A stretch of 49,089 nt of DNA from an uncultured Pelagibacteraceae bacterium (GTDB lineage Bacteria; Pseudomonadota; Alphaproteobacteria; Pelagibacterales; Pelagibacteraceae): NCBI GenBank assembly GCA_902524945.1, contig CABZFF010000007.1, forward strand, positions 1 through 49,089, in the 5' to 3' direction. Below the pieces are notes generated by a model that ran no database searches, had not been told where the DNA came from, and saw nothing but the letters and a program-made list of their open reading frames with translations. Position 1 is the stretch's first letter. Every line of letters starts with the position of its first letter. Both the position numbers and the translations under genes were made by a program. Positions 1-49,089 of this stretch are shown piece by piece.

Positions 1-943
1 AAGCGGAACCTAAAAAACCCTCAATATTAACAAAATTTTTTTTTAAAAATTCTATAGTTTGCTCAAGTTTATCTTTAAAATAATTTTTTGTGTTTATTTT
101 GCAATATTTTGATAAAAGTAAAATAAATTGTGTATTATCATAAAGCATCTTCTCAAAATGCGGTACAATCCAGTTATCATCAACAGTATAACGGGCAATC
201 CCTCCCTCGACATGGTCGTAAATTCCTTTAGAGCAAATTTGTTTGATAATTAAATCAACAGGATCCAAGTATTTTTTATTTTTTGATTTATTATAAAAAT
301 AAAGTAACGTTTCATATAATACAAAGTTAGGGAATTTAGGTGCACCTTTAAAACCACCTTTTATTTGATCTAGGTTTCCTAAAGCGATTTCTAAAATAGG
401 TTCAATATCTTGATTTAAAACAGAATTTTTTTTGAGCTCCAAATTTTTAATAATTAGGTCTTTTTGATTTATTATATTTTCTCTTTGATGTTTATATGCA
501 TCTGAAACTTTTTGAAGTACATCTTTAAATGATGGCAAGCCGTGTTTAGATTCTTTTGGAAAATAAGTGCCTCCTATAAATGGCACACCATTTTCATCTA
601 AAAACATTGTGAGAGGCCAACCTCCACCAGTCTGATTAAATAATTGAAAAGAACTTTGAAAAATAAAATCTAAGTCTGGTCTCTCTTCTCTGTCAACTTT
701 TATATTAATAAATAATTCATTCATTTTTTTTGCAGTTTCATTATCCTCAAAACTTTCATGAGCCATTACATGACACCAATGGCAACTTGCATAACCAATA
801 CTTAATAAAATAGGTTTTTTATTTAACTTTGCATATTCAAGAGTATCTTTTGACCATCTTTGCCAATTAACAGGATTATCTTTATGTTGCTTGAGATAAG
901 GGCTTAAATCATCTGATAATACATTTTTATTAATTTGAACCAT
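1..943 (-). CDS. DUF255 / thioredoxin-domain protein (YyaL/SPATA20 type), C-terminus cut by window
   Basis: The protein begins MVQINKNVLSDDLSPYL at the ATG at 943 and runs off the left edge, so only about 314 N-terminal residues are present. A CHWCH motif at about residues 54-58, followed by HVMAHESFED, is the hallmark of the DUF255 thioredoxin-fold domain of the YyaL/SPATA20 family. Full members run to about 600-750 residues, with a C-terminal six-hairpin glycosidase-like domain that would lie outside this window. The exact function of the family is unsettled; the CxxC suggests redox chemistry. Its start overlaps the end of the upstream DedA-like gene by 14 bases, so the two are probably co-transcribed. 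No signal peptide is visible. Confidence 0.9.
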   Translation of the reverse strand, partial: MVQINKNVLSDDLSPYLKQHKDNPVNWQRWSKDTLEYAKLNKKPILLSIGYASCHWCHVMAHESFEDNETAKKMNELFINIKVDREERPDLDFIFQSSFQLFNQTGGGWPLTMFLDENGVPFIGGTYFPKESKHGLPSFKDVLQKVSDAYKHQRENIINQKDLIIKNLELKKNSVLNQDIEPILEIALGNLDQIKGGFKGAPKFPNFVLYETLLYFYNKSKNKKYLDPVDLIIKQICSKGIYDHVEGGIARYTVDDNWIVPHFEKMLYDNTQFILLLSKYCKINTKNYFKDKLEQTIEFLKKNFVNIEGFLGSA

Positions 944-1652
944 TGAAAAATTTCTTTTTAATTAACAATGATAAAATCAAAAGACCCACAAAAGCTGATA
1001 TTGGTAAATATATTTGTGGAGTTAAAATTAAATCAACTATACTGAAGCTTTGAGCCTGCTCTACATAAGAGTTTAATCCAGCTCCAATAGTATTTGTAAC
1101 AAAAAAACTTGGTACAAATCCAAAAAGACTTGCAAGAAAATAACTCGATTTTTTCATACTGAATAGAATAGGGATTAAATTTTGTAAACCAAATGGAACG
1201 CCTAGTCCACCTACAAATCTATAAATAAAAAAATAATATATTTCATTTTTTTGAAATAATTTTATGTATTTTTCAAACTTTTTTTCTAATATAACTTTTA
1301 CTAAATCTCTAAAAAAGAAACTTCCTATTGAGTATAAAATTAAAGATCCAAATGAAATCGAAATTACAGAAATGAATGTTCCAAGCCATTGACCAAATAA
1401 TATTCCAGAAATAATTAAAATTGGCGATCCAAAACCAAGGAGCACTACCCAAACTATTGCAAAAATTGAAAATAAAACCAAATTAATTACAATGTTATTG
1501 CTTATAATAATATCTATATTTGACTGAAGCTCTTTGTAATAAGAAAAATCATCAAGCCTATTAATTTGTATTTTTGTGAAAATAAAATACAGGAAGATAA
1601 GCAATATGAGTAAATAGGAAATACCTAAAAATATTTTTAAATTTTTACTCAT
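930..1652 (-). CDS. DedA/TVP38-family (VTT domain) membrane protein
   Basis: This 240-residue polytopic membrane protein has an N-terminal transmembrane helix (about residues 7-26), a second near 55-75, and a VTT/SNARE-associated core. The core contains a glycine-rich re-entrant-type segment (GFGSPILIISGILFGQWLG, about residues 73-91) and FIYRFVGGLGVPFGLQNLIP near 142-161. TVP38/TMEM64 and DedA relatives are linked to lipid scrambling or transport and envelope homeostasis; no substrate can be read from the sequence. It overlaps the DUF255 gene downstream and diverges from rpmH across a 49-base gap. The family call is firm, the role is not. Confidence 0.85.
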   Translation of the reverse strand: MSKNLKIFLGISYLLILLIFLYFIFTKIQINRLDDFSYYKELQSNIDIIISNNIVINLVLFSIFAIVWVVLLGFGSPILIISGILFGQWLGTFISVISISFGSLILYSIGSFFFRDLVKVILEKKFEKYIKLFQKNEIYYFFIYRFVGGLGVPFGLQNLIPILFSMKKSSYFLASLFGFVPSFFVTNTIGAGLNSYVEQAQSFSIVDLILTPQIYLPISAFVGLLILSLLIKKKFFNGSN

Positions 1653-1701
1653 AATTTACCTGTACAATAGACAGCAATTAAAATATATACCTTAAATATT
1701 T

Positions 1702-1836
1702 ATGAAAAGAACGTTTCAACCCAGCAATTTAGTTAGAAAACGAAGACACGGTTTTAGAGCAAGAATGTCTACTAAAACTGGAAGACAGCTTGTAGCTCGC
1801 AGAAGAGCTAAAGGAAGAAAAACTCTATCAACTTAA
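1702..1836 (+). CDS. rpmH: 50S ribosomal protein L34
   Basis: This 44-residue, highly basic protein begins [20 protein letters not shown] and ends GRKTLST, the classic full-length L34 sequence. L34 is a late-assembling component of the large ribosomal subunit. It is the first gene of the rpmH-rnpA-yidD-yidC cluster; rnpA starts 6 bases after its stop. The ATG at 1702 is the only start that gives the conserved N-terminus. The gap before it is AT-rich, and I could not pick one promoter with confidence. Confidence 0.97.
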
Positions 1837-1842
1837 AGTTTA

Positions 1843-2193
1843 ATGGTTAAGCTTGAAAGTTTAAAAAAAAGCAACCAGTTCAAGAGAGTTCTCAATGAAA
1901 AGAAAACTCACACAGAGTATTTTTCTGTTTTCTCAGCAAAAAACTTTATAAAGCAAAAGCAAAAATCAAATTTATTGATTAGTTTTGTAATAAAAAAAAA
2001 AATTGGAAATGCAGTCAAAAGAAACAAAATTAGAAGAAAATTAAAAGCTATTGTCCAAAAATTGTCGAAAAAAAAGGGTGCAATTAATAAAGATTACACT
2101 TATATAGTTTTCGGTAAGTCTAATGCTTATGCACAAAAACAAGATGTGCTTTTGCCATTAATGGAAAAAAGTTTTAGAAAATTACATAAATGA
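1843..2193 (+). CDS. rnpA: Ribonuclease P protein component
   Basis: This 116-residue basic protein carries the RNase P signature near residues 50-67 ([18 protein letters not shown]). It is the protein cofactor that helps the RNase P RNA cleave 5' leaders from precursor tRNAs. The length fits the family (about 110-130). It starts 6 bases after rpmH, and its stop overlaps the yidD start by 4 bases (ATGA), so translation is probably coupled. The N-terminus ([15 protein letters not shown]) matches the usual family opening and supports this start. Confidence 0.95.
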
Positions 2194-2444
2194 AAAAATT
2201 TTTAATTTTTATAGTCAAATTTTATCAATATTTTATTTCACCGTTGTTAGGAAATAGATGTAGATTCTTACCAACTTGTTCTGAATATTTTATTGAAGCT
2301 CTTAAAACTCAAGGTGTAAGTAAAGGAATTAAATTAGGATCAAAAAGAATTTTTAAATGCCATCCATTTAAAAAACTGGGTGGCAGTTACGGTTTAGATT
2401 TCGTGCCAACTCCAAAAGATAAAAAGGAGAGCAATAATGGATAG
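2190..2444 (+). CDS. yidD: Membrane protein insertion efficiency factor YidD
   Basis: This 84-residue protein has the DUF37 pattern: an amphipathic hydrophobic N-terminus, [10 protein letters not shown] at about residues 24-33, and [19 protein letters not shown] near 55-73. YidD helps YidC insert inner-membrane proteins. It sits between rnpA (4-base overlap) and yidC (8-base overlap), the usual place in proteobacteria. The conserved cysteines at about 24, 30 and 57 are present. The length is normal. Confidence 0.95.
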
Positions 2445-4119
2445 AAATGTTTTTGTTGCAATTGCTCTTTCAATGTCTGTGTTACTTTTCTGGGGTGCTT
2501 TTTTTGAAACTCCTAAAAAAACTTCTGAACAACAAACAAATCAGAATATGGAACAAAAGAAAGAGCAAAACTCTATTGCACCAACAATCGATCAACCACA
2601 AATAAAAAAAAAAATTACCAGGGAAGAGTCTATAAATATTAGTAAAAGAATTAAAATTGAAAATAGTAGTGTAGTTGGTTCAATTAATTTAAAGGGTGCT
2701 TTAATTGATGATATATCTTTTAAAAAACATAAACAAAAAGTTGAAGGCGGAAAAAATATCATTTTTTTAAACCCCTCTGATACTGAAAACGGTTTTTATA
2801 TAGAAACTGGTTGGACAAGTATTGGAAATAAAATTAAAGTCCCAACAAAAGACTCTGATTGGACAGTAAAAGGTAATAAAATTTTAAGTCAAAATTCTCC
2901 TGTTATTTTACAATGGAACAACGAAGAAGGTGTTACATTTGAAAAAAGAATTGAGTTAGATGATAAATATTTGTTTAAAATTTCACAGGAAGTAAAAAAT
3001 AATTCAAATACACCTATCGATCTATTTCCTTATGCTCAAATGACAAGAAATAAAATCCCTGACGACATTCAAAATTTTTATATTCAACATGAGGGATTTA
3101 TCGGTGTATTCGACGATGAATTGAAGGAAGATGACTATGATGACGTGGAAGAGAAAAAAATAGTGAGAGAGTCAAGTGCAGGATGGCTTGGAATAACTGA
3201 TAAATATTGGATGACAGCTTTCGTGCCAGAGACTGGTAAAAATTTTAAATCTACATTCCTTTATGATAATGGGTTTAAAGCAAATTACATTATCAATGAA
3301 CCTATTAAAATTAGTAAATCATCGATTGGAACTAACCAACTTAGATTATTTATAGCTGCTAAAGAAGTTGAAACAATTGATGGATATGCAGATAACCAAA
3401 ATATTAATAAATTTGATTTAGTAATAGACTGGGGGTGGTTTTATTTTTTTACAAAACCCTTATTTTTCGTAATAGATTATTTATTTAAAATTTCAGGAAA
3501 TTTTGGAACAGCTATTGTACTATTAACTATAGCAATTAGACTTATTTTCTTTCCGCTTGCTAACTTCTCGTTCAGATCAATGGCAAAAATGAAAGCTGTT
3601 CAACCAGAGATGATGAGGCTTAAAGAATTACACAAAGATGATAAAGTTAAATTACAACAGGAGATGATGGCCTTATATAGAAAGGAGAAAATCAATCCTG
3701 CATCTGGTTGCTTGCCAGTTTTAATTCAAATTCCATTCTTTTTTGCAATTTACAAGATGCTTTTTATTTCTTTAGAAATGAGACATCAACCTTTCTTTGG
3801 ATGGATAAAAGATTTATCTGCACAAGATCCTACAACTTTGTTTAATTTATTTGGTCTAATTCCATGGGACCCTCCTGGATTCATGATTATAGGAATTTGG
3901 CCAATCCTAATGGGAGCCTCAATGTGGGTCCAACAAAAATTAAATCCAGCTCCAGCTGACCCTATTCAAGCAAAAATATTTGCTTTCTTTCCATTATTTT
4001 TAACTATTATACTTGCCTCTTTCCCATCTGGATTAGTAGTTTACTGGACGATAAATAATATTCTTACAATCGCTCAACAGTATGTAATTGTTAAAAAAAC
4101 GACTGTAAAAACAAATTAA
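2437..4119 (+). CDS. yidC: Membrane protein insertase YidC
   Basis: This 560-residue inner-membrane insertase, also called Oxa1-like, places membrane proteins in the lipid bilayer alone or with SecYEG. The sequence shows an N-terminal transmembrane helix (about 5-22), a long hydrophilic linker, a large periplasmic domain to about residue 330, and the C-terminal five-helix insertase core. The core begins near [20 protein letters not shown] and has a conserved arginine in that first helix, followed by the charged loop [18 protein letters not shown]. It overlaps yidD by 8 bases. The argB start codon follows its stop codon with no gap; engB, often found here in alphaproteobacteria, is absent. Confidence 0.97.
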
Positions 4120-4989
4120 ATGTCAAAAAATATTTCTCTAGAAGAGATAAAAGAATTTTGGCCTGAGAAAGCTCCGGATATTAACATTGTACAAAAATAC
4201 ATAAAAAAATACGAAAAAGAAAAAATTGTAATAAAATATGGAGGAAACGTTCTTATAGATAGAAATGTCTTTAATAACTTTATATCTGATATAAATGTAC
4301 TTAATAGATTAGGTTTATCTGTAATAGTAGTTCACGGTGGCGGTCCAAGGATCAAAAGAGAATTAGAAAAGAAAAAAATTGTATCAAAATTTATCAACGG
4401 CTTGAGAGTTACCGATAAAAACATAATTGATACAGTTGAAGAAGTTTTAATAGATTTTAATATAGATATAGTTAATTCTCTTAAAAAATTAGGTTCTGAA
4501 GCAGCTTCTTTTCACACTAAAAATGATAACATAATAAAAGTTGAGCCTGAAAGAGAAGAGCTTGGATTTGTTGGTATACCGAGTAAGATAGATGATAATT
4601 TAATCCAAGATGCACTAAATAAAAATAAAATTCCAATTATAGCGCCTTTAGGTTTAGGGAACTTCGATCAAACTTATAATATTAATGGTGATACTGCAGC
4701 AAGTGCTATCGCAAAAAAACTAAAGTCTAGAAGATTAATATTAATGACTAATGTTGAGGGAGTTTATGATAATCAAAAAAAATTAATTTCAGAAATAAAG
4801 CCTTTCGACCTTGAAAACCTCATTAAGTGGAAAGTAGTTCAAGGTGGAATGATTCCTAAAATACAAAATTGTGTTGACGCTGTCCAAAATGGAGTTAAAG
4901 GGGTAGTCATTCTAGACGGAAGAAAACCACACTCAGTTTTAAACGAAATTTTTTCTGATAAAGGCTCTGGTACACTAATAAGAGAATGA
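4120..4989 (+). CDS. argB: Acetylglutamate kinase
   Basis: This 289-residue amino-acid kinase phosphorylates N-acetylglutamate in the second step of arginine synthesis. Visible motifs are KYGGN at residues 39-43 (phosphate-binding lysine), VHGGGP at 71-76, NGDTAASAIAKKL near 188-200, MTNVEGVY near 208-215 and VQGGMIPK near 240-247. The N-terminal extension before the kinase core, about 34 residues, is the form seen in alphaproteobacterial ArgB. Its ATG directly follows the yidC stop, and it overlaps the HAD gene by 4 bases (ATGA), which suggests one transcript. Confidence 0.96.
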   Translation: MSKNISLEEIKEFWPEKAPDINIVQKYIKKYEKEKIVIKYGGNVLIDRNVFNNFISDINVLNRLGLSVIVVHGGGPRIKRELEKKKIVSKFINGLRVTDKNIIDTVEEVLIDFNIDIVNSLKKLGSEAASFHTKNDNIIKVEPEREELGFVGIPSKIDDNLIQDALNKNKIPIIAPLGLGNFDQTYNINGDTAASAIAKKLKSRRLILMTNVEGVYDNQKKLISEIKPFDLENLIKWKVVQGGMIPKIQNCVDAVQNGVKGVVILDGRKPHSVLNEIFSDKGSGTLIRE

Positions 4990-5651
4990 AAGATTTAACA
5001 AATATAAAATTTTGGTTATTTGATTTAGATAATACACTATATGATGGAGCTACTAAAGTATTTGATCAAGTAGATAAAAAAATGTCAAAATTTATTTCAG
5101 AAAAGTTAAATGTTGGCATTGAGGAAGCAAGGAGAATTCAAAAAAGTTATTTTCAAGAATACAACACAACTTTAAACGGGATGATAAAAAATCATAAAAT
5201 TGATGCTGAAGAATTTTTAGAGTTTGTTCATGATGTAGATCTCAGTTTTTTGAATAAAGATAAAGATTTGGAGGAGGAGATTAAAAAACTAGATGGAAAA
5301 AAAATAATTTTTACTAATGGTTCTAGGGCTCATGCGATAAATGTTACAAAAAGAATTGGGATAGATAAGCTTTTTGATGGAATTTTCGACATAAGAGATT
5401 GTGAATTTATTCCAAAGCCTTCTAAAGAACCATACAAAAAGTTGGTAGAAAGTTACAAAATTGAGCCACAATATTGTATATTCTTTGAAGATATTGCGAG
5501 AAATTTAAAGCCAGCATACGAATTGGGTATGAAAACAGTTTGGATTAAAAATGATGAACCTTGGGCAGCTAAATATTCTGACTCGGATTTTATTAATTAT
5601 AAGACTGATAACTTGGCAAAATTTTTAAAGGAAATTAATGAGTTACAATAA
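4986..5651 (+). CDS. HAD-superfamily hydrolase, pyrimidine 5'-nucleotidase type
   Basis: This 221-residue HAD phosphatase has motif I FDLDNTLY with the nucleophile and acid at D13 and D15, motif [10 protein letters not shown] at about 110-117, a motif III lysine near KPSKEPY, and motif [10 protein letters not shown]. The sequence pattern matches the SDT1/pyrimidine 5'-nucleotidase group that dephosphorylates UMP or CMP. In alphaproteobacteria this gene commonly lies between argB and dapD, as here. It overlaps argB by 4 bases and dapD by 14. The superfamily is certain; the substrate is inferred from the subgroup. Confidence 0.88.
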
Positions 5652-6465
5652 TCTAGAAAAAATTATAAATGAAAGTTTTGAAAAGAAGGAAAAAGTGGGT
5701 CCTAAATCTGACAAAAAATTAATTAAAGCTATTAGTGAAACTATAAATTTGATTGATAGTGGAAAAATTCGAGTAGCAAATAAACGAAATGGCAATTGGA
5801 TTGTAAATCAATGGATAAAAAAAGCTATTTTATTGAGCTTTAGAATAAATAAAATGGAGATGATGAAAGGTCCTTATACTACGTGGTATGACAAAGTGCC
5901 TGGAAAAACAGTTAAATGGAAAGAGAAAGATTGGAAAAAAGCAGGATACCGCCATGTTCCTAATGGTGTTGTCAGAAAAGGAGCGTACATTGCTAAAAAC
6001 GTTGTTTTGATGCCTAGCTTTGTAAATCTCGGAGCTTATGTTGATGAAGGTACAATGATTGACACCTGGGCATCGGTCGGTTCGTGCGCTCAAGTTGGAA
6101 AAAATTGTCATATTTCTGGAGGTGCAGGTATAGGAGGCGTACTAGAACCACTTCAAGCTGATCCTGTGATTATTGAAGATAATTGTTTCATTGGCGCTAG
6201 ATCTGAAATAGCAGAGGGTGTTTTAGTTAAAGAGGGCGCAGTGTTATCAATGGGAGTTTACATTGGTGCGTCTACAAAAATAGTTGATAGAAATTCTGGA
6301 GAAATACATTATGGCAAAGTACCTGCATATTCAGTTGTAGTTCCTGGAAGTTTACCTAACAAATCAAACCCTAGCGGACCTTCGTTATATTGTGCGGTCA
6401 TAGTCAAAAAAGTTGACGAAAAAACTAGAAGTAAAACTTCTATTAACGATTTACTCAGAGACTGA
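5638..6465 (+). CDS. dapD: 2,3,4,5-tetrahydropyridine-2,6-dicarboxylate N-succinyltransferase
   Basis: This 275-residue left-handed beta-helix acyltransferase uses succinyl-CoA in the succinylase branch of the diaminopimelate/lysine pathway. After an alpha-helical N-terminal domain (about 1-95), hexapeptide repeats cover about 105-225. They include [20 protein letters not shown] and [20 protein letters not shown], both characteristic of DapD. The length equals that of typical DapD (about 274). It overlaps the upstream HAD gene by 14 bases and dapE by 1 base (TGATG), so dapD and dapE are translationally coupled. Confidence 0.97.
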
Positions 6466-7622
6466 TGACTATAATAAACGAATTACAATTATCAAAGGAT
6501 TTAATAAGATTTCCAAGTGTTACTCCGAAGGATTTGGGCGCTATAAGTTTTTTAAGTAAGAAGCTAAAAAAATTAGGTTTTAATTGTAAAATATTTGAAT
6601 TCAAAGGTAGAGGCAGTAAACCAGTAAAAAATCTTTATGCAAGAATTGGTAAAAAAGGACCAAACCTATGCTACGCTGGTCATACGGATGTAGTTCCTCC
6701 AGGAAATTTAAAAGATTGGACAGTGAATCCTTTTAAACCAATTGTAAGAAAAAATTATCTAATTGGAAGAGGTGCAAATGATATGAAAAGCTCAATTGCT
6801 TGCTTTGTAGCAGCTGTAAGTCAGTTTTTGCAAATAAAAAGAAAATTTAATGGATCAATAAGTTTGCTGATAACCGGAGATGAAGAGGGCTATGCAATAA
6901 ACGGCACTAAGAAAGTAGTAGATTACCTTAAAAAAAAAAGAGAGAAAATAAATTTTTGTATTGTGGGAGAGCCAACTAATCCAAATAAACTTGGAGAGAT
7001 GATTAAAATTGGAAGAAGAGGAAGTTTGTCAGGAAAAATTGAAATTTCTGGCACCCAGGGGCATATAGCATACCCTCACCTTTCAAATAATCCAATAAAC
7101 ACACTAGTGTCTGTATGCAAAAAACTTAAAGAGAAAAAATTAGATAAAGGGAATAAAAATTTTCAACCTTCAAATTTAGAATTTACATCGATAAATGTGG
7201 ATAATAAGGCCCACAATGTAATACCCGCAAGAGTAAGAGCTCAATTCAATATAAGGTATAATAATTTACATACCGCTTCCTCGTTGAAAAAAAAAATCAA
7301 CTTTATTGTTAAAAAAATTAGCAATAAAAATAAATGCAAATTTAAGATTGATTTCATAGAAAATGGAGATGCTTTTTTAACAAAACCAGGAAAAACTATT
7401 TTTATGGCAAGGAAAATTATTAAAAAAATTACAAGAAAAAATCCAAAATTCTCTACAACTGGTGGTACCTCGGACGCGAGATTTATTAAAAATATTTCCC
7501 CTTGTCTTGAATTTGGGCTAGTTAATAAAACTATGCATAAAGTTGATGAGTGCGTTTCATTATCTGACTTAAAAAAACTTACAAAAATATATAATCATAT
7601 TTTAGTTGAGTATTTTAAGTGA
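6465..7622 (+). CDS. dapE: Succinyl-diaminopimelate desuccinylase
   Basis: This 385-residue M20-family metallohydrolase removes succinate from N-succinyl-LL-diaminopimelate to give the precursor of lysine and peptidoglycan. Metal ligands and catalytic residues are visible: GHTDVVPPG with H73 and D75, GRGANDMKSS with bridging D106, GDEEGYA with E140/E141, and STTGGTSDARFI near the C-terminus. The lid/dimerisation domain lies at about 180-295. It follows dapD directly. Its stop overlaps a GTG start for the SET-domain gene by 4 bases. Confidence 0.97.
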   Translation: MTIINELQLSKDLIRFPSVTPKDLGAISFLSKKLKKLGFNCKIFEFKGRGSKPVKNLYARIGKKGPNLCYAGHTDVVPPGNLKDWTVNPFKPIVRKNYLIGRGANDMKSSIACFVAAVSQFLQIKRKFNGSISLLITGDEEGYAINGTKKVVDYLKKKREKINFCIVGEPTNPNKLGEMIKIGRRGSLSGKIEISGTQGHIAYPHLSNNPINTLVSVCKKLKEKKLDKGNKNFQPSNLEFTSINVDNKAHNVIPARVRAQFNIRYNNLHTASSLKKKINFIVKKISNKNKCKFKIDFIENGDAFLTKPGKTIFMARKIIKKITRKNPKFSTTGGTSDARFIKNISPCLEFGLVNKTMHKVDECVSLSDLKKLTKIYNHILVEYFK

Positions 7623-8059
7623 AATTATATAAAATTAAAAAATCTAAGATTGATAAAAACGGTTTATATGCAAACTGTAATATAAAAAAAGGTACTCAAA
7701 TTATAGAATATAAAGGGAAAATTATTACTGCTAGACAAAGTGAAACTGACCCTAAATTTGATAATAATAAAGCAATTTATCTTTTCAATATTAATAAAAG
7801 ATTTGATTTAGATGGAAATTTTAAATTCAATATTGCAAGGCTTATAAATCATTCTTGTAGTCCAAATTGTGAAGTTTTTGGCACGGGATTAAAAATTTGG
7901 GTATATGCGATGAAAAATATAATTAAAGGCGAGGAACTATCTTATGATTATGGTTTTAGTTACGACAAAGATTACAAAAATTACCCTTGTAAATGTAAAT
8001 CAAAGAATTGTGTGGGATATATTGTTAGAGAGGGATCGAGATGGAGGATAAAAAATTAA
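7619..8059 (+). CDS. SET-domain protein (putative lysine methyltransferase)
   Basis: This 146-residue protein is almost entirely one SET domain, the S-adenosylmethionine-dependent lysine methyltransferase fold. The pseudoknot motifs are present: NHSCSPNC at residues 77-84 and GEELSYDYGF at 104-113. A post-SET cysteine cluster follows (C124, C126, C131) which, with C80 or C84, could bind zinc. The N-terminus keeps the GLYANCNIKKGTQIIEY pattern of SET-I. The start is GTG at 7619, within the dapE stop (GTGA overlap), so translation is coupled to dapE. The substrate is unknown; bacterial SET proteins have been reported to act on proteins, and nothing here identifies one. Confidence 0.9.
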   Translation: MKLYKIKKSKIDKNGLYANCNIKKGTQIIEYKGKIITARQSETDPKFDNNKAIYLFNINKRFDLDGNFKFNIARLINHSCSPNCEVFGTGLKIWVYAMKNIIKGEELSYDYGFSYDKDYKNYPCKCKSKNCVGYIVREGSRWRIKN

Positions 8060-8075
8060 AAAATCTTTGAAAAAT

Positions 8076-9212
8076 ATGAAAAAAATTTTATTTGTTTCAA
8101 CTCGAAATCCTTATTCAGGCAGATATTCAGGAGATGTAATTAGATCCTTAAAAATAATTAACACCTTAAAAAAAAAGTTTTATGTAGATGTTGTTTATCT
8201 TACAAAAAAAAATTCAAATTTTAATGACAAAAATATTACATCATTTATTCGACCAAATTTTTTTTTAAAAATTTTGTATTGTTTTATTTCCTTAATAAAG
8301 ATTAAACCGATTCAATTTGGACTTTTTTTTTCAAAAGATATGAAAAATTATATTCAGAGTGTTTCTCATAATTATGAATTAATTTTTTTTCAACATATAA
8401 GGGCAAGCCAATATTTGCCGGAAAAATTTTATGGTAAGACAATTCTTGATATGGGTGATTTATATTCTGATAATTATAAACAAACTTATAATTATTTAAA
8501 CTTCCTAAATCCTTTAAAATATATTTATTATATAGAGAGTATTATTGTTAAAAAAATAGAAAGTGAAATCTTTTCAGAATTTGATAAAGTTTTATTATTT
8601 TCAAAAATCGAAGTCAAAAAATCAAAAAAGAATTTTAACCAAAAAGTCTTAAAAGTTGATGAGTCCGTAGAAAAAATCTACAAAAAATTTTCTTACTCAA
8701 AAAAAAAAAATAAAATATTATTTGTTGGGAACTTAAACTACTTACCAAATATCTTAGCTTGTAAAGAATTTGTTAAAAATATTCTTCCACGCTTGAATCA
8801 AATAATGCCAGAGATTAAATTTTGTATAATTGGAGACATAAGCAAAAAAAATAAAATCCTTTTATCAAGAAATAAAAACGTAGAAATTATAGGATCCAAA
8901 AAAAATATTATTAAATTTGCTCAAAATTCTTTTTGTGGCCTAGCAAATTTAAGTATTGCAACAGGTATTCAAGTAAAAGTACTTAAGTATATGTCTTACG
9001 GCTTACCCGTGATTTGTAGTAATCTGGTAGCTTCAAATTTTGACAAAAATGTTTTGAATTATAAATCGAACAAGGACCTAATAAAAAAAATAATTTTTTT
9101 AAAAAATAGAAAAATTGTTTGGGATACGTTTTCTAAAAAATCTCATTTTTTTGTTAAAAAGTACAAATGGAATAAAGTGCAAAACCAATATCTAAAAATA
9201 ATAAATCTTTAA
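8076..9212 (+). CDS. Glycosyltransferase, GT4-like (GT-B fold)
   Basis: The protein is 378 residues from the ATG at 8076; an in-frame TTG nine bases earlier is possible but less likely. The N-terminal half opens KKILFVSTRNPYSGRYSGD, with the glycine-rich loop expected of a GT-B acceptor domain. The C-terminal half has KILFVGNLNYLPN and a late nucleotide-sugar-binding segment with TGIQVKVLKYMSYGLPVICS, where the lysine and the MSYGLPV pattern resemble GT4 enzymes. It resembles the family of sugar transferases with N-terminal STRNP/LPxPP motifs. It probably adds a sugar to a surface polymer or lipid carrier at the cytoplasmic membrane. It meets truA tail to tail with a 4-base overlap. Confidence 0.78.
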   Translation: MKKILFVSTRNPYSGRYSGDVIRSLKIINTLKKKFYVDVVYLTKKNSNFNDKNITSFIRPNFFLKILYCFISLIKIKPIQFGLFFSKDMKNYIQSVSHNYELIFFQHIRASQYLPEKFYGKTILDMGDLYSDNYKQTYNYLNFLNPLKYIYYIESIIVKKIESEIFSEFDKVLLFSKIEVKKSKKNFNQKVLKVDESVEKIYKKFSYSKKKNKILFVGNLNYLPNILACKEFVKNILPRLNQIMPEIKFCIIGDISKKNKILLSRNKNVEIIGSKKNIIKFAQNSFCGLANLSIATGIQVKVLKYMSYGLPVICSNLVASNFDKNVLNYKSNKDLIKKIIFLKNRKIVWDTFSKKSHFFVKKYKWNKVQNQYLKIINL

Positions 9213-9952
9213 TAAAAAACTTTTTTTAAAAATAAGCCTTCTGCTGGTGCTGGAGGAGCACAATCATTTCGATTTTTTGACTCAATAATTTTTTTAATTA
9301 TCTCAGGTTTCCATTTTTTTTCTCCTACAAATTTCAAGCATCCAACCATCGACCGTACTTGTTTTTGAAGGAATGATTGAGATTCAAATTTTATTATGAA
9401 CTTGTCTTTTTCCTTAACTATATTTGCATAGCTGATTGTTCTTACAGGGCTCATGGCAGTACATGATGATGCTCTAAATGCTGAAAAGTCATGTCTTCCA
9501 ATAAAGAATTTAATTCCTTTCTTCATCTCATTATAATCTAATTTTTTTTTTACTAACCAAGTTCTATGATTATCAATTGATGGTTTAGCAGCTCTATTTA
9601 ATATTATATACTCATATTGACGTTTCTTAGCACTGCGTCTAGCGTGAAAATTTAACTTTCTTCTCTTAATACTTAAAATTGAGACGTGATACTTATTTAA
9701 AAAAAAATTTACGGTTGATAAAAACTTAAACAAATCTTTAATTTCTTTTTGAGTAATAAAATTTGCACTTTGACCTCTAGCATTTACACCGGAGTCTGTT
9801 CGCCCTGAGCCAATTATTTTAATCTTTTTATTAAGTGCCTTTGAAATGGCTTTCTCAACAACCGCCTGTACAGATTTACCATTTTTTTGAAACTGCCAAC
9901 CAACAAAGTTTAAGCCTAGATATTCAACAATTATCTGATAATTAAAATTCAA
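9209..9952 (-). CDS. truA: tRNA pseudouridine(38-40) synthase
   Basis: This 247-residue enzyme converts uridine to pseudouridine at positions 38-40 of the tRNA anticodon arm. The catalytic aspartate is D53 in GSGRTDSGVNARGQ. The usual motif is GRTDxGVHA, so histidine is replaced by asparagine at residue 57. Other conserved blocks are FHARRSAKKRQYEY and SFLQKQVRSMVG. The length matches TruA (about 245-270). It starts within the 3' end of fmt (4-base overlap) and is the last gene of the run that includes def, fmt and truA. Confidence 0.96.
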   Translation of the reverse strand: MNFNYQIIVEYLGLNFVGWQFQKNGKSVQAVVEKAISKALNKKIKIIGSGRTDSGVNARGQSANFITQKEIKDLFKFLSTVNFFLNKYHVSILSIKRRKLNFHARRSAKKRQYEYIILNRAAKPSIDNHRTWLVKKKLDYNEMKKGIKFFIGRHDFSAFRASSCTAMSPVRTISYANIVKEKDKFIIKFESQSFLQKQVRSMVGCLKFVGEKKWKPEIIKKIIESKNRNDCAPPAPAEGLFLKKVFY

Positions 9953-10869
9953 TTTAAATCATCTCCTTTTTTTAATTTATGACCAGATAAAAAATCTTTA
10001 ACTTTTAAAATTTTTTTTCCTTCTTTTTGAAGTGATAAAACTTTTATTGAATTTTCTTTGCACGCTATAGTTAAGTTATCATCGATAACCTCACCTGTAT
10101 TCCCTGATACAAAAACTTCAACGGCATCTATTATTTTTATTTTTACTTTTTTATGCTTGAACCAAACACCAGGATAAGGATTTAATCCTCTTATTTTTGC
10201 TATTAGCTGTTTAGCTGGTTGATTCCAATTAATTTGGGACTCTTGTTTCAATATTTTTTTTGCATAAGTAACTTTTTTTTCATTCTGATTAATCCACTCT
10301 AAACTTTTATTTTCAATTAAATGGAGCGCCTCAAGTATTGCTTCAGAGCCTAACTTAGATAGTTTTATACTTAAAGACGTATAGTTATCATCATTTTTTA
10401 TTATAATCTTTTTTTGAAGCATAAATGGTCCCGCATCAAGTTGGGGGACAATTTTCATAATAGAGATACCTGTTTCACCATCCATTGCGATAATAGATCT
10501 TTGTATCGGTGCAGCCCCTCTCCACTTAGGTAAGAGTGAGGCATGGATATTTATAAATTTTATATTTTTTAAATTAAGCATATTTTTAGGAATTATCTTA
10601 CCGTAAGCAACAACTACTACCAAATCTGGATTGATTTTTTTTAAGAACTTTAGCTCTTCCTCATCATCAAGTTTTTCTGGATGCCTAACTTTTAATTTTA
10701 GTTGTTTTGATATTTGATGGACTGAAGATTCGTTTAATCTTTGGCCACGCCTACTTTTTTTAGGAGGATTGGTATAAACTGCTAGTATTTCGTGTTTTGA
10801 ATTATTAATTGATTTTAAAATTGGTACAGCAAATGAGGGTGTACCCATGAAAATTAATTTTAATGCCAT
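9949..10869 (-). CDS. fmt: Methionyl-tRNA formyltransferase
   Basis: This 306-residue enzyme formylates initiator Met-tRNA using 10-formyltetrahydrofolate. The N-terminal catalytic domain opens KLIFMGTPSFAVPIL. It holds the catalytic block NIHASLLPKWRGAAPIQ (N107, H109) and LDAGP with D145. The C-terminal tRNA-binding domain begins near INWNQPAKQLIAKIRGLNPYPG. The length is normal. It starts 5 bases after def and overlaps truA by 4 bases; pairing with def is the rule because the two enzymes add and remove the same formyl group. Confidence 0.97.
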   Translation of the reverse strand: MALKLIFMGTPSFAVPILKSINNSKHEILAVYTNPPKKSRRGQRLNESSVHQISKQLKLKVRHPEKLDDEEELKFLKKINPDLVVVVAYGKIIPKNMLNLKNIKFINIHASLLPKWRGAAPIQRSIIAMDGETGISIMKIVPQLDAGPFMLQKKIIIKNDDNYTSLSIKLSKLGSEAILEALHLIENKSLEWINQNEKKVTYAKKILKQESQINWNQPAKQLIAKIRGLNPYPGVWFKHKKVKIKIIDAVEVFVSGNTGEVIDDNLTIACKENSIKVLSLQKEGKKILKVKDFLSGHKLKKGDDLN

Positions 10870-10874
10870 TTTTT

Positions 10875-11399
10875 TTACAGTACAATCTTATCAAGTTCTT
10901 TTTTTTGTTTTTTTAATTTTTTTATTATCATATCTTTTTTAATTTTTGATAAATAATCAATAAACAATATGCCATTTAAATGATCTATTTCATGCTGTAT
11001 ACAAGTAGAAAGTAGCCCATTCGCTTTCAAAGATTTTTCTTTTCCATAATAGTCGATATAATTTAAATGACACTCGGATGGTCTTGCTATTTCTGCAAAA
11101 TATCCCGGTATAGACAAACAGCCTTCCTCATAAGATGATTTTTTTTTTGATTGAAATGTAATTTTTGGGTTGATCAAAAACAGAGGTTTTTTTTTTTCAA
11201 CATCTTTTGATATATCAATTACAATTAATCGTTTTAAAATTCCTATTTGAACTGCTGCCAATCCAATTCCAGGAGCAGAATACATAGTTTCAAGCATGTC
11301 GTCTAAGAGTTTTCTTAATTCATCATCAACTTTCTCTAGACTTTGACTTTTTTTTCTTAAAATAGGATCAGGTTCAACTACAATTGGTTTTTTGGACAT
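10875..11399 (-). CDS. def: Peptide deformylase
   Basis: This 174-residue metalloprotease removes the formyl group from nascent N-termini. All three deformylase motifs are present: GIGLAAVQIG (residues 44-53), EEGCLSIPG (91-99) with metal ligand C94, and QHEIDHLNG (135-143) with ligands H136 and H140 and catalytic E137. The length is typical of type I enzymes. It lies between a secreted protein of unknown function, 22 bases upstream, and fmt, 5 bases downstream. Confidence 0.97.
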   Translation of the reverse strand: MSKKPIVVEPDPILRKKSQSLEKVDDELRKLLDDMLETMYSAPGIGLAAVQIGILKRLIVIDISKDVEKKKPLFLINPKITFQSKKKSSYEEGCLSIPGYFAEIARPSECHLNYIDYYGKEKSLKANGLLSTCIQHEIDHLNGILFIDYLSKIKKDMIIKKLKKQKKELDKIVL

Positions 11400-11421
11400 A
11401 ATATGAGGTATTATAATGTAA

Positions 11422-13158
11422 TTAAACTCTTTGTGGTAGAGCTGAAATTAAAACTTTGTTTCTAATTTTAATTAAATCCATTTCATTAAGCAGATTTGTA
11501 ATAAAATAAATTGTTTCAGGATCTAGTTCGTAGGGTTCATCTTCACCGATTATCTCAACAATTTTTAAAGCTAAAAAAGCGTTTTGATTTTTCTCAATTA
11601 GATTAATTAAATTTTTTGGAATATCATATTTTGCGGCTAACTCATCTCGATTAAAATTTGCAGGAATATTAAAGCCATCTTTTGCTAGTGCATCAACTAA
11701 AGCTAAATCTTTGGCAGAATAAAAATATTTCCTGTTTTTGTTAATTTTTTTAAATATTTTGTCTATGTCTTTTTGTATTTTTTTTTTCTCCTCATCTTCT
11801 ACATAAAACTTAATTATTTTTGATTGATGTAAAATTTTATCATTGTATTTTACTTTTCCAAGTTTGAGTTCTTCCGTAGAAAAAATTTTATTACTTGCGA
11901 CTTCCTTGTAACTCTCAGGTATATTTTCTAAACCAATTTTTTTTAAATTTTCGCTTAATTGTTTTTTAAATACATTCTGTAAATTATTTTTTTTAAATAA
12001 ATCATCAAGTATAAAAAGATATTCTACTCTTAAGGTATCATCTTCTGATAATAAATATTTTTGATATATTAATGATCTCGCATCTGTTTCATCTAATGTT
12101 TGGTACAGATTTTTTGCATTGATTAGGGTATTTAGGTTAAATGGATTTTGTTTGTATATGTCAAAAATAATTCTATCATCTACTTGACCTTGATTTACTG
12201 CGAGTTCTAACTCTTTAATTCTATTTTTATCATTAACATCATCAAGTTTAATTAAATTTGCAGCATTCAAATATTTCCAAATTTCTTTTTTAGTATTTTT
12301 AGACGGTGTGTATTTAAAATTTTTTATAGTTACGCTGGATAAATAGAAATTTAGTAAATTTTTTTCGTTAATATTATTTGAAGTTTTTTCTGAAATTCCT
12401 AATAGAAAATTAATTTTATCATCAAAAAATTTATCTGATTGTTTTTGTTCTCTCAATAAGTCTAATAGAAGTTGAGCTTGAGGTTTTTTATTGTTAAACA
12501 CTAAACAATAAATTTTAAATTTTTCTAAATACGGATCTTTAATAGTATTGTCTATAAACTCGATTTTATCACAACCGGATTTAATATCTGCTTGAGCAAT
12601 ATTCTCATCAACTAAATATTGGATTGCTCTTTTTTTACCAGCGAACTCTTTATTTTGTTTTAAAAATTTTACAATTAAATCCTGCTTATTATTTTCAATT
12701 AACCAATCAATTTTTAATTTAACAAATTCACCATCTTTCATCCCATCTGGTGGATAAGAAAAAGATAACAAAATATTTTCTAAAATCTCGTTTGAGGTTT
12801 TAGATAAATTTATTTTCCTCAATCTTTTTATACTCGCTCTCACATCGTCAGCTTTCGTAGATGACCACATATTCAAATTAAAATTATAATCAGCTGGGTC
12901 ATAAACTCCAAAGATTTTTTTTTTATCTTCAGTATTTAATAAAGCGTCTTCCACAGTAATATCTTGACTAGGATTGGGTTTAATATCCTGTTTTAAAGTA
13001 TTACTGGCGTTTTCATTTTCAGATCTTATTGAGATTTTTGTTTCTTTATTATCTTTTTTATCTTTTTTCCAAATATCGATTTTTTCCTCACTAAGCACTG
13101 GTGAGAAAAAAAGTATAATTAATAAGCTAAAATAGATGTTAAAGCTTTTTAATTTCAT
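11422..13158 (-). CDS. Secreted protein of unknown function, largely helical
   Basis: I do not recognise this 578-residue protein. It has a clear signal peptide (MKLKSFNIYFSLLIILFFSPVLS, about residues 1-23, probable cleavage before EEK). A low-complexity charged linker rich in K, D, N and E follows to about residue 75. The rest is a long predicted-helical domain of leucine- and lysine-rich segments with few glycines, like a TPR/solenoid scaffold, though I cannot identify a defined repeat. One cysteine pair region (SGCDKIEF... KIYCLVF) lies near 195-218. Its start overlaps a 59-residue membrane-protein gene by 20 bases and its end is 22 bases from def. A periplasmic location is inferred. Confidence 0.7.
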   Translation of the reverse strand: MKLKSFNIYFSLLIILFFSPVLSEEKIDIWKKDKKDNKETKISIRSENENASNTLKQDIKPNPSQDITVEDALLNTEDKKKIFGVYDPADYNFNLNMWSSTKADDVRASIKRLRKINLSKTSNEILENILLSFSYPPDGMKDGEFVKLKIDWLIENNKQDLIVKFLKQNKEFAGKKRAIQYLVDENIAQADIKSGCDKIEFIDNTIKDPYLEKFKIYCLVFNNKKPQAQLLLDLLREQKQSDKFFDDKINFLLGISEKTSNNINEKNLLNFYLSSVTIKNFKYTPSKNTKKEIWKYLNAANLIKLDDVNDKNRIKELELAVNQGQVDDRIIFDIYKQNPFNLNTLINAKNLYQTLDETDARSLIYQKYLLSEDDTLRVEYLFILDDLFKKNNLQNVFKKQLSENLKKIGLENIPESYKEVASNKIFSTEELKLGKVKYNDKILHQSKIIKFYVEDEEKKKIQKDIDKIFKKINKNRKYFYSAKDLALVDALAKDGFNIPANFNRDELAAKYDIPKNLINLIEKNQNAFLALKIVEIIGEDEPYELDPETIYFITNLLNEMDLIKIRNKVLISALPQRV

Positions 13159-13318
13159 TAGTTATATCGATATCGTATTTTTTATTTGGGCTAGGAAAAT
13201 TGATTTTTTCAATTAAAAAAATTGCTACTATAAAAATTACTATGAGTAGTAATAGTTTAAAAAATATTTTTATTAATGAATTTCCTAAACTTGGCTGTCT
13301 GTTGTATTTCAGTTGCAT
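13139..13318 (-). CDS. Small single-span membrane protein of unknown function (59 aa)
   Basis: A short reading frame begins MQLKYNRQPSLGNSLIKIFF with an ATG at 13318. It contains one strongly hydrophobic stretch (about residues 15-36, LLLLIVIFIVAIFLI) after a basic N-terminus, then a charged tail ending NEIKKL. The topology should be N-in with a short periplasmic tail. It overlaps the start of the 578-residue secreted-protein gene by 20 bases, which suggests coupling and a shared role. The distribution of hydrophobic and charged codons looks coding. No family is recognised, and its conservation has not been tested. Confidence 0.55.
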   Translation of the reverse strand: MQLKYNRQPSLGNSLIKIFFKLLLLIVIFIVAIFLIEKINFPSPNKKYDIDITNEIKKL

Positions 13319-13352
13319 ACTTTAAGAATTAATTTAAACTCAACAAATAAGA

Positions 13353-13358
13353 CATAAT
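13353..13358 (+). promoter_or_regulatory. Candidate -10 element for aroK-aroB
   Basis: The hexamer CATAAT lies about 34 bases before the TTG start of aroK in the short gap after the divergent small membrane gene. A transcript beginning about 7 bases downstream would leave a leader near 27 bases and would exclude the out-of-frame ATG at 13360. The matching -35 region (TAATTT, 17-base spacing) is weak. Confidence 0.25.
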
Positions 13359-13391
13359 TATGAAAAATCAAATTGTAAATCGGACAATAAA

Positions 13392-13901
13392 TTGAATAAA
13401 AACCTTGTTTTAACTGGAATGATGGGTGTTGGTAAGTCCACCGTTGGTAAAAGCCTAGCTAAAAAGCTATTATTTAAGTTTATAGATATAGATAAAGTTA
13501 TTGAGAGACAGGAAGGATGTTCAATAAATTTTATATTTAAAAGCAAAAGTGAAAAATATTTTAGAATGTTAGAAAATGAAATTACATTAAATGAATTAAA
13601 TAAAAACAATTCGGTAATATCATTGGGCGGGGGTTCTTTTATGAATCCAAAAATAAGGAATAAAATTAAAAATACATGTGTAAGTTTTTGGCTCGATGTA
13701 AATACAAATATATTGATAAAAAGACTAAATAAATCAAAAAAACGACCACTTTTATTGAGTAAGAATCCGGCAAAAACTGTACATAAAATCTATTTAGAAA
13801 GAAAAAAAACTTATCAAAAAGCTGACTTCAGAATAAAATGTAGTTCTTTAAGATCAACAACTATAACTAATAAAATATTAAAAATTTATGAAAGTTTGTG
13901 A
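13392..13901 (+). CDS. aroK: Shikimate kinase
   Basis: This 169-residue P-loop kinase phosphorylates shikimate in aromatic amino-acid synthesis. Walker A is GMMGVGKST at residues 9-17, the shikimate-binding aspartates are in FIDIDK (D32, D34), and GGGSF lies at 79-83. The lid region KKRPLL follows near 113-118. The start is an uncommon TTG at 13392, because no in-frame ATG or GTG precedes the P-loop. The nearby ATG at 13360 is out of frame and stops after 11 codons. Its 3' end overlaps aroB by 14 bases, the usual aroKB arrangement. Confidence 0.93.
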   Translation: MNKNLVLTGMMGVGKSTVGKSLAKKLLFKFIDIDKVIERQEGCSINFIFKSKSEKYFRMLENEITLNELNKNNSVISLGGGSFMNPKIRNKIKNTCVSFWLDVNTNILIKRLNKSKKRPLLLSKNPAKTVHKIYLERKKTYQKADFRIKCSSLRSTTITNKILKIYESL

Positions 13902-15000
13902 AATAAGATTTAAAGGTAATGCTGAAAACTACTCAGTTATTATTGGTAAAAACATACTTAAAATTTTACCTAAAAAGATAGAAATATTATGTCCAAAAGC
14001 AAAGAAAATTGCTCTAATTATAGATAGTAATATACCTAATAAATTTAGAAGAGATCTAAAAAAGATATTGAAAAACTACGACTTGTTTTTTTATTCTTTT
14101 AAATCTAATGAAAAAAGTAAATCAATTACTACAGTAAACAAATTATTAAATAAACTTTTGATAAAAAAATTTAATCGATCAGATTTAATTTTGAGTATTG
14201 GAGGAGGTATAACTGGAGATGTGGTAGGTTTTATTTCAAGCATATTGAAGAGAGGAACAAATTTTATTAATATTCCAACTACGTTACTTGCACAGGTTGA
14301 CTCAGCAATAGGTGGTAAAACAGGAGTCAATTCATTACATGGAAAAAATCTTATAGGTTCATTTTATCAACCAAAGTTGGTTATTTCGGATACATCTTTT
14401 TTAAACTCTTTGCCAAAAAGAGAAATGGTTTGTGGATATGCTGAAATTTTAAAGCATGCTATTATTAAAGATAAAAATTTTTTTGGTTGGCTTAAGAAAA
14501 ATTCAAGAGATGTTTTTTTGAAAAAGAGTGATGCATTAATTTACGCAATAAAGAAAAGCTGTGAAATAAAAATGTTTTTTGTGAATAGAGATGTTAATGA
14601 AAAAAATATAAGAATGAAATTAAATTTTGGACATACATTCGCACATGCAATTGAAGTCAAAAATAGATATTCAAAAAAAATTAATCATGGAGAAGCAGTT
14701 TTATCAGGAATGATTTTAGAGACAAAGTTATCAGTTTTTAAAAAAATTTGTAATTTGAAAGTCTTGGAAAAAATAAAGAAGGTTTACCAAGAAAACAATT
14801 TGATAACTGTTATTGATCAATTTTCAAAAAAAAATATTATTAATAAAATTACACCATTTTTAAAAAATGATAAAAAAAATGACGATGAAAGAATAAATTT
14901 TATTTTGTTAAAAGGTATTGGCAAAACTACTGAGCCAAACAAAAATAAAGTATCTTTAAATGAGTTAAAAAAATTTAATAAAAATATTACTCAATACTAA
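13888..15000 (+). CDS. aroB: 3-dehydroquinate synthase
   Basis: This 370-residue NAD- and zinc/cobalt-dependent enzyme catalyses the second step of the shikimate pathway. Conserved blocks are GGGITGDVVGF near 108-118, PTTLLAQVDSAIGGKTGVN near 130-148, and the metal-binding NFGHTFAHAIE with HGEA nearby. It overlaps aroK by 14 bases. It runs tail to tail into bolA with a 14-base overlap, leaving no room for a separate intergenic terminator. The length is normal. Confidence 0.96.
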   Translation: MKVCEIRFKGNAENYSVIIGKNILKILPKKIEILCPKAKKIALIIDSNIPNKFRRDLKKILKNYDLFFYSFKSNEKSKSITTVNKLLNKLLIKKFNRSDLILSIGGGITGDVVGFISSILKRGTNFINIPTTLLAQVDSAIGGKTGVNSLHGKNLIGSFYQPKLVISDTSFLNSLPKREMVCGYAEILKHAIIKDKNFFGWLKKNSRDVFLKKSDALIYAIKKSCEIKMFFVNRDVNEKNIRMKLNFGHTFAHAIEVKNRYSKKINHGEAVLSGMILETKLSVFKKICNLKVLEKIKKVYQENNLITVIDQFSKKNIINKITPFLKNDKKNDDERINFILLKGIGKTTEPNKNKVSLNELKKFNKNITQY

Positions 15001-15241
15001 TTTCTAAAGCATGTATTTTTGTTTTAAAATCTTCTTTAAAAATTTTCATAATAATTTTTTGAGCATTTATTTTACTTAAAGATTTTAAATATTTTGACTT
15101 AATCTTAAAATGGAGATGAAGTTTTTCTGGTGAGAAAAATTTATGTTTCTTATGTTTATCAGAATTGTCTATGATTTCTATTTTTTCGAATTTTACTTGT
15201 TCACTTATTCTTTTTTTTATTTCATCAAAATAATCATTCAT
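14987..15241 (-). CDS. BolA-family protein
   Basis: This 84-residue protein has the class II KH-like fold of BolA. The signature is the C-terminal INAQKIIMKIFKEDFKTKIHALEIS, including the IHAL segment. BolA proteins pair with monothiol glutaredoxins and take part in iron-sulfur cluster handling or stress regulation. The usual HxGH motif of the central loop appears as HKKHK, so the glycine is missing. It is divergent from the J-domain/cobS/cobT set, a neighbourhood recurring in alphaproteobacteria, and convergent with aroB. Confidence 0.85.
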   Translation of the reverse strand: MNDYFDEIKKRISEQVKFEKIEIIDNSDKHKKHKFFSPEKLHLHFKIKSKYLKSLSKINAQKIIMKIFKEDFKTKIHALEISIE

Positions 15242-15272
15242 TTTATTTAATTTTACTATATAGATTAAATTT

Positions 15273-15788
15273 ATGAAAATTATTTGTGACTGGGATAATT
15301 GTAAAGAAACAGGGTCCTATAAAGCACCGGTAGAGAAAGATAATAGTAAAAAATTTAGATTACTTTGTCTAAAGCACATTAAAATATTTAATAAAAATTG
15401 GAATTACTTTGAAAATATGAATGATTCAGAAATAGAATTTTTTATAAAATCAGATTTGACTTGGCATAAAACTACAAAAAATTTTGGATCGTCAGATAAC
15501 TTTTTCAATATATTATGGAACAATGCTCTTGATGATAAACTTAATATATTTAAAACATCTAATTATAGAGACTTTAAAAAAACAAAAATATCTCAAACCG
15601 ATCGTGATGCCCTTCATGTGATGGAGTTAAATGAGGAGGTAAAATGGGAAAGAATTCATTCAAAATTTAAAGAGCTTGTAAAAAAATATCATCCTGATAA
15701 AAACCGAGGAAGCAAAAAATTTGAGGATAAATTAAAAAAAATTACTTTGGCATATAGTCAGCTTAAAAAGACTTTAGGAAAAAAATGA
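15273..15788 (+). CDS. J-domain protein (DnaJ-like) with N-terminal Cys/His motif
   Basis: This 171-residue co-chaperone-type protein has a C-terminal J domain with the HPD motif in KKYHPDKNRGSKKFEDKL (about residues 130-147). The N-terminus has C-x4-C (CDWDNC) and a later CLKH, a possible zinc site, followed by NKNWNYFENMNDSEIE. That Cys/His plus WNYF pattern is typical of an alphaproteobacterial J-protein family found next to bolA and cobS/cobT. J domains stimulate DnaK ATPase; the client here is unknown. It overlaps cobS by 4 bases, so it is likely co-translated with cobS and cobT. Confidence 0.87.
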   Translation: MKIICDWDNCKETGSYKAPVEKDNSKKFRLLCLKHIKIFNKNWNYFENMNDSEIEFFIKSDLTWHKTTKNFGSSDNFFNILWNNALDDKLNIFKTSNYRDFKKTKISQTDRDALHVMELNEEVKWERIHSKFKELVKKYHPDKNRGSKKFEDKLKKITLAYSQLKKTLGKK

Positions 15789-16762
15789 GTGCAACACAAT
15801 TTTTACAAAAACCAGACATAAAGCTCTCTGTAAAACAGACTTTTGGATTTGAGAGTGATATGCAAGTAAATGCATTTTCAAAAAAAAATGAGTTTGTTCC
15901 AAAAATAGATAGTGACTACAAATTTGACAAAGATACTACTTTAGCAATTTTGGCGGGTTTCTCTTTTAATAAAAGAGTTTTAATACAGGGTTATCATGGC
16001 ACAGGAAAATCTACTCATATTGAACAAGTGGCTGCAAGATTAAATTGGCCTTGTATAAGAGTTAATCTTGATAGTCACATAAGTAGAATAGACTTGATAG
16101 GAAAAGATGCAATTGTTTTAAAGGATAGTAAACAAATAACTGAGTTTAAAGAGGGAATACTTCCTTGGTCAATTCAAAATCCAATCGCCTTAGTTTTTGA
16201 TGAATATGATGCAGGACGACCAGACGTGATGTTTGTAATTCAAAGAGTGTTGGAAAGTGAAGGAAGCTTTACTCTATTAGATAAGAATAAAGTTTTAGAA
16301 CAACATGATTTTTTTAGAATATTTGCTACTACTAATACCGTAGGTTTAGGTGATACCACAGGCCTCTATCATGGCACTCAACAAATCAATCAAGGACAAA
16401 TGGATAGATGGAATATAATTTCTACACTTAATTATCTTCCTTTTGATAAAGAGTTAGAAATAGTGATCGCTAAAAATAAAAGTTTTAACAATAAAGAAGG
16501 TAAAGAGTTATTGTCGAACATGATTAAAGTTGCAGATCTTACTAGAAAAGGTTTCGTTAATGGGGATATATCTACAGTAATGAGTCCTAGAACTGTTTTA
16601 CATTGGGCTGAAAATGCAGAAATCTTTAAAGATAAAGGGTATGCTTTCAGAATCACTTTTCTAAACAAATGTGACGATTTAGAAAAAAAAATAATTTCAG
16701 AATACTATCAAAGATGTTTTGGTGAAGATTTACCTGAGTCTTCTATTAACGTCTCTTTATAA
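15785..16762 (+). CDS. cobS: CobS-like AAA+ ATPase (cobaltochelatase CobS subunit family)
   Basis: This 325-residue AAA+/MoxR-type ATPase has Walker A GYHGTGKST at residues 69-77, Walker B ALVFDEYDAG near 137-146, and a sensor-type ATTNT near 180-184. In B12-producing alphaproteobacteria CobS forms a ring with CobT and powers CobN, which inserts cobalt into hydrogenobyrinic acid a,c-diamide. No CobN or other corrin gene is in this window, and SAR11 cells are generally considered unable to make B12. A different CobST substrate is therefore plausible (inference). It overlaps the J-domain gene by 4 bases and cobT starts 3 bases after its stop. Confidence 0.9.
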   Translation: MSATQFLQKPDIKLSVKQTFGFESDMQVNAFSKKNEFVPKIDSDYKFDKDTTLAILAGFSFNKRVLIQGYHGTGKSTHIEQVAARLNWPCIRVNLDSHISRIDLIGKDAIVLKDSKQITEFKEGILPWSIQNPIALVFDEYDAGRPDVMFVIQRVLESEGSFTLLDKNKVLEQHDFFRIFATTNTVGLGDTTGLYHGTQQINQGQMDRWNIISTLNYLPFDKELEIVIAKNKSFNNKEGKELLSNMIKVADLTRKGFVNGDISTVMSPRTVLHWAENAEIFKDKGYAFRITFLNKCDDLEKKIISEYYQRCFGEDLPESSINVSL

Positions 16763-16765
16763 AAA

Positions 16766-18565
16766 GTGAATAATAAAAAGGAAAAAATAGAGGACTTTAA
16801 GGCCGCAATAAGTTCAACTGTAAGATCATTATCAAACTCTCAAAAAATTGAAGTATCTTTTGGTAATCAAAATTTCAAATCTGAGAATAATTTAATTAAA
16901 TTACCTAATTTAAATTATTCAAATGATGCGTTCAATCATGAAGAAATTAGAGCAATAGCCGATTCGAAATCTTTAAGGTTGAGGTTCTCAAATATTGACA
17001 TTTTAAAAAAATATGAACCTAGTGGCAATATATCTAAAAAACTTTATGATATTTCAGAAAAAATTAGATGTGAAAAAATTGGAACAAGTTATTTTAAAGG
17101 TATTAAAAATAATATTGAGAAGTTTTATCAAAAAAGAGTTTCTGGATTAGATCTTAAAAGTAGCGAAGATAAAATTATAGAATCTTTTGAAAATTATTTA
17201 AGAACAAAGTTTTTAAACTTTAAAAATGAGTCCGATATAGATAAAAAACTAAAATCTTATAAAAAAGATTTAAATGAAAAGTTAAAAAGTAAAATAAATG
17301 AATTGCAGGATTTAACTTTAGACCAAGAAAAATTTAATTCTCTTATTTCTCAACTTATTTCCAATTTAAGCTTAGACCAAACTATTGATGAAGATGAAAA
17401 AAAAGATGAAAAGAACGAAAATGATGAAAAAAGTTCTAAACCACAAAATCAGGAACAACAAACTACACAAAAAGATAATAAAAATGAGGAATTATCTATA
17501 GATAGTAATGTGCCAGATTTAGAGAATGAGGCACAAGAATCAGATAAAGCTGAAGAAGAGTTTGAATTAGAAGACAGCTCAAGACCGGATCTTAAAAAAA
17601 GAGGAGCTGCAAATTTTTCTGACTTTAAATATAAAACCTATACAGAAGAATTTGACGAGACAATCAAAGCGGAAGAGCTTGAAAGTACAGAAGAACTTGC
17701 AAGACTTAGAAAAAATTTAGATCAACAATTGCTACAACTCAAAAATTTTATATCTAAGCTTGCAAATAAATTACAAAGAAAATTGTTAGCAAAACAAAAT
17801 AGATCATGGAACTTCGATTTGGAAGAGGGATTGTTAGATACATCTAAATTAACAAGAGTTATTATGGACCCTCTCAACTCTTTATCTTTCAAAAAAGAAA
17901 AAGATATTGAATTTAAAGATACTTTAGTAACAATTTTAATAGATAACTCTGGATCTATGAGAGGGAAACCTATTTCAGTAGCTGCAATATGTGCTGATAT
18001 TCTTTCCAGAACTTTGGAAAGATGTATGGTCAAAGTAGAAATATTAGGCTTTACTACAAAACATTGGAAAGGTGGTTCCTCTAGAGAGAAATGGATGAAA
18101 AATGATAAACCAAATTTACCAGGAAGATTAAATGATTTAAGACATATAATTTATAAGTCAGCAGATACTCAATGGAGACAAGCAAAAAATAACATGGGTC
18201 TGATGCTTAAAGAAGGATTGCTAAAAGAAAATATCGATGGTGAAGCTTTAAAATGGGCTTTTAATAAAATGAATAAAAGAAAAGAAGATAGAAAAATTTT
18301 GATGGTAATTTCTGATGGAGCGCCTGTCGATGACTCTACTCTTTCAACCAATACTAGTGATTATTTAGAGTCAAACTTAAAGAAGACAGTAAAATGGATT
18401 GAAAGTAAATCAAATATTGAATTGTTAGCTATCGGCATAGGTCACGATGTTACAAGATACTATAATAGAGCTGTAAAAATTACAGATGTGCAAGATTTGG
18501 GCGACGTGATGATTAACCAACTGACTGATTTATTTGTAGAAAAAAATAGAAAAACTCTTCATTAA
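16766..18565 (+). CDS. cobT: CobT-like protein with C-terminal VWA domain
   Basis: This 599-residue partner of CobS begins at a GTG start 3 bases after the cobS stop. The N-terminal helical region is followed by a strongly acidic, low-complexity segment (about residues 205-275, rich in E, D, K, N and Q). A C-terminal von Willebrand A domain carries the MIDAS motif DNSGSMRG from D393 and a second DGAPVDD block near 519. This layout is the CobT form of the cobaltochelatase small subunits. The VWA domain normally contacts the chelatase large subunit, CobN, which is not seen here. It ends 3 bases from the convergent transporter gene. Confidence 0.9.
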
Positions 18566-18568
18566 AAA

Positions 18569-19138
18569 TTAAATTCTTGAAGTCGAATTATCTGTATATC
18601 TTTTAATTTTTCTCAATAAAAGTTTGAAAGGAATTAACATTAAAAAAGTGATTAATAATTTAATAGCTAGGTCTCCTAAAGCTAGAGTAATCCACGGAAT
18701 ACCTGTAGCGTAGAAGGCTATAGAGAAAAATAAAAAAGTATCTGTTATAGAACCAAATATAGATGAAGTAAGTGGTGCGATAAACCATCTTGTGTTTCTT
18801 AAACGGTCAAATATTTGTACATCTAAGTTTTGTGCAATAAAAAACGCTGTAGCGGATCCAACAGCTATTCTAATTGAAATAATATCTGAATAGTTTGTTG
18901 ATACGAGTAAAGTTAACAGAATTCCAATTGTGAAACCAACGTAAACTACTTTTTTTGCTACTAGTTTTCCATAAGCACGGTTAGCCAAATCAGTTATTAA
19001 AAATGTTATTGGATAAGTAAACGCTCCATAAGTAAGTATCTCATTAAGACCAAAATATTCTACAGGAAATTGAACTAAATAGTTTGAAATTACTACTATC
19101 ATTCCCATCAGAATTGATAGTTTATAATATAAGTTCAT
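18569..19138 (-). CDS. Queuosine precursor transporter (YhhQ/VUT family)
   Basis: This 189-residue membrane protein has about six hydrophobic helices. It carries family signatures including FPVEYFGLNEILTYGAFTYP, FLITDLANRAYG and an AQNLDVQIFDRLR segment near the middle. The YhhQ/QPT family (formerly DUF165) imports queuine precursors such as preQ0 or preQ1 for the tRNA modification queuosine. It begins one base after rpmB ends, so it probably shares the rpmB promoter. The family call is strong; the exact precursor imported is inferred. Confidence 0.9.
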   Translation of the reverse strand: MNLYYKLSILMGMIVVISNYLVQFPVEYFGLNEILTYGAFTYPITFLITDLANRAYGKLVAKKVVYVGFTIGILLTLLVSTNYSDIISIRIAVGSATAFFIAQNLDVQIFDRLRNTRWFIAPLTSSIFGSITDTFLFFSIAFYATGIPWITLALGDLAIKLLITFLMLIPFKLLLRKIKRYTDNSTSRI

Positions 19139-19139
19139 A

Positions 19140-19418
19140 TTAAGACTTTGCAGAGATAGACGCTTTAATTTTTTTTACTTTTTTTGACAAATTTGTTTTT
19201 TTTGCAGATATAAGAAATTTATCTAGGCCACCTTTAAAATCCACAGTCCTTAGTGCAGCGTTAGCAACATTTAATTTAATGTCTTTTTTAAGTATATCAC
19301 TTCTAAAAGTTACTTTTTTTAAATTAGGCAGAAATCTACGTTTAGTCTTATTTTTAGCATGACTTACGTTATGACCTTTTAAAGGTGATTTTCCTGTTAA
19401 TTCGCATCTTTTAGACAT
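19140..19418 (-). CDS. rpmB: 50S ribosomal protein L28
   Basis: This 92-residue basic ribosomal protein opens MSKRCELTGKSPLKGHNVSHAK and continues NKTKRRFLPNLKKVTF, both diagnostic of L28. The length fits the alphaproteobacterial form. An AGGAAG ribosome-binding site lies about 6 bases before the ATG, and a strong promoter candidate lies just upstream, overlapping the pyrD stop codon. The queuosine-precursor transporter follows with a one-base gap. Confidence 0.97.
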   Translation of the reverse strand: MSKRCELTGKSPLKGHNVSHAKNKTKRRFLPNLKKVTFRSDILKKDIKLNVANAALRTVDFKGGLDKFLISAKKTNLSKKVKKIKASISAKS

Positions 19419-19433
19419 AAATCTTCCTAACGT

Positions 19434-19462
19434 TATATAATTCTAGTAATTGAAAGGGTCAA
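19434..19462 (-). promoter_or_regulatory. Sigma-70-type promoter candidate for rpmB
   Basis: On the minus strand, TTGACC (19462-19457) is followed by exactly 17 bases and TATATA (19439-19434). This is a near-consensus pair. The -35 hexamer includes the TGA stop of pyrD. The predicted transcript would start close to 19427 and leave a leader under 15 bases before the rpmB ATG, with AGGAAG as ribosome-binding site. It would let the ribosomal protein gene be expressed independently of lysS-pyrD. Confidence 0.55.
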
Positions 19463-20505
19463 GCATTAATTCCGACTGCTTCTTTAACATTTTTGAAGTT
19501 TTCTTTTTTTAAAATTGAGATTAATTCCATTTTCATCTGCTTAACTACTCCTGGACCTTTATATACCATTCCAGTATACAATTGGACAACGTTTGCTCCA
19601 GCACTTATTTTTTCAAAGGCGGCTTGACCTGAGTCTACCCCGCCAACACCTATAATTTGTATTTTGCCTTTAGTTTCATTATAAAATTTCTTTATCAATT
19701 GTGTAGATAGATCTTTCAAAGGCAGGCCTGAAAGTCCTCCTTTCTCAGTTTTTTTTATATCACTTAATTCTTCTCTATTAGTATCAGATGTATTAGAAAC
19801 AATTAATCCATTTATTTTATATTTTTTTATAACTTCAATTATTATACTTATATTATTATTATTTATATCTGGAGAAAGCTTGACCGCTAGGGGTTTTACA
19901 ATATTTTGTTTTTTTTTAATCTTATCAATTCCTGCGAGTAGTTTCTCTAATTCTTTTTGTTCATGAAAATCTCTCAAGCCTTCGGTGTTTGGAGAAGATA
20001 TATTAATAGCTATGTATCCTGCGTTAGATGAAAGTCTAGACAGACATAAATAATAATCTTCCTCTTTATTTATGGTATCTTTATTCGGCCCAATATTTAT
20101 TCCCAAAAAACCATTAGGGGGATTATTGGAAATTCTTTTAGAAATTATTTCTGAACCATGATTATTAAAACCAAGTCTATTTATTAATGCTTGATCTTTC
20201 TCAAGTCTAAAAATTCTTGGCTTTGGATTACCGAGTTGTCTTTTAGGCGTGACCGTACCAACCTCTATAAAACCGTAACCTAGTTTAAAAAGTGAATTAT
20301 ACACTTCGGCACTTTTATCAAATCCTGCAGCAAGACCAATAGGATTAGGTATAGATTGATTAAATAAAGAGGTTTCAAGCAGTTCCTCATTCTCAACGCT
20401 AAATATGCTTTTAGGTAAGATATTAAATTTTAAAGACTTTATTGCCAAGTCATGGGCTATTTCTGGATCAAGTGAAAAAATGTAAGGTTTAAAAATTGAA
20501 AACAT
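19459..20505 (-). CDS. pyrD: Dihydroorotate dehydrogenase (quinone), class 2
   Basis: This 348-residue FMN enzyme oxidises dihydroorotate to orotate in pyrimidine synthesis and passes electrons to the quinone pool. Class 2 features are an N-terminal helical membrane-binding segment (about 1-40), LAAGFDKSAEVYN, GFIEVGTVTPKRQLGNPKPR, and the catalytic serine in NISSPNTEGLRD. The C-terminal FMN phosphate site has IGVGGVDSGQAAFEKISAGA. It begins on the last base of the lysS stop codon (TAATG). Confidence 0.96.
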   Translation of the reverse strand: MFSIFKPYIFSLDPEIAHDLAIKSLKFNILPKSIFSVENEELLETSLFNQSIPNPIGLAAGFDKSAEVYNSLFKLGYGFIEVGTVTPKRQLGNPKPRIFRLEKDQALINRLGFNNHGSEIISKRISNNPPNGFLGINIGPNKDTINKEEDYYLCLSRLSSNAGYIAINISSPNTEGLRDFHEQKELEKLLAGIDKIKKKQNIVKPLAVKLSPDINNNNISIIIEVIKKYKINGLIVSNTSDTNREELSDIKKTEKGGLSGLPLKDLSTQLIKKFYNETKGKIQIIGVGGVDSGQAAFEKISAGANVVQLYTGMVYKGPGVVKQMKMELISILKKENFKNVKEAVGINA

Positions 20506-22067
20506 TATTTTATTTTATCATCTATTAATTTAATTGTTTCTTTTAATCCAAAAAAGCTTATAAAAAAACCCATTCTAGGTCCGTTTTCCTCTCCGAAAAC
20601 AACTTCATAAATAAGCTTAAACCAATCTCTTAAATTTTTTTCATATCCATTCTCTTTTCCAATTGTATATACTTGTGTTTGAATTTCTTCAGGGCTAAGA
20701 GACTCATCAATTTTTTTTAGACTAGTCACTAAATTTTTTAAAGCTTTCTTCTCTGTTGTATTTGGTTTTTTAAATTTTTTTTTAGGTTCTACTTTATCTT
20801 TAAAATAATTTATTGCATATTCAGTTAGCCCATCTAATATTTTATATTCTTTAGGTTTAATTTCCGCATGAAACTTATTTATAAATTTCCATAAAATTTC
20901 TTTATTGTCTGCATTACTTGAACCAACTAAATTTAAAAGCATTGAAAATGGCATAACAATTTTTTCCTTTGGTGGGTTTCCATTATGTATATGCCAAACA
21001 GGATTCAATATTTGATCTTTTTTTTCTTGTGAAGGATATTTTTCAATACAAGACAGATATTCATCTACTGCTTTAGGGACTACCTCTGAATAAAGTTTTT
21101 TTGCTCTTTTAGGATTAGGATACATATATAAAGCTAAACTTTCAGGAGAAGCATATCTTAACCATTGTTCAATTGAAATTCCATTTCCTTTTGATTTAGA
21201 AATTTTTTCTCCTTTTTCATCCAGGAAAAGTTCATATGCAAATCCATTTGGAGGCTTTTTTCCTAAAACCCGACATATCTTATTAGATAATATTGCACTT
21301 TCAGTTAAATCTTTTCCGTACATTTCAAAATCTACATCAAAAGTAAACCAACGCATTGCCCAATCTACTTTCCATTGTAATTTGCAATTACCATCTAAAA
21401 TATTTGTTTCTATCTTTTTACCATTGTTATCAAAAACAATATTTCCTAGTTTCTTATCCATAGTAATTAATGGAACTTCAAGAACTTTACCTGTATTAGG
21501 ACAAACAGGTAGAAATGGACAATAAGTTTTACGTCTTTCCTCTCTTAACGTTGGCAAAATAATGTTCATTATTTCGTCATATTTTTCTAAAACTCTTACT
21601 AAAGAACTATTAAAAATTCCTTTTTTGTAATTTTCGGTTGAGCTTTTAAAAATAAATTTGAAATTAAATTTTTTTAAAAACTCTTTTAGCATCTCGTTAT
21701 TATGTTCTCCAAAGCTATTAAACTTTTTAAAAGGATCAGGTATTGAAGTAAGTGGTTTTCCCAAATTTTTTTTAAGTATTTCTATATTAGGAATATTTTC
21801 AGGTACTTTTCTGAGCCCATCCATATCATCAGAAAAGGTTATTAATTCATTATCTACATTTTGAATATGGTTTAGAGCATTAATCATCATCGAGGTTCTT
21901 GCTACCTCACCAAATGTACCTATATGAGGTAATCCACTTGGACCATAACCAGTTTGAAAAGTAATTTTTTTCTTTTTTTTTATAATTTCTTGTCTATCCT
22001 TTAAAAGCTTTCTTACCTCTACAAAAGGCCAAGAGGAAGTAGTCTGAATTAAGTTGTTATCTAGCAT
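20505..22067 (-). CDS. lysS: Lysyl-tRNA synthetase, class I
   Basis: This 520-residue enzyme charges tRNA-Lys. It is the class I (archaeal-type, LysK) form: the HIGH motif appears as HIGT at residues 48-51 and the KMSKS motif as KISKS at 288-292. Both fit class I LysRS rather than the OB-fold class II enzyme of E. coli. The C-terminal helical anticodon-binding domain ends in FISFFGLKETIKLID. Class I LysRS is common among alphaproteobacteria, including SAR11. It leads the lysS-pyrD transcript and diverges from trkH across about 93 bases. Confidence 0.95.
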   Translation of the reverse strand: MLDNNLIQTTSSWPFVEVRKLLKDRQEIIKKKKKITFQTGYGPSGLPHIGTFGEVARTSMMINALNHIQNVDNELITFSDDMDGLRKVPENIPNIEILKKNLGKPLTSIPDPFKKFNSFGEHNNEMLKEFLKKFNFKFIFKSSTENYKKGIFNSSLVRVLEKYDEIMNIILPTLREERRKTYCPFLPVCPNTGKVLEVPLITMDKKLGNIVFDNNGKKIETNILDGNCKLQWKVDWAMRWFTFDVDFEMYGKDLTESAILSNKICRVLGKKPPNGFAYELFLDEKGEKISKSKGNGISIEQWLRYASPESLALYMYPNPKRAKKLYSEVVPKAVDEYLSCIEKYPSQEKKDQILNPVWHIHNGNPPKEKIVMPFSMLLNLVGSSNADNKEILWKFINKFHAEIKPKEYKILDGLTEYAINYFKDKVEPKKKFKKPNTTEKKALKNLVTSLKKIDESLSPEEIQTQVYTIGKENGYEKNLRDWFKLIYEVVFGEENGPRMGFFISFFGLKETIKLIDDKIK

Positions 22068-22160
22068 AACTAAGGTTTATTAAATTTTATGCTCAAAATA
22101 CAGTTATAATTGTATGATATTAAGTTGAATTTTAAAACTATTTAAATAATCTCAATTTTA

Positions 22161-23609
22161 ATGACAACAAACAACACTGTCTTTTTTTTAATCGGTATAT
22201 TATTAATAGTTTTAGGTGCCTCGATGTTGGCGCCTTATACAATTCAAGTGATTTTTGATGAAGGAAGTCACAGTTTTATATCCGCTTCGTTTGTGACAAT
22301 TTTTATAGGAGTGTTATTCATTTTAGCAAATCTTGAAAAAGAATTTAAATTGAATTTGAGACAGACATTTTTATTTAGTTCTTTAGCTTGGTTTATGGTC
22401 GCAATTTTTGGCAGTTTACCTTTCGTGCTTTCAAGCGAAAATTTTAGTTTTAGTGAGGCTTTTTTTGAGAGTATGTCTGGAATAACTACAACCGGAGCTA
22501 CAATTATATCTGATTTAGATAGTAGCCCCAAAAGTATTTTGCTCTGGAGAGCAATAATGCAATGGTTAGGTGGAATAGGAATAGTAGTTATGGCTATAAC
22601 AATTTTGCCTTTATTAAAAGTTGGAGGGATGCAGTTGTTTAAAATGGAAGGTCCTGACAGTACTGAAAAAATTCTTCCGAGAACTATTGAGGTAGCTACT
22701 ATAATTATATCAACTTATATAATTCTCACTTTCCTTTGTGGTTTTTTCTACTGGATTTTTGGAATGACTATTTTTGATAGTGTAAGTCATGCAATGACTA
22801 CTATCGCGACGGGTGGTTTTTCAACTCATAATGATTCAATCGGTTTTTTCAAAAGCTCAAATATTGAAATAGTTGCCAGTATTTTTATAATTTTAGGAAG
22901 CATTCCTTTTATTTCTTACTTAAGATTTGCTCAAGGAAATAGAAAAATTTTTTTCCAAGATGTCCAGATTCAAGGTTTAATTTATTTACTAGCTATTTCT
23001 ATAATTATAATGTTTTTTTATTTATTATTTATTCAATATGAGGGTGGCCTTTTAGATAAAATAAGAATTGCTTCCTTTAATGTAATATCAATTTTATCTG
23101 GGACAGGATACGTGACTGACGATTTTAGTTTATGGGGAAAATTTTCTTTAATTTTTTTCTTACTATTGATGTTTATTGGAGGTTGTGCAGGATCGACTGC
23201 ATGTGGAATAAAAATTTTTAGATTACAAATGTTGCTTATATTTTTAAAAAATCAAATCAAAAAACTTATCTCCCCTAATAGTATAATAATTATAAAATAT
23301 AATAATCAAAAAATTTCTGATAGTTTCATAAATTCTGTAATAATTTTTATTTTCACATTCTTGTTTATTTTTTTAATAATCGCGATGCTATTATCTGTTA
23401 GCGGTTTAGATTTTATAACTTCTATTTCAGGTGCAGCTAGCTCAATTTCAAATGTGGGTCCTGGCTTAGGAGATATGATAGGACCTAATGGAAACTATAA
23501 AGAAATTCCGGATTTATCAAAATGGATTTTATCTTTCGGAATGTTGCTTGGAAGATTAGAGCTTTTCGCTGTATTAGTTTTATTCTTTCCATCTTTTTGG
23601 AGAAATTAA
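22161..23609 (+). CDS. trkH: TrkH-family potassium uptake protein
   Basis: This 482-residue polytopic membrane protein is the channel-like subunit of Trk/Ktr potassium uptake. The four selectivity-filter segments are recognisable: MSGITTTGAT, ATGGFSTHN, SGTGYVTDD and a final SNVGPG. Each follows a pore helix in an M1-P-M2 repeat. A cytoplasmic TrkA partner is not in this window. A TATAAT at 22105-22110 lies in the gap to lysS and could be its -10 element. The AmpG-like gene starts 2 bases after its stop. Confidence 0.93.
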   Translation: MTTNNTVFFLIGILLIVLGASMLAPYTIQVIFDEGSHSFISASFVTIFIGVLFILANLEKEFKLNLRQTFLFSSLAWFMVAIFGSLPFVLSSENFSFSEAFFESMSGITTTGATIISDLDSSPKSILLWRAIMQWLGGIGIVVMAITILPLLKVGGMQLFKMEGPDSTEKILPRTIEVATIIISTYIILTFLCGFFYWIFGMTIFDSVSHAMTTIATGGFSTHNDSIGFFKSSNIEIVASIFIILGSIPFISYLRFAQGNRKIFFQDVQIQGLIYLLAISIIIMFFYLLFIQYEGGLLDKIRIASFNVISILSGTGYVTDDFSLWGKFSLIFFLLLMFIGGCAGSTACGIKIFRLQMLLIFLKNQIKKLISPNSIIIIKYNNQKISDSFINSVIIFIFTFLFIFLIIAMLLSVSGLDFITSISGAASSISNVGPGLGDMIGPNGNYKEIPDLSKWILSFGMLLGRLELFAVLVLFFPSFWRN

Positions 23610-23611
23610 AA

Positions 23612-24985
23612 ATGGAAATTCACAGAAAACAATCTTTGTCAGAAACTTTTAAAGTCTACTACGACAAAAGAATGATAAAAATACTTTTACTAGGAGCGAT
23701 AAGTGGTTTTCCATGGGTCATAATAGGAAGTAGTTTGAGTCTTTGGCTAAAAGAAGATGGCTTAAGTAGAAGCACAATTGGTTGGGCAGGTTTAATTTTT
23801 GCAGTTTACGCTTTTAATTATCTTTGGGCTCCAATAATTGACAGAATAAAAATTCCATGGTTGACAAAAAAAGTAGGGCATAGACGTGGTTGGATAATAT
23901 CCATGCAATCTATAATTTTAATAAGTTTGGTAAGTTGGAGCCTAATTAATCCAACAACAAATTTAGCCTTAGTAATAAGCGTTGGTCTTGTAATTGCAAT
24001 AGCCTCCGCAACCCAAGACATTACTGTTGATGCCTTAAGAATTGAACAGATTGGAGAAAACGAGGGGAAGTCTATGCAAGCCGGTGCAGCAATTGCAGTC
24101 GTTGGTTGGTGGACTGGATATAAATTAGGTGGTGTTGTGGCATTGAACGCAGCAGAATTTTTTCAACAAGCAGGTTTTGAAAACTACTGGCAAATTACAT
24201 TTTTAGTTTTAGGTATAGTAATCATTTTTTGTAATATTGGACTTTTATTTGTGAATGAACCACATCTAGTCGATAGAACCGAGAACCAAAGACAAACTGA
24301 CAAAATGATTGAAAATAAATTAGGTTCTTCAAATATCGTAGCAAAAATTGTAGTATGGTTGACTGGTACAGTAATTGGTCCTGTAATAAGTTTTTTTAAA
24401 AAAAATGGCTTTAACATTGCATTAGCAATTCTAGGTTTTGTTTTTCTTTTTAAAATTGGCGAAGCTTTTTTAGGACGTATGTCTGTTATATTTTATAAAG
24501 AAATAGGATTCACAAAATCAGATATCGCCTTATATTCTAAAGGTCTTGGTTGGATTACCACTGTAATATTTACTTTACTCGGAGGATTATTTGCAATCCG
24601 ATCTGGTGTTATAAAAGCAATGTTCGTATCTGGAATACTAATGGCTTCGACAAATCTGTTGTTTTCTTTGCTTGCCTGGTCAGGGAAGTCTGATTTTTTA
24701 TTTGCTATAGCAGTCATATTTGATGATATGGCAGCAGCTTTTGCAACAGTAGCTTTTGTTGCATTTATTTCTATGCTTGTGGACAGAACTTACACTGCAA
24801 CTCAATATGCGCTACTTGCTTCTATTGGAACAGCAGGAAGAACTACTCTCGCGGCATCTTCGGGTGCTCTGGTCGATTGGTTAGATGGAGATTGGGGAAT
24901 ATTTTTTATTATTACAGCATTGATGGTTATACCGTCCTTAATATTTCTTTACATAATTAAAGACAAACTTAAACTTAATGACTAA
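23612..24985 (+). CDS. AmpG-like MFS permease (muropeptide importer family)
   Basis: The protein is 457 residues from the ATG at 23612. The open frame extends 30 codons further upstream but only inside trkH, so the shorter start (MEIHRKQSLSETF) is chosen. It is a 12-helix major facilitator with the AmpG/PAT-family blocks WAPIIDRIK, ASATQDITVDALRIE and AVVGWWTGYKLGG. AmpG brings anhydromuropeptides from the periplasm into the cytoplasm for recycling. It begins 2 bases after trkH and overlaps the NlpC/P60 gene by 8 bases, which supports a peptidoglycan-recycling role. Confidence 0.87.
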   Translation: MEIHRKQSLSETFKVYYDKRMIKILLLGAISGFPWVIIGSSLSLWLKEDGLSRSTIGWAGLIFAVYAFNYLWAPIIDRIKIPWLTKKVGHRRGWIISMQSIILISLVSWSLINPTTNLALVISVGLVIAIASATQDITVDALRIEQIGENEGKSMQAGAAIAVVGWWTGYKLGGVVALNAAEFFQQAGFENYWQITFLVLGIVIIFCNIGLLFVNEPHLVDRTENQRQTDKMIENKLGSSNIVAKIVVWLTGTVIGPVISFFKKNGFNIALAILGFVFLFKIGEAFLGRMSVIFYKEIGFTKSDIALYSKGLGWITTVIFTLLGGLFAIRSGVIKAMFVSGILMASTNLLFSLLAWSGKSDFLFAIAVIFDDMAAAFATVAFVAFISMLVDRTYTATQYALLASIGTAGRTTLAASSGALVDWLDGDWGIFFIITALMVIPSLIFLYIIKDKLKLND

Positions 24986-25718
24986 GTATTTTACAAATAA
25001 TTACACGCTTATTAATCTACACAAAAAACCATTGATTAATTCTGAAATTGTTACACAAATGATTTATGGGGATAGTTTTTCAATATCAAAAAGAAGTAAA
25101 GGGTGGTTAAAAATCAAAATTAAAGAAGACGGTTACAATGGTTTTATCAAAAATAGGAAATTTTCAAAGTTTTTAAAACCTACTCATAAAGTAAATGTAC
25201 TAAAGTCAAAAATTTTTAAGCGTCCCAATAGAATTGAAAAAATAAATGAAATTTCATTTGGTTCAAAAATTAAAGTTGAAGAAAATAAAAAAAACTTTTT
25301 AAAATTTTCAAAAGGATGGATAAGTAAAAATGATGTAAAACCTATTTCTTTTAAAGAAAAAAACCCTTTTAAAAAAATATTCATTTTTAAAAATATAAAA
25401 TATAAATGGGGCGGAAAATCTTTTAAAGGAATAGATTGCTCAGCGTTAATACAAATATTTTTAAATTTTAACAACAAATTTTGCCCGAGAGATGCTAAGG
25501 ATCAGGTCAGATTCTTTAAAAAAAATATTAAACTAAAAAAGATAAAGAAAAATGATATTATTTATTGGAAAGGTCATGTGGCTCTAGCCCTTTCAAATAA
25601 AAAACTTATACATGCTTATGGCCCAATGAAGAAAACGGTTGTTATGGGAATTAATCAAACAATTAAGAGGATTGAAAAGACTGCTAAATTAAAAGTAATA
25701 GGAATTAAAAGACTATAA
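24978..25718 (+). CDS. Cytoplasmic-type NlpC/P60 peptidase with SH3b domains
   Basis: This 246-residue protein has two SH3b-like segments (about 5-65 and 70-125) and a C-terminal NlpC/P60 cysteine peptidase domain. The catalytic residues appear to be C154 in GIDCSAL, H200 in WKGHVALA and H212 in LIHAYGP. There is no signal peptide, so it should act in the cytoplasm, like the YkfC type of gamma-D-glutamyl-diamino-acid peptidases. It overlaps the AmpG-like gene by 8 bases. The pair would import and trim cell-wall peptides (inference from context). The hairpin at 25727 follows its stop by 8 bases. Confidence 0.87.
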   Translation: MTKYFTNNYTLINLHKKPLINSEIVTQMIYGDSFSISKRSKGWLKIKIKEDGYNGFIKNRKFSKFLKPTHKVNVLKSKIFKRPNRIEKINEISFGSKIKVEENKKNFLKFSKGWISKNDVKPISFKEKNPFKKIFIFKNIKYKWGGKSFKGIDCSALIQIFLNFNNKFCPRDAKDQVRFFKKNIKLKKIKKNDIIYWKGHVALALSNKKLIHAYGPMKKTVVMGINQTIKRIEKTAKLKVIGIKRL

Positions 25719-25726
25719 AGAGTAAA

Positions 25727-25752
25727 GGCAGCTTCAGTCTCCCTCCGCTGCC
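25727..25752. terminator. GC-rich hairpin between convergent NlpC/P60 gene and tRNA-Ser; terminator or small-RNA candidate
   Basis: The arms GGCAGC (25727-25732) and GCTGCC (25747-25752) form a perfect 6-base-pair stem around a 14-base loop. In this AT-rich sequence such a GC stem stands out. On the minus strand it is followed by TTTACTCTTT, so it may end the transcript that runs through tRNA-Ser. On the plus strand it lies 8 bases after the NlpC/P60 stop, and its loop contains CTCCCTCC, complementary to Shine-Dalgarno sequences. Confidence 0.5.
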
Positions 25753-25825
25753 CTTAAAATTAGTTTAATTGATTCGAGCGTAAATCTTAAGACTCTTAAT
25801 AGTTGTATGTGGATAAAGTATTAGA

Positions 25826-25915
25826 TGGCGGAGAGAGAGGGATTCGAACCCTCGAAACGGTTTCCCGTTTACACGCTTTCCAAGCGTGCGCCTTCAACCA
25901 CTCGGCCACCTCTCC
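25826..25915 (-). tRNA. tRNA-Ser (anticodon GGA)
   Basis: The 90-base gene reads GGAGAGGTGGCCGAGTGG from its 5' end and includes an encoded CCA. The acceptor GGAGAGG pairs with TCTCTCC, the anticodon stem CACGC/GCGTG encloses TTGGAAA, and a class II variable arm of the AACGGGAAACCGTT type is present. The T arm is GAGGG-TTCGAAT-CCCTC. The GGA anticodon reads UCC and UCU. It begins 17 bases after the methyltransferase gene ends on the same strand, so it may be cut from the long upstream transcript. Confidence 0.97.
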
Positions 25916-25932
25916 AAAATATATGATCACTT

Positions 25933-26688
25933 TTATTTCTTAATTAAAATGCACTGACCCATGTAATTATTTATAAAAGTAAAATCAGAGTCGTTTTTAA
26001 TTAGTTGATCAACAAATTTTTTTACACCGATAGCACTGTGAATACCATAATCATCAAAAACAATGATACCGTTTTTAATTAATTTTTTTTTAATATAATA
26101 GAAAGTTTTTTTTGTTGATTTGAAAGTGTTTACATCAATATGGCATAATTTTATCTTTGATTTTTTTAATATCTTTTCAGCGTTATTAGGAAAATTAAGT
26201 TTAAAAACTCTCGTATTTTTTAGTTTTAATGCTTTTATTTTATCTTCCACAAATTTTATATCCTTAAAAATAAAATGCTTTTTTGTGTGATGATGGTCGT
26301 TTTCTATTAAACCTTCAAAACTATCAATTAAAAAGACTTTACCCTTTCTATTGACTTGCGACATTATAAATCCTGCGCCACCTTTAAGACAACCTATATC
26401 TAAAATATCTGCATTAATATTTTTTAGATTTTTTGAGAAAAACCAAAGTGTATATAAACGCTTATTATCAATAATTGTAGTGTCAGATACCTTGTTATAA
26501 AAATTTTTAAAATCATTGTCATCTTTCCAGGGAGCAAAAAATGCTGAAGAAATAATTACCTCGGACCTTTTTTTATTTATTTTAAAAAAAATTGAAATTA
26601 TAAATAAAAAAATACTACTTACTAATCTTGAGCAAAATTTAATAAACTTAATTTTAGAATTTCCCAATGGATGTAAATTTTCTCTCAT
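25933..26688 (-). CDS. TylF/MycF-like O-methyltransferase
   Basis: This 251-residue protein has a hydrophobic N-terminal stretch (about 20-36) and then a Rossmann methyltransferase core. The SAM-binding [16 protein letters not shown] starts near residue 96. Later blocks are [15 protein letters not shown] and [15 protein letters not shown], matching the LDVDxYxST...FDDYG pattern of macrocin O-methyltransferases (TylF), where the aspartates bind the metal. It probably methylates a sugar on a surface glycan. It follows the GT-C-like gene with no gap and ends the protein-coding part of the long minus-strand run, next to tRNA-Ser. Confidence 0.75.
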
Positions 26689-27948
26689 TTAAATCAAGAT
26701 TTTTGTAATTTTAAAAACGTCATTTATTATTGCCACAATAAGATAAACTAAAAAATAGAAATACAAAAAATAAACATTTTTTAATTTCGAAATAGTATCA
26801 GATATTAAATTATTATTCATCATAAGTAGAATAATCATAAAGAATATAGGCTCAAAATATTTTTGAAAAATCATATAAGCGCTAAACCCAATTAAAAAAA
26901 TAATTATAAAAGGTAAGTTTTTAATATCTCTCTTAAAAAAATCAATTAAAGCTACCAGACCAAAGAATGATGTAATTAAGAAAAAATAATTATTATTAAA
27001 AAATAAATAAGATATTTTAATAAAAAAACCTCCTCCATAAATCTTATAATTATATTCAAAAAATAAATTTAAAAATACGGTCAAAAGAAATATAGATAGC
27101 AGCAAAATTTTTTCAGCTGATATCATTTCTCTTAATTTAAAAAAATTTTTTTTTAGACTCCAAAAGTAAGTTAGGTAAAAAGGGATAATATAAAAAAATA
27201 TAATTGAGGAACTAATTAATATTGTATTTGCTAAGTTTGGATCAAAAGTTGATTTTAGTATCGCAGGTTCATTAAAAATTAAAATAAATCCCGGTATTGA
27301 AAGAGATAAGACAAAAAAGGAAATTTTTATAAAATTGATAAAACTAAATTTTCTGAAATATATCCACATCAAGTATAAATAAAAATAAGCATAATATTGC
27401 CGTGTATAAACAGCTAGTGCTAAAAAAATTGTTTGTAAAAATATATTTAGAGTAATTAAATTTTTAAAACCATTTTTTTCCCAAACTAAAAAAAAATATA
27501 AAAATGATAAGAAAAAAATTAGTGCTGTAGCATGAGCATTTAACCAAATAACTGATGACCTAAAAGCTGGCATTAAGAATATTATTAAAGATAAAAATAT
27601 TAAAATATTAACATTCAGTTTTGAGAATTTAACTTTTAAACAGTAAAAAAAAATTAAAGGAATTGATAAACAAATTATAAGAAAAATTAACCTTAAGAAT
27701 AAATCCGTTTTAAATAAAATGCCTAGCTGAGAAACTATAACATAGTGCAATGGAGTATGGACTGTCCAATTGCCTTCTGTTGGTAAAGTGAACAAATTAT
27801 TTTGTAGAGCCTTTATATACCCCCATGTTTTGTTATAATCACTTATAAATCCGCCACTACCTGAAGAGTCTTCGCCAAAAAAAAATCCTACAAAAAGACT
27901 TAGGATCGATAAAAATAAAAATATTAAAGTTGAAATATTTATTCTCAT
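26689..27948 (-). CDS. Polytopic membrane protein, GT-C glycosyltransferase-like
   Basis: This 419-residue protein has roughly ten to eleven hydrophobic helices and many phenylalanine- and isoleucine-rich spans. The first loop after helix 1 carries acidic GEDSSGSGGFISDY and TPLHYVIVSQ. That fits GT-C enzymes of the ArnT/PMT kind, whose first external loop holds acidic catalytic residues. The upstream gene encodes a polyprenyl-phosphate glycosyltransferase, which typically makes the lipid-linked donor for a GT-C enzyme. It overlaps that gene by one base. The role is inferred from topology and context; no specific family is certain. Confidence 0.6.
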   Translation of the reverse strand: MRINISTLIFLFLSILSLFVGFFFGEDSSGSGGFISDYNKTWGYIKALQNNLFTLPTEGNWTVHTPLHYVIVSQLGILFKTDLFLRLIFLIICLSIPLIFFYCLKVKFSKLNVNILIFLSLIIFLMPAFRSSVIWLNAHATALIFFLSFLYFFLVWEKNGFKNLITLNIFLQTIFLALAVYTRQYYAYFYLYLMWIYFRKFSFINFIKISFFVLSLSIPGFILIFNEPAILKSTFDPNLANTILISSSIIFFYIIPFYLTYFWSLKKNFFKLREMISAEKILLLSIFLLTVFLNLFFEYNYKIYGGGFFIKISYLFFNNNYFFLITSFFGLVALIDFFKRDIKNLPFIIIFLIGFSAYMIFQKYFEPIFFMIILLMMNNNLISDTISKLKNVYFLYFYFLVYLIVAIINDVFKITKILI

Positions 27949-28646
27949 TATATTTTTAAAAATTTAAGAATTATTACATATAATAGTTTGATTAAAACCA
28001 TTAAGTTCATTTTGCTATGACCTGTCTTTCTTGTTTTAAAATTTATATCCACATCTACAATTTTGATACTGCTATCTGATGAATAAATAATATCCAGAAG
28101 TATTTTATAACCAACTTTATTTAGATTTTTAGTTTTTTTTAAAAGGTCTTTTTTGAACAAAAAAAATCCACTCATTGGATCGGTAGTTTTTTCACCTAAT
28201 AGTAGCTTTACTATCAATATAAGAAGCTTGGATGCATTTAACCTTAAAAATCCTAAACCACGATTTTCTGAATTAAATAAATTTCTTGACCCAACAACAA
28301 GATCTGGACTATTTTTTTTAAAAGAATTTATTAACTTATTTATATCTTTTGGATCGTGTTGCAAATCACCATCCATAATCAGAATGTTTTGAAATTTACT
28401 TTTTTTGATACCAAGAAAACAAGATTTTGTAAGATCCCTTGGTTTATCTTTCCTTAGAATAAAATTAAATTTCTTATTTTTTTTTTTAATATCTTTTAAA
28501 ACATCTAATGATCCATCAAAAGAATCATCATCAACAAAAATTACTTCATATTTTTTAATTTTTAAATTAAATTTTAATAATTTTGTGAGTTTTCGTAAAT
28601 TTTTGCACTCATTAAAAGTTGGAATTATAATTGATAACGATTTCAT
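27948..28646 (-). CDS. GT2 polyprenyl-phosphate glycosyltransferase (dolichol-phosphate mannosyltransferase-like)
   Basis: This 232-residue GT-A enzyme opens SLSIIIPTFNECKNL. It has FVDDDSFDGS near 38-47 and the DxD motif in MDGDLQHDP (D92, D94), followed by VVGSRN and MSGFFLFKK. This is the pattern of DPM1-type enzymes that load a sugar onto polyprenyl phosphate. It lacks the two C-terminal membrane helices of ArnC/GtrB. It starts right after the GT4 stop and overlaps the GT-C-like gene by one base. The pair probably makes and uses a lipid-linked sugar. Confidence 0.88.
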   Translation of the reverse strand: MKSLSIIIPTFNECKNLRKLTKLLKFNLKIKKYEVIFVDDDSFDGSLDVLKDIKKKNKKFNFILRKDKPRDLTKSCFLGIKKSKFQNILIMDGDLQHDPKDINKLINSFKKNSPDLVVGSRNLFNSENRGLGFLRLNASKLLILIVKLLLGEKTTDPMSGFFLFKKDLLKKTKNLNKVGYKILLDIIYSSDSSIKIVDVDINFKTRKTGHSKMNLMVLIKLLYVIILKFLKI

Positions 28647-29657
28647 TTAATATTGAACTAATATGTTGCTTAGCTTCTCAATGAAATCTTTTTTTGTAGG
28701 TATTTTATTATTTTTCATTTTTTCAAAAATTGAGTCTTTATTTTTAGTAATATATTCTACAGTTTGTCTAAAACTTTCAAAATTTCTTTTACAAACGAAT
28801 ATTCCATTTTTTTTTCCAATTACATGTTTGATTTCATCAAAGATAATAATCGGCCTACATCTTGCAAGAGCTTCAAATAAAACCATAGGATGTCCTTCGG
28901 TGTATGACGGTAGAACAAAAATTGTACTCTCATCGTAAATATTTATCATTTCACTTTTATTATTTTCAATTTCTCGAAAAAAAACATTTTTTAAATTTTC
29001 TCTTTTTTCTTCTTTTTCAATTCCTACAATCGAAAGTGTATAATTTTCGTTTCTACTTATTATTTTTAACAAAGAAAAAACTCCTTTTTCGATTCTAAAT
29101 CTACCGACATATAGTAGTTTAATTTTTTCGTAATTTGGCATTTTTGGATTACTTAACCAGTCACTATCTATTTGGGTTGGTGAAACAATATCACCTTTTT
29201 GACCTTTAAGTATGAAATCTCTACAGCTTATAAGATAAGAAATTTTAGATACTATTTTAAACATCATATGATAACAAAATTTTCCAAAATTTCCTGCTAT
29301 AGCTTTATATTCCTCATAACCATCACTTCTCAAATATACGAAAGGTTTTTTTCTTAAAAACATTAAAAAAATAGTTGATATAAAAGTGTAAGGTGAAATA
29401 GATACTATAAGAAATTTATCATTTAATTTTGTCAAATTCTTTAGTTTTTTTAGATAAGAAAATAAAGAGGTAGTAAGATAAACTTTTTTTAATTTTATTT
29501 CATGTGATCTTGATTTGTCTGAAGATCTTGCAATAATGCTAACATCAAACTTATAAGACAAACCTTCAGGTGAAGTTTTCATATCAATATTATCACAGAA
29601 GAAAGTCTCTTCCTCTTTAGATATTCTCTCATTTGAAATTACCAAAAGTCTGTTCAT
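28647..29657 (-). CDS. GT4 family glycosyltransferase
   Basis: This 336-residue GT-B enzyme shows LLYVGRFRIEKGVFSLLK at the start of the nucleotide-sugar domain. The EX7E motif is in PSYTEGHPMVLFEALA. Both are standard for GT4 retaining transferases. The N-terminal domain opens NRLLVISNERISKEEETFFC. The acceptor and donor sugars cannot be read. Its ATG overlaps the lepA stop codon by one base, so a surface-glycan gene is translationally coupled to a translation factor. Confidence 0.88.
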   Translation of the reverse strand: MNRLLVISNERISKEEETFFCDNIDMKTSPEGLSYKFDVSIIARSSDKSRSHEIKLKKVYLTTSLFSYLKKLKNLTKLNDKFLIVSISPYTFISTIFLMFLRKKPFVYLRSDGYEEYKAIAGNFGKFCYHMMFKIVSKISYLISCRDFILKGQKGDIVSPTQIDSDWLSNPKMPNYEKIKLLYVGRFRIEKGVFSLLKIISRNENYTLSIVGIEKEEKRENLKNVFFREIENNKSEMINIYDESTIFVLPSYTEGHPMVLFEALARCRPIIIFDEIKHVIGKKNGIFVCKRNFESFRQTVEYITKNKDSIFEKMKNNKIPTKKDFIEKLSNILVQY

Positions 29658-31465
29658 TAAGACTCCTTATTTATTTTTAAAACGCCTATAAATGCCTCTT
29701 GTGGGATTTCTACTTTTCCAAACTGTTTAGATCTCGCTTTTCCTTTTTTTTGTTTTTCTAAAAGTTTTCTTTTCCTGTCAGTTGCACCCCCGCCATGTAT
29801 TTTTGTTAAAACATCCTTTTTAAAACCTTTAATTGACTCTCTTGCAACAATTTTTCCTCCAATTGCTGCTTGAACGGGTATCATAAAGTTATGTCTTGGA
29901 ATTAAATCTTTTAATTTTTCACAAACTTGTTTTCCTGTTTTTTGAGCAAAATCTTTATGAATAATCATGGCTAAAGCGTCGACAGGCTCAGAGTTCACTA
30001 AAATACCTAATTTTACTAGATCTCCTTCTCTGTATTTAGAGATTTCATAATCAAAACTTGCATATCCGCTTGAGACTGATTTCAATCTATCATTAAAATC
30101 AAATACGACTTCATTTAGAGGTAAATCATATGAAAGTACGGCTCTGTTTCCTGTGTATGATAAATTAGTCTGTATACCTCTTTTATCTTGGCAAATTTTT
30201 ATTATCGATCCAAGATACTCATCCGGCGTAATAATTGTAGATTTAATCCATGGCTCCTCAATTTTTTCAATTTGTGATGGATCTGGCATATTAGTTGGAT
30301 TTTGTAAATCTAGAATTTTACCTTTAGTGTTATGAACCTTATAGATTACTCCAGGAGTCGTTGTGATTAAATTAACATCAAATTCTCTTTCTAGCCTTTC
30401 AGTTATTATCTCAAGATGCAATAACCCTAGAAAACCACATCTAAACCCTAGACCAAGTGCACTAGAGGACTCAGGCTCATAAGAGAAGCTGGCATCATTT
30501 AATTTTAATTTAGCTAGACCATCTTTTAACTTTTGGTATTCAGAGCTATCAACTGGAAATAAACCACAAAATACTACTGGTTTACTAGGTTTAAAACCTG
30601 GTAATGGATTATCGATCGGGTTATTAGCGTCGCATATTGTGTCTCCCACTTTTGTTTCAGATAATGATTTAATACCAGTAATTATAAACCCAATTTCCCC
30701 TGAGTTTAATTCCTCAATGTCACTTGGTTTTGGAGTAAAAACTCCAACTTTTTCAATTACATATTCTTGATTATTAGACATAAGTTTTACCTTCATATTT
30801 TTTTTAAGTTTTCCGTTAATTACTCTAACAAGAATAACAACACCTAAATAACTGTCATACCAGCTGTCTACCAATAAACATTTTAGTTTTTCATTTGGTG
30901 AACCTTTTGGGGCTGGGAGCTTATTAATTATTGCCTCTAATATTTCATCTATACCTTGTCCAGTTTTTCCTGAACATGGAATTGCATTAATTGTTTCAAT
31001 ACCGACTACATCTTCAATCTCTTTTTTTGTTTTTTCCAAATCTGATGCTGGTAAATCAATTTTATTTAATATAGGTATAACTTCATGATTTATTTCTAAG
31101 GCTTGATAGACATTTGCGAGTGTTTGTGCTTCTACTCCTTGAGTGCTATCCACAATCAAAAGAGAGCCTTCACATGCTGACAAAGACCTACTAACTTCAT
31201 ATCCAAAATCTACATGTCCTGGTGTATCTATAATATTTAATCTATATGTTTCGCCATCTTTTGATTTATAACTTAGTTTTACAGTTTGCGCTTTAATTGT
31301 AATACCTCGCTCTCTCTCTATATCCATAGAGTCTAAAACCTGTTGCTTCATTTCACGATCAGACAAGCCTCCACATTTGTGGATTATTCTATCTGCAATA
31401 GTAGACTTACCATGATCTATATGCGCAATTATTGAGAAATTACGTATTCTTTTAATATCTGACAT
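29657..31465 (-). CDS. lepA: Elongation factor 4 (LepA), back-translocating GTPase
   Basis: This 602-residue ribosomal GTPase has the G1 loop AHIDHGKST at residues 14-22 and G3 DTPGHVDF. G4 is NKID. The LepA-specific C-terminal domain ends [12 protein letters not shown] and includes [19 protein letters not shown]. The length equals the family norm (about 600). EF4 helps stalled or mis-translocated ribosomes. It starts on the last base of the pheT stop (TAATG) and ends on the first base of the GT4 start. Confidence 0.97.
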
Positions 31466-33867
31466 TAGGACCTAATTGTAGCGCCTGTTTTTTCTTTTAC
31501 TACTTGGATAATTTTTTTACTGATTTGATCTAAATCTTGCTCACTTAAAGTTTTATTAGTTGACTGTAAAGTTACATTTATAGCAATAGATTTTTTATCT
31601 TTCGAGATATTTTCTCCTTCATATACATCAAATGTGACTACTTCCTGAATAATTGAATTATCTATTTCTTTTATAATTTTTTCTAATAAACCTATTTTAA
31701 AAATTTTATCTATCACAAAAGCAAAATCTCTTTGAGATTTTTGAAAGTCAGAAGCCTGAAAATTTTTTTTAGTTTGTCTTATTTTTTTAGCTGGTTCAGG
31801 AATATTTTTTAAAAATATTTCTAATCCATAAACATTTGGCTCCTTTAAATCTAATTTTTTAGTAATTCCAGGGTGTATTTCTCCAAAGTAAGCAAGATGT
31901 GGTCCTTTTTCAGATTTTAAAGTAATACAACCTGATCGACCTGGGTGGTAGCATTGTTTAGTATTATCACTTACAAAAAGATGTTGCTCTGGCACCCCTA
32001 GTTCAATTAAAGTTTGAATCACATCACTTTTAATATCAAAAACATCTATGTTTCTCTCTTTTTCTATCCAGCTTTTTCTTCCTACTTTTCCTGACTTTAA
32101 GCCACCTACAACTATTTGTTGTTCTCCAGGATTCTTTCCAAAAAATGTTGGGCCTATTTCAAATAATGATAAATCCTCATAACCTCTGTCTTGATTTTTT
32201 TTTAAATGAATTGCAAGATTTGAAAAGATTGACCTTCTTAGAACATTTAGATCAGAGGAAATTGGATTTAAAATGGCAATTGCTTTTTCTTCCTTTGAAA
32301 ATTGATTATCAATTTTTGAGTCTGTAAATGACCAAGTAATAGTTTCTAAATATCCTTTAGATGCAAGAGATCTTTGAGACAAGTGAAACAATTTTTGTTT
32401 AAAGTTGAGAGTTTCGTTATCTCTTTTTTTTTCCGGAGCTATTAATTTTATATTTTTAAAGCCTTTTATTCTAATAAGCTCTTCTATCAAATCGACATTC
32501 TGAGTAATATCTGGTCTCCATGAAGGGATTTCAACTTTGAGTTCTTTTTTTGTTTTTTTACAAACAAAACCTAGAGATTCTAGAATTTTTTTAGCATTAT
32601 TAATAGATATTGGAATTCCAATTAAATTTTCAAAACTATCAATTTCAAATTTAATAATTTTATTTTTTTGTGAATTTTTGCCTGTAATTTGAAATTTGCT
32701 TGCTTGGCCACCACAAATTTTTATTATTAATTGAGTGGCAATTTGAAGTCCATCGATTATAGAATTAGGATCAATACCTCTTTCAAACCTGTATTTTGCA
32801 TCTGTATTAATAGCCAATTCTCTAGCTGTTTTTCTTATTGAAGAGGGAACAAAATAAGCTGACTCAAGTAAAATATTTCTGGTTCCAACTTCAGTAGATG
32901 TTTTTGAACCGCCAATTATTCCGCCAAGACCCAAGACACTTGATTTATCAGAAATTACACACATTCCTTTTTTAAGTTTATATTTTTTTTTATCTAGGGC
33001 TTCAAATTCCTCTCCTTCTTTTGAGTCTCTTATAATAATTTCTCTGTCAATTTTATCAGCGTCATACGCGTGCAGAGGACGATTAAGATCAAACATAACA
33101 TAGTTCGTTATGTCCACAACTGCCGAAATAGGTTTTAAACCAATCGCTAAAAGTTTATTCTTTAACCAATCTGGACTTTCTTTATTAACTATATTTTTTA
33201 TGTAACAGCTACCAAATGTTAAGCATCCTTGGTTCTTATCTTTAGTAATTGACGTTTTTATTAAATTTTGACCAATTTGTTTAAATTTATTTTTTTTTAT
33301 TGGTATCAATTTTCCAAGACCTGTGGATGATAAATCTCTGGCAATACCTCTTACGCCCAAACAATCTGCTCTATTCGGGGTAATTGCAATATCAATTGCT
33401 TTTGCAGCTTTATTTTTAAAATAATTTTTTCCTAATTCATTTTCTTTATTTTGAAGTTCAATTATTCCCTCGCTTTCATCTGATAAATTTAATTCACTTT
33501 CGGAACAAAGCATTCCTTTAGACTCGACACCTCTAATTTTAACTATCTTAAGGAGTAATTTTGTCTTTGGGATAATTGCGCCTGGTGGAGCGTATATAGT
33601 AATCAGGCCATCTCTAGCATTAGATGCTCCACATACTACTTTTAAAATTTCTTTTTCTCCAATATCAACATCACAGACTTTAAGTTTATCAGCATTTGGA
33701 TGTTTTTTTGCTTTAACAATTTTTGCGATTTTAAAATCACTTAATTTTCCTAAGTTCTCTTTAACTCCTTCAACCTCTAAACCGATGTTGGTTAGTTTGT
33801 CGATTATCTCATGTTCATTCGATTTTGTTTTTAAATGTTCTTTTAACCATGGAATTGTAATAATCAT
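31465..33867 (-). CDS. pheT: Phenylalanyl-tRNA synthetase beta subunit
   Basis: This 800-residue beta chain of the heterotetrameric enzyme contains an EMAP-II-like tRNA-binding domain (about 39-150, with [13 protein letters not shown]). B3/B4 editing and B5 domains follow, including [12 protein letters not shown]. The C-terminal anticodon-binding FDX-ACB domain begins near [12 protein letters not shown]. The domain order and length are normal. It overlaps pheS by 4 bases (ATGA) and lepA by 1 base, so all three are probably coupled. Confidence 0.97.
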
Positions 33868-34931
33868 TTACTTAGTCCTCTATAATTTGTGGGAACATCA
33901 AGTGGATCAAAACCGAAGTGACTTAACCACCGATAATCTGTTTCAAAAAAAGCTCTTAAGTCATTAATTCCATATTTTAACATCGCTAACCGATCTATTC
34001 CCATGCCAAATGCAAAACCTTGATACTTTTTAAAATTAACTTTTACATTTTTAAGCACATTGGGATGCACCATTCCACAACCTAAAATTTCTAGCCATTT
34101 ATCACCCTCCCCAATTACAATCTTATGATTTTCAATCTTATAACCAATGTCTACTTCAGCAGAAGGCTCTGTGAAAGGGAAATGGCTTGGCCTGAATCTC
34201 ATTTTGATATTTTTAACTTCAAAAAATTCTTTAATGAAATATTCTAAACAACCCTTTAAGTGACCCATTGTAATATTTTTATCTATATGGAGACCTTCTA
34301 ATTGATGAAACATTGGAGCATGAGTTTGATCGCTATCACATCTGTAAGTTCTGCCTGGCACAATTATTTTAAATGGTGGATTGCCGCTTAGCATTGTTCT
34401 AATTTGGACTGGAGAAGTGTGGGTTCTTAATAATAATTTTCTATTTTCCTCTAAATAAAAAGTATCATGCATATCTCTTGCTGGATGATCTTCTGGGGTG
34501 TTCAAAGCAGTAAAATTATTATACTCTGATTCTACATCAGGTCCTTCTGCAACTGAAAATCCAATTTCAGAAAAAATTGAAGAAATCTCATCAATAACTT
34601 GTGATACAGGATGTATTTTACCTTTTTTATAAGGTCTTATTGGTAAAGTTATATCCACTTTTTCATTTTTCAACTTCTCACTTATCTCTGCATTATCTAT
34701 TTCAAAGCTTTTTTGTTCGATTTGATTATTTAGATCATCTTTTATTTCGTTTAAAGTTGAAGCAAATTCTTTTCTCTTTTCAAGATCTAAAGAACCTAAG
34801 GTTTTAAATTGTTTAGTAATTTGGCCATTCTTTCCAAAAAACTCTGTTTTGATATTTTGCAAATCTTCTTTGGTCTTAACGGAATCAATTTTTGCGTTAA
34901 AAATAGAATTTATTTTATCTAAATCACTCAT
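33864..34931 (-). CDS. pheS: Phenylalanyl-tRNA synthetase alpha subunit
   Basis: This 355-residue catalytic chain has an N-terminal coiled coil (about 1-90) and class II synthetase motifs. Motif 2 is in [19 protein letters not shown], and motif 3 in [15 protein letters not shown]. The signature [11 protein letters not shown] is also present. It activates phenylalanine and attaches it to tRNA-Phe with PheT. It lies 49 bases after rplT and overlaps pheT by 4 bases. Confidence 0.97.
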
Positions 34932-34980
34932 TAGGTATTTGATTTTTTATATTAAAGTTTGGATTAAATCAAAGACCCTT

Positions 34981-35337
34981 TTAACCAAGGGATGATTGAA
35001 CCTTTTTTACTACTGATTTAAAGGCTTCTGGATTATTGTAGGCTAATTCAGCTAAAACTTTTCTATCTAATTTAATTTTAGATTTAGCTAAACCATTAAT
35101 AAATTTCGCATAAGTTAGACCCTCAGATCTAACACCTGCATTAATTCTTTGTATCCACAATGATCTAAATTCTCTTTTTTTAGTTTTTCTATCTCTATAC
35201 GCATATTGCATCGCCTTTTCCATAGCTTGGCGAGCTATTCGTATTGTATTTTTTCTTCTACCGTATTGACCTTTTACAGATTTTAAAACTTTTTTATGTT
35301 TAGCCCTACTTACTACACCACGTTTAGTTCTAGCCAT
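34981..35337 (-). CDS. rplT: 50S ribosomal protein L20
   Basis: This 118-residue basic ribosomal protein opens [19 protein letters not shown] and carries [19 protein letters not shown], the L20 signature. The length is typical. L20 binds 23S rRNA early in assembly and in some bacteria represses its own infC-rpmI-rplT operon. It begins one base after rpmI ends, which matches the usual L35-L20 coupling. Confidence 0.97.
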
Positions 35338-35338
35338 A

Positions 35339-35548
35339 TTATCCTCTTATTGAATTGTACGGCATGTACGACTTTACAATTTTTGTATCTTGTTTTGACA
35401 TTATCGTAGTGCCTCTTTGTTTTCTGATTTGAGAATTCGTTCTTTTAATCATACCGTGCCTTTTTCCTGCTTGGGGCGTTTTTATTTTTCCCGAAGAAGT
35501 AAATCTAAATCTTTTCTTTGCAGAGCTTTTAGTTTTTAATTTAGGCAT
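35339..35548 (-). CDS. rpmI: 50S ribosomal protein L35
   Basis: This 69-residue basic protein opens [22 protein letters not shown], the conserved L35 N-terminus. It ends [12 protein letters not shown], matching the family. It lies 59 bases after infC, a gap that holds a promoter candidate and a small hairpin, and one base before rplT. Confidence 0.97.
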
Positions 35549-35560
35549 AAATATTTCGGT

Positions 35561-35589
35561 CTTATATATGCTATAGCTTTTCTTAGCAA
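35561..35589 (-). promoter_or_regulatory. Internal promoter candidate for rpmI-rplT
   Basis: On the minus strand, TTGCTA (35589-35584) and TATAAG (35566-35561) are separated by exactly 17 bases in the infC-rpmI gap. A transcript from here would have a leader of only about 8-10 bases. The region also contains a short inverted repeat at 35575-35595 (AGCTT/AAGCT plus CTT/AAG, with a 2-base bulge), which could be an operator or part of a leader hairpin if transcription comes from upstream. Confidence 0.35.
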
Positions 35590-35607
35590 GAAGCTTTTAT
35601 GATTGAT

Positions 35608-36153
35608 TTAGATGGGTTGTATGATCATAACCATTTGCTTGCCCTCAAATTTTGGTTGGCTTTCAACTTTTGCTATATCTTTTGTCTCCTTAATAATTTT
35701 ATTCATTAACTCTTTGCCAAGTTCTGTATGCTGCATTTCTCGACCTTTAAATTTGACAGTGAATTTTACTTTGTCACCTTTATTTATAAATTTTTTTGCA
35801 TTTTTAATTTTAAAATTATAATCATGTGTTTCGGTACCTGGCCTTAATTTGATCTCTTTCAAAGAAACAGTTTTTTGTTTTTTTTTTGCTTGGTTAGCTT
35901 TTTTTTGTAAATCATATTTATATTTTCCCATATCCATGATCTTACATACGGGTGGGTTTGCATTCGGTGATATTTCAATTAGATCTAGTTCTTCGTTTTT
36001 TGCTTGTTCAATTGCTTTTTTTAAAGGCATAACACCAAGATTATTACCGTCACTTCCTATCACTTGTACATCTAGAGACCTTATTCTTTCATTGGCCCTT
36101 GGACCTTGAGGTTTAGTTCTTCTTTGAAAATAATTGTGTTTTGAATTTGACAC
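35608..36153 (-). CDS. infC: Translation initiation factor IF-3
   Basis: This 181-residue factor keeps ribosomal subunits apart and checks start-codon pairing. The N-domain has ERIRSLDVQVIGSDGNNLG, and the C-domain has VSLKEIKLRPGTETHDYNFK and FRGREMQH-like KFKGREMQHTELGKE. The start is GTG at 36153, because the codon just before it in frame is the thrS stop. A non-ATG start is common for infC, although AUU is the classic case; GTG may weaken the usual IF-3 autoregulation. It follows thrS with no gap. Confidence 0.95.
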   Translation of the reverse strand: MSNSKHNYFQRRTKPQGPRANERIRSLDVQVIGSDGNNLGVMPLKKAIEQAKNEELDLIEISPNANPPVCKIMDMGKYKYDLQKKANQAKKKQKTVSLKEIKLRPGTETHDYNFKIKNAKKFINKGDKVKFTVKFKGREMQHTELGKELMNKIIKETKDIAKVESQPKFEGKQMVMIIQPI

Positions 36154-38073
36154 TTAATTTAAAGGCAACTTATTTAAGTCTAACATAGTTTTGATTAGGT
36201 CTTCTCTTTTCATAACTTGGTGTTTGTCTGAGCCAAGTTTTCTAATACTGACTGTATTTTCCGCAACTTCTTTTTTTCCACAGACAATTATGAAAGGTAT
36301 TTTTGCAAGAGAATGTTCTCTTACTTTGTAATTAATTTTTTCATTTCTTAAATCCACTTCACATTTTATACCTTCTTTAAACAAATCTTTAAATAACTTT
36401 TTAACATAATTATTGTTCTCTTCTGCTATTGGACATACTACTGCTTGTGCAGGAGATAACCAAAAAGGTAATTTACCTGCATAGTTTTCAATTAAAATCC
36501 CAATAAACCTCTCTAAGGAACCAAATAAAGCTCTATGCAACATTACAGGAACTTTTTTAGTTCCGTCTGTATCTATGTATGTTGCCCCAAGTCTACCAGG
36601 TAAGTTTAAATCTACTTGTAGAGTTCCGCACTGCCAATCTCTTCCGATTGCATCTCTCAAAACAAATTCAATCTTTGGACCATAAAAAGCTCCCTCTCCT
36701 TTATTAATTTCATATTCGAGCTTTGTTTTTTTTATAGCTGTTAAAAGAGCTTCTTCAGATTTATCCCAAATATTATCGTCACCTACTCTCTTCTCAGGTC
36801 TATCTGAATATTTTAATATTACGTCTTTAAAACCCAAATCTTTATAAATTTCTAAAATTAAATTTGTAACTGAAAGTGACTCCTCTGTTATTTGATCCTC
36901 TGTGCAAAAAATGTGTGCGTCATCTTGTGTGAATGCCCTAACCCTCAAAAGCCCATGTAATGCACCAGACGGTTCATATCTATGAACTTTTCCAAACTCA
37001 GATAGTTTCAAAGGTAAGTCCCTATAACTCTTCAAGCCTTGATTAAAAATCTGAACACACCCTGGGCAATTCATTGGTTTGATTGCAAATGTTTTTTCAT
37101 CTGGGGTTTCTGATGTAAACATATGCTCTCCAAATTTTTCCCAATGACCAGATTTTTCCCACAAAGATTTATCTAAAAGTTCAGGAGTATTAATTTCTTT
37201 ATATCCTGCTAGTCTTTGCTTCATCCTCATATACTCAATTAGTCTTTGAAAAAGTTGCCAACCTTTCTCGTGCCAAAAAACCGATCCTGGGCTTTCTTCT
37301 CTAAAATGAAATAAATCCATTTCTTTACCTAATTTTCTATGATCTCTCCTTTCTGCTTCCTCCAATCGATGAAGATATTCTTCAAGATCTTTTTTTGAAC
37401 TCCAGCATGTTCCATATATTCTTTGCAACATTTCATTGTTAGAATCTCCCCTCCAATATGCTCCTGATACCTTTGTAAGTTTGAAAGCTTTTCCAATTTT
37501 ACCTGATGATGCTAAATGTGGGCCTCTGCATAAATCATGCCATGTGTCTCCATGATGATAAATAGAAAGTTCCTCATTTTCAGGAATACTTTGAATAATT
37601 TCAGCTTTATATTTTTCACCAATTTTTTTAAAGTGTTTAATTGCTTTATCTCTTTTCCAAACTTCTCTTTTTGTTTTTACATCTCTATCAATTATCTCCG
37701 ACATTTTCTTTTCAATTGTTTTTAAATCATCGCTAGTAAAAGGTTCTTTTCTAGCAAAATCATAATAAAATCCATTTTCGATGACTGGGCCTATTGTAAC
37801 TTGTGTTCCTGGATAAAGTTCCTGAACAGCCATGGCCATTATATGTGCAGCGTCATGTCTTAAAACTTTTAACCCCTCTTTATCTTTTTGAGTGATAATT
37901 TTTACTTTCGCATCTTTTGAAATCTCGTAACTTAAATCTTTTAATTCTCCGTTAACTTCCATAATTAAAGCAGTCTTTTCCAGAGACTTGCTAATTTTTT
38001 TTGTTAACTCAAAACCACTTATTGATTTTGTAAATGAAATCTTTTTACCGTCTAGTAATTGAATATTGGGCAT
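36154..38073 (-). CDS. thrS: Threonyl-tRNA synthetase
   Basis: This 639-residue class II synthetase has an N-terminal TGS domain (about 1-62), an editing domain with HDAAHIMAMAVQ, and the catalytic core. The zinc-site cysteine is in KPMNCPGCVQIF. Motif 2 covers EFGKVHRYEPSGALHGLLR, and the C-terminal anticodon domain starts near LSPAQAVVCPIAEENN. The length is normal. Its start overlaps the stop of the upstream glycosyltransferase gene by one base, and infC follows at once. Confidence 0.97.
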   Translation of the reverse strand: MPNIQLLDGKKISFTKSISGFELTKKISKSLEKTALIMEVNGELKDLSYEISKDAKVKIITQKDKEGLKVLRHDAAHIMAMAVQELYPGTQVTIGPVIENGFYYDFARKEPFTSDDLKTIEKKMSEIIDRDVKTKREVWKRDKAIKHFKKIGEKYKAEIIQSIPENEELSIYHHGDTWHDLCRGPHLASSGKIGKAFKLTKVSGAYWRGDSNNEMLQRIYGTCWSSKKDLEEYLHRLEEAERRDHRKLGKEMDLFHFREESPGSVFWHEKGWQLFQRLIEYMRMKQRLAGYKEINTPELLDKSLWEKSGHWEKFGEHMFTSETPDEKTFAIKPMNCPGCVQIFNQGLKSYRDLPLKLSEFGKVHRYEPSGALHGLLRVRAFTQDDAHIFCTEDQITEESLSVTNLILEIYKDLGFKDVILKYSDRPEKRVGDDNIWDKSEEALLTAIKKTKLEYEINKGEGAFYGPKIEFVLRDAIGRDWQCGTLQVDLNLPGRLGATYIDTDGTKKVPVMLHRALFGSLERFIGILIENYAGKLPFWLSPAQAVVCPIAEENNNYVKKLFKDLFKEGIKCEVDLRNEKINYKVREHSLAKIPFIIVCGKKEVAENTVSIRKLGSDKHQVMKREDLIKTMLDLNKLPLN

Positions 38074-39230
38074 TAATTTTTTAATAATTTAATATACTCT
38101 CTTAAATTCGAATCACACATTATTTCAACATCAAATTTTTTCGTAACGTTTTTTCTACCCTCGTTTCCCATTAATTTCAACTCTTCTTGATTCAATTGAA
38201 TAACAGTATTTAAATTTTTCGCAAGTTCTCTTGGATCATTGTGTTTATATAAAAAACCAGATTTTTTATTTAAAACTGTTTCCTTTGATCCACCTAAATT
38301 ACTTGCTATTATTGGTTTACTCATTGCCTGAGATTCCACCGCTACCCTTCCAAAAGCCTCTGGTTCAATAGAAGCAGAAACTACTACATCTGCAAGAGAA
38401 TATGCTAAGGGCATTTCTTTACAATGATTTATAAATTTGATTTTTTTTGTTAAACTGTATCTTTCTACTAAACTTAAAAGTTTCTTTGAATAAACTTTTC
38501 TTCCTTGATCGGACCCAAGTAGAATTGCTTGAAAATTATTTATATTATAATCTTCAATTAAAATATTTAATGCTTCAATAAATCTTTCTTGACCTTTCCA
38601 ATAGGTCAATCTTCCTGGCATTAATATTGTAAATTTATTTGGCTCATGGCCCCACTCCCTTTTCAATTTTTCTTGTTTTAATATTGAGATATTTTTTTGA
38701 TTGTAATAATCCACATTTATTCCTCTAAAAATAACTCTTAACTTATTTTTTTTGTTGAGATACTCATTATAATTTTCGTTAATATGACCAAATATAAAGT
38801 TTGATCCCGCAATAGTTAATTTTGATCTTAACATAATACTGTTATAAAATTTTTTTAATTTGCTTTTAAAATTATAGGTACCGTGAAAAGTGGTAACAAA
38901 TTTTGTATTAGTTAAAATACATGCAAAATAACACGACCATGCTGGCGCCCTACTTCTAGCGTGAACTATATTTATTTTTTTTAATAAAATAAAAAATGAA
39001 ATTAAAATTATATTTAGAAATATTATTATTGGATTTTTTGAATTAACTGGAATTCTAAATACTCCCACTTTATTTTTTTTTATATATTTAAGTAATTCTC
39101 CACCAGATGTAGCAATAAAAGACCCACATTCTTTTTCTGCCAAATAATGAGCTATATCGTAACAACCTGTTTCAGCTCCACCGTAACCTAGTTTTGGGAT
39201 TACTTGCAAAACATTTATTTTAGAAGTCAT
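38073..39230 (-). CDS. GT4 family glycosyltransferase
   Basis: The protein is 385 residues from the ATG at 39230. A TTG seven codons upstream is possible but has no clear advantage. The N-domain has VIPKLGYGGAETGCYDIAHY, the glycine-rich acceptor-side loop of GT4 enzymes. The C-domain has PGRLTYWKGQERFIEALN and the EX7E motif in EPEAFGRVAVESQAMSKP. It probably adds sugars during lipopolysaccharide or capsule synthesis. It heads the long minus-strand transcript that continues into thrS and infC (one-base overlap), an unusual leader gene for a translation operon. Confidence 0.88.
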   Translation of the reverse strand: MTSKINVLQVIPKLGYGGAETGCYDIAHYLAEKECGSFIATSGGELLKYIKKNKVGVFRIPVNSKNPIIIFLNIILISFFILLKKINIVHARSRAPAWSCYFACILTNTKFVTTFHGTYNFKSKLKKFYNSIMLRSKLTIAGSNFIFGHINENYNEYLNKKNKLRVIFRGINVDYYNQKNISILKQEKLKREWGHEPNKFTILMPGRLTYWKGQERFIEALNILIEDYNINNFQAILLGSDQGRKVYSKKLLSLVERYSLTKKIKFINHCKEMPLAYSLADVVVSASIEPEAFGRVAVESQAMSKPIIASNLGGSKETVLNKKSGFLYKHNDPRELAKNLNTVIQLNQEELKLMGNEGRKNVTKKFDVEIMCDSNLREYIKLLKN

Positions 39231-39267
39231 TTCTTTTATATATAATAACAAATTAAGTAAACGTTAT

Positions 39268-40044
39268 ATGAAAAAATTTAAATATCTTAAATTGACGAAT
39301 TCCAAAAAACTTAGATATATAGACAATTATTTTAGAAAGAAGCTATATATAATTTTCCTGCCTGGTTTTATGTCAGATATTGATGGGAAGAAACCCCAAG
39401 CTTTTAGGAAGTATGCTATTAAAAAAAAGTTAGGTTTCTTAGCTATTGAGTATACAGGTCACGGAAAATCATCAGGAGATTTTATCAAAGGAAATATAAC
39501 CAAGTGGTCTAAAGATGCTAAAAGTTCAATTAGAAAAATTGTAAAAAAAAATAAATTTATTTTAATTGGCTCGAGTATGGGTGCTTGGATTTCATTAAAT
39601 CAATTCAAGTTTTTTAAAAAACAAATTTTAGGTTTTGTAGGTATCGGATCTGCGCCTGAATTTCTTGATAGATTAATGTGGAAAAAATTTTCAAAAAAAA
39701 TAAAAAAAGAAATAATTAGTAAAGGTATTTCTATAATTACCCATGGTGACTCAAAATTTAAGCGAAGACAAAATCAATATCCTATCGCTCATCAGTTAAT
39801 TAAAGATGGAAGAAAGAACAAGGTCCTATCAAAAAAAATCAAATCTAAAATAAGTGTAACAATGATTCATGGAGAAAACGATGAGGTTGTGCCTGTTATT
39901 TTTTCAAAAAGAGTGATGTCTCTATTTCCTTTTGCAAAAAAAAAATTGATAATGATTAAAAACGGAGACCACAGCTTATCAAATAAAGGTCCATTAAAAA
40001 GAATAATTAAAGAATTAGATATTATTGTTAAAGATGTAATCTAA
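39268..40044 (+). CDS. Alpha/beta hydrolase, ABHD10-like
   Basis: This 258-residue serine hydrolase has FLPGFMSDIDGKKP for the oxyanion-side loop, EYTGHGKSSGDF, and the nucleophile elbow GSSMGAW with S103. A late acid lies in HGENDEVVP and the histidine in NGDHSLS. This order matches the ABHD10/palmitoyl-thioesterase-like family common in alphaproteobacteria. The substrate is unknown. A TATAAT at 39241-39246 lies 21 bases before the ATG. Its 3' end overlaps the convergent YeeZ-like gene by 30 bases. Confidence 0.82.
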   Translation: MKKFKYLKLTNSKKLRYIDNYFRKKLYIIFLPGFMSDIDGKKPQAFRKYAIKKKLGFLAIEYTGHGKSSGDFIKGNITKWSKDAKSSIRKIVKKNKFILIGSSMGAWISLNQFKFFKKQILGFVGIGSAPEFLDRLMWKKFSKKIKKEIISKGISIITHGDSKFKRRQNQYPIAHQLIKDGRKNKVLSKKIKSKISVTMIHGENDEVVPVIFSKRVMSLFPFAKKKLIMIKNGDHSLSNKGPLKRIIKELDIIVKDVI

Positions 40045-40893
40045 TCCTTGCACATATGTTGGAAATTTTAAATTATACCTGAAAAAAGCTTTCATTTTTT
40101 TGTTATCAACTTTTTTTGAGTCTTTGTAAAAATTCTGTAACATTTTACTTTCTATCTCTTCGAGTTTTACTGGATTTGGTTTTTCTAGTTTTAATAATTT
40201 TGCACCATAGGCTGCTACCTCATTCTGTGAAGCTGGCTGATCATCACAAATATTATAAATTTCATTTTTTTTAAAATTATCAAGAGACCTAAATAAAATG
40301 TTAGCTATATCCTCAACATGAATTCTCGAAAAAAAATGATTTTTTATGTCTACTATTTGAACATTGCCGGTTTTAAGTCTGTTCAAAATATTAAATTCAT
40401 TTGAGTATATTCCGGCTAATCTAAATATTTGTAATGGATAATTGTTTTTGTTTGATATTTTTTTCCAAGTATTTTCTGCCTCTAATCTATGTGTTCCATA
40501 AGCTGATGTAGGTCTAGTAGGACTATTTTCATTTACCCATTCTCCTTTATGATCTCCGTAAACACTAGTTGCTGATAAATAAGTAATCCATTTACAATTT
40601 GTCAATTTTTTTTGATTTGTATCAAAATACTTCGCTACAATATCTTTACCTTCAATAGGTGGGATAGAAATTAAAATACAATCTGCTTCTTCTAATTTTA
40701 CTGCAATAGAACTATCAAATTTATCATTAGTAAATTGATATGACTTTATTTTGATATTATTAAACTCTATCTGATGAGTTTCCTGTCGAGAAGTAACACT
40801 TAAGTCAAATTTTTTTTTTTCATCTATTAGCTTATTTGTAAAACTTTCTGCGACCTGGCCAAAACCAAAGCAAAAGATTTTCAGATTACTCAT
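40015..40893 (-). CDS. YeeZ-like NAD(P)-binding epimerase/SDR-fold protein
   Basis: This 292-residue Rossmann protein opens LKIFCFGFGQVAESF (dinucleotide-binding loop near residues 10-15). It has YLSATSVYGDHKGEWVNENS and SAYGTHRLEAENTW, which resemble extended short-chain dehydrogenases, with Y-x3-R in place of the usual Y-x3-K. The YeeZ group is annotated as putative NAD-dependent epimerases, and a reaction has not been assigned here. It begins on the last base of the gltB stop codon (TAATG) and may be the tail of the glt transcript. Confidence 0.8.
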   Translation of the reverse strand: MSNLKIFCFGFGQVAESFTNKLIDEKKKFDLSVTSRQETHQIEFNNIKIKSYQFTNDKFDSSIAVKLEEADCILISIPPIEGKDIVAKYFDTNQKKLTNCKWITYLSATSVYGDHKGEWVNENSPTRPTSAYGTHRLEAENTWKKISNKNNYPLQIFRLAGIYSNEFNILNRLKTGNVQIVDIKNHFFSRIHVEDIANILFRSLDNFKKNEIYNICDDQPASQNEVAAYGAKLLKLEKPNPVKLEEIESKMLQNFYKDSKKVDNKKMKAFFRYNLKFPTYVQGLDYIFNNNI

Positions 40894-43800
40894 TAACCTG
40901 CTTTCTTGATATGGGGCTTCAAACTAATTGGATTTTCTAATTTATCAAGCATTTCTACTGGGCACACTTGTTTAAAATTTTTAAGTTCTATATCAAAATT
41001 ATCTAATATTTTTTTTGCTATTTGTGAGGAGGTTTTAGATACGAATCCTTCTATGCTTTCCTTCAAGAATTTTTTCCAATAATTAGTTTCGACTGGTTGC
41101 CAGATTATTGAAGCAGGGTTGGCAAAATCCTCAAACTCATTTTTTTCATCATAAATAAAGGCCATACCACCTGTCATTCCAGCCCCAAAGTTATCTCCTA
41201 CAGATCCTAAAATAATTGCGGTTCCACCTGTCATATATTCACATCCATGAGCACCACATCCCTCAACTATAGCAAAGCTTCCAGAGTTTCTAACAGCAAA
41301 TCTTTCACCTGCTTGTCCTGAGGCATAAAGTATTCCTGATGTTGCACCATATAAAACTGTATTCCCAATTATAGTATTTTGATCAGTAACCAATTTGCTT
41401 TTTTTGGAAGTTTTTACAATTATTTTACCTCCCGATAAACCTTTACCAACATAATCATTGCAATCACCCTCAACTGTCAGACTTATACCTTTTGTTAAAA
41501 ATGCACCTAAGGACTGTCCTGCAGATCCTTTTAATTTAATATTGACGGTATCATCATTTAATTTTTTGTTACCGTACTTTTTGTAAATATGATGTGATAA
41601 CCTGGTACCGACTGATCTTGAAGTATTTTCAATTTCATACTCAAAATTATTTTTATCTGATGGAATAATCTTGTCTTTGATATCAGACCATATTTTTTCA
41701 TCTAGTGTTTCAGGAACTTTATTTATGTGGTTGTCTTTGCAGTATCTTAAATTTTCACCAGGATCTGCCTGAACTAGTAAAGGATTTAAATCTAAATCAT
41801 CGAGGTTAGACGCTCCTTTATTAACTTGAGAGAGCAAATCTGTTCTGCCTATTATCTCATTTATAGATTTAAATCCTAGTGAAGCTAAAATCTCTCTTAC
41901 TTCAGTTGCAACAAATTTAAATAGGTTTACTACTTTTTCTGGTGTACCAATAAATTTTTCTCTTAAGGACTCATCCTGACTACAAACTCCTACAGGACAT
42001 GTATTAGAGTGACATTGTCTGACCATTATACAACCCATGGCAACTAAAGACGAAGTTCCCATGCCATACTCTTCTGCTCCCATCATTGCGGCAATTACTA
42101 CGTCCCTTCCAGTTTTCAGTCCTCCGTCAGTTCTAAGAGTAACATTGTGTCTTAAATTATTTAAGGTTAAAATCTGGTTAGCCTCAGTCAAACCCATCTC
42201 CCAGGGTATTCCAGCATACTTAATGCTTGTTTGAGGACTTGCTCCGGTTCCACCTGAATGTCCTGAGATTAAAATTATGTCAGCCTTTGCTTTTGCAACT
42301 CCTGCAGCAATAGTACCTATACCTGTGGAAGCAACAAGTTTTACTCCAACTCGCGCTTTTGGATTAATTTGTTTTAAATCATAAATTAATTGAGCTAAAT
42401 CCTCAATTGAATATATGTCATGATGTGGAGGAGGGGAAATTAAAGTGACGCCTGGAGTAGAATGTCTGAGTCTAGCTATTTCATCTGTAACTTTAAAACC
42501 TGGTAGCTGCCCACCTTCTCCGGGTTTTGCACCTTGAGCAATCTTTATCTCTATTTCATTGGCATTATTTAAATAGTCTACAGTAACACCAAATCTCGCT
42601 GAAGCAATTTGTTTTACCCTAGAGTTTGCACTGTCACCATTGGATAGAACTTTAAATCTTTTAGCGTCTTCTCCTCCTTCTCCACTACAAGAAGCTCCCT
42701 TAATTCTATTCATTCCCATAGCTAAAGTTTCATGAGCTTCAGCGGATAAGGCTCCATGGGACATACTTCCGCTACCGAATCTCTTTAATATATCTTCTAA
42801 AGACTCAACCTCATCAATACTAATTTCTTTTTTGGATTTTTTGAATTCTAATAAGTCTCTAATATTTATAGGCGGAAGATTATGTATACCTGCTGAATAC
42901 TTTTTATATTGATCATATGAACCGCTCCCTACCGCACTTTGTAGCAGATGAATCAATTTTCCTTGATACTGATGATCTTCGCCACTTTTTCTATAACGAT
43001 AAAGACCGCCTATAGGTAAAGTAAAAACATTTTTTGAATTGAATTTAGCATGCAGTTCTTTAATTTTTTTCTCTATTCCAATTACTCCTATTCCTGAGAT
43101 CCTTGATGACATTCCCGGAAAATAGTCAGAGACAATTGCTCTACTAAGACCTACAGCTTCAAAGTTGCACCCACCTCTATAAGAGCTTATTACAGAAATT
43201 CCCATCTTAGATATTATCTTCAACAATCCTGCATCAATTGATTTTTTAAACTTTACCACGCAACTTTCATAATCAGATTTACCAAATAATTTTTTTTCAA
43301 ATCTTTGAAAGATACTATCTATAGCAAGATAAGGGTTTACGGTTGTAGCACCAACGCCAATTAATATAGCAAAAGAATGAGTGTCCAAAGCATCAGAGCA
43401 CTCTATATTTAATGAGCAGTATCCCCTTAAACCGTGCTTTACTAAATGAGAATGGACAGCTCCGACTGTTAATATACTCGGTATACTTGCTTTCTGATTA
43501 GATATGTTCTTATCTGATAAAATTATACATGTATTTCCCTCTCTCACAGAAGTTTCAGCCTCTATTCTGATTTCTTCAATTCTTTCTTTAAGAGAGGATG
43601 TTATATCAAAAGTGCAGTCTATAACTTTTGTTTTTTTTGAAAAAAATTTTTTAAATTTTTTAAATTGAGAATTAGAAAGTATTGGACTATCTAATACATA
43701 AATATTTTCTTCTGTTAAGTTATCAAAATCTAAGATATTTCCTAAATTGCCAAATCTGGTTTTTAAACTCATAACTTTATTTTCTCTTAGAGAATCAATT

Positions 43801-45389
43801 GGCGGATTGGTTACTTGACTAAAGTTTTGTCTAAAATAATGAGAAACCGGTCTGAAATGACTTGATAAAACTGCTACTGGTGTATCATCACCCATTGAAC
43901 CAGAAGCCTCTTTTCCTTCATCTGCCATTGGGTGCAGGATTAATTCAAGATCTTCAATGCTCAGACCAGACAAATATTGTCTTTTTCTTAATTCTTCACC
44001 GGTAAAATTTGGCAATTCGTTCTCATTAGAAATTTTTTTATCTAAATCAATTATTTGTTTACTATATTTTTTATAGTCTTTTGCTAATAAATTTTTTATT
44101 TCTCTATCCTTAAACAATTTCCCTTTTTTTAAATCTATTGAAATTATCTGTCCTGGCCCTAGTTTTCCTTTTTCAATTATATTTTCTTCAGGAATTTTAA
44201 TCATACCTGTTTCTGAACCAGCAAAAAATAAATTGTCTGATGTAATAGTGTATCTTAGAGGTCTCAATCCATTTCTGTCTGAAGAGGCTAAAACCCATTT
44301 TGCGTCAGTAGCGCAAATTGCTGCTGGTCCATCCCAGGGTTCTATAGTACTGTTTAAAAAATTAAATAAATCTTGGTGATTTTTGGGAACTGTTTTACTT
44401 CTTTTAGACCATGAGTCTGGGATCATCATAAGCTTTATTAGAGGGGCAAGCTTTCCCGAGTGGACTAATAACTCAAATACATTATCTAGTGCGCCTGAAT
44501 CTGAGCTACTTCTAATAACGGGCTTTAGATCTTTTACATTTTTAAACAAAGAGCTGGACATATCTTGCTCGTGAATTTTCATCCAGTTGATGTTACCTTT
44601 TAGTGTATTTATTTCACCGTTATGAGCTAAAGTTCTAAAAGGTTGAGCTAGGTCCCAACTTGGGAAAGTATTCGTAGAATATCTTTGATGAAAAATGGCA
44701 AATCTAGAGGTTAATTTTTCATTATTTAAATCGAGATAAAATTCAGATAGCATTTCAGCCAAAAACATCCCCTTGTAAACAATTGACCTTGAGCTAAAGG
44801 AACAAATGTAAAAATCCTTTAGCTGGCTATCTCTTGCAATTTTTTCGATTTTTTTCCTCGTTTCGAATAAGTCTCTTTCTAAATCATTTGTTTTCAAATT
44901 TTCATTTTTTTTAAACATAACTTGAGCAATTTCTGGTCTACTTTGATCTGCAGTTTTACCTAAAACACTTGGATTGATTGGAACTTGTCTCCATCCGTAA
45001 ATATAATAATCCCCTTCTAGTAAGGCAGACTCTATAATCTCTCTGCATTTTTCTTGCTCTGAATAATCCGTACGAGGTAAAAAAATCATTCCAACACAAA
45101 TTCTTTTTTCATTATCTGGAGTATGACCGGTTGATAAAATTTTTTCTTTGAAAAATTCAGGTGCAATTTCTATTTGAATACCTGCTCCGTCTCCTGATTT
45201 TCCATCTGCGTCTACAGCTCCTCGATGCCAGATTGCTTTTAAAGCTTCGATACCATATTCAACAACTTTTCTAGATTTTTTTCCATTGGTTGAAGCAATT
45301 AAACCAACTCCACATGCATCATGCTCCATATCTGATTTATAGTTAAAAGTTTTTTCAAGTAATGATTTATTTTTTCTATAATTTCTCAT
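40893..45389 (-). CDS. gltB: Glutamate synthase (NADPH) large subunit
   Basis: This 1498-residue enzyme makes two glutamates from glutamine and 2-oxoglutarate. A short propeptide precedes the N-terminal nucleophile C26 in HDACGVGLIAS, the start of the glutaminase domain. The FMN domain has GAKPGEGGQLPG and ISGHSGGTGASP. The 3Fe-4S cysteines follow in MGCIMVRQCHSNTCPVG. The C-terminal beta-helix (GXGXG) domain includes GGTAIILGSVGDNFGAGMTG. The length is normal. It starts immediately after gltD stops, and GltB and GltD form the alpha-beta holoenzyme. Confidence 0.98.
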   Translation of the reverse strand: MRNYRKNKSLLEKTFNYKSDMEHDACGVGLIASTNGKKSRKVVEYGIEALKAIWHRGAVDADGKSGDGAGIQIEIAPEFFKEKILSTGHTPDNEKRICVGMIFLPRTDYSEQEKCREIIESALLEGDYYIYGWRQVPINPSVLGKTADQSRPEIAQVMFKKNENLKTNDLERDLFETRKKIEKIARDSQLKDFYICSFSSRSIVYKGMFLAEMLSEFYLDLNNEKLTSRFAIFHQRYSTNTFPSWDLAQPFRTLAHNGEINTLKGNINWMKIHEQDMSSSLFKNVKDLKPVIRSSSDSGALDNVFELLVHSGKLAPLIKLMMIPDSWSKRSKTVPKNHQDLFNFLNSTIEPWDGPAAICATDAKWVLASSDRNGLRPLRYTITSDNLFFAGSETGMIKIPEENIIEKGKLGPGQIISIDLKKGKLFKDREIKNLLAKDYKKYSKQIIDLDKKISNENELPNFTGEELRKRQYLSGLSIEDLELILHPMADEGKEASGSMGDDTPVAVLSSHFRPVSHYFRQNFSQVTNPPIDSLRENKVMSLKTRFGNLGNILDFDNLTEENIYVLDSPILSNSQFKKFKKFFSKKTKVIDCTFDITSSLKERIEEIRIEAETSVREGNTCIILSDKNISNQKASIPSILTVGAVHSHLVKHGLRGYCSLNIECSDALDTHSFAILIGVGATTVNPYLAIDSIFQRFEKKLFGKSDYESCVVKFKKSIDAGLLKIISKMGISVISSYRGGCNFEAVGLSRAIVSDYFPGMSSRISGIGVIGIEKKIKELHAKFNSKNVFTLPIGGLYRYRKSGEDHQYQGKLIHLLQSAVGSGSYDQYKKYSAGIHNLPPINIRDLLEFKKSKKEISIDEVESLEDILKRFGSGSMSHGALSAEAHETLAMGMNRIKGASCSGEGGEDAKRFKVLSNGDSANSRVKQIASARFGVTVDYLNNANEIEIKIAQGAKPGEGGQLPGFKVTDEIARLRHSTPGVTLISPPPHHDIYSIEDLAQLIYDLKQINPKARVGVKLVASTGIGTIAAGVAKAKADIILISGHSGGTGASPQTSIKYAGIPWEMGLTEANQILTLNNLRHNVTLRTDGGLKTGRDVVIAAMMGAEEYGMGTSSLVAMGCIMVRQCHSNTCPVGVCSQDESLREKFIGTPEKVVNLFKFVATEVREILASLGFKSINEIIGRTDLLSQVNKGASNLDDLDLNPLLVQADPGENLRYCKDNHINKVPETLDEKIWSDIKDKIIPSDKNNFEYEIENTSRSVGTRLSHHIYKKYGNKKLNDDTVNIKLKGSAGQSLGAFLTKGISLTVEGDCNDYVGKGLSGGKIIVKTSKKSKLVTDQNTIIGNTVLYGATSGILYASGQAGERFAVRNSGSFAIVEGCGAHGCEYMTGGTAIILGSVGDNFGAGMTGGMAFIYDEKNEFEDFANPASIIWQPVETNYWKKFLKESIEGFVSKTSSQIAKKILDNFDIELKNFKQVCPVEMLDKLENPISLKPHIKKAG

Positions 45390-46832
45390 TTAAGCTGCTT
45401 TAGATTTTTCTTTTTTAAGTTTTGATTGTAAATATTTTTCGATTTGTATCGCAGCATCTCTGCCATCTCTTATAGCCCAAACTACTAATGAGGCTCCTCT
45501 AACAATATCGCCTGCCGCAAAAACTCCGTCTAAATTCGTTTGCATTGTCTTAAGATCAATCTTTATTGTGCCCCATTGAGAAACTGCTAACTCTTCAGCA
45601 TTAAATAATTTTGGGAGATTTTCGGGATCGAATCCCAGAGATTTAATAACAAGATCTGCTTTGATCTTATACTCTGAACCAATATCAATTTCAGGTCTTC
45701 TCCTTCCAGATGAATCAGGTTCTCCAAGTTTCATTTTGTTTACCTCGACAGCCTCTATTTTATTTGTACCTATAAAACTCTTTGGACTAGTCAGCCACAC
45801 AAATTCAACTCCTTCTTCAATTGCATTTCCAACTTCTCTTGCAGAACCTGGCATATTTTCTCTATCTCTTCTGTATAAACATTTAACTGATTTAGCCTTT
45901 TGTCTAACTGATGTTCTAACACAATCCATTGCGGTATCTCCCCCGCCAATTACTACAACATCTTTTCCTTCAGCATTAAGTGTGCCATCGTCAAATAATT
46001 GAACTTTATCTCCTAAGCCTTTTCTATTTGAAGCGGTTAAAAATTCCATAGCTGGGAAAATATTTTTTAATTTCTGACCAGGTATATCGATTTCTCTTGG
46101 TTTATAAACTCCTGTAGATATTAAGATCGCATCATGTTTTTTTTGAAGTTCATAAAGAGTTTGATTTTTTCCGACTTCAAAATTTTGTATAAATTTTATA
46201 CCACTTTCCTTAAGAAGTTTTGTCCTTCTTTCAACTACAAATTTTTCCAATTTAAAATTTGGAATTCCATAAATTAGAAGCCCGCCAGGTCTATCGTATC
46301 TATCATAAATTGTTACTTGATAGCCTGTCTTTCTTAACTCTTCAGCACATGCCATCCCCGCTGGACCTGCTCCAATAATTCCGATTGACTGTTTAAGTTC
46401 TTTTTTAATCTTAATTGGTTTTACCCAACCCTTTTCCCAAGCTGTATCATTAATATATTTTTCAATTGATCCTATCGTTACAGTCCCATGCCCAGATTGT
46501 TCAATAACGCAGTTTCCTTCACAAAGCCTGTCTTGAGGGCAAATTCGACCACAAACGTCAGGCATATTGTTTGTGCTTTGTGAAATTTCATAAGCTTCTT
46601 TTAATCTTCCTTCAGCGGTAAGCTTTAACCAATCAGGAATATTATTTCCTAACGGACAATGTATTTGACAGAAAGGAACCCCGCATTGTGAACATCTACT
46701 AGATTGCTCACTTGCTTTTTCAGTTATGTATTCTTTGTAAATCTCATTGAAGTCTTCTTTTCTTTTAGAAGTATTTCTCTTTTCAGGAGTTTCCTGATTT
46801 AAATCCACAAATTGCAACATTTTTTTTTTCAT
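45390..46832 (-). CDS. gltD: Glutamate synthase (NADPH) small subunit
   Basis: This 480-residue iron-sulfur flavoprotein feeds electrons from NADPH to GltB. Two N-terminal 4Fe-4S cysteine sets are visible: C47, C50, C55, C59 and C94, C98, C104, C108. The FAD-binding GIIGAGPAGMACAEE starts near 151, and an NADPH-binding VVIGGGDTAMDC lies near 290. A final GDIVRGASLVVWAIRDGRDAA closes the FAD site. It is the first gene of the gltD-gltB pair. A TATAAT on the minus strand (46870-46865) lies about 33 bases before its ATG. Confidence 0.97.
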   Translation of the reverse strand: MKKKMLQFVDLNQETPEKRNTSKRKEDFNEIYKEYITEKASEQSSRCSQCGVPFCQIHCPLGNNIPDWLKLTAEGRLKEAYEISQSTNNMPDVCGRICPQDRLCEGNCVIEQSGHGTVTIGSIEKYINDTAWEKGWVKPIKIKKELKQSIGIIGAGPAGMACAEELRKTGYQVTIYDRYDRPGGLLIYGIPNFKLEKFVVERRTKLLKESGIKFIQNFEVGKNQTLYELQKKHDAILISTGVYKPREIDIPGQKLKNIFPAMEFLTASNRKGLGDKVQLFDDGTLNAEGKDVVVIGGGDTAMDCVRTSVRQKAKSVKCLYRRDRENMPGSAREVGNAIEEGVEFVWLTSPKSFIGTNKIEAVEVNKMKLGEPDSSGRRRPEIDIGSEYKIKADLVIKSLGFDPENLPKLFNAEELAVSQWGTIKIDLKTMQTNLDGVFAAGDIVRGASLVVWAIRDGRDAAIQIEKYLQSKLKKEKSKAA

Positions 46833-46918
46833 AAGAAAGTCAAAATATTAAAAAAATGTTTTAAATTATATAAATTAAAGGTCAACATTAATTACCTATA
46901 AATTGAAAAATCCCTCAA

Positions 46919-46969
46919 TTTTAATGTCTTTTTGTGCATACCTGATATGCATTCCGTATGACATTAAAA
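46919..46969. promoter_or_regulatory. Nested inverted repeat between divergent gltD and uppP
   Basis: The arms TTTTAATGTC (46919-46928) and GACATTAAAA (46960-46969) are a perfect 10-base inverted repeat. Inside it, TGCATA (46935-46940) and TATGCA (46946-46951) form a second 6-base repeat around CCTGA. As RNA on the plus strand it would fold into a two-tier hairpin ending 28 bases before the uppP ATG; a TATAAA at 46897-46902 could start that transcript. As DNA it lies 50-100 bases upstream of the candidate gltD -10, a place for an operator. Confidence 0.5.
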
Positions 46970-46997
46970 AAACATCCTTCAGTTTTAAATATTTTTA

Positions 46998-47756
46998 ATG
47001 ATTGAAATTATTTTTTTATCTTTGATTCAAGGTGTTACAGAATTTATTCCAGTAAGTTCATCCTCACATTTATTTTTAATTTCTGAATTTGTAGATTTTA
47101 AACAACAAAGTCTCACCATAGATGTCAGTTTACATATAGGCTCATTTTTGGCTGTTTTGACCTACTTTTATAAAGATATTGCAAATTTAATTGAAAACAA
47201 AAAGCTACTTATTAAAATATTTATTTCATCTTTGCCGGTAATTTTAGTTGGCTTCGTTTTAATTCAAACGAATTTGATAGAGAGTTTTAGAAATCTAAAA
47301 GTTATCGGATGGACGACTTTAATATTTGGAGTACTATTATTTTTAAGTGATAGGTTTGATATTCGGAAAACTTTATCGAGCGATTTTGATTTTAAAGCAG
47401 TTTTAATTATTGGTCTTTTTCAAGTTTTATCTTTAGTTCCAGGAGTAAGTAGATCAGGAATAACGTTAACGGCAGCTAGATTTCTTAAATTTAAGAGGCT
47501 AGATGCTGCTAAAATTTCATTTCTAATATCAATACCAATTCTAGGTGTGGTGTCTTTATACGGTTTAAAAAATATTATTATTTCTGAGGATGTAAATTTT
47601 TCTATAATAAATATAATTTCTATAATTTTTTCTTTTTTATTCTCGTTAATGACTATAAAATATTTTTTAAAATATATTCAGAAATTTAGCTTGGATTTAT
47701 TTGTTGTATATAGAGTTGCTCTTGGTTTTGCTCTATTAGTAATTAGCTATTTATAA
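46998..47756 (+). CDS. uppP: Undecaprenyl-diphosphatase (BacA/UppP)
   Basis: This 252-residue polytopic membrane enzyme removes one phosphate from undecaprenyl diphosphate to recycle the carrier lipid for peptidoglycan and surface glycans. The two catalytic loops are QGVTEFIPVSSSSHL at about residues 11-25, with the conserved glutamate, and PGVSRSGITLTAARF near 148-162, with the conserved serine and arginine. It is slightly shorter than the common 265-270 residues. It diverges from gltD over 165 bases that hold the nested inverted repeat. Confidence 0.95.
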   Translation: MIEIIFLSLIQGVTEFIPVSSSSHLFLISEFVDFKQQSLTIDVSLHIGSFLAVLTYFYKDIANLIENKKLLIKIFISSLPVILVGFVLIQTNLIESFRNLKVIGWTTLIFGVLLFLSDRFDIRKTLSSDFDFKAVLIIGLFQVLSLVPGVSRSGITLTAARFLKFKRLDAAKISFLISIPILGVVSLYGLKNIIISEDVNFSIINIISIIFSFLFSLMTIKYFLKYIQKFSLDLFVVYRVALGFALLVISYL

Positions 47757-47886
47757 AGAGTGTAATACAAACAAGAATTATGAAAATGATAATAAAAAAA
47801 TAAACCACAGATTTTTGTAATGAGATGTTTTTTAAAAAATTCATATAATTTTATAGTTATTTACATAAGTAATTACAATAAAAAAA

Positions 47887-47963
47887 TGGTGCGCCTGCTA
47901 GGATTTGAACCCAGAACCTCCTGGTCCGTAGCCAAGCGCTCTATCCAGTTGAGCTACAGGCGC
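47887..47963 (-). tRNA. tRNA-Arg (anticodon ACG)
   Basis: The 77-base gene opens GCGCCTGTAGCTCAACTGG and includes an encoded CCA. Acceptor GCGCCTG pairs with CAGGCGC, the D arm is GCTC/GAGC, and the anticodon loop CTACGGA gives ACG (inosine at the wobble position after editing) for CGN codons. The T arm is CTGGG-TTCAAAT-CCTAG. The minus strand has a seven-T run just after the CCA that may help termination. The flanks, 47757-47886 and 47964-48025, hold no other feature that I can support. Confidence 0.97.
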
Positions 47964-48025
47964 AAATTTAAAAAAGAATTACCAAATATTGTTAATGATA
48001 AATTTTTTAATTATAAGTATTAGTG

Positions 48026-49089
48026 ATGTATAAAAATTCCAACAAACTATTTAATAATTATTTTCTTATAAATTTCTTATTTGCATTAATACCAATTAGT
48101 TATGTCATAGGCAATCTAATACTTAATCTAAATATATTAATATTTATTCTATTTTCATTTTTTATTTGTAGAAAAGAAATTTCAGAATTTAAAATTAATT
48201 TATTTGATAAATTTATTTTAATATATTTTTCTTATATTCTTTTAATTGGTGTTTATAATTTTATTACTGCATCAACAAATAATTTTGAAATAATAATAAA
48301 ATCTTTTTTATATTTAAGGTTCCTCCTACTTTATATTGTTTTAAGACTTTTAACGAATAAAAAAATTATTAATTTTCAATTTTTTTTTGTAGTTAGTTCA
48401 TTTTTAGTTTTATTTGTTTCTTTAGATGTCATTTATCAGTACAATTTTGGAAAAGATATTTTTGGATTTGAAGGTAGTGGGCGAAGATTAGGCGGTCCAT
48501 TTGGTGATGAACTAATTGCTGGGGGTTTTCTCCAAAAATTTTCTTTTTTTTTATTTTTTCTATTGGCTACTTCTCCTTTTTTAAAAAAATTTTCCAGTAG
48601 AAAGTTACTCGTTTTATTTTTGTTCTCATCTGTAATAATTACTTTTGGATTTTTATTTGCAGGTAATAGAGTTCCTTTCGCGATGTTTTTCTTAACATCA
48701 ATTTTAATTTTTATTTTTTTTGAAAATAAAAGAATTTATTTTTTATCAATCATTATTAGCGTTATTAGTATCTTTTATATTATGTATAATTCTAACTTAG
48801 AAATAGCAAAGCATTACGGACATGCTTATATCAAAGCTAAGGATATAGTTACTCCATTTTCAGAAAAAAATTTAATAAATAATGACCAGTTTGAAAAGCT
48901 AAATAAATCTTCTGACCAAACAAACTATTCAATAAAATTTAAAAATAAAAATTATTTGATGAATAATGCTCATATTTTGCAATTTTATTCTGGATATTTA
49001 ACATGGAGTGAAAAAAAAATGTTTGGAGGCGGTGTTAAAACATACCGATATAATTGCCCGAAAGTTATGATTAACTGTACAACACATCC
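48026..49089 (+). CDS. O-antigen ligase/polymerase-like (WaaL/Wzy) membrane protein, C-terminus cut by window
   Basis: The reading frame begins MYKNSNKLFNNYFLINFLF at the ATG at 48026 and stays open for about 354 residues to the window edge. It has many hydrophobic helices. A conserved-looking loop contains GRRLGGPFGDELIAGGFLQKF near 153-173, and GNRVPFAMFFLT follows after a helix. A large extracytoplasmic loop begins near residue 255. These match the O-antigen ligase/Wzy_C family, which joins glycan from undecaprenyl diphosphate to lipid A core or polymerises it. Nearby uppP recycles the same carrier. The family is likely; ligase versus polymerase is not resolved. Confidence 0.75.
   Translation, partial: MYKNSNKLFNNYFLINFLFALIPISYVIGNLILNLNILIFILFSFFICRKEISEFKINLFDKFILIYFSYILLIGVYNFITASTNNFEIIIKSFLYLRFLLLYIVLRLLTNKKIINFQFFFVVSSFLVLFVSLDVIYQYNFGKDIFGFEGSGRRLGGPFGDELIAGGFLQKFSFFLFFLLATSPFLKKFSSRKLLVLFLFSSVIITFGFLFAGNRVPFAMFFLTSILIFIFFENKRIYFLSIIISVISIFYIMYNSNLEIAKHYGHAYIKAKDIVTPFSEKNLINNDQFEKLNKSSDQTNYSIKFKNKNYLMNNAHILQFYSGYLTWSEKKMFGGGVKTYRYNCPKVMINCTTH

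Follow-up and report, generated by a model that had tools for sequence, protein, structure and literature searches.

The cobS and cobT genes of an uncultured SAR11 bacterium are intact, lie in a conserved operon and are under purifying selection, in a cell that appears to be without B12 synthesis. We consider it fairly probable that their products form a working AAA+/VWA remodelling motor which acts without CobN, corrin or B12 synthesis, and whose client is likely metal-related. The sequence-only reading of this DNA had suggested a job for cobST that needs no CobN; such independence is now very probable for this cell, as neither CobN nor CobH was found and the CobN-less proteins are scattered over the CobST tree. 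For metalloprotein remodelling as the actual job we put the chances at about even. The genes concerned lie as follows in the window, that is, the whole stretch of 49,089 nucleotides that was analysed:

14987-15241, minus strand: bolA, divergent from the operon (Pfam BolA 43 bits, over the cut-off)
15273-15788, plus strand: gene for a J protein (Pfam DnaJ 39.4 bits, over the cut-off)
15785-16762, plus strand: cobS, AAA+ ATPase subunit (CobS_N 49.7 bits and AAA_5 40.2 bits, both over the cut-offs)
16766-18565, plus strand: cobT, with a GTG start (Pfam CobT 130.9 bits and CobT_C, the VWA domain, 302.6 bits, over the cut-offs)

The open reading frames and Pfam domains of this block, with bolA divergent from a J/cobS/cobT operon, were all as first read. 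The J gene and cobS share an ATGA overlap, cobS and cobT are 3 nt apart, and bolA, which overlaps aroB by 14 nt, stands head to head with the J gene, their starts separated by 31 nt; this arrangement of bolA with J/cobS/cobT is far beyond chance. The Walker A of CobS (GYHGTGKST, residues 69-77), the MIDAS of CobT (DNSGSM, from D393) and the Cys/His N-terminus of the J protein, all pointed out earlier, are intact, and the Walker A and MIDAS residues are nearly all invariant in 12-row alignments. CobS passes the NCBIfam equivalog TIGR01650 (572.8 bits, cut-off 558.55), its AAA_3 match in Pfam being under cut-off, and is 66-79% identical to eleven other CobS proteins, nine of which are from outside SAR11. 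CobT aligned with the equivalog TIGR01651 over residues 9-592 at 625.9 bits, below the NCBIfam cut-off of 759.05. Since synonymous sites are near saturation within the SAR11 genus, dN is the safer figure of selection. Median dN in SAR11 is lowest for cobS (0.054) among the ten local genes compared, lower even than for rpmB, the gene of ribosomal protein L28 (0.076); the J gene has 0.069 and cobT 0.136, a value similar to those of lysS and pyrD.

We found no match to CobN/ChlH (PF02514), a family which also recognises ChlH-type subunits, in the organism's own assembly, which is 86.6% complete, nor in any of the 147 genomes of the order; loose large-subunit candidates, at most one per genome in the 20 genomes listed, were rejected. 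The same assembly gave no match to CobH (PF02570) or to the B12-binding domain (PF02310) and only one TP_methylase; with CobH and all but one TP_methylase missing, no corrin substrate is expected. GATase_3 (PF07685) was dropped as a corrin marker, as it matched in all 14 controls. The sequence-only reading, built on a lack of cobN/chlH and corrin genes, agrees with what this assembly shows. CobT, on the other side, was matched at E 0.001 in 142 of the 147 genomes, a count which includes one weak partial match of 20 bits (G040) and several matches cut by contig ends. The curated CobT cut-off was passed by 33 of the 147, every one of them in a single family (f2), while the CobT proteins of the SAR11 family (f1) score under it and have changed at 42 of 326 columns that are near-invariant elsewhere, and for these two reasons the function of SAR11 CobST could have drifted.

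Retention of CobST without CobN is, moreover, not a SAR11 adaptation. Among 385 alphaproteobacterial genomes drawn evenly from the class, CobT was matched in 295 (E 0.001; 217 of these over the curated cut-off), and 142 of the 295 were without CobN, CobH being missing as well in 139 of the 142. Restricting the count to genomes rated 100% complete, 33 of 88 with CobT had neither CobN nor CobH. The earlier idea of a special job kept as a trait of streamlined SAR11 genomes therefore does not hold. The conservation of the gene block, which had been proposed as worth mapping with and without CobN, turned out to be about equal, all four genes being present in 26 of 33 CobN-less regions from outside SAR11 and in 32 of 38 CobN-bearing regions. 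On a 93-row CobST tree, the CobN state changes 24 times, 19 of them forced by starred branches, and 16 times when CobN-less rows are admitted only from class-set genomes of 99% completeness or more; these numbers reflect our choice of rows, with both CobN-bearing and CobN-less members sampled in 15 families. The rows were taken from those CobT matches for which coordinates were given, which are the higher-scoring ones, and most families supplied a single row; the SAR11 rows are compositionally biased, and both the tree and its stars come from a quick search under LG+G4. The labels are somewhat clustered (5 of 500 shuffles as low), but CobST is not confined to CobN-bearing lineages, as CobN-less rows are scattered among them. 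Loss of CobN left no residue signature, with one column conserved only with CobN, none only without it and 317 in both. Nor was faster evolution noticed after CobN loss in 12 same-family sister pairs, a test of little power in which the CobN-less branch was longer in 7 (median ratio 1.11, p=0.27); one cross-family pair, G203/G158, with the shorter branch on the CobN-less side, was left out.

The J protein of the operon carries an N-terminal module at residues 5-35, with C5-x4-C10 and C32-x2-H35, and a C-terminal J domain at residues 115-166 with HPD at 140-142. These four module residues and the HPD are invariant in an alignment of 34 rows, and the protein is probably a DnaK recruiter. Foldseek gave no match for it at E 0.001 or better, and as the matches listed are J-domain structures, the N-terminal module was left without a fold assignment. 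The module was present in 283 of the 295 class-set genomes with CobT and also in 51 of the 90 without a CobT match, so that a strict partnership of the J protein with CobST was rejected. We inspected its locus in seven of these 51 genomes, two of the seven loci being on contigs of ~4 kb. In G367, a 57% complete genome, bolA and cobS adjoin the J gene at a contig end, so CobT is probably just missing from the assembly; in G165 divergent bolA alone stands alongside. The J gene of the other five was without bolA, cobS or cobT. Nine neighbours of J, taken from five of these loci, shared no theme, DUF2889 alone occurring twice.

Divergent bolA accompanies the operon in 27 of 33 CobN-less regions from outside SAR11, in 32 of 38 CobN-bearing regions and in all 18 SAR11 f1 regions. 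It is doubtful, however, that bolA shares the function of the operon. With a median dN of 0.304 it is, together with aroK, the fastest-changing of the ten local genes in SAR11, and a second BolA is encoded in the same genome. Both aroB and rpmB recur near the locus in relatives, which may mean that the gene order was in part inherited with its surroundings. A link of CobST to iron-sulfur handling through BolA and DnaK, which had been drawn from gene order only, is accordingly weak, given how quickly bolA changes and that the J protein is present as well in genomes without a CobT match.

In the AlphaFold model, CobT is predicted to consist of a helical N-terminal domain, an acidic linker at about residues 206-289 of low confidence (pLDDT <50) and a VWA domain with the MIDAS. 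The model has a mean pLDDT of 70 and a pTM of 0.47, and its best Foldseek matches outside cobaltochelatase, at query TM-scores of about 0.3, were NorQD VWA chains (E 7.5e-8), with MIDAS structures of MDN1 (Midasin) also among the top matches. The suggestion of a MoxR-VWA-like chaperone would fit this predicted fold. NorQD is thought to remodel a metalloenzyme and Midasin ribosome assembly factors, and CbbQ/CbbO is a further MoxR-VWA pair. As in NorQ/NorD, an AAA+ gene here adjoins a VWA gene, and CobS is distantly related in sequence to NorQ and CbbQ; the families are separate, however, no metalloenzyme client gene adjoins cobST, and we know of no CobT-type N-terminal domain in NorD or CbbO. 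With the aerobic cobaltochelatase CobNST, for which PDB entries 9uka-9ukc list CobN, CobS and CobT, our CobS and CobT share full-length family membership and active-site motifs; the differences are the genome without CobN and CobH, a CobT under the equivalog cut-off and a J protein in the operon. Small and medium chelatase subunits without a large one also occur as orphan ChlI/ChlD or frameshifted ChlD, in genomes that have neither ChlH/CobN nor the pathways, and are regarded in the accessible text of PMC9227772 as fossils predating the chelatase. These belong to another subfamily and to other phyla, whereas here true CobST occurs with a J protein in many Alphaproteobacteria. The same three-gene operon is found in another alphaproteobacterium, Zymomonas, where ZMO1543-ZMO1545 (CobT, CobS and a DnaJ protein) is supposed to support stress resistance (PMC10998469, consulted in part).

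In the parts available of the respective papers, CobST is described as a stable complex without CobN (PMC10206600), and Caulobacter cobT is listed with the genes that affect fitness under copper stress and has a strong fitness effect with EDTA (PMC12004947). The effect is given there without sign or size. Since cobT matters in Caulobacter under copper stress and EDTA, the client is likely metal-related. Nothing on cobS or cobT turned up in the accessible portion of a Rhodobacter Tn-seq paper (PMC5513736) or in a term search of that of a Caulobacter copper transcriptome (PMC8224329), and no description of CobN-less CobST in Alphaproteobacteria was found in the literature searched. Among viral contigs, 18 stretches fit a pattern for CobS relatives and none was confirmed.

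We propose that the CobS ring would carry CobT, whose MIDAS would grip a client protein, and that ATP hydrolysis by the ring would remodel it, with the J protein bringing DnaK onto the same client. The client would most likely be a metal-containing protein or a metal-handling step, and in B12 makers this motor may count CobN among its clients.

A different client was weighed in the first place. CobST could remodel ribosomes or translation factors as a bacterial counterpart of Midasin (AAA+ ring plus MIDAS), acting on an assembly intermediate, with the metal phenotypes secondary. In a profile search of solved structures, Midasin is indeed the nearest relative of CobS outside CobS itself (E 3.5e-31), ahead of CbbQ (8e-9) and NorQ, the MIDAS of MDN1 ranks among the best fold matches of CobT, and rpmB stands two genes from cobT in the window and inside the region retrieved for 16 of 33 CobN-less and 11 of 39 CobN-bearing loci. 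But the resemblance is one of overall AAA+ and MIDAS architecture, under half of the loci have rpmB near, and the sole phenotype found in the literature searched concerns metal. We regard this alternative as unlikely. Midasin has its six AAA modules on one giant eukaryotic chain, whereas here AAA+ and VWA are on separate proteins.

A B12-related job without CobN, be it corrinoid salvage, cobalt delivery or repair of B12 enzymes, seems to us slightly less likely still. It would suit family f2, which has strong B12-binding matches, one of them in a protein frame of ~731 aa adjoining cobT, and Caulobacter vibrioides, which has B12-binding proteins. Against it, CobST is kept in our genome, which has no B12-binding match, and in its genus, where such matches are mostly none or weak, and the window is without a cobalamin riboswitch, the Rfam search having given two tRNAs alone. 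That a large chelatase subunit is present unrecognised or is supplied from elsewhere, CobST still being the chelatase motor, is very improbable. Large subunits do diverge, and phage CobST has been proposed to borrow host CobN (PMC8651126, in the text available), but PF02514, with its reach to ChlH-type subunits, matched nowhere in the order, and the corrin genes noted above are missing too. That cobST is a relic of a B12-making ancestor persisting by inertia is scarcely credible and was rejected on retention (CobT matches in 142 of the order's 147 small genomes) and on selection (cobS with the lowest dN, cobT level with lysS and pyrD), at least 16-24 CobN state changes on the tree having passed without CobST loss, although a neighbourhood with aroB and rpmB is partly conserved.

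A CobN-independent remodelling motor with a metal-related client thus remains the reading we prefer. We extend it tentatively, at somewhat less than even chances, to the view that CobST is misnamed. J-CobS-CobT would be an ancestral chaperone machine, common to the class Alphaproteobacteria, that serves some important metalloprotein or assembly process. B12 makers would make this motor available to CobN, cobalt insertion being a borrowed side use, and cobS/cobT of SAR11 phages would tap the host process in place of B12 synthesis. Caulobacter offers a tractable species for testing, as the control genome of Caulobacter vibrioides has a CobT match and matches neither PF02514 nor PF02570. At present both cobS and cobT bear the name of B12-synthesis genes and are counted as such. 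Should they mainly do something else in Alphaproteobacteria, abundant ocean bacteria included, a conserved AAA+/VWA motor would have an undiscovered client, B12 capacity would be overcalled wherever they serve as markers, and the view of phage cobS/cobT as B12 genes would fail at least for SAR11 hosts.

In the window bolA and a three-gene operon lie head to head, and the Walker A of CobS and the MIDAS of CobT are intact, as the sequence-only reading had described. By sequence, the domain assignments of BolA, the J protein, CobS and CobT are solid:

bolA, 14987-15241, minus strand, head to head with the J-domain protein/cobS/cobT operon
J-domain protein, 15273-15788, first gene of the operon
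cobS, 15785-16762, second gene of the operon, Walker A at CobS residues 69-77
cobT, 16766-18565, third gene of the operon, MIDAS from D393

Only 31 nt (15242-15272) separate the divergent start codons of bolA and the J gene, so their promoters must overlap or sit within genes; the J gene and cobS overlap in ATGA, and cobS and cobT are 3 nt apart. The named sequences nearest to CobT (identity up to 84%) come from uncultured Pelagibacteraceae, which bears out the assignment to a SAR11-type cell. Nearby, a 578-aa protein without any Pfam match (11422-13158, minus strand) recurs at 16 of 17 other aroK/cobST loci of SAR11 family f1 and near aroK/cobST in only one of 72 loci outside it; it appears to be a SAR11-type protein.

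The sequence-only reading had suggested that CobST is kept here for a job without CobN, and had proposed searching the genome for cobN and corrin genes. The assembly (1.014 Mb, 30 contigs, the window being contig 7; 86.6% complete) gave no match to CobN/ChlH (PF02514, which also detects ChlH-type subunits) and none to the B12-binding domain PF02310. CobH (PF02570), searched in the class set only, was found neither in this genome nor in the four other members of its family there. The sole TP_methylase is one 312-aa frame, which we take to be RsmI-like; the corrin pathway requires several TP_methylases. Rfam matches in the window were two tRNAs and nothing else. Among 147 Pelagibacterales genomes PF02514 was matched in none, including 105 of high quality, and CobT was found in 142 (103 of the high-quality ones). 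PF02310 was matched in 89/147, over the cut-off in 65/147, mostly in family f2, where one match falls in a frame of about 731 aa, presumably methylmalonyl-CoA mutase-like judging by its size, just past cobT on the other strand (e.g. G071:C2:187855-191360, in one such genome). B12 use thus varies within the order and differs between two of its families, while CobST does not.

The same separation extends through the class. In 385 alphaproteobacterial genomes we found CobT in 295, CobN/ChlH in 158 and CobH in 137; CobT accompanied CobN in 153 of the 158 (five had CobN without CobT, and 85 had neither), and CobN was missing from nearly half of the CobT genomes (142, of which 139 also lacked CobH). 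Incompleteness does not explain this, since neither CobN nor CobH was matched in 33 of 88 CobT genomes rated 100% complete and in 77 of 173 with a rating of at least 98%. In the control, Caulobacter vibrioides, CobT was matched and neither PF02514 nor PF02570 was. A CobN-free job for CobST is well supported, and is wider than the sequence-only reading had supposed.

A CobS+CobT tree was built from 93 rows (54 without and 39 with CobN). The CobN state changed 24 times on it, and starred branches force 19 of these changes; shuffled labels gave a mean of 29.9 (5 of 500 shuffles were as low as 24). The label is thus somewhat clustered, yet far from one or two origins. When the CobN-lacking rows were restricted to class-set genomes with a completeness of at least 98%, 19 changes remained, and at a threshold of 99%, 16. 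With at least 16-24 changes, the tree does not place these proteins among CobN-bearing organisms only. In 12 same-family sister pairs, a weak test, the CobN-lacking branch was longer in seven (median ratio 1.11, Wilcoxon p=0.27). When 39 CobN-bearing rows were compared with 33 CobN-lacking ones, SAR11 left out, 317 columns were conserved in the two groups alike, one in the CobN-bearing rows alone and none in the CobN-lacking rows alone (shuffles: 315.7, 0.375 and 0.46), and mean identities were 0.575 vs 0.571 for CobT and 0.741 vs 0.734 for CobS. CobN loss has left no visible trace on CobST, and we therefore read the function shaping CobST as not the CobN one. SAR11 f1, which keeps 284 of 326 columns nearly invariant elsewhere, has drifted somewhat.

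Gene order gave a similar picture. The whole bolA-J-cobS-cobT block was present in 32 of 38 evaluable CobN-bearing regions (same-strand upstream cobS 38, J 35, divergent bolA 32), in 26 of 33 CobN-lacking regions outside SAR11 (31, 29 and 27, respectively) and in 18/18 of SAR11 f1, including the window. The genes are mostly adjacent; in a few regions cobS and cobT are separated by as much as about 1.1 kb. Across 80 named loci CobS was found in 78, J in 77 and BolA, which was always on the opposite strand, in 76. Part of this order is inherited neighbourhood, as aroB (18/33 CobN-lacking, 14/39 CobN-bearing loci) and rpmB (16/33 and 11/39) also recur near cobT. Two CobN-lacking genomes of family f65 that are rated 100% complete (L035 in G499, L061 in G422) carry cobT, but neither cobS nor J nor bolA was found within 5.4 kb upstream of it; they offer a natural test of the operon's importance.

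In the J protein the C-x4-C/C-x2-H residues did not vary among 34 rows, and the strict pattern held in 81 of 82 sequences with a complete start, the last matching by eye. By profile search its N-terminal module occurs in 334/385 class genomes: 283/295 with CobT (135/142 without CobN, 148/153 with it) and 51/90 in which CobT was not matched, some of these genomes being smaller than 1 Mb. The module is strongly associated with CobST, not exclusive to it, and within this locus the J protein may be the more ancient component. Median dN in the window's genus, from 55 pairs among 11 genomes, was 0.054 for cobS, 0.069 for J, 0.076 for rpmB, 0.123 for lysS, 0.136 for cobT, 0.150 for queT, 0.157 for pyrD, 0.251 for aroB, 0.302 for aroK and 0.304 for bolA; dN/dS in unsaturated pairs was lowest for cobS (0.028), 0.051 for cobT and highest for bolA (0.343). 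Thus bolA keeps its position and evolves as fast as aroK, these two being the fastest of the ten local genes. BolA is matched a second time in the genome. Of the earlier proposal, the CobN-free job is well supported across the class and the link to iron-sulfur handling through BolA found no support of its own.

Orphan ChlI/ChlD pairs in other phyla likewise lack a large subunit, as reported in the part of PMC9227772 seen. The literature searched contained no statement of class-wide CobN-independence of CobST, and in the portion seen of one paper cobT is cited as one marker for the complete B12 pathway, where another gene called cobT may be meant (PMC4303638). Pelagimyophages carry cobS and cobT according to the sections seen of PMC7029224 and PMC9599517, and viral CobST has been explained, in the excerpt seen of PMC8651126, as hijacking host CobN; with CobN matched in 0/147 genomes of the SAR11 order, such hijacking cannot work in SAR11. 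Four viral contigs (L207-L210) hold relatives of the CobT VWA half (36-41% identical); the viral collection they belong to yielded no confirmed relative of CobS.

The AlphaFold model of CobT (mean pLDDT 70, pTM 0.47) begins at the N-terminus with a helical domain, followed by an acidic linker of low confidence (206-289) and the VWA domain. Among solved structures its fold is most like NorQD chains and the MIDAS domain of MDN1, with no CobT chain among the 50 best matches listed. The CobS profile found solved CobS chains first, then Midasin, then CbbQ and NorQ. PDB entries 9uka-9ukc list CobN, CobS and CobT, and the CobST complex is described in the text seen of PMC10206600 as stable without CobN. 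From these fold matches, the CobS-Midasin kinship and the CobN-free stability we propose that CobST would act as an ATP-driven remodelling motor, in which the MIDAS would grip a client protein and the J protein would recruit DnaK. Caulobacter cobT has a strong effect on EDTA fitness and counts among the genes for fitness under copper stress, the text seen giving neither sign nor size of the effect (PMC12004947), and the client may thus belong to metal handling. The same CobT-CobS-DnaJ operon in Zymomonas is supposed, in the part seen of PMC10998469, to support stress resistance.
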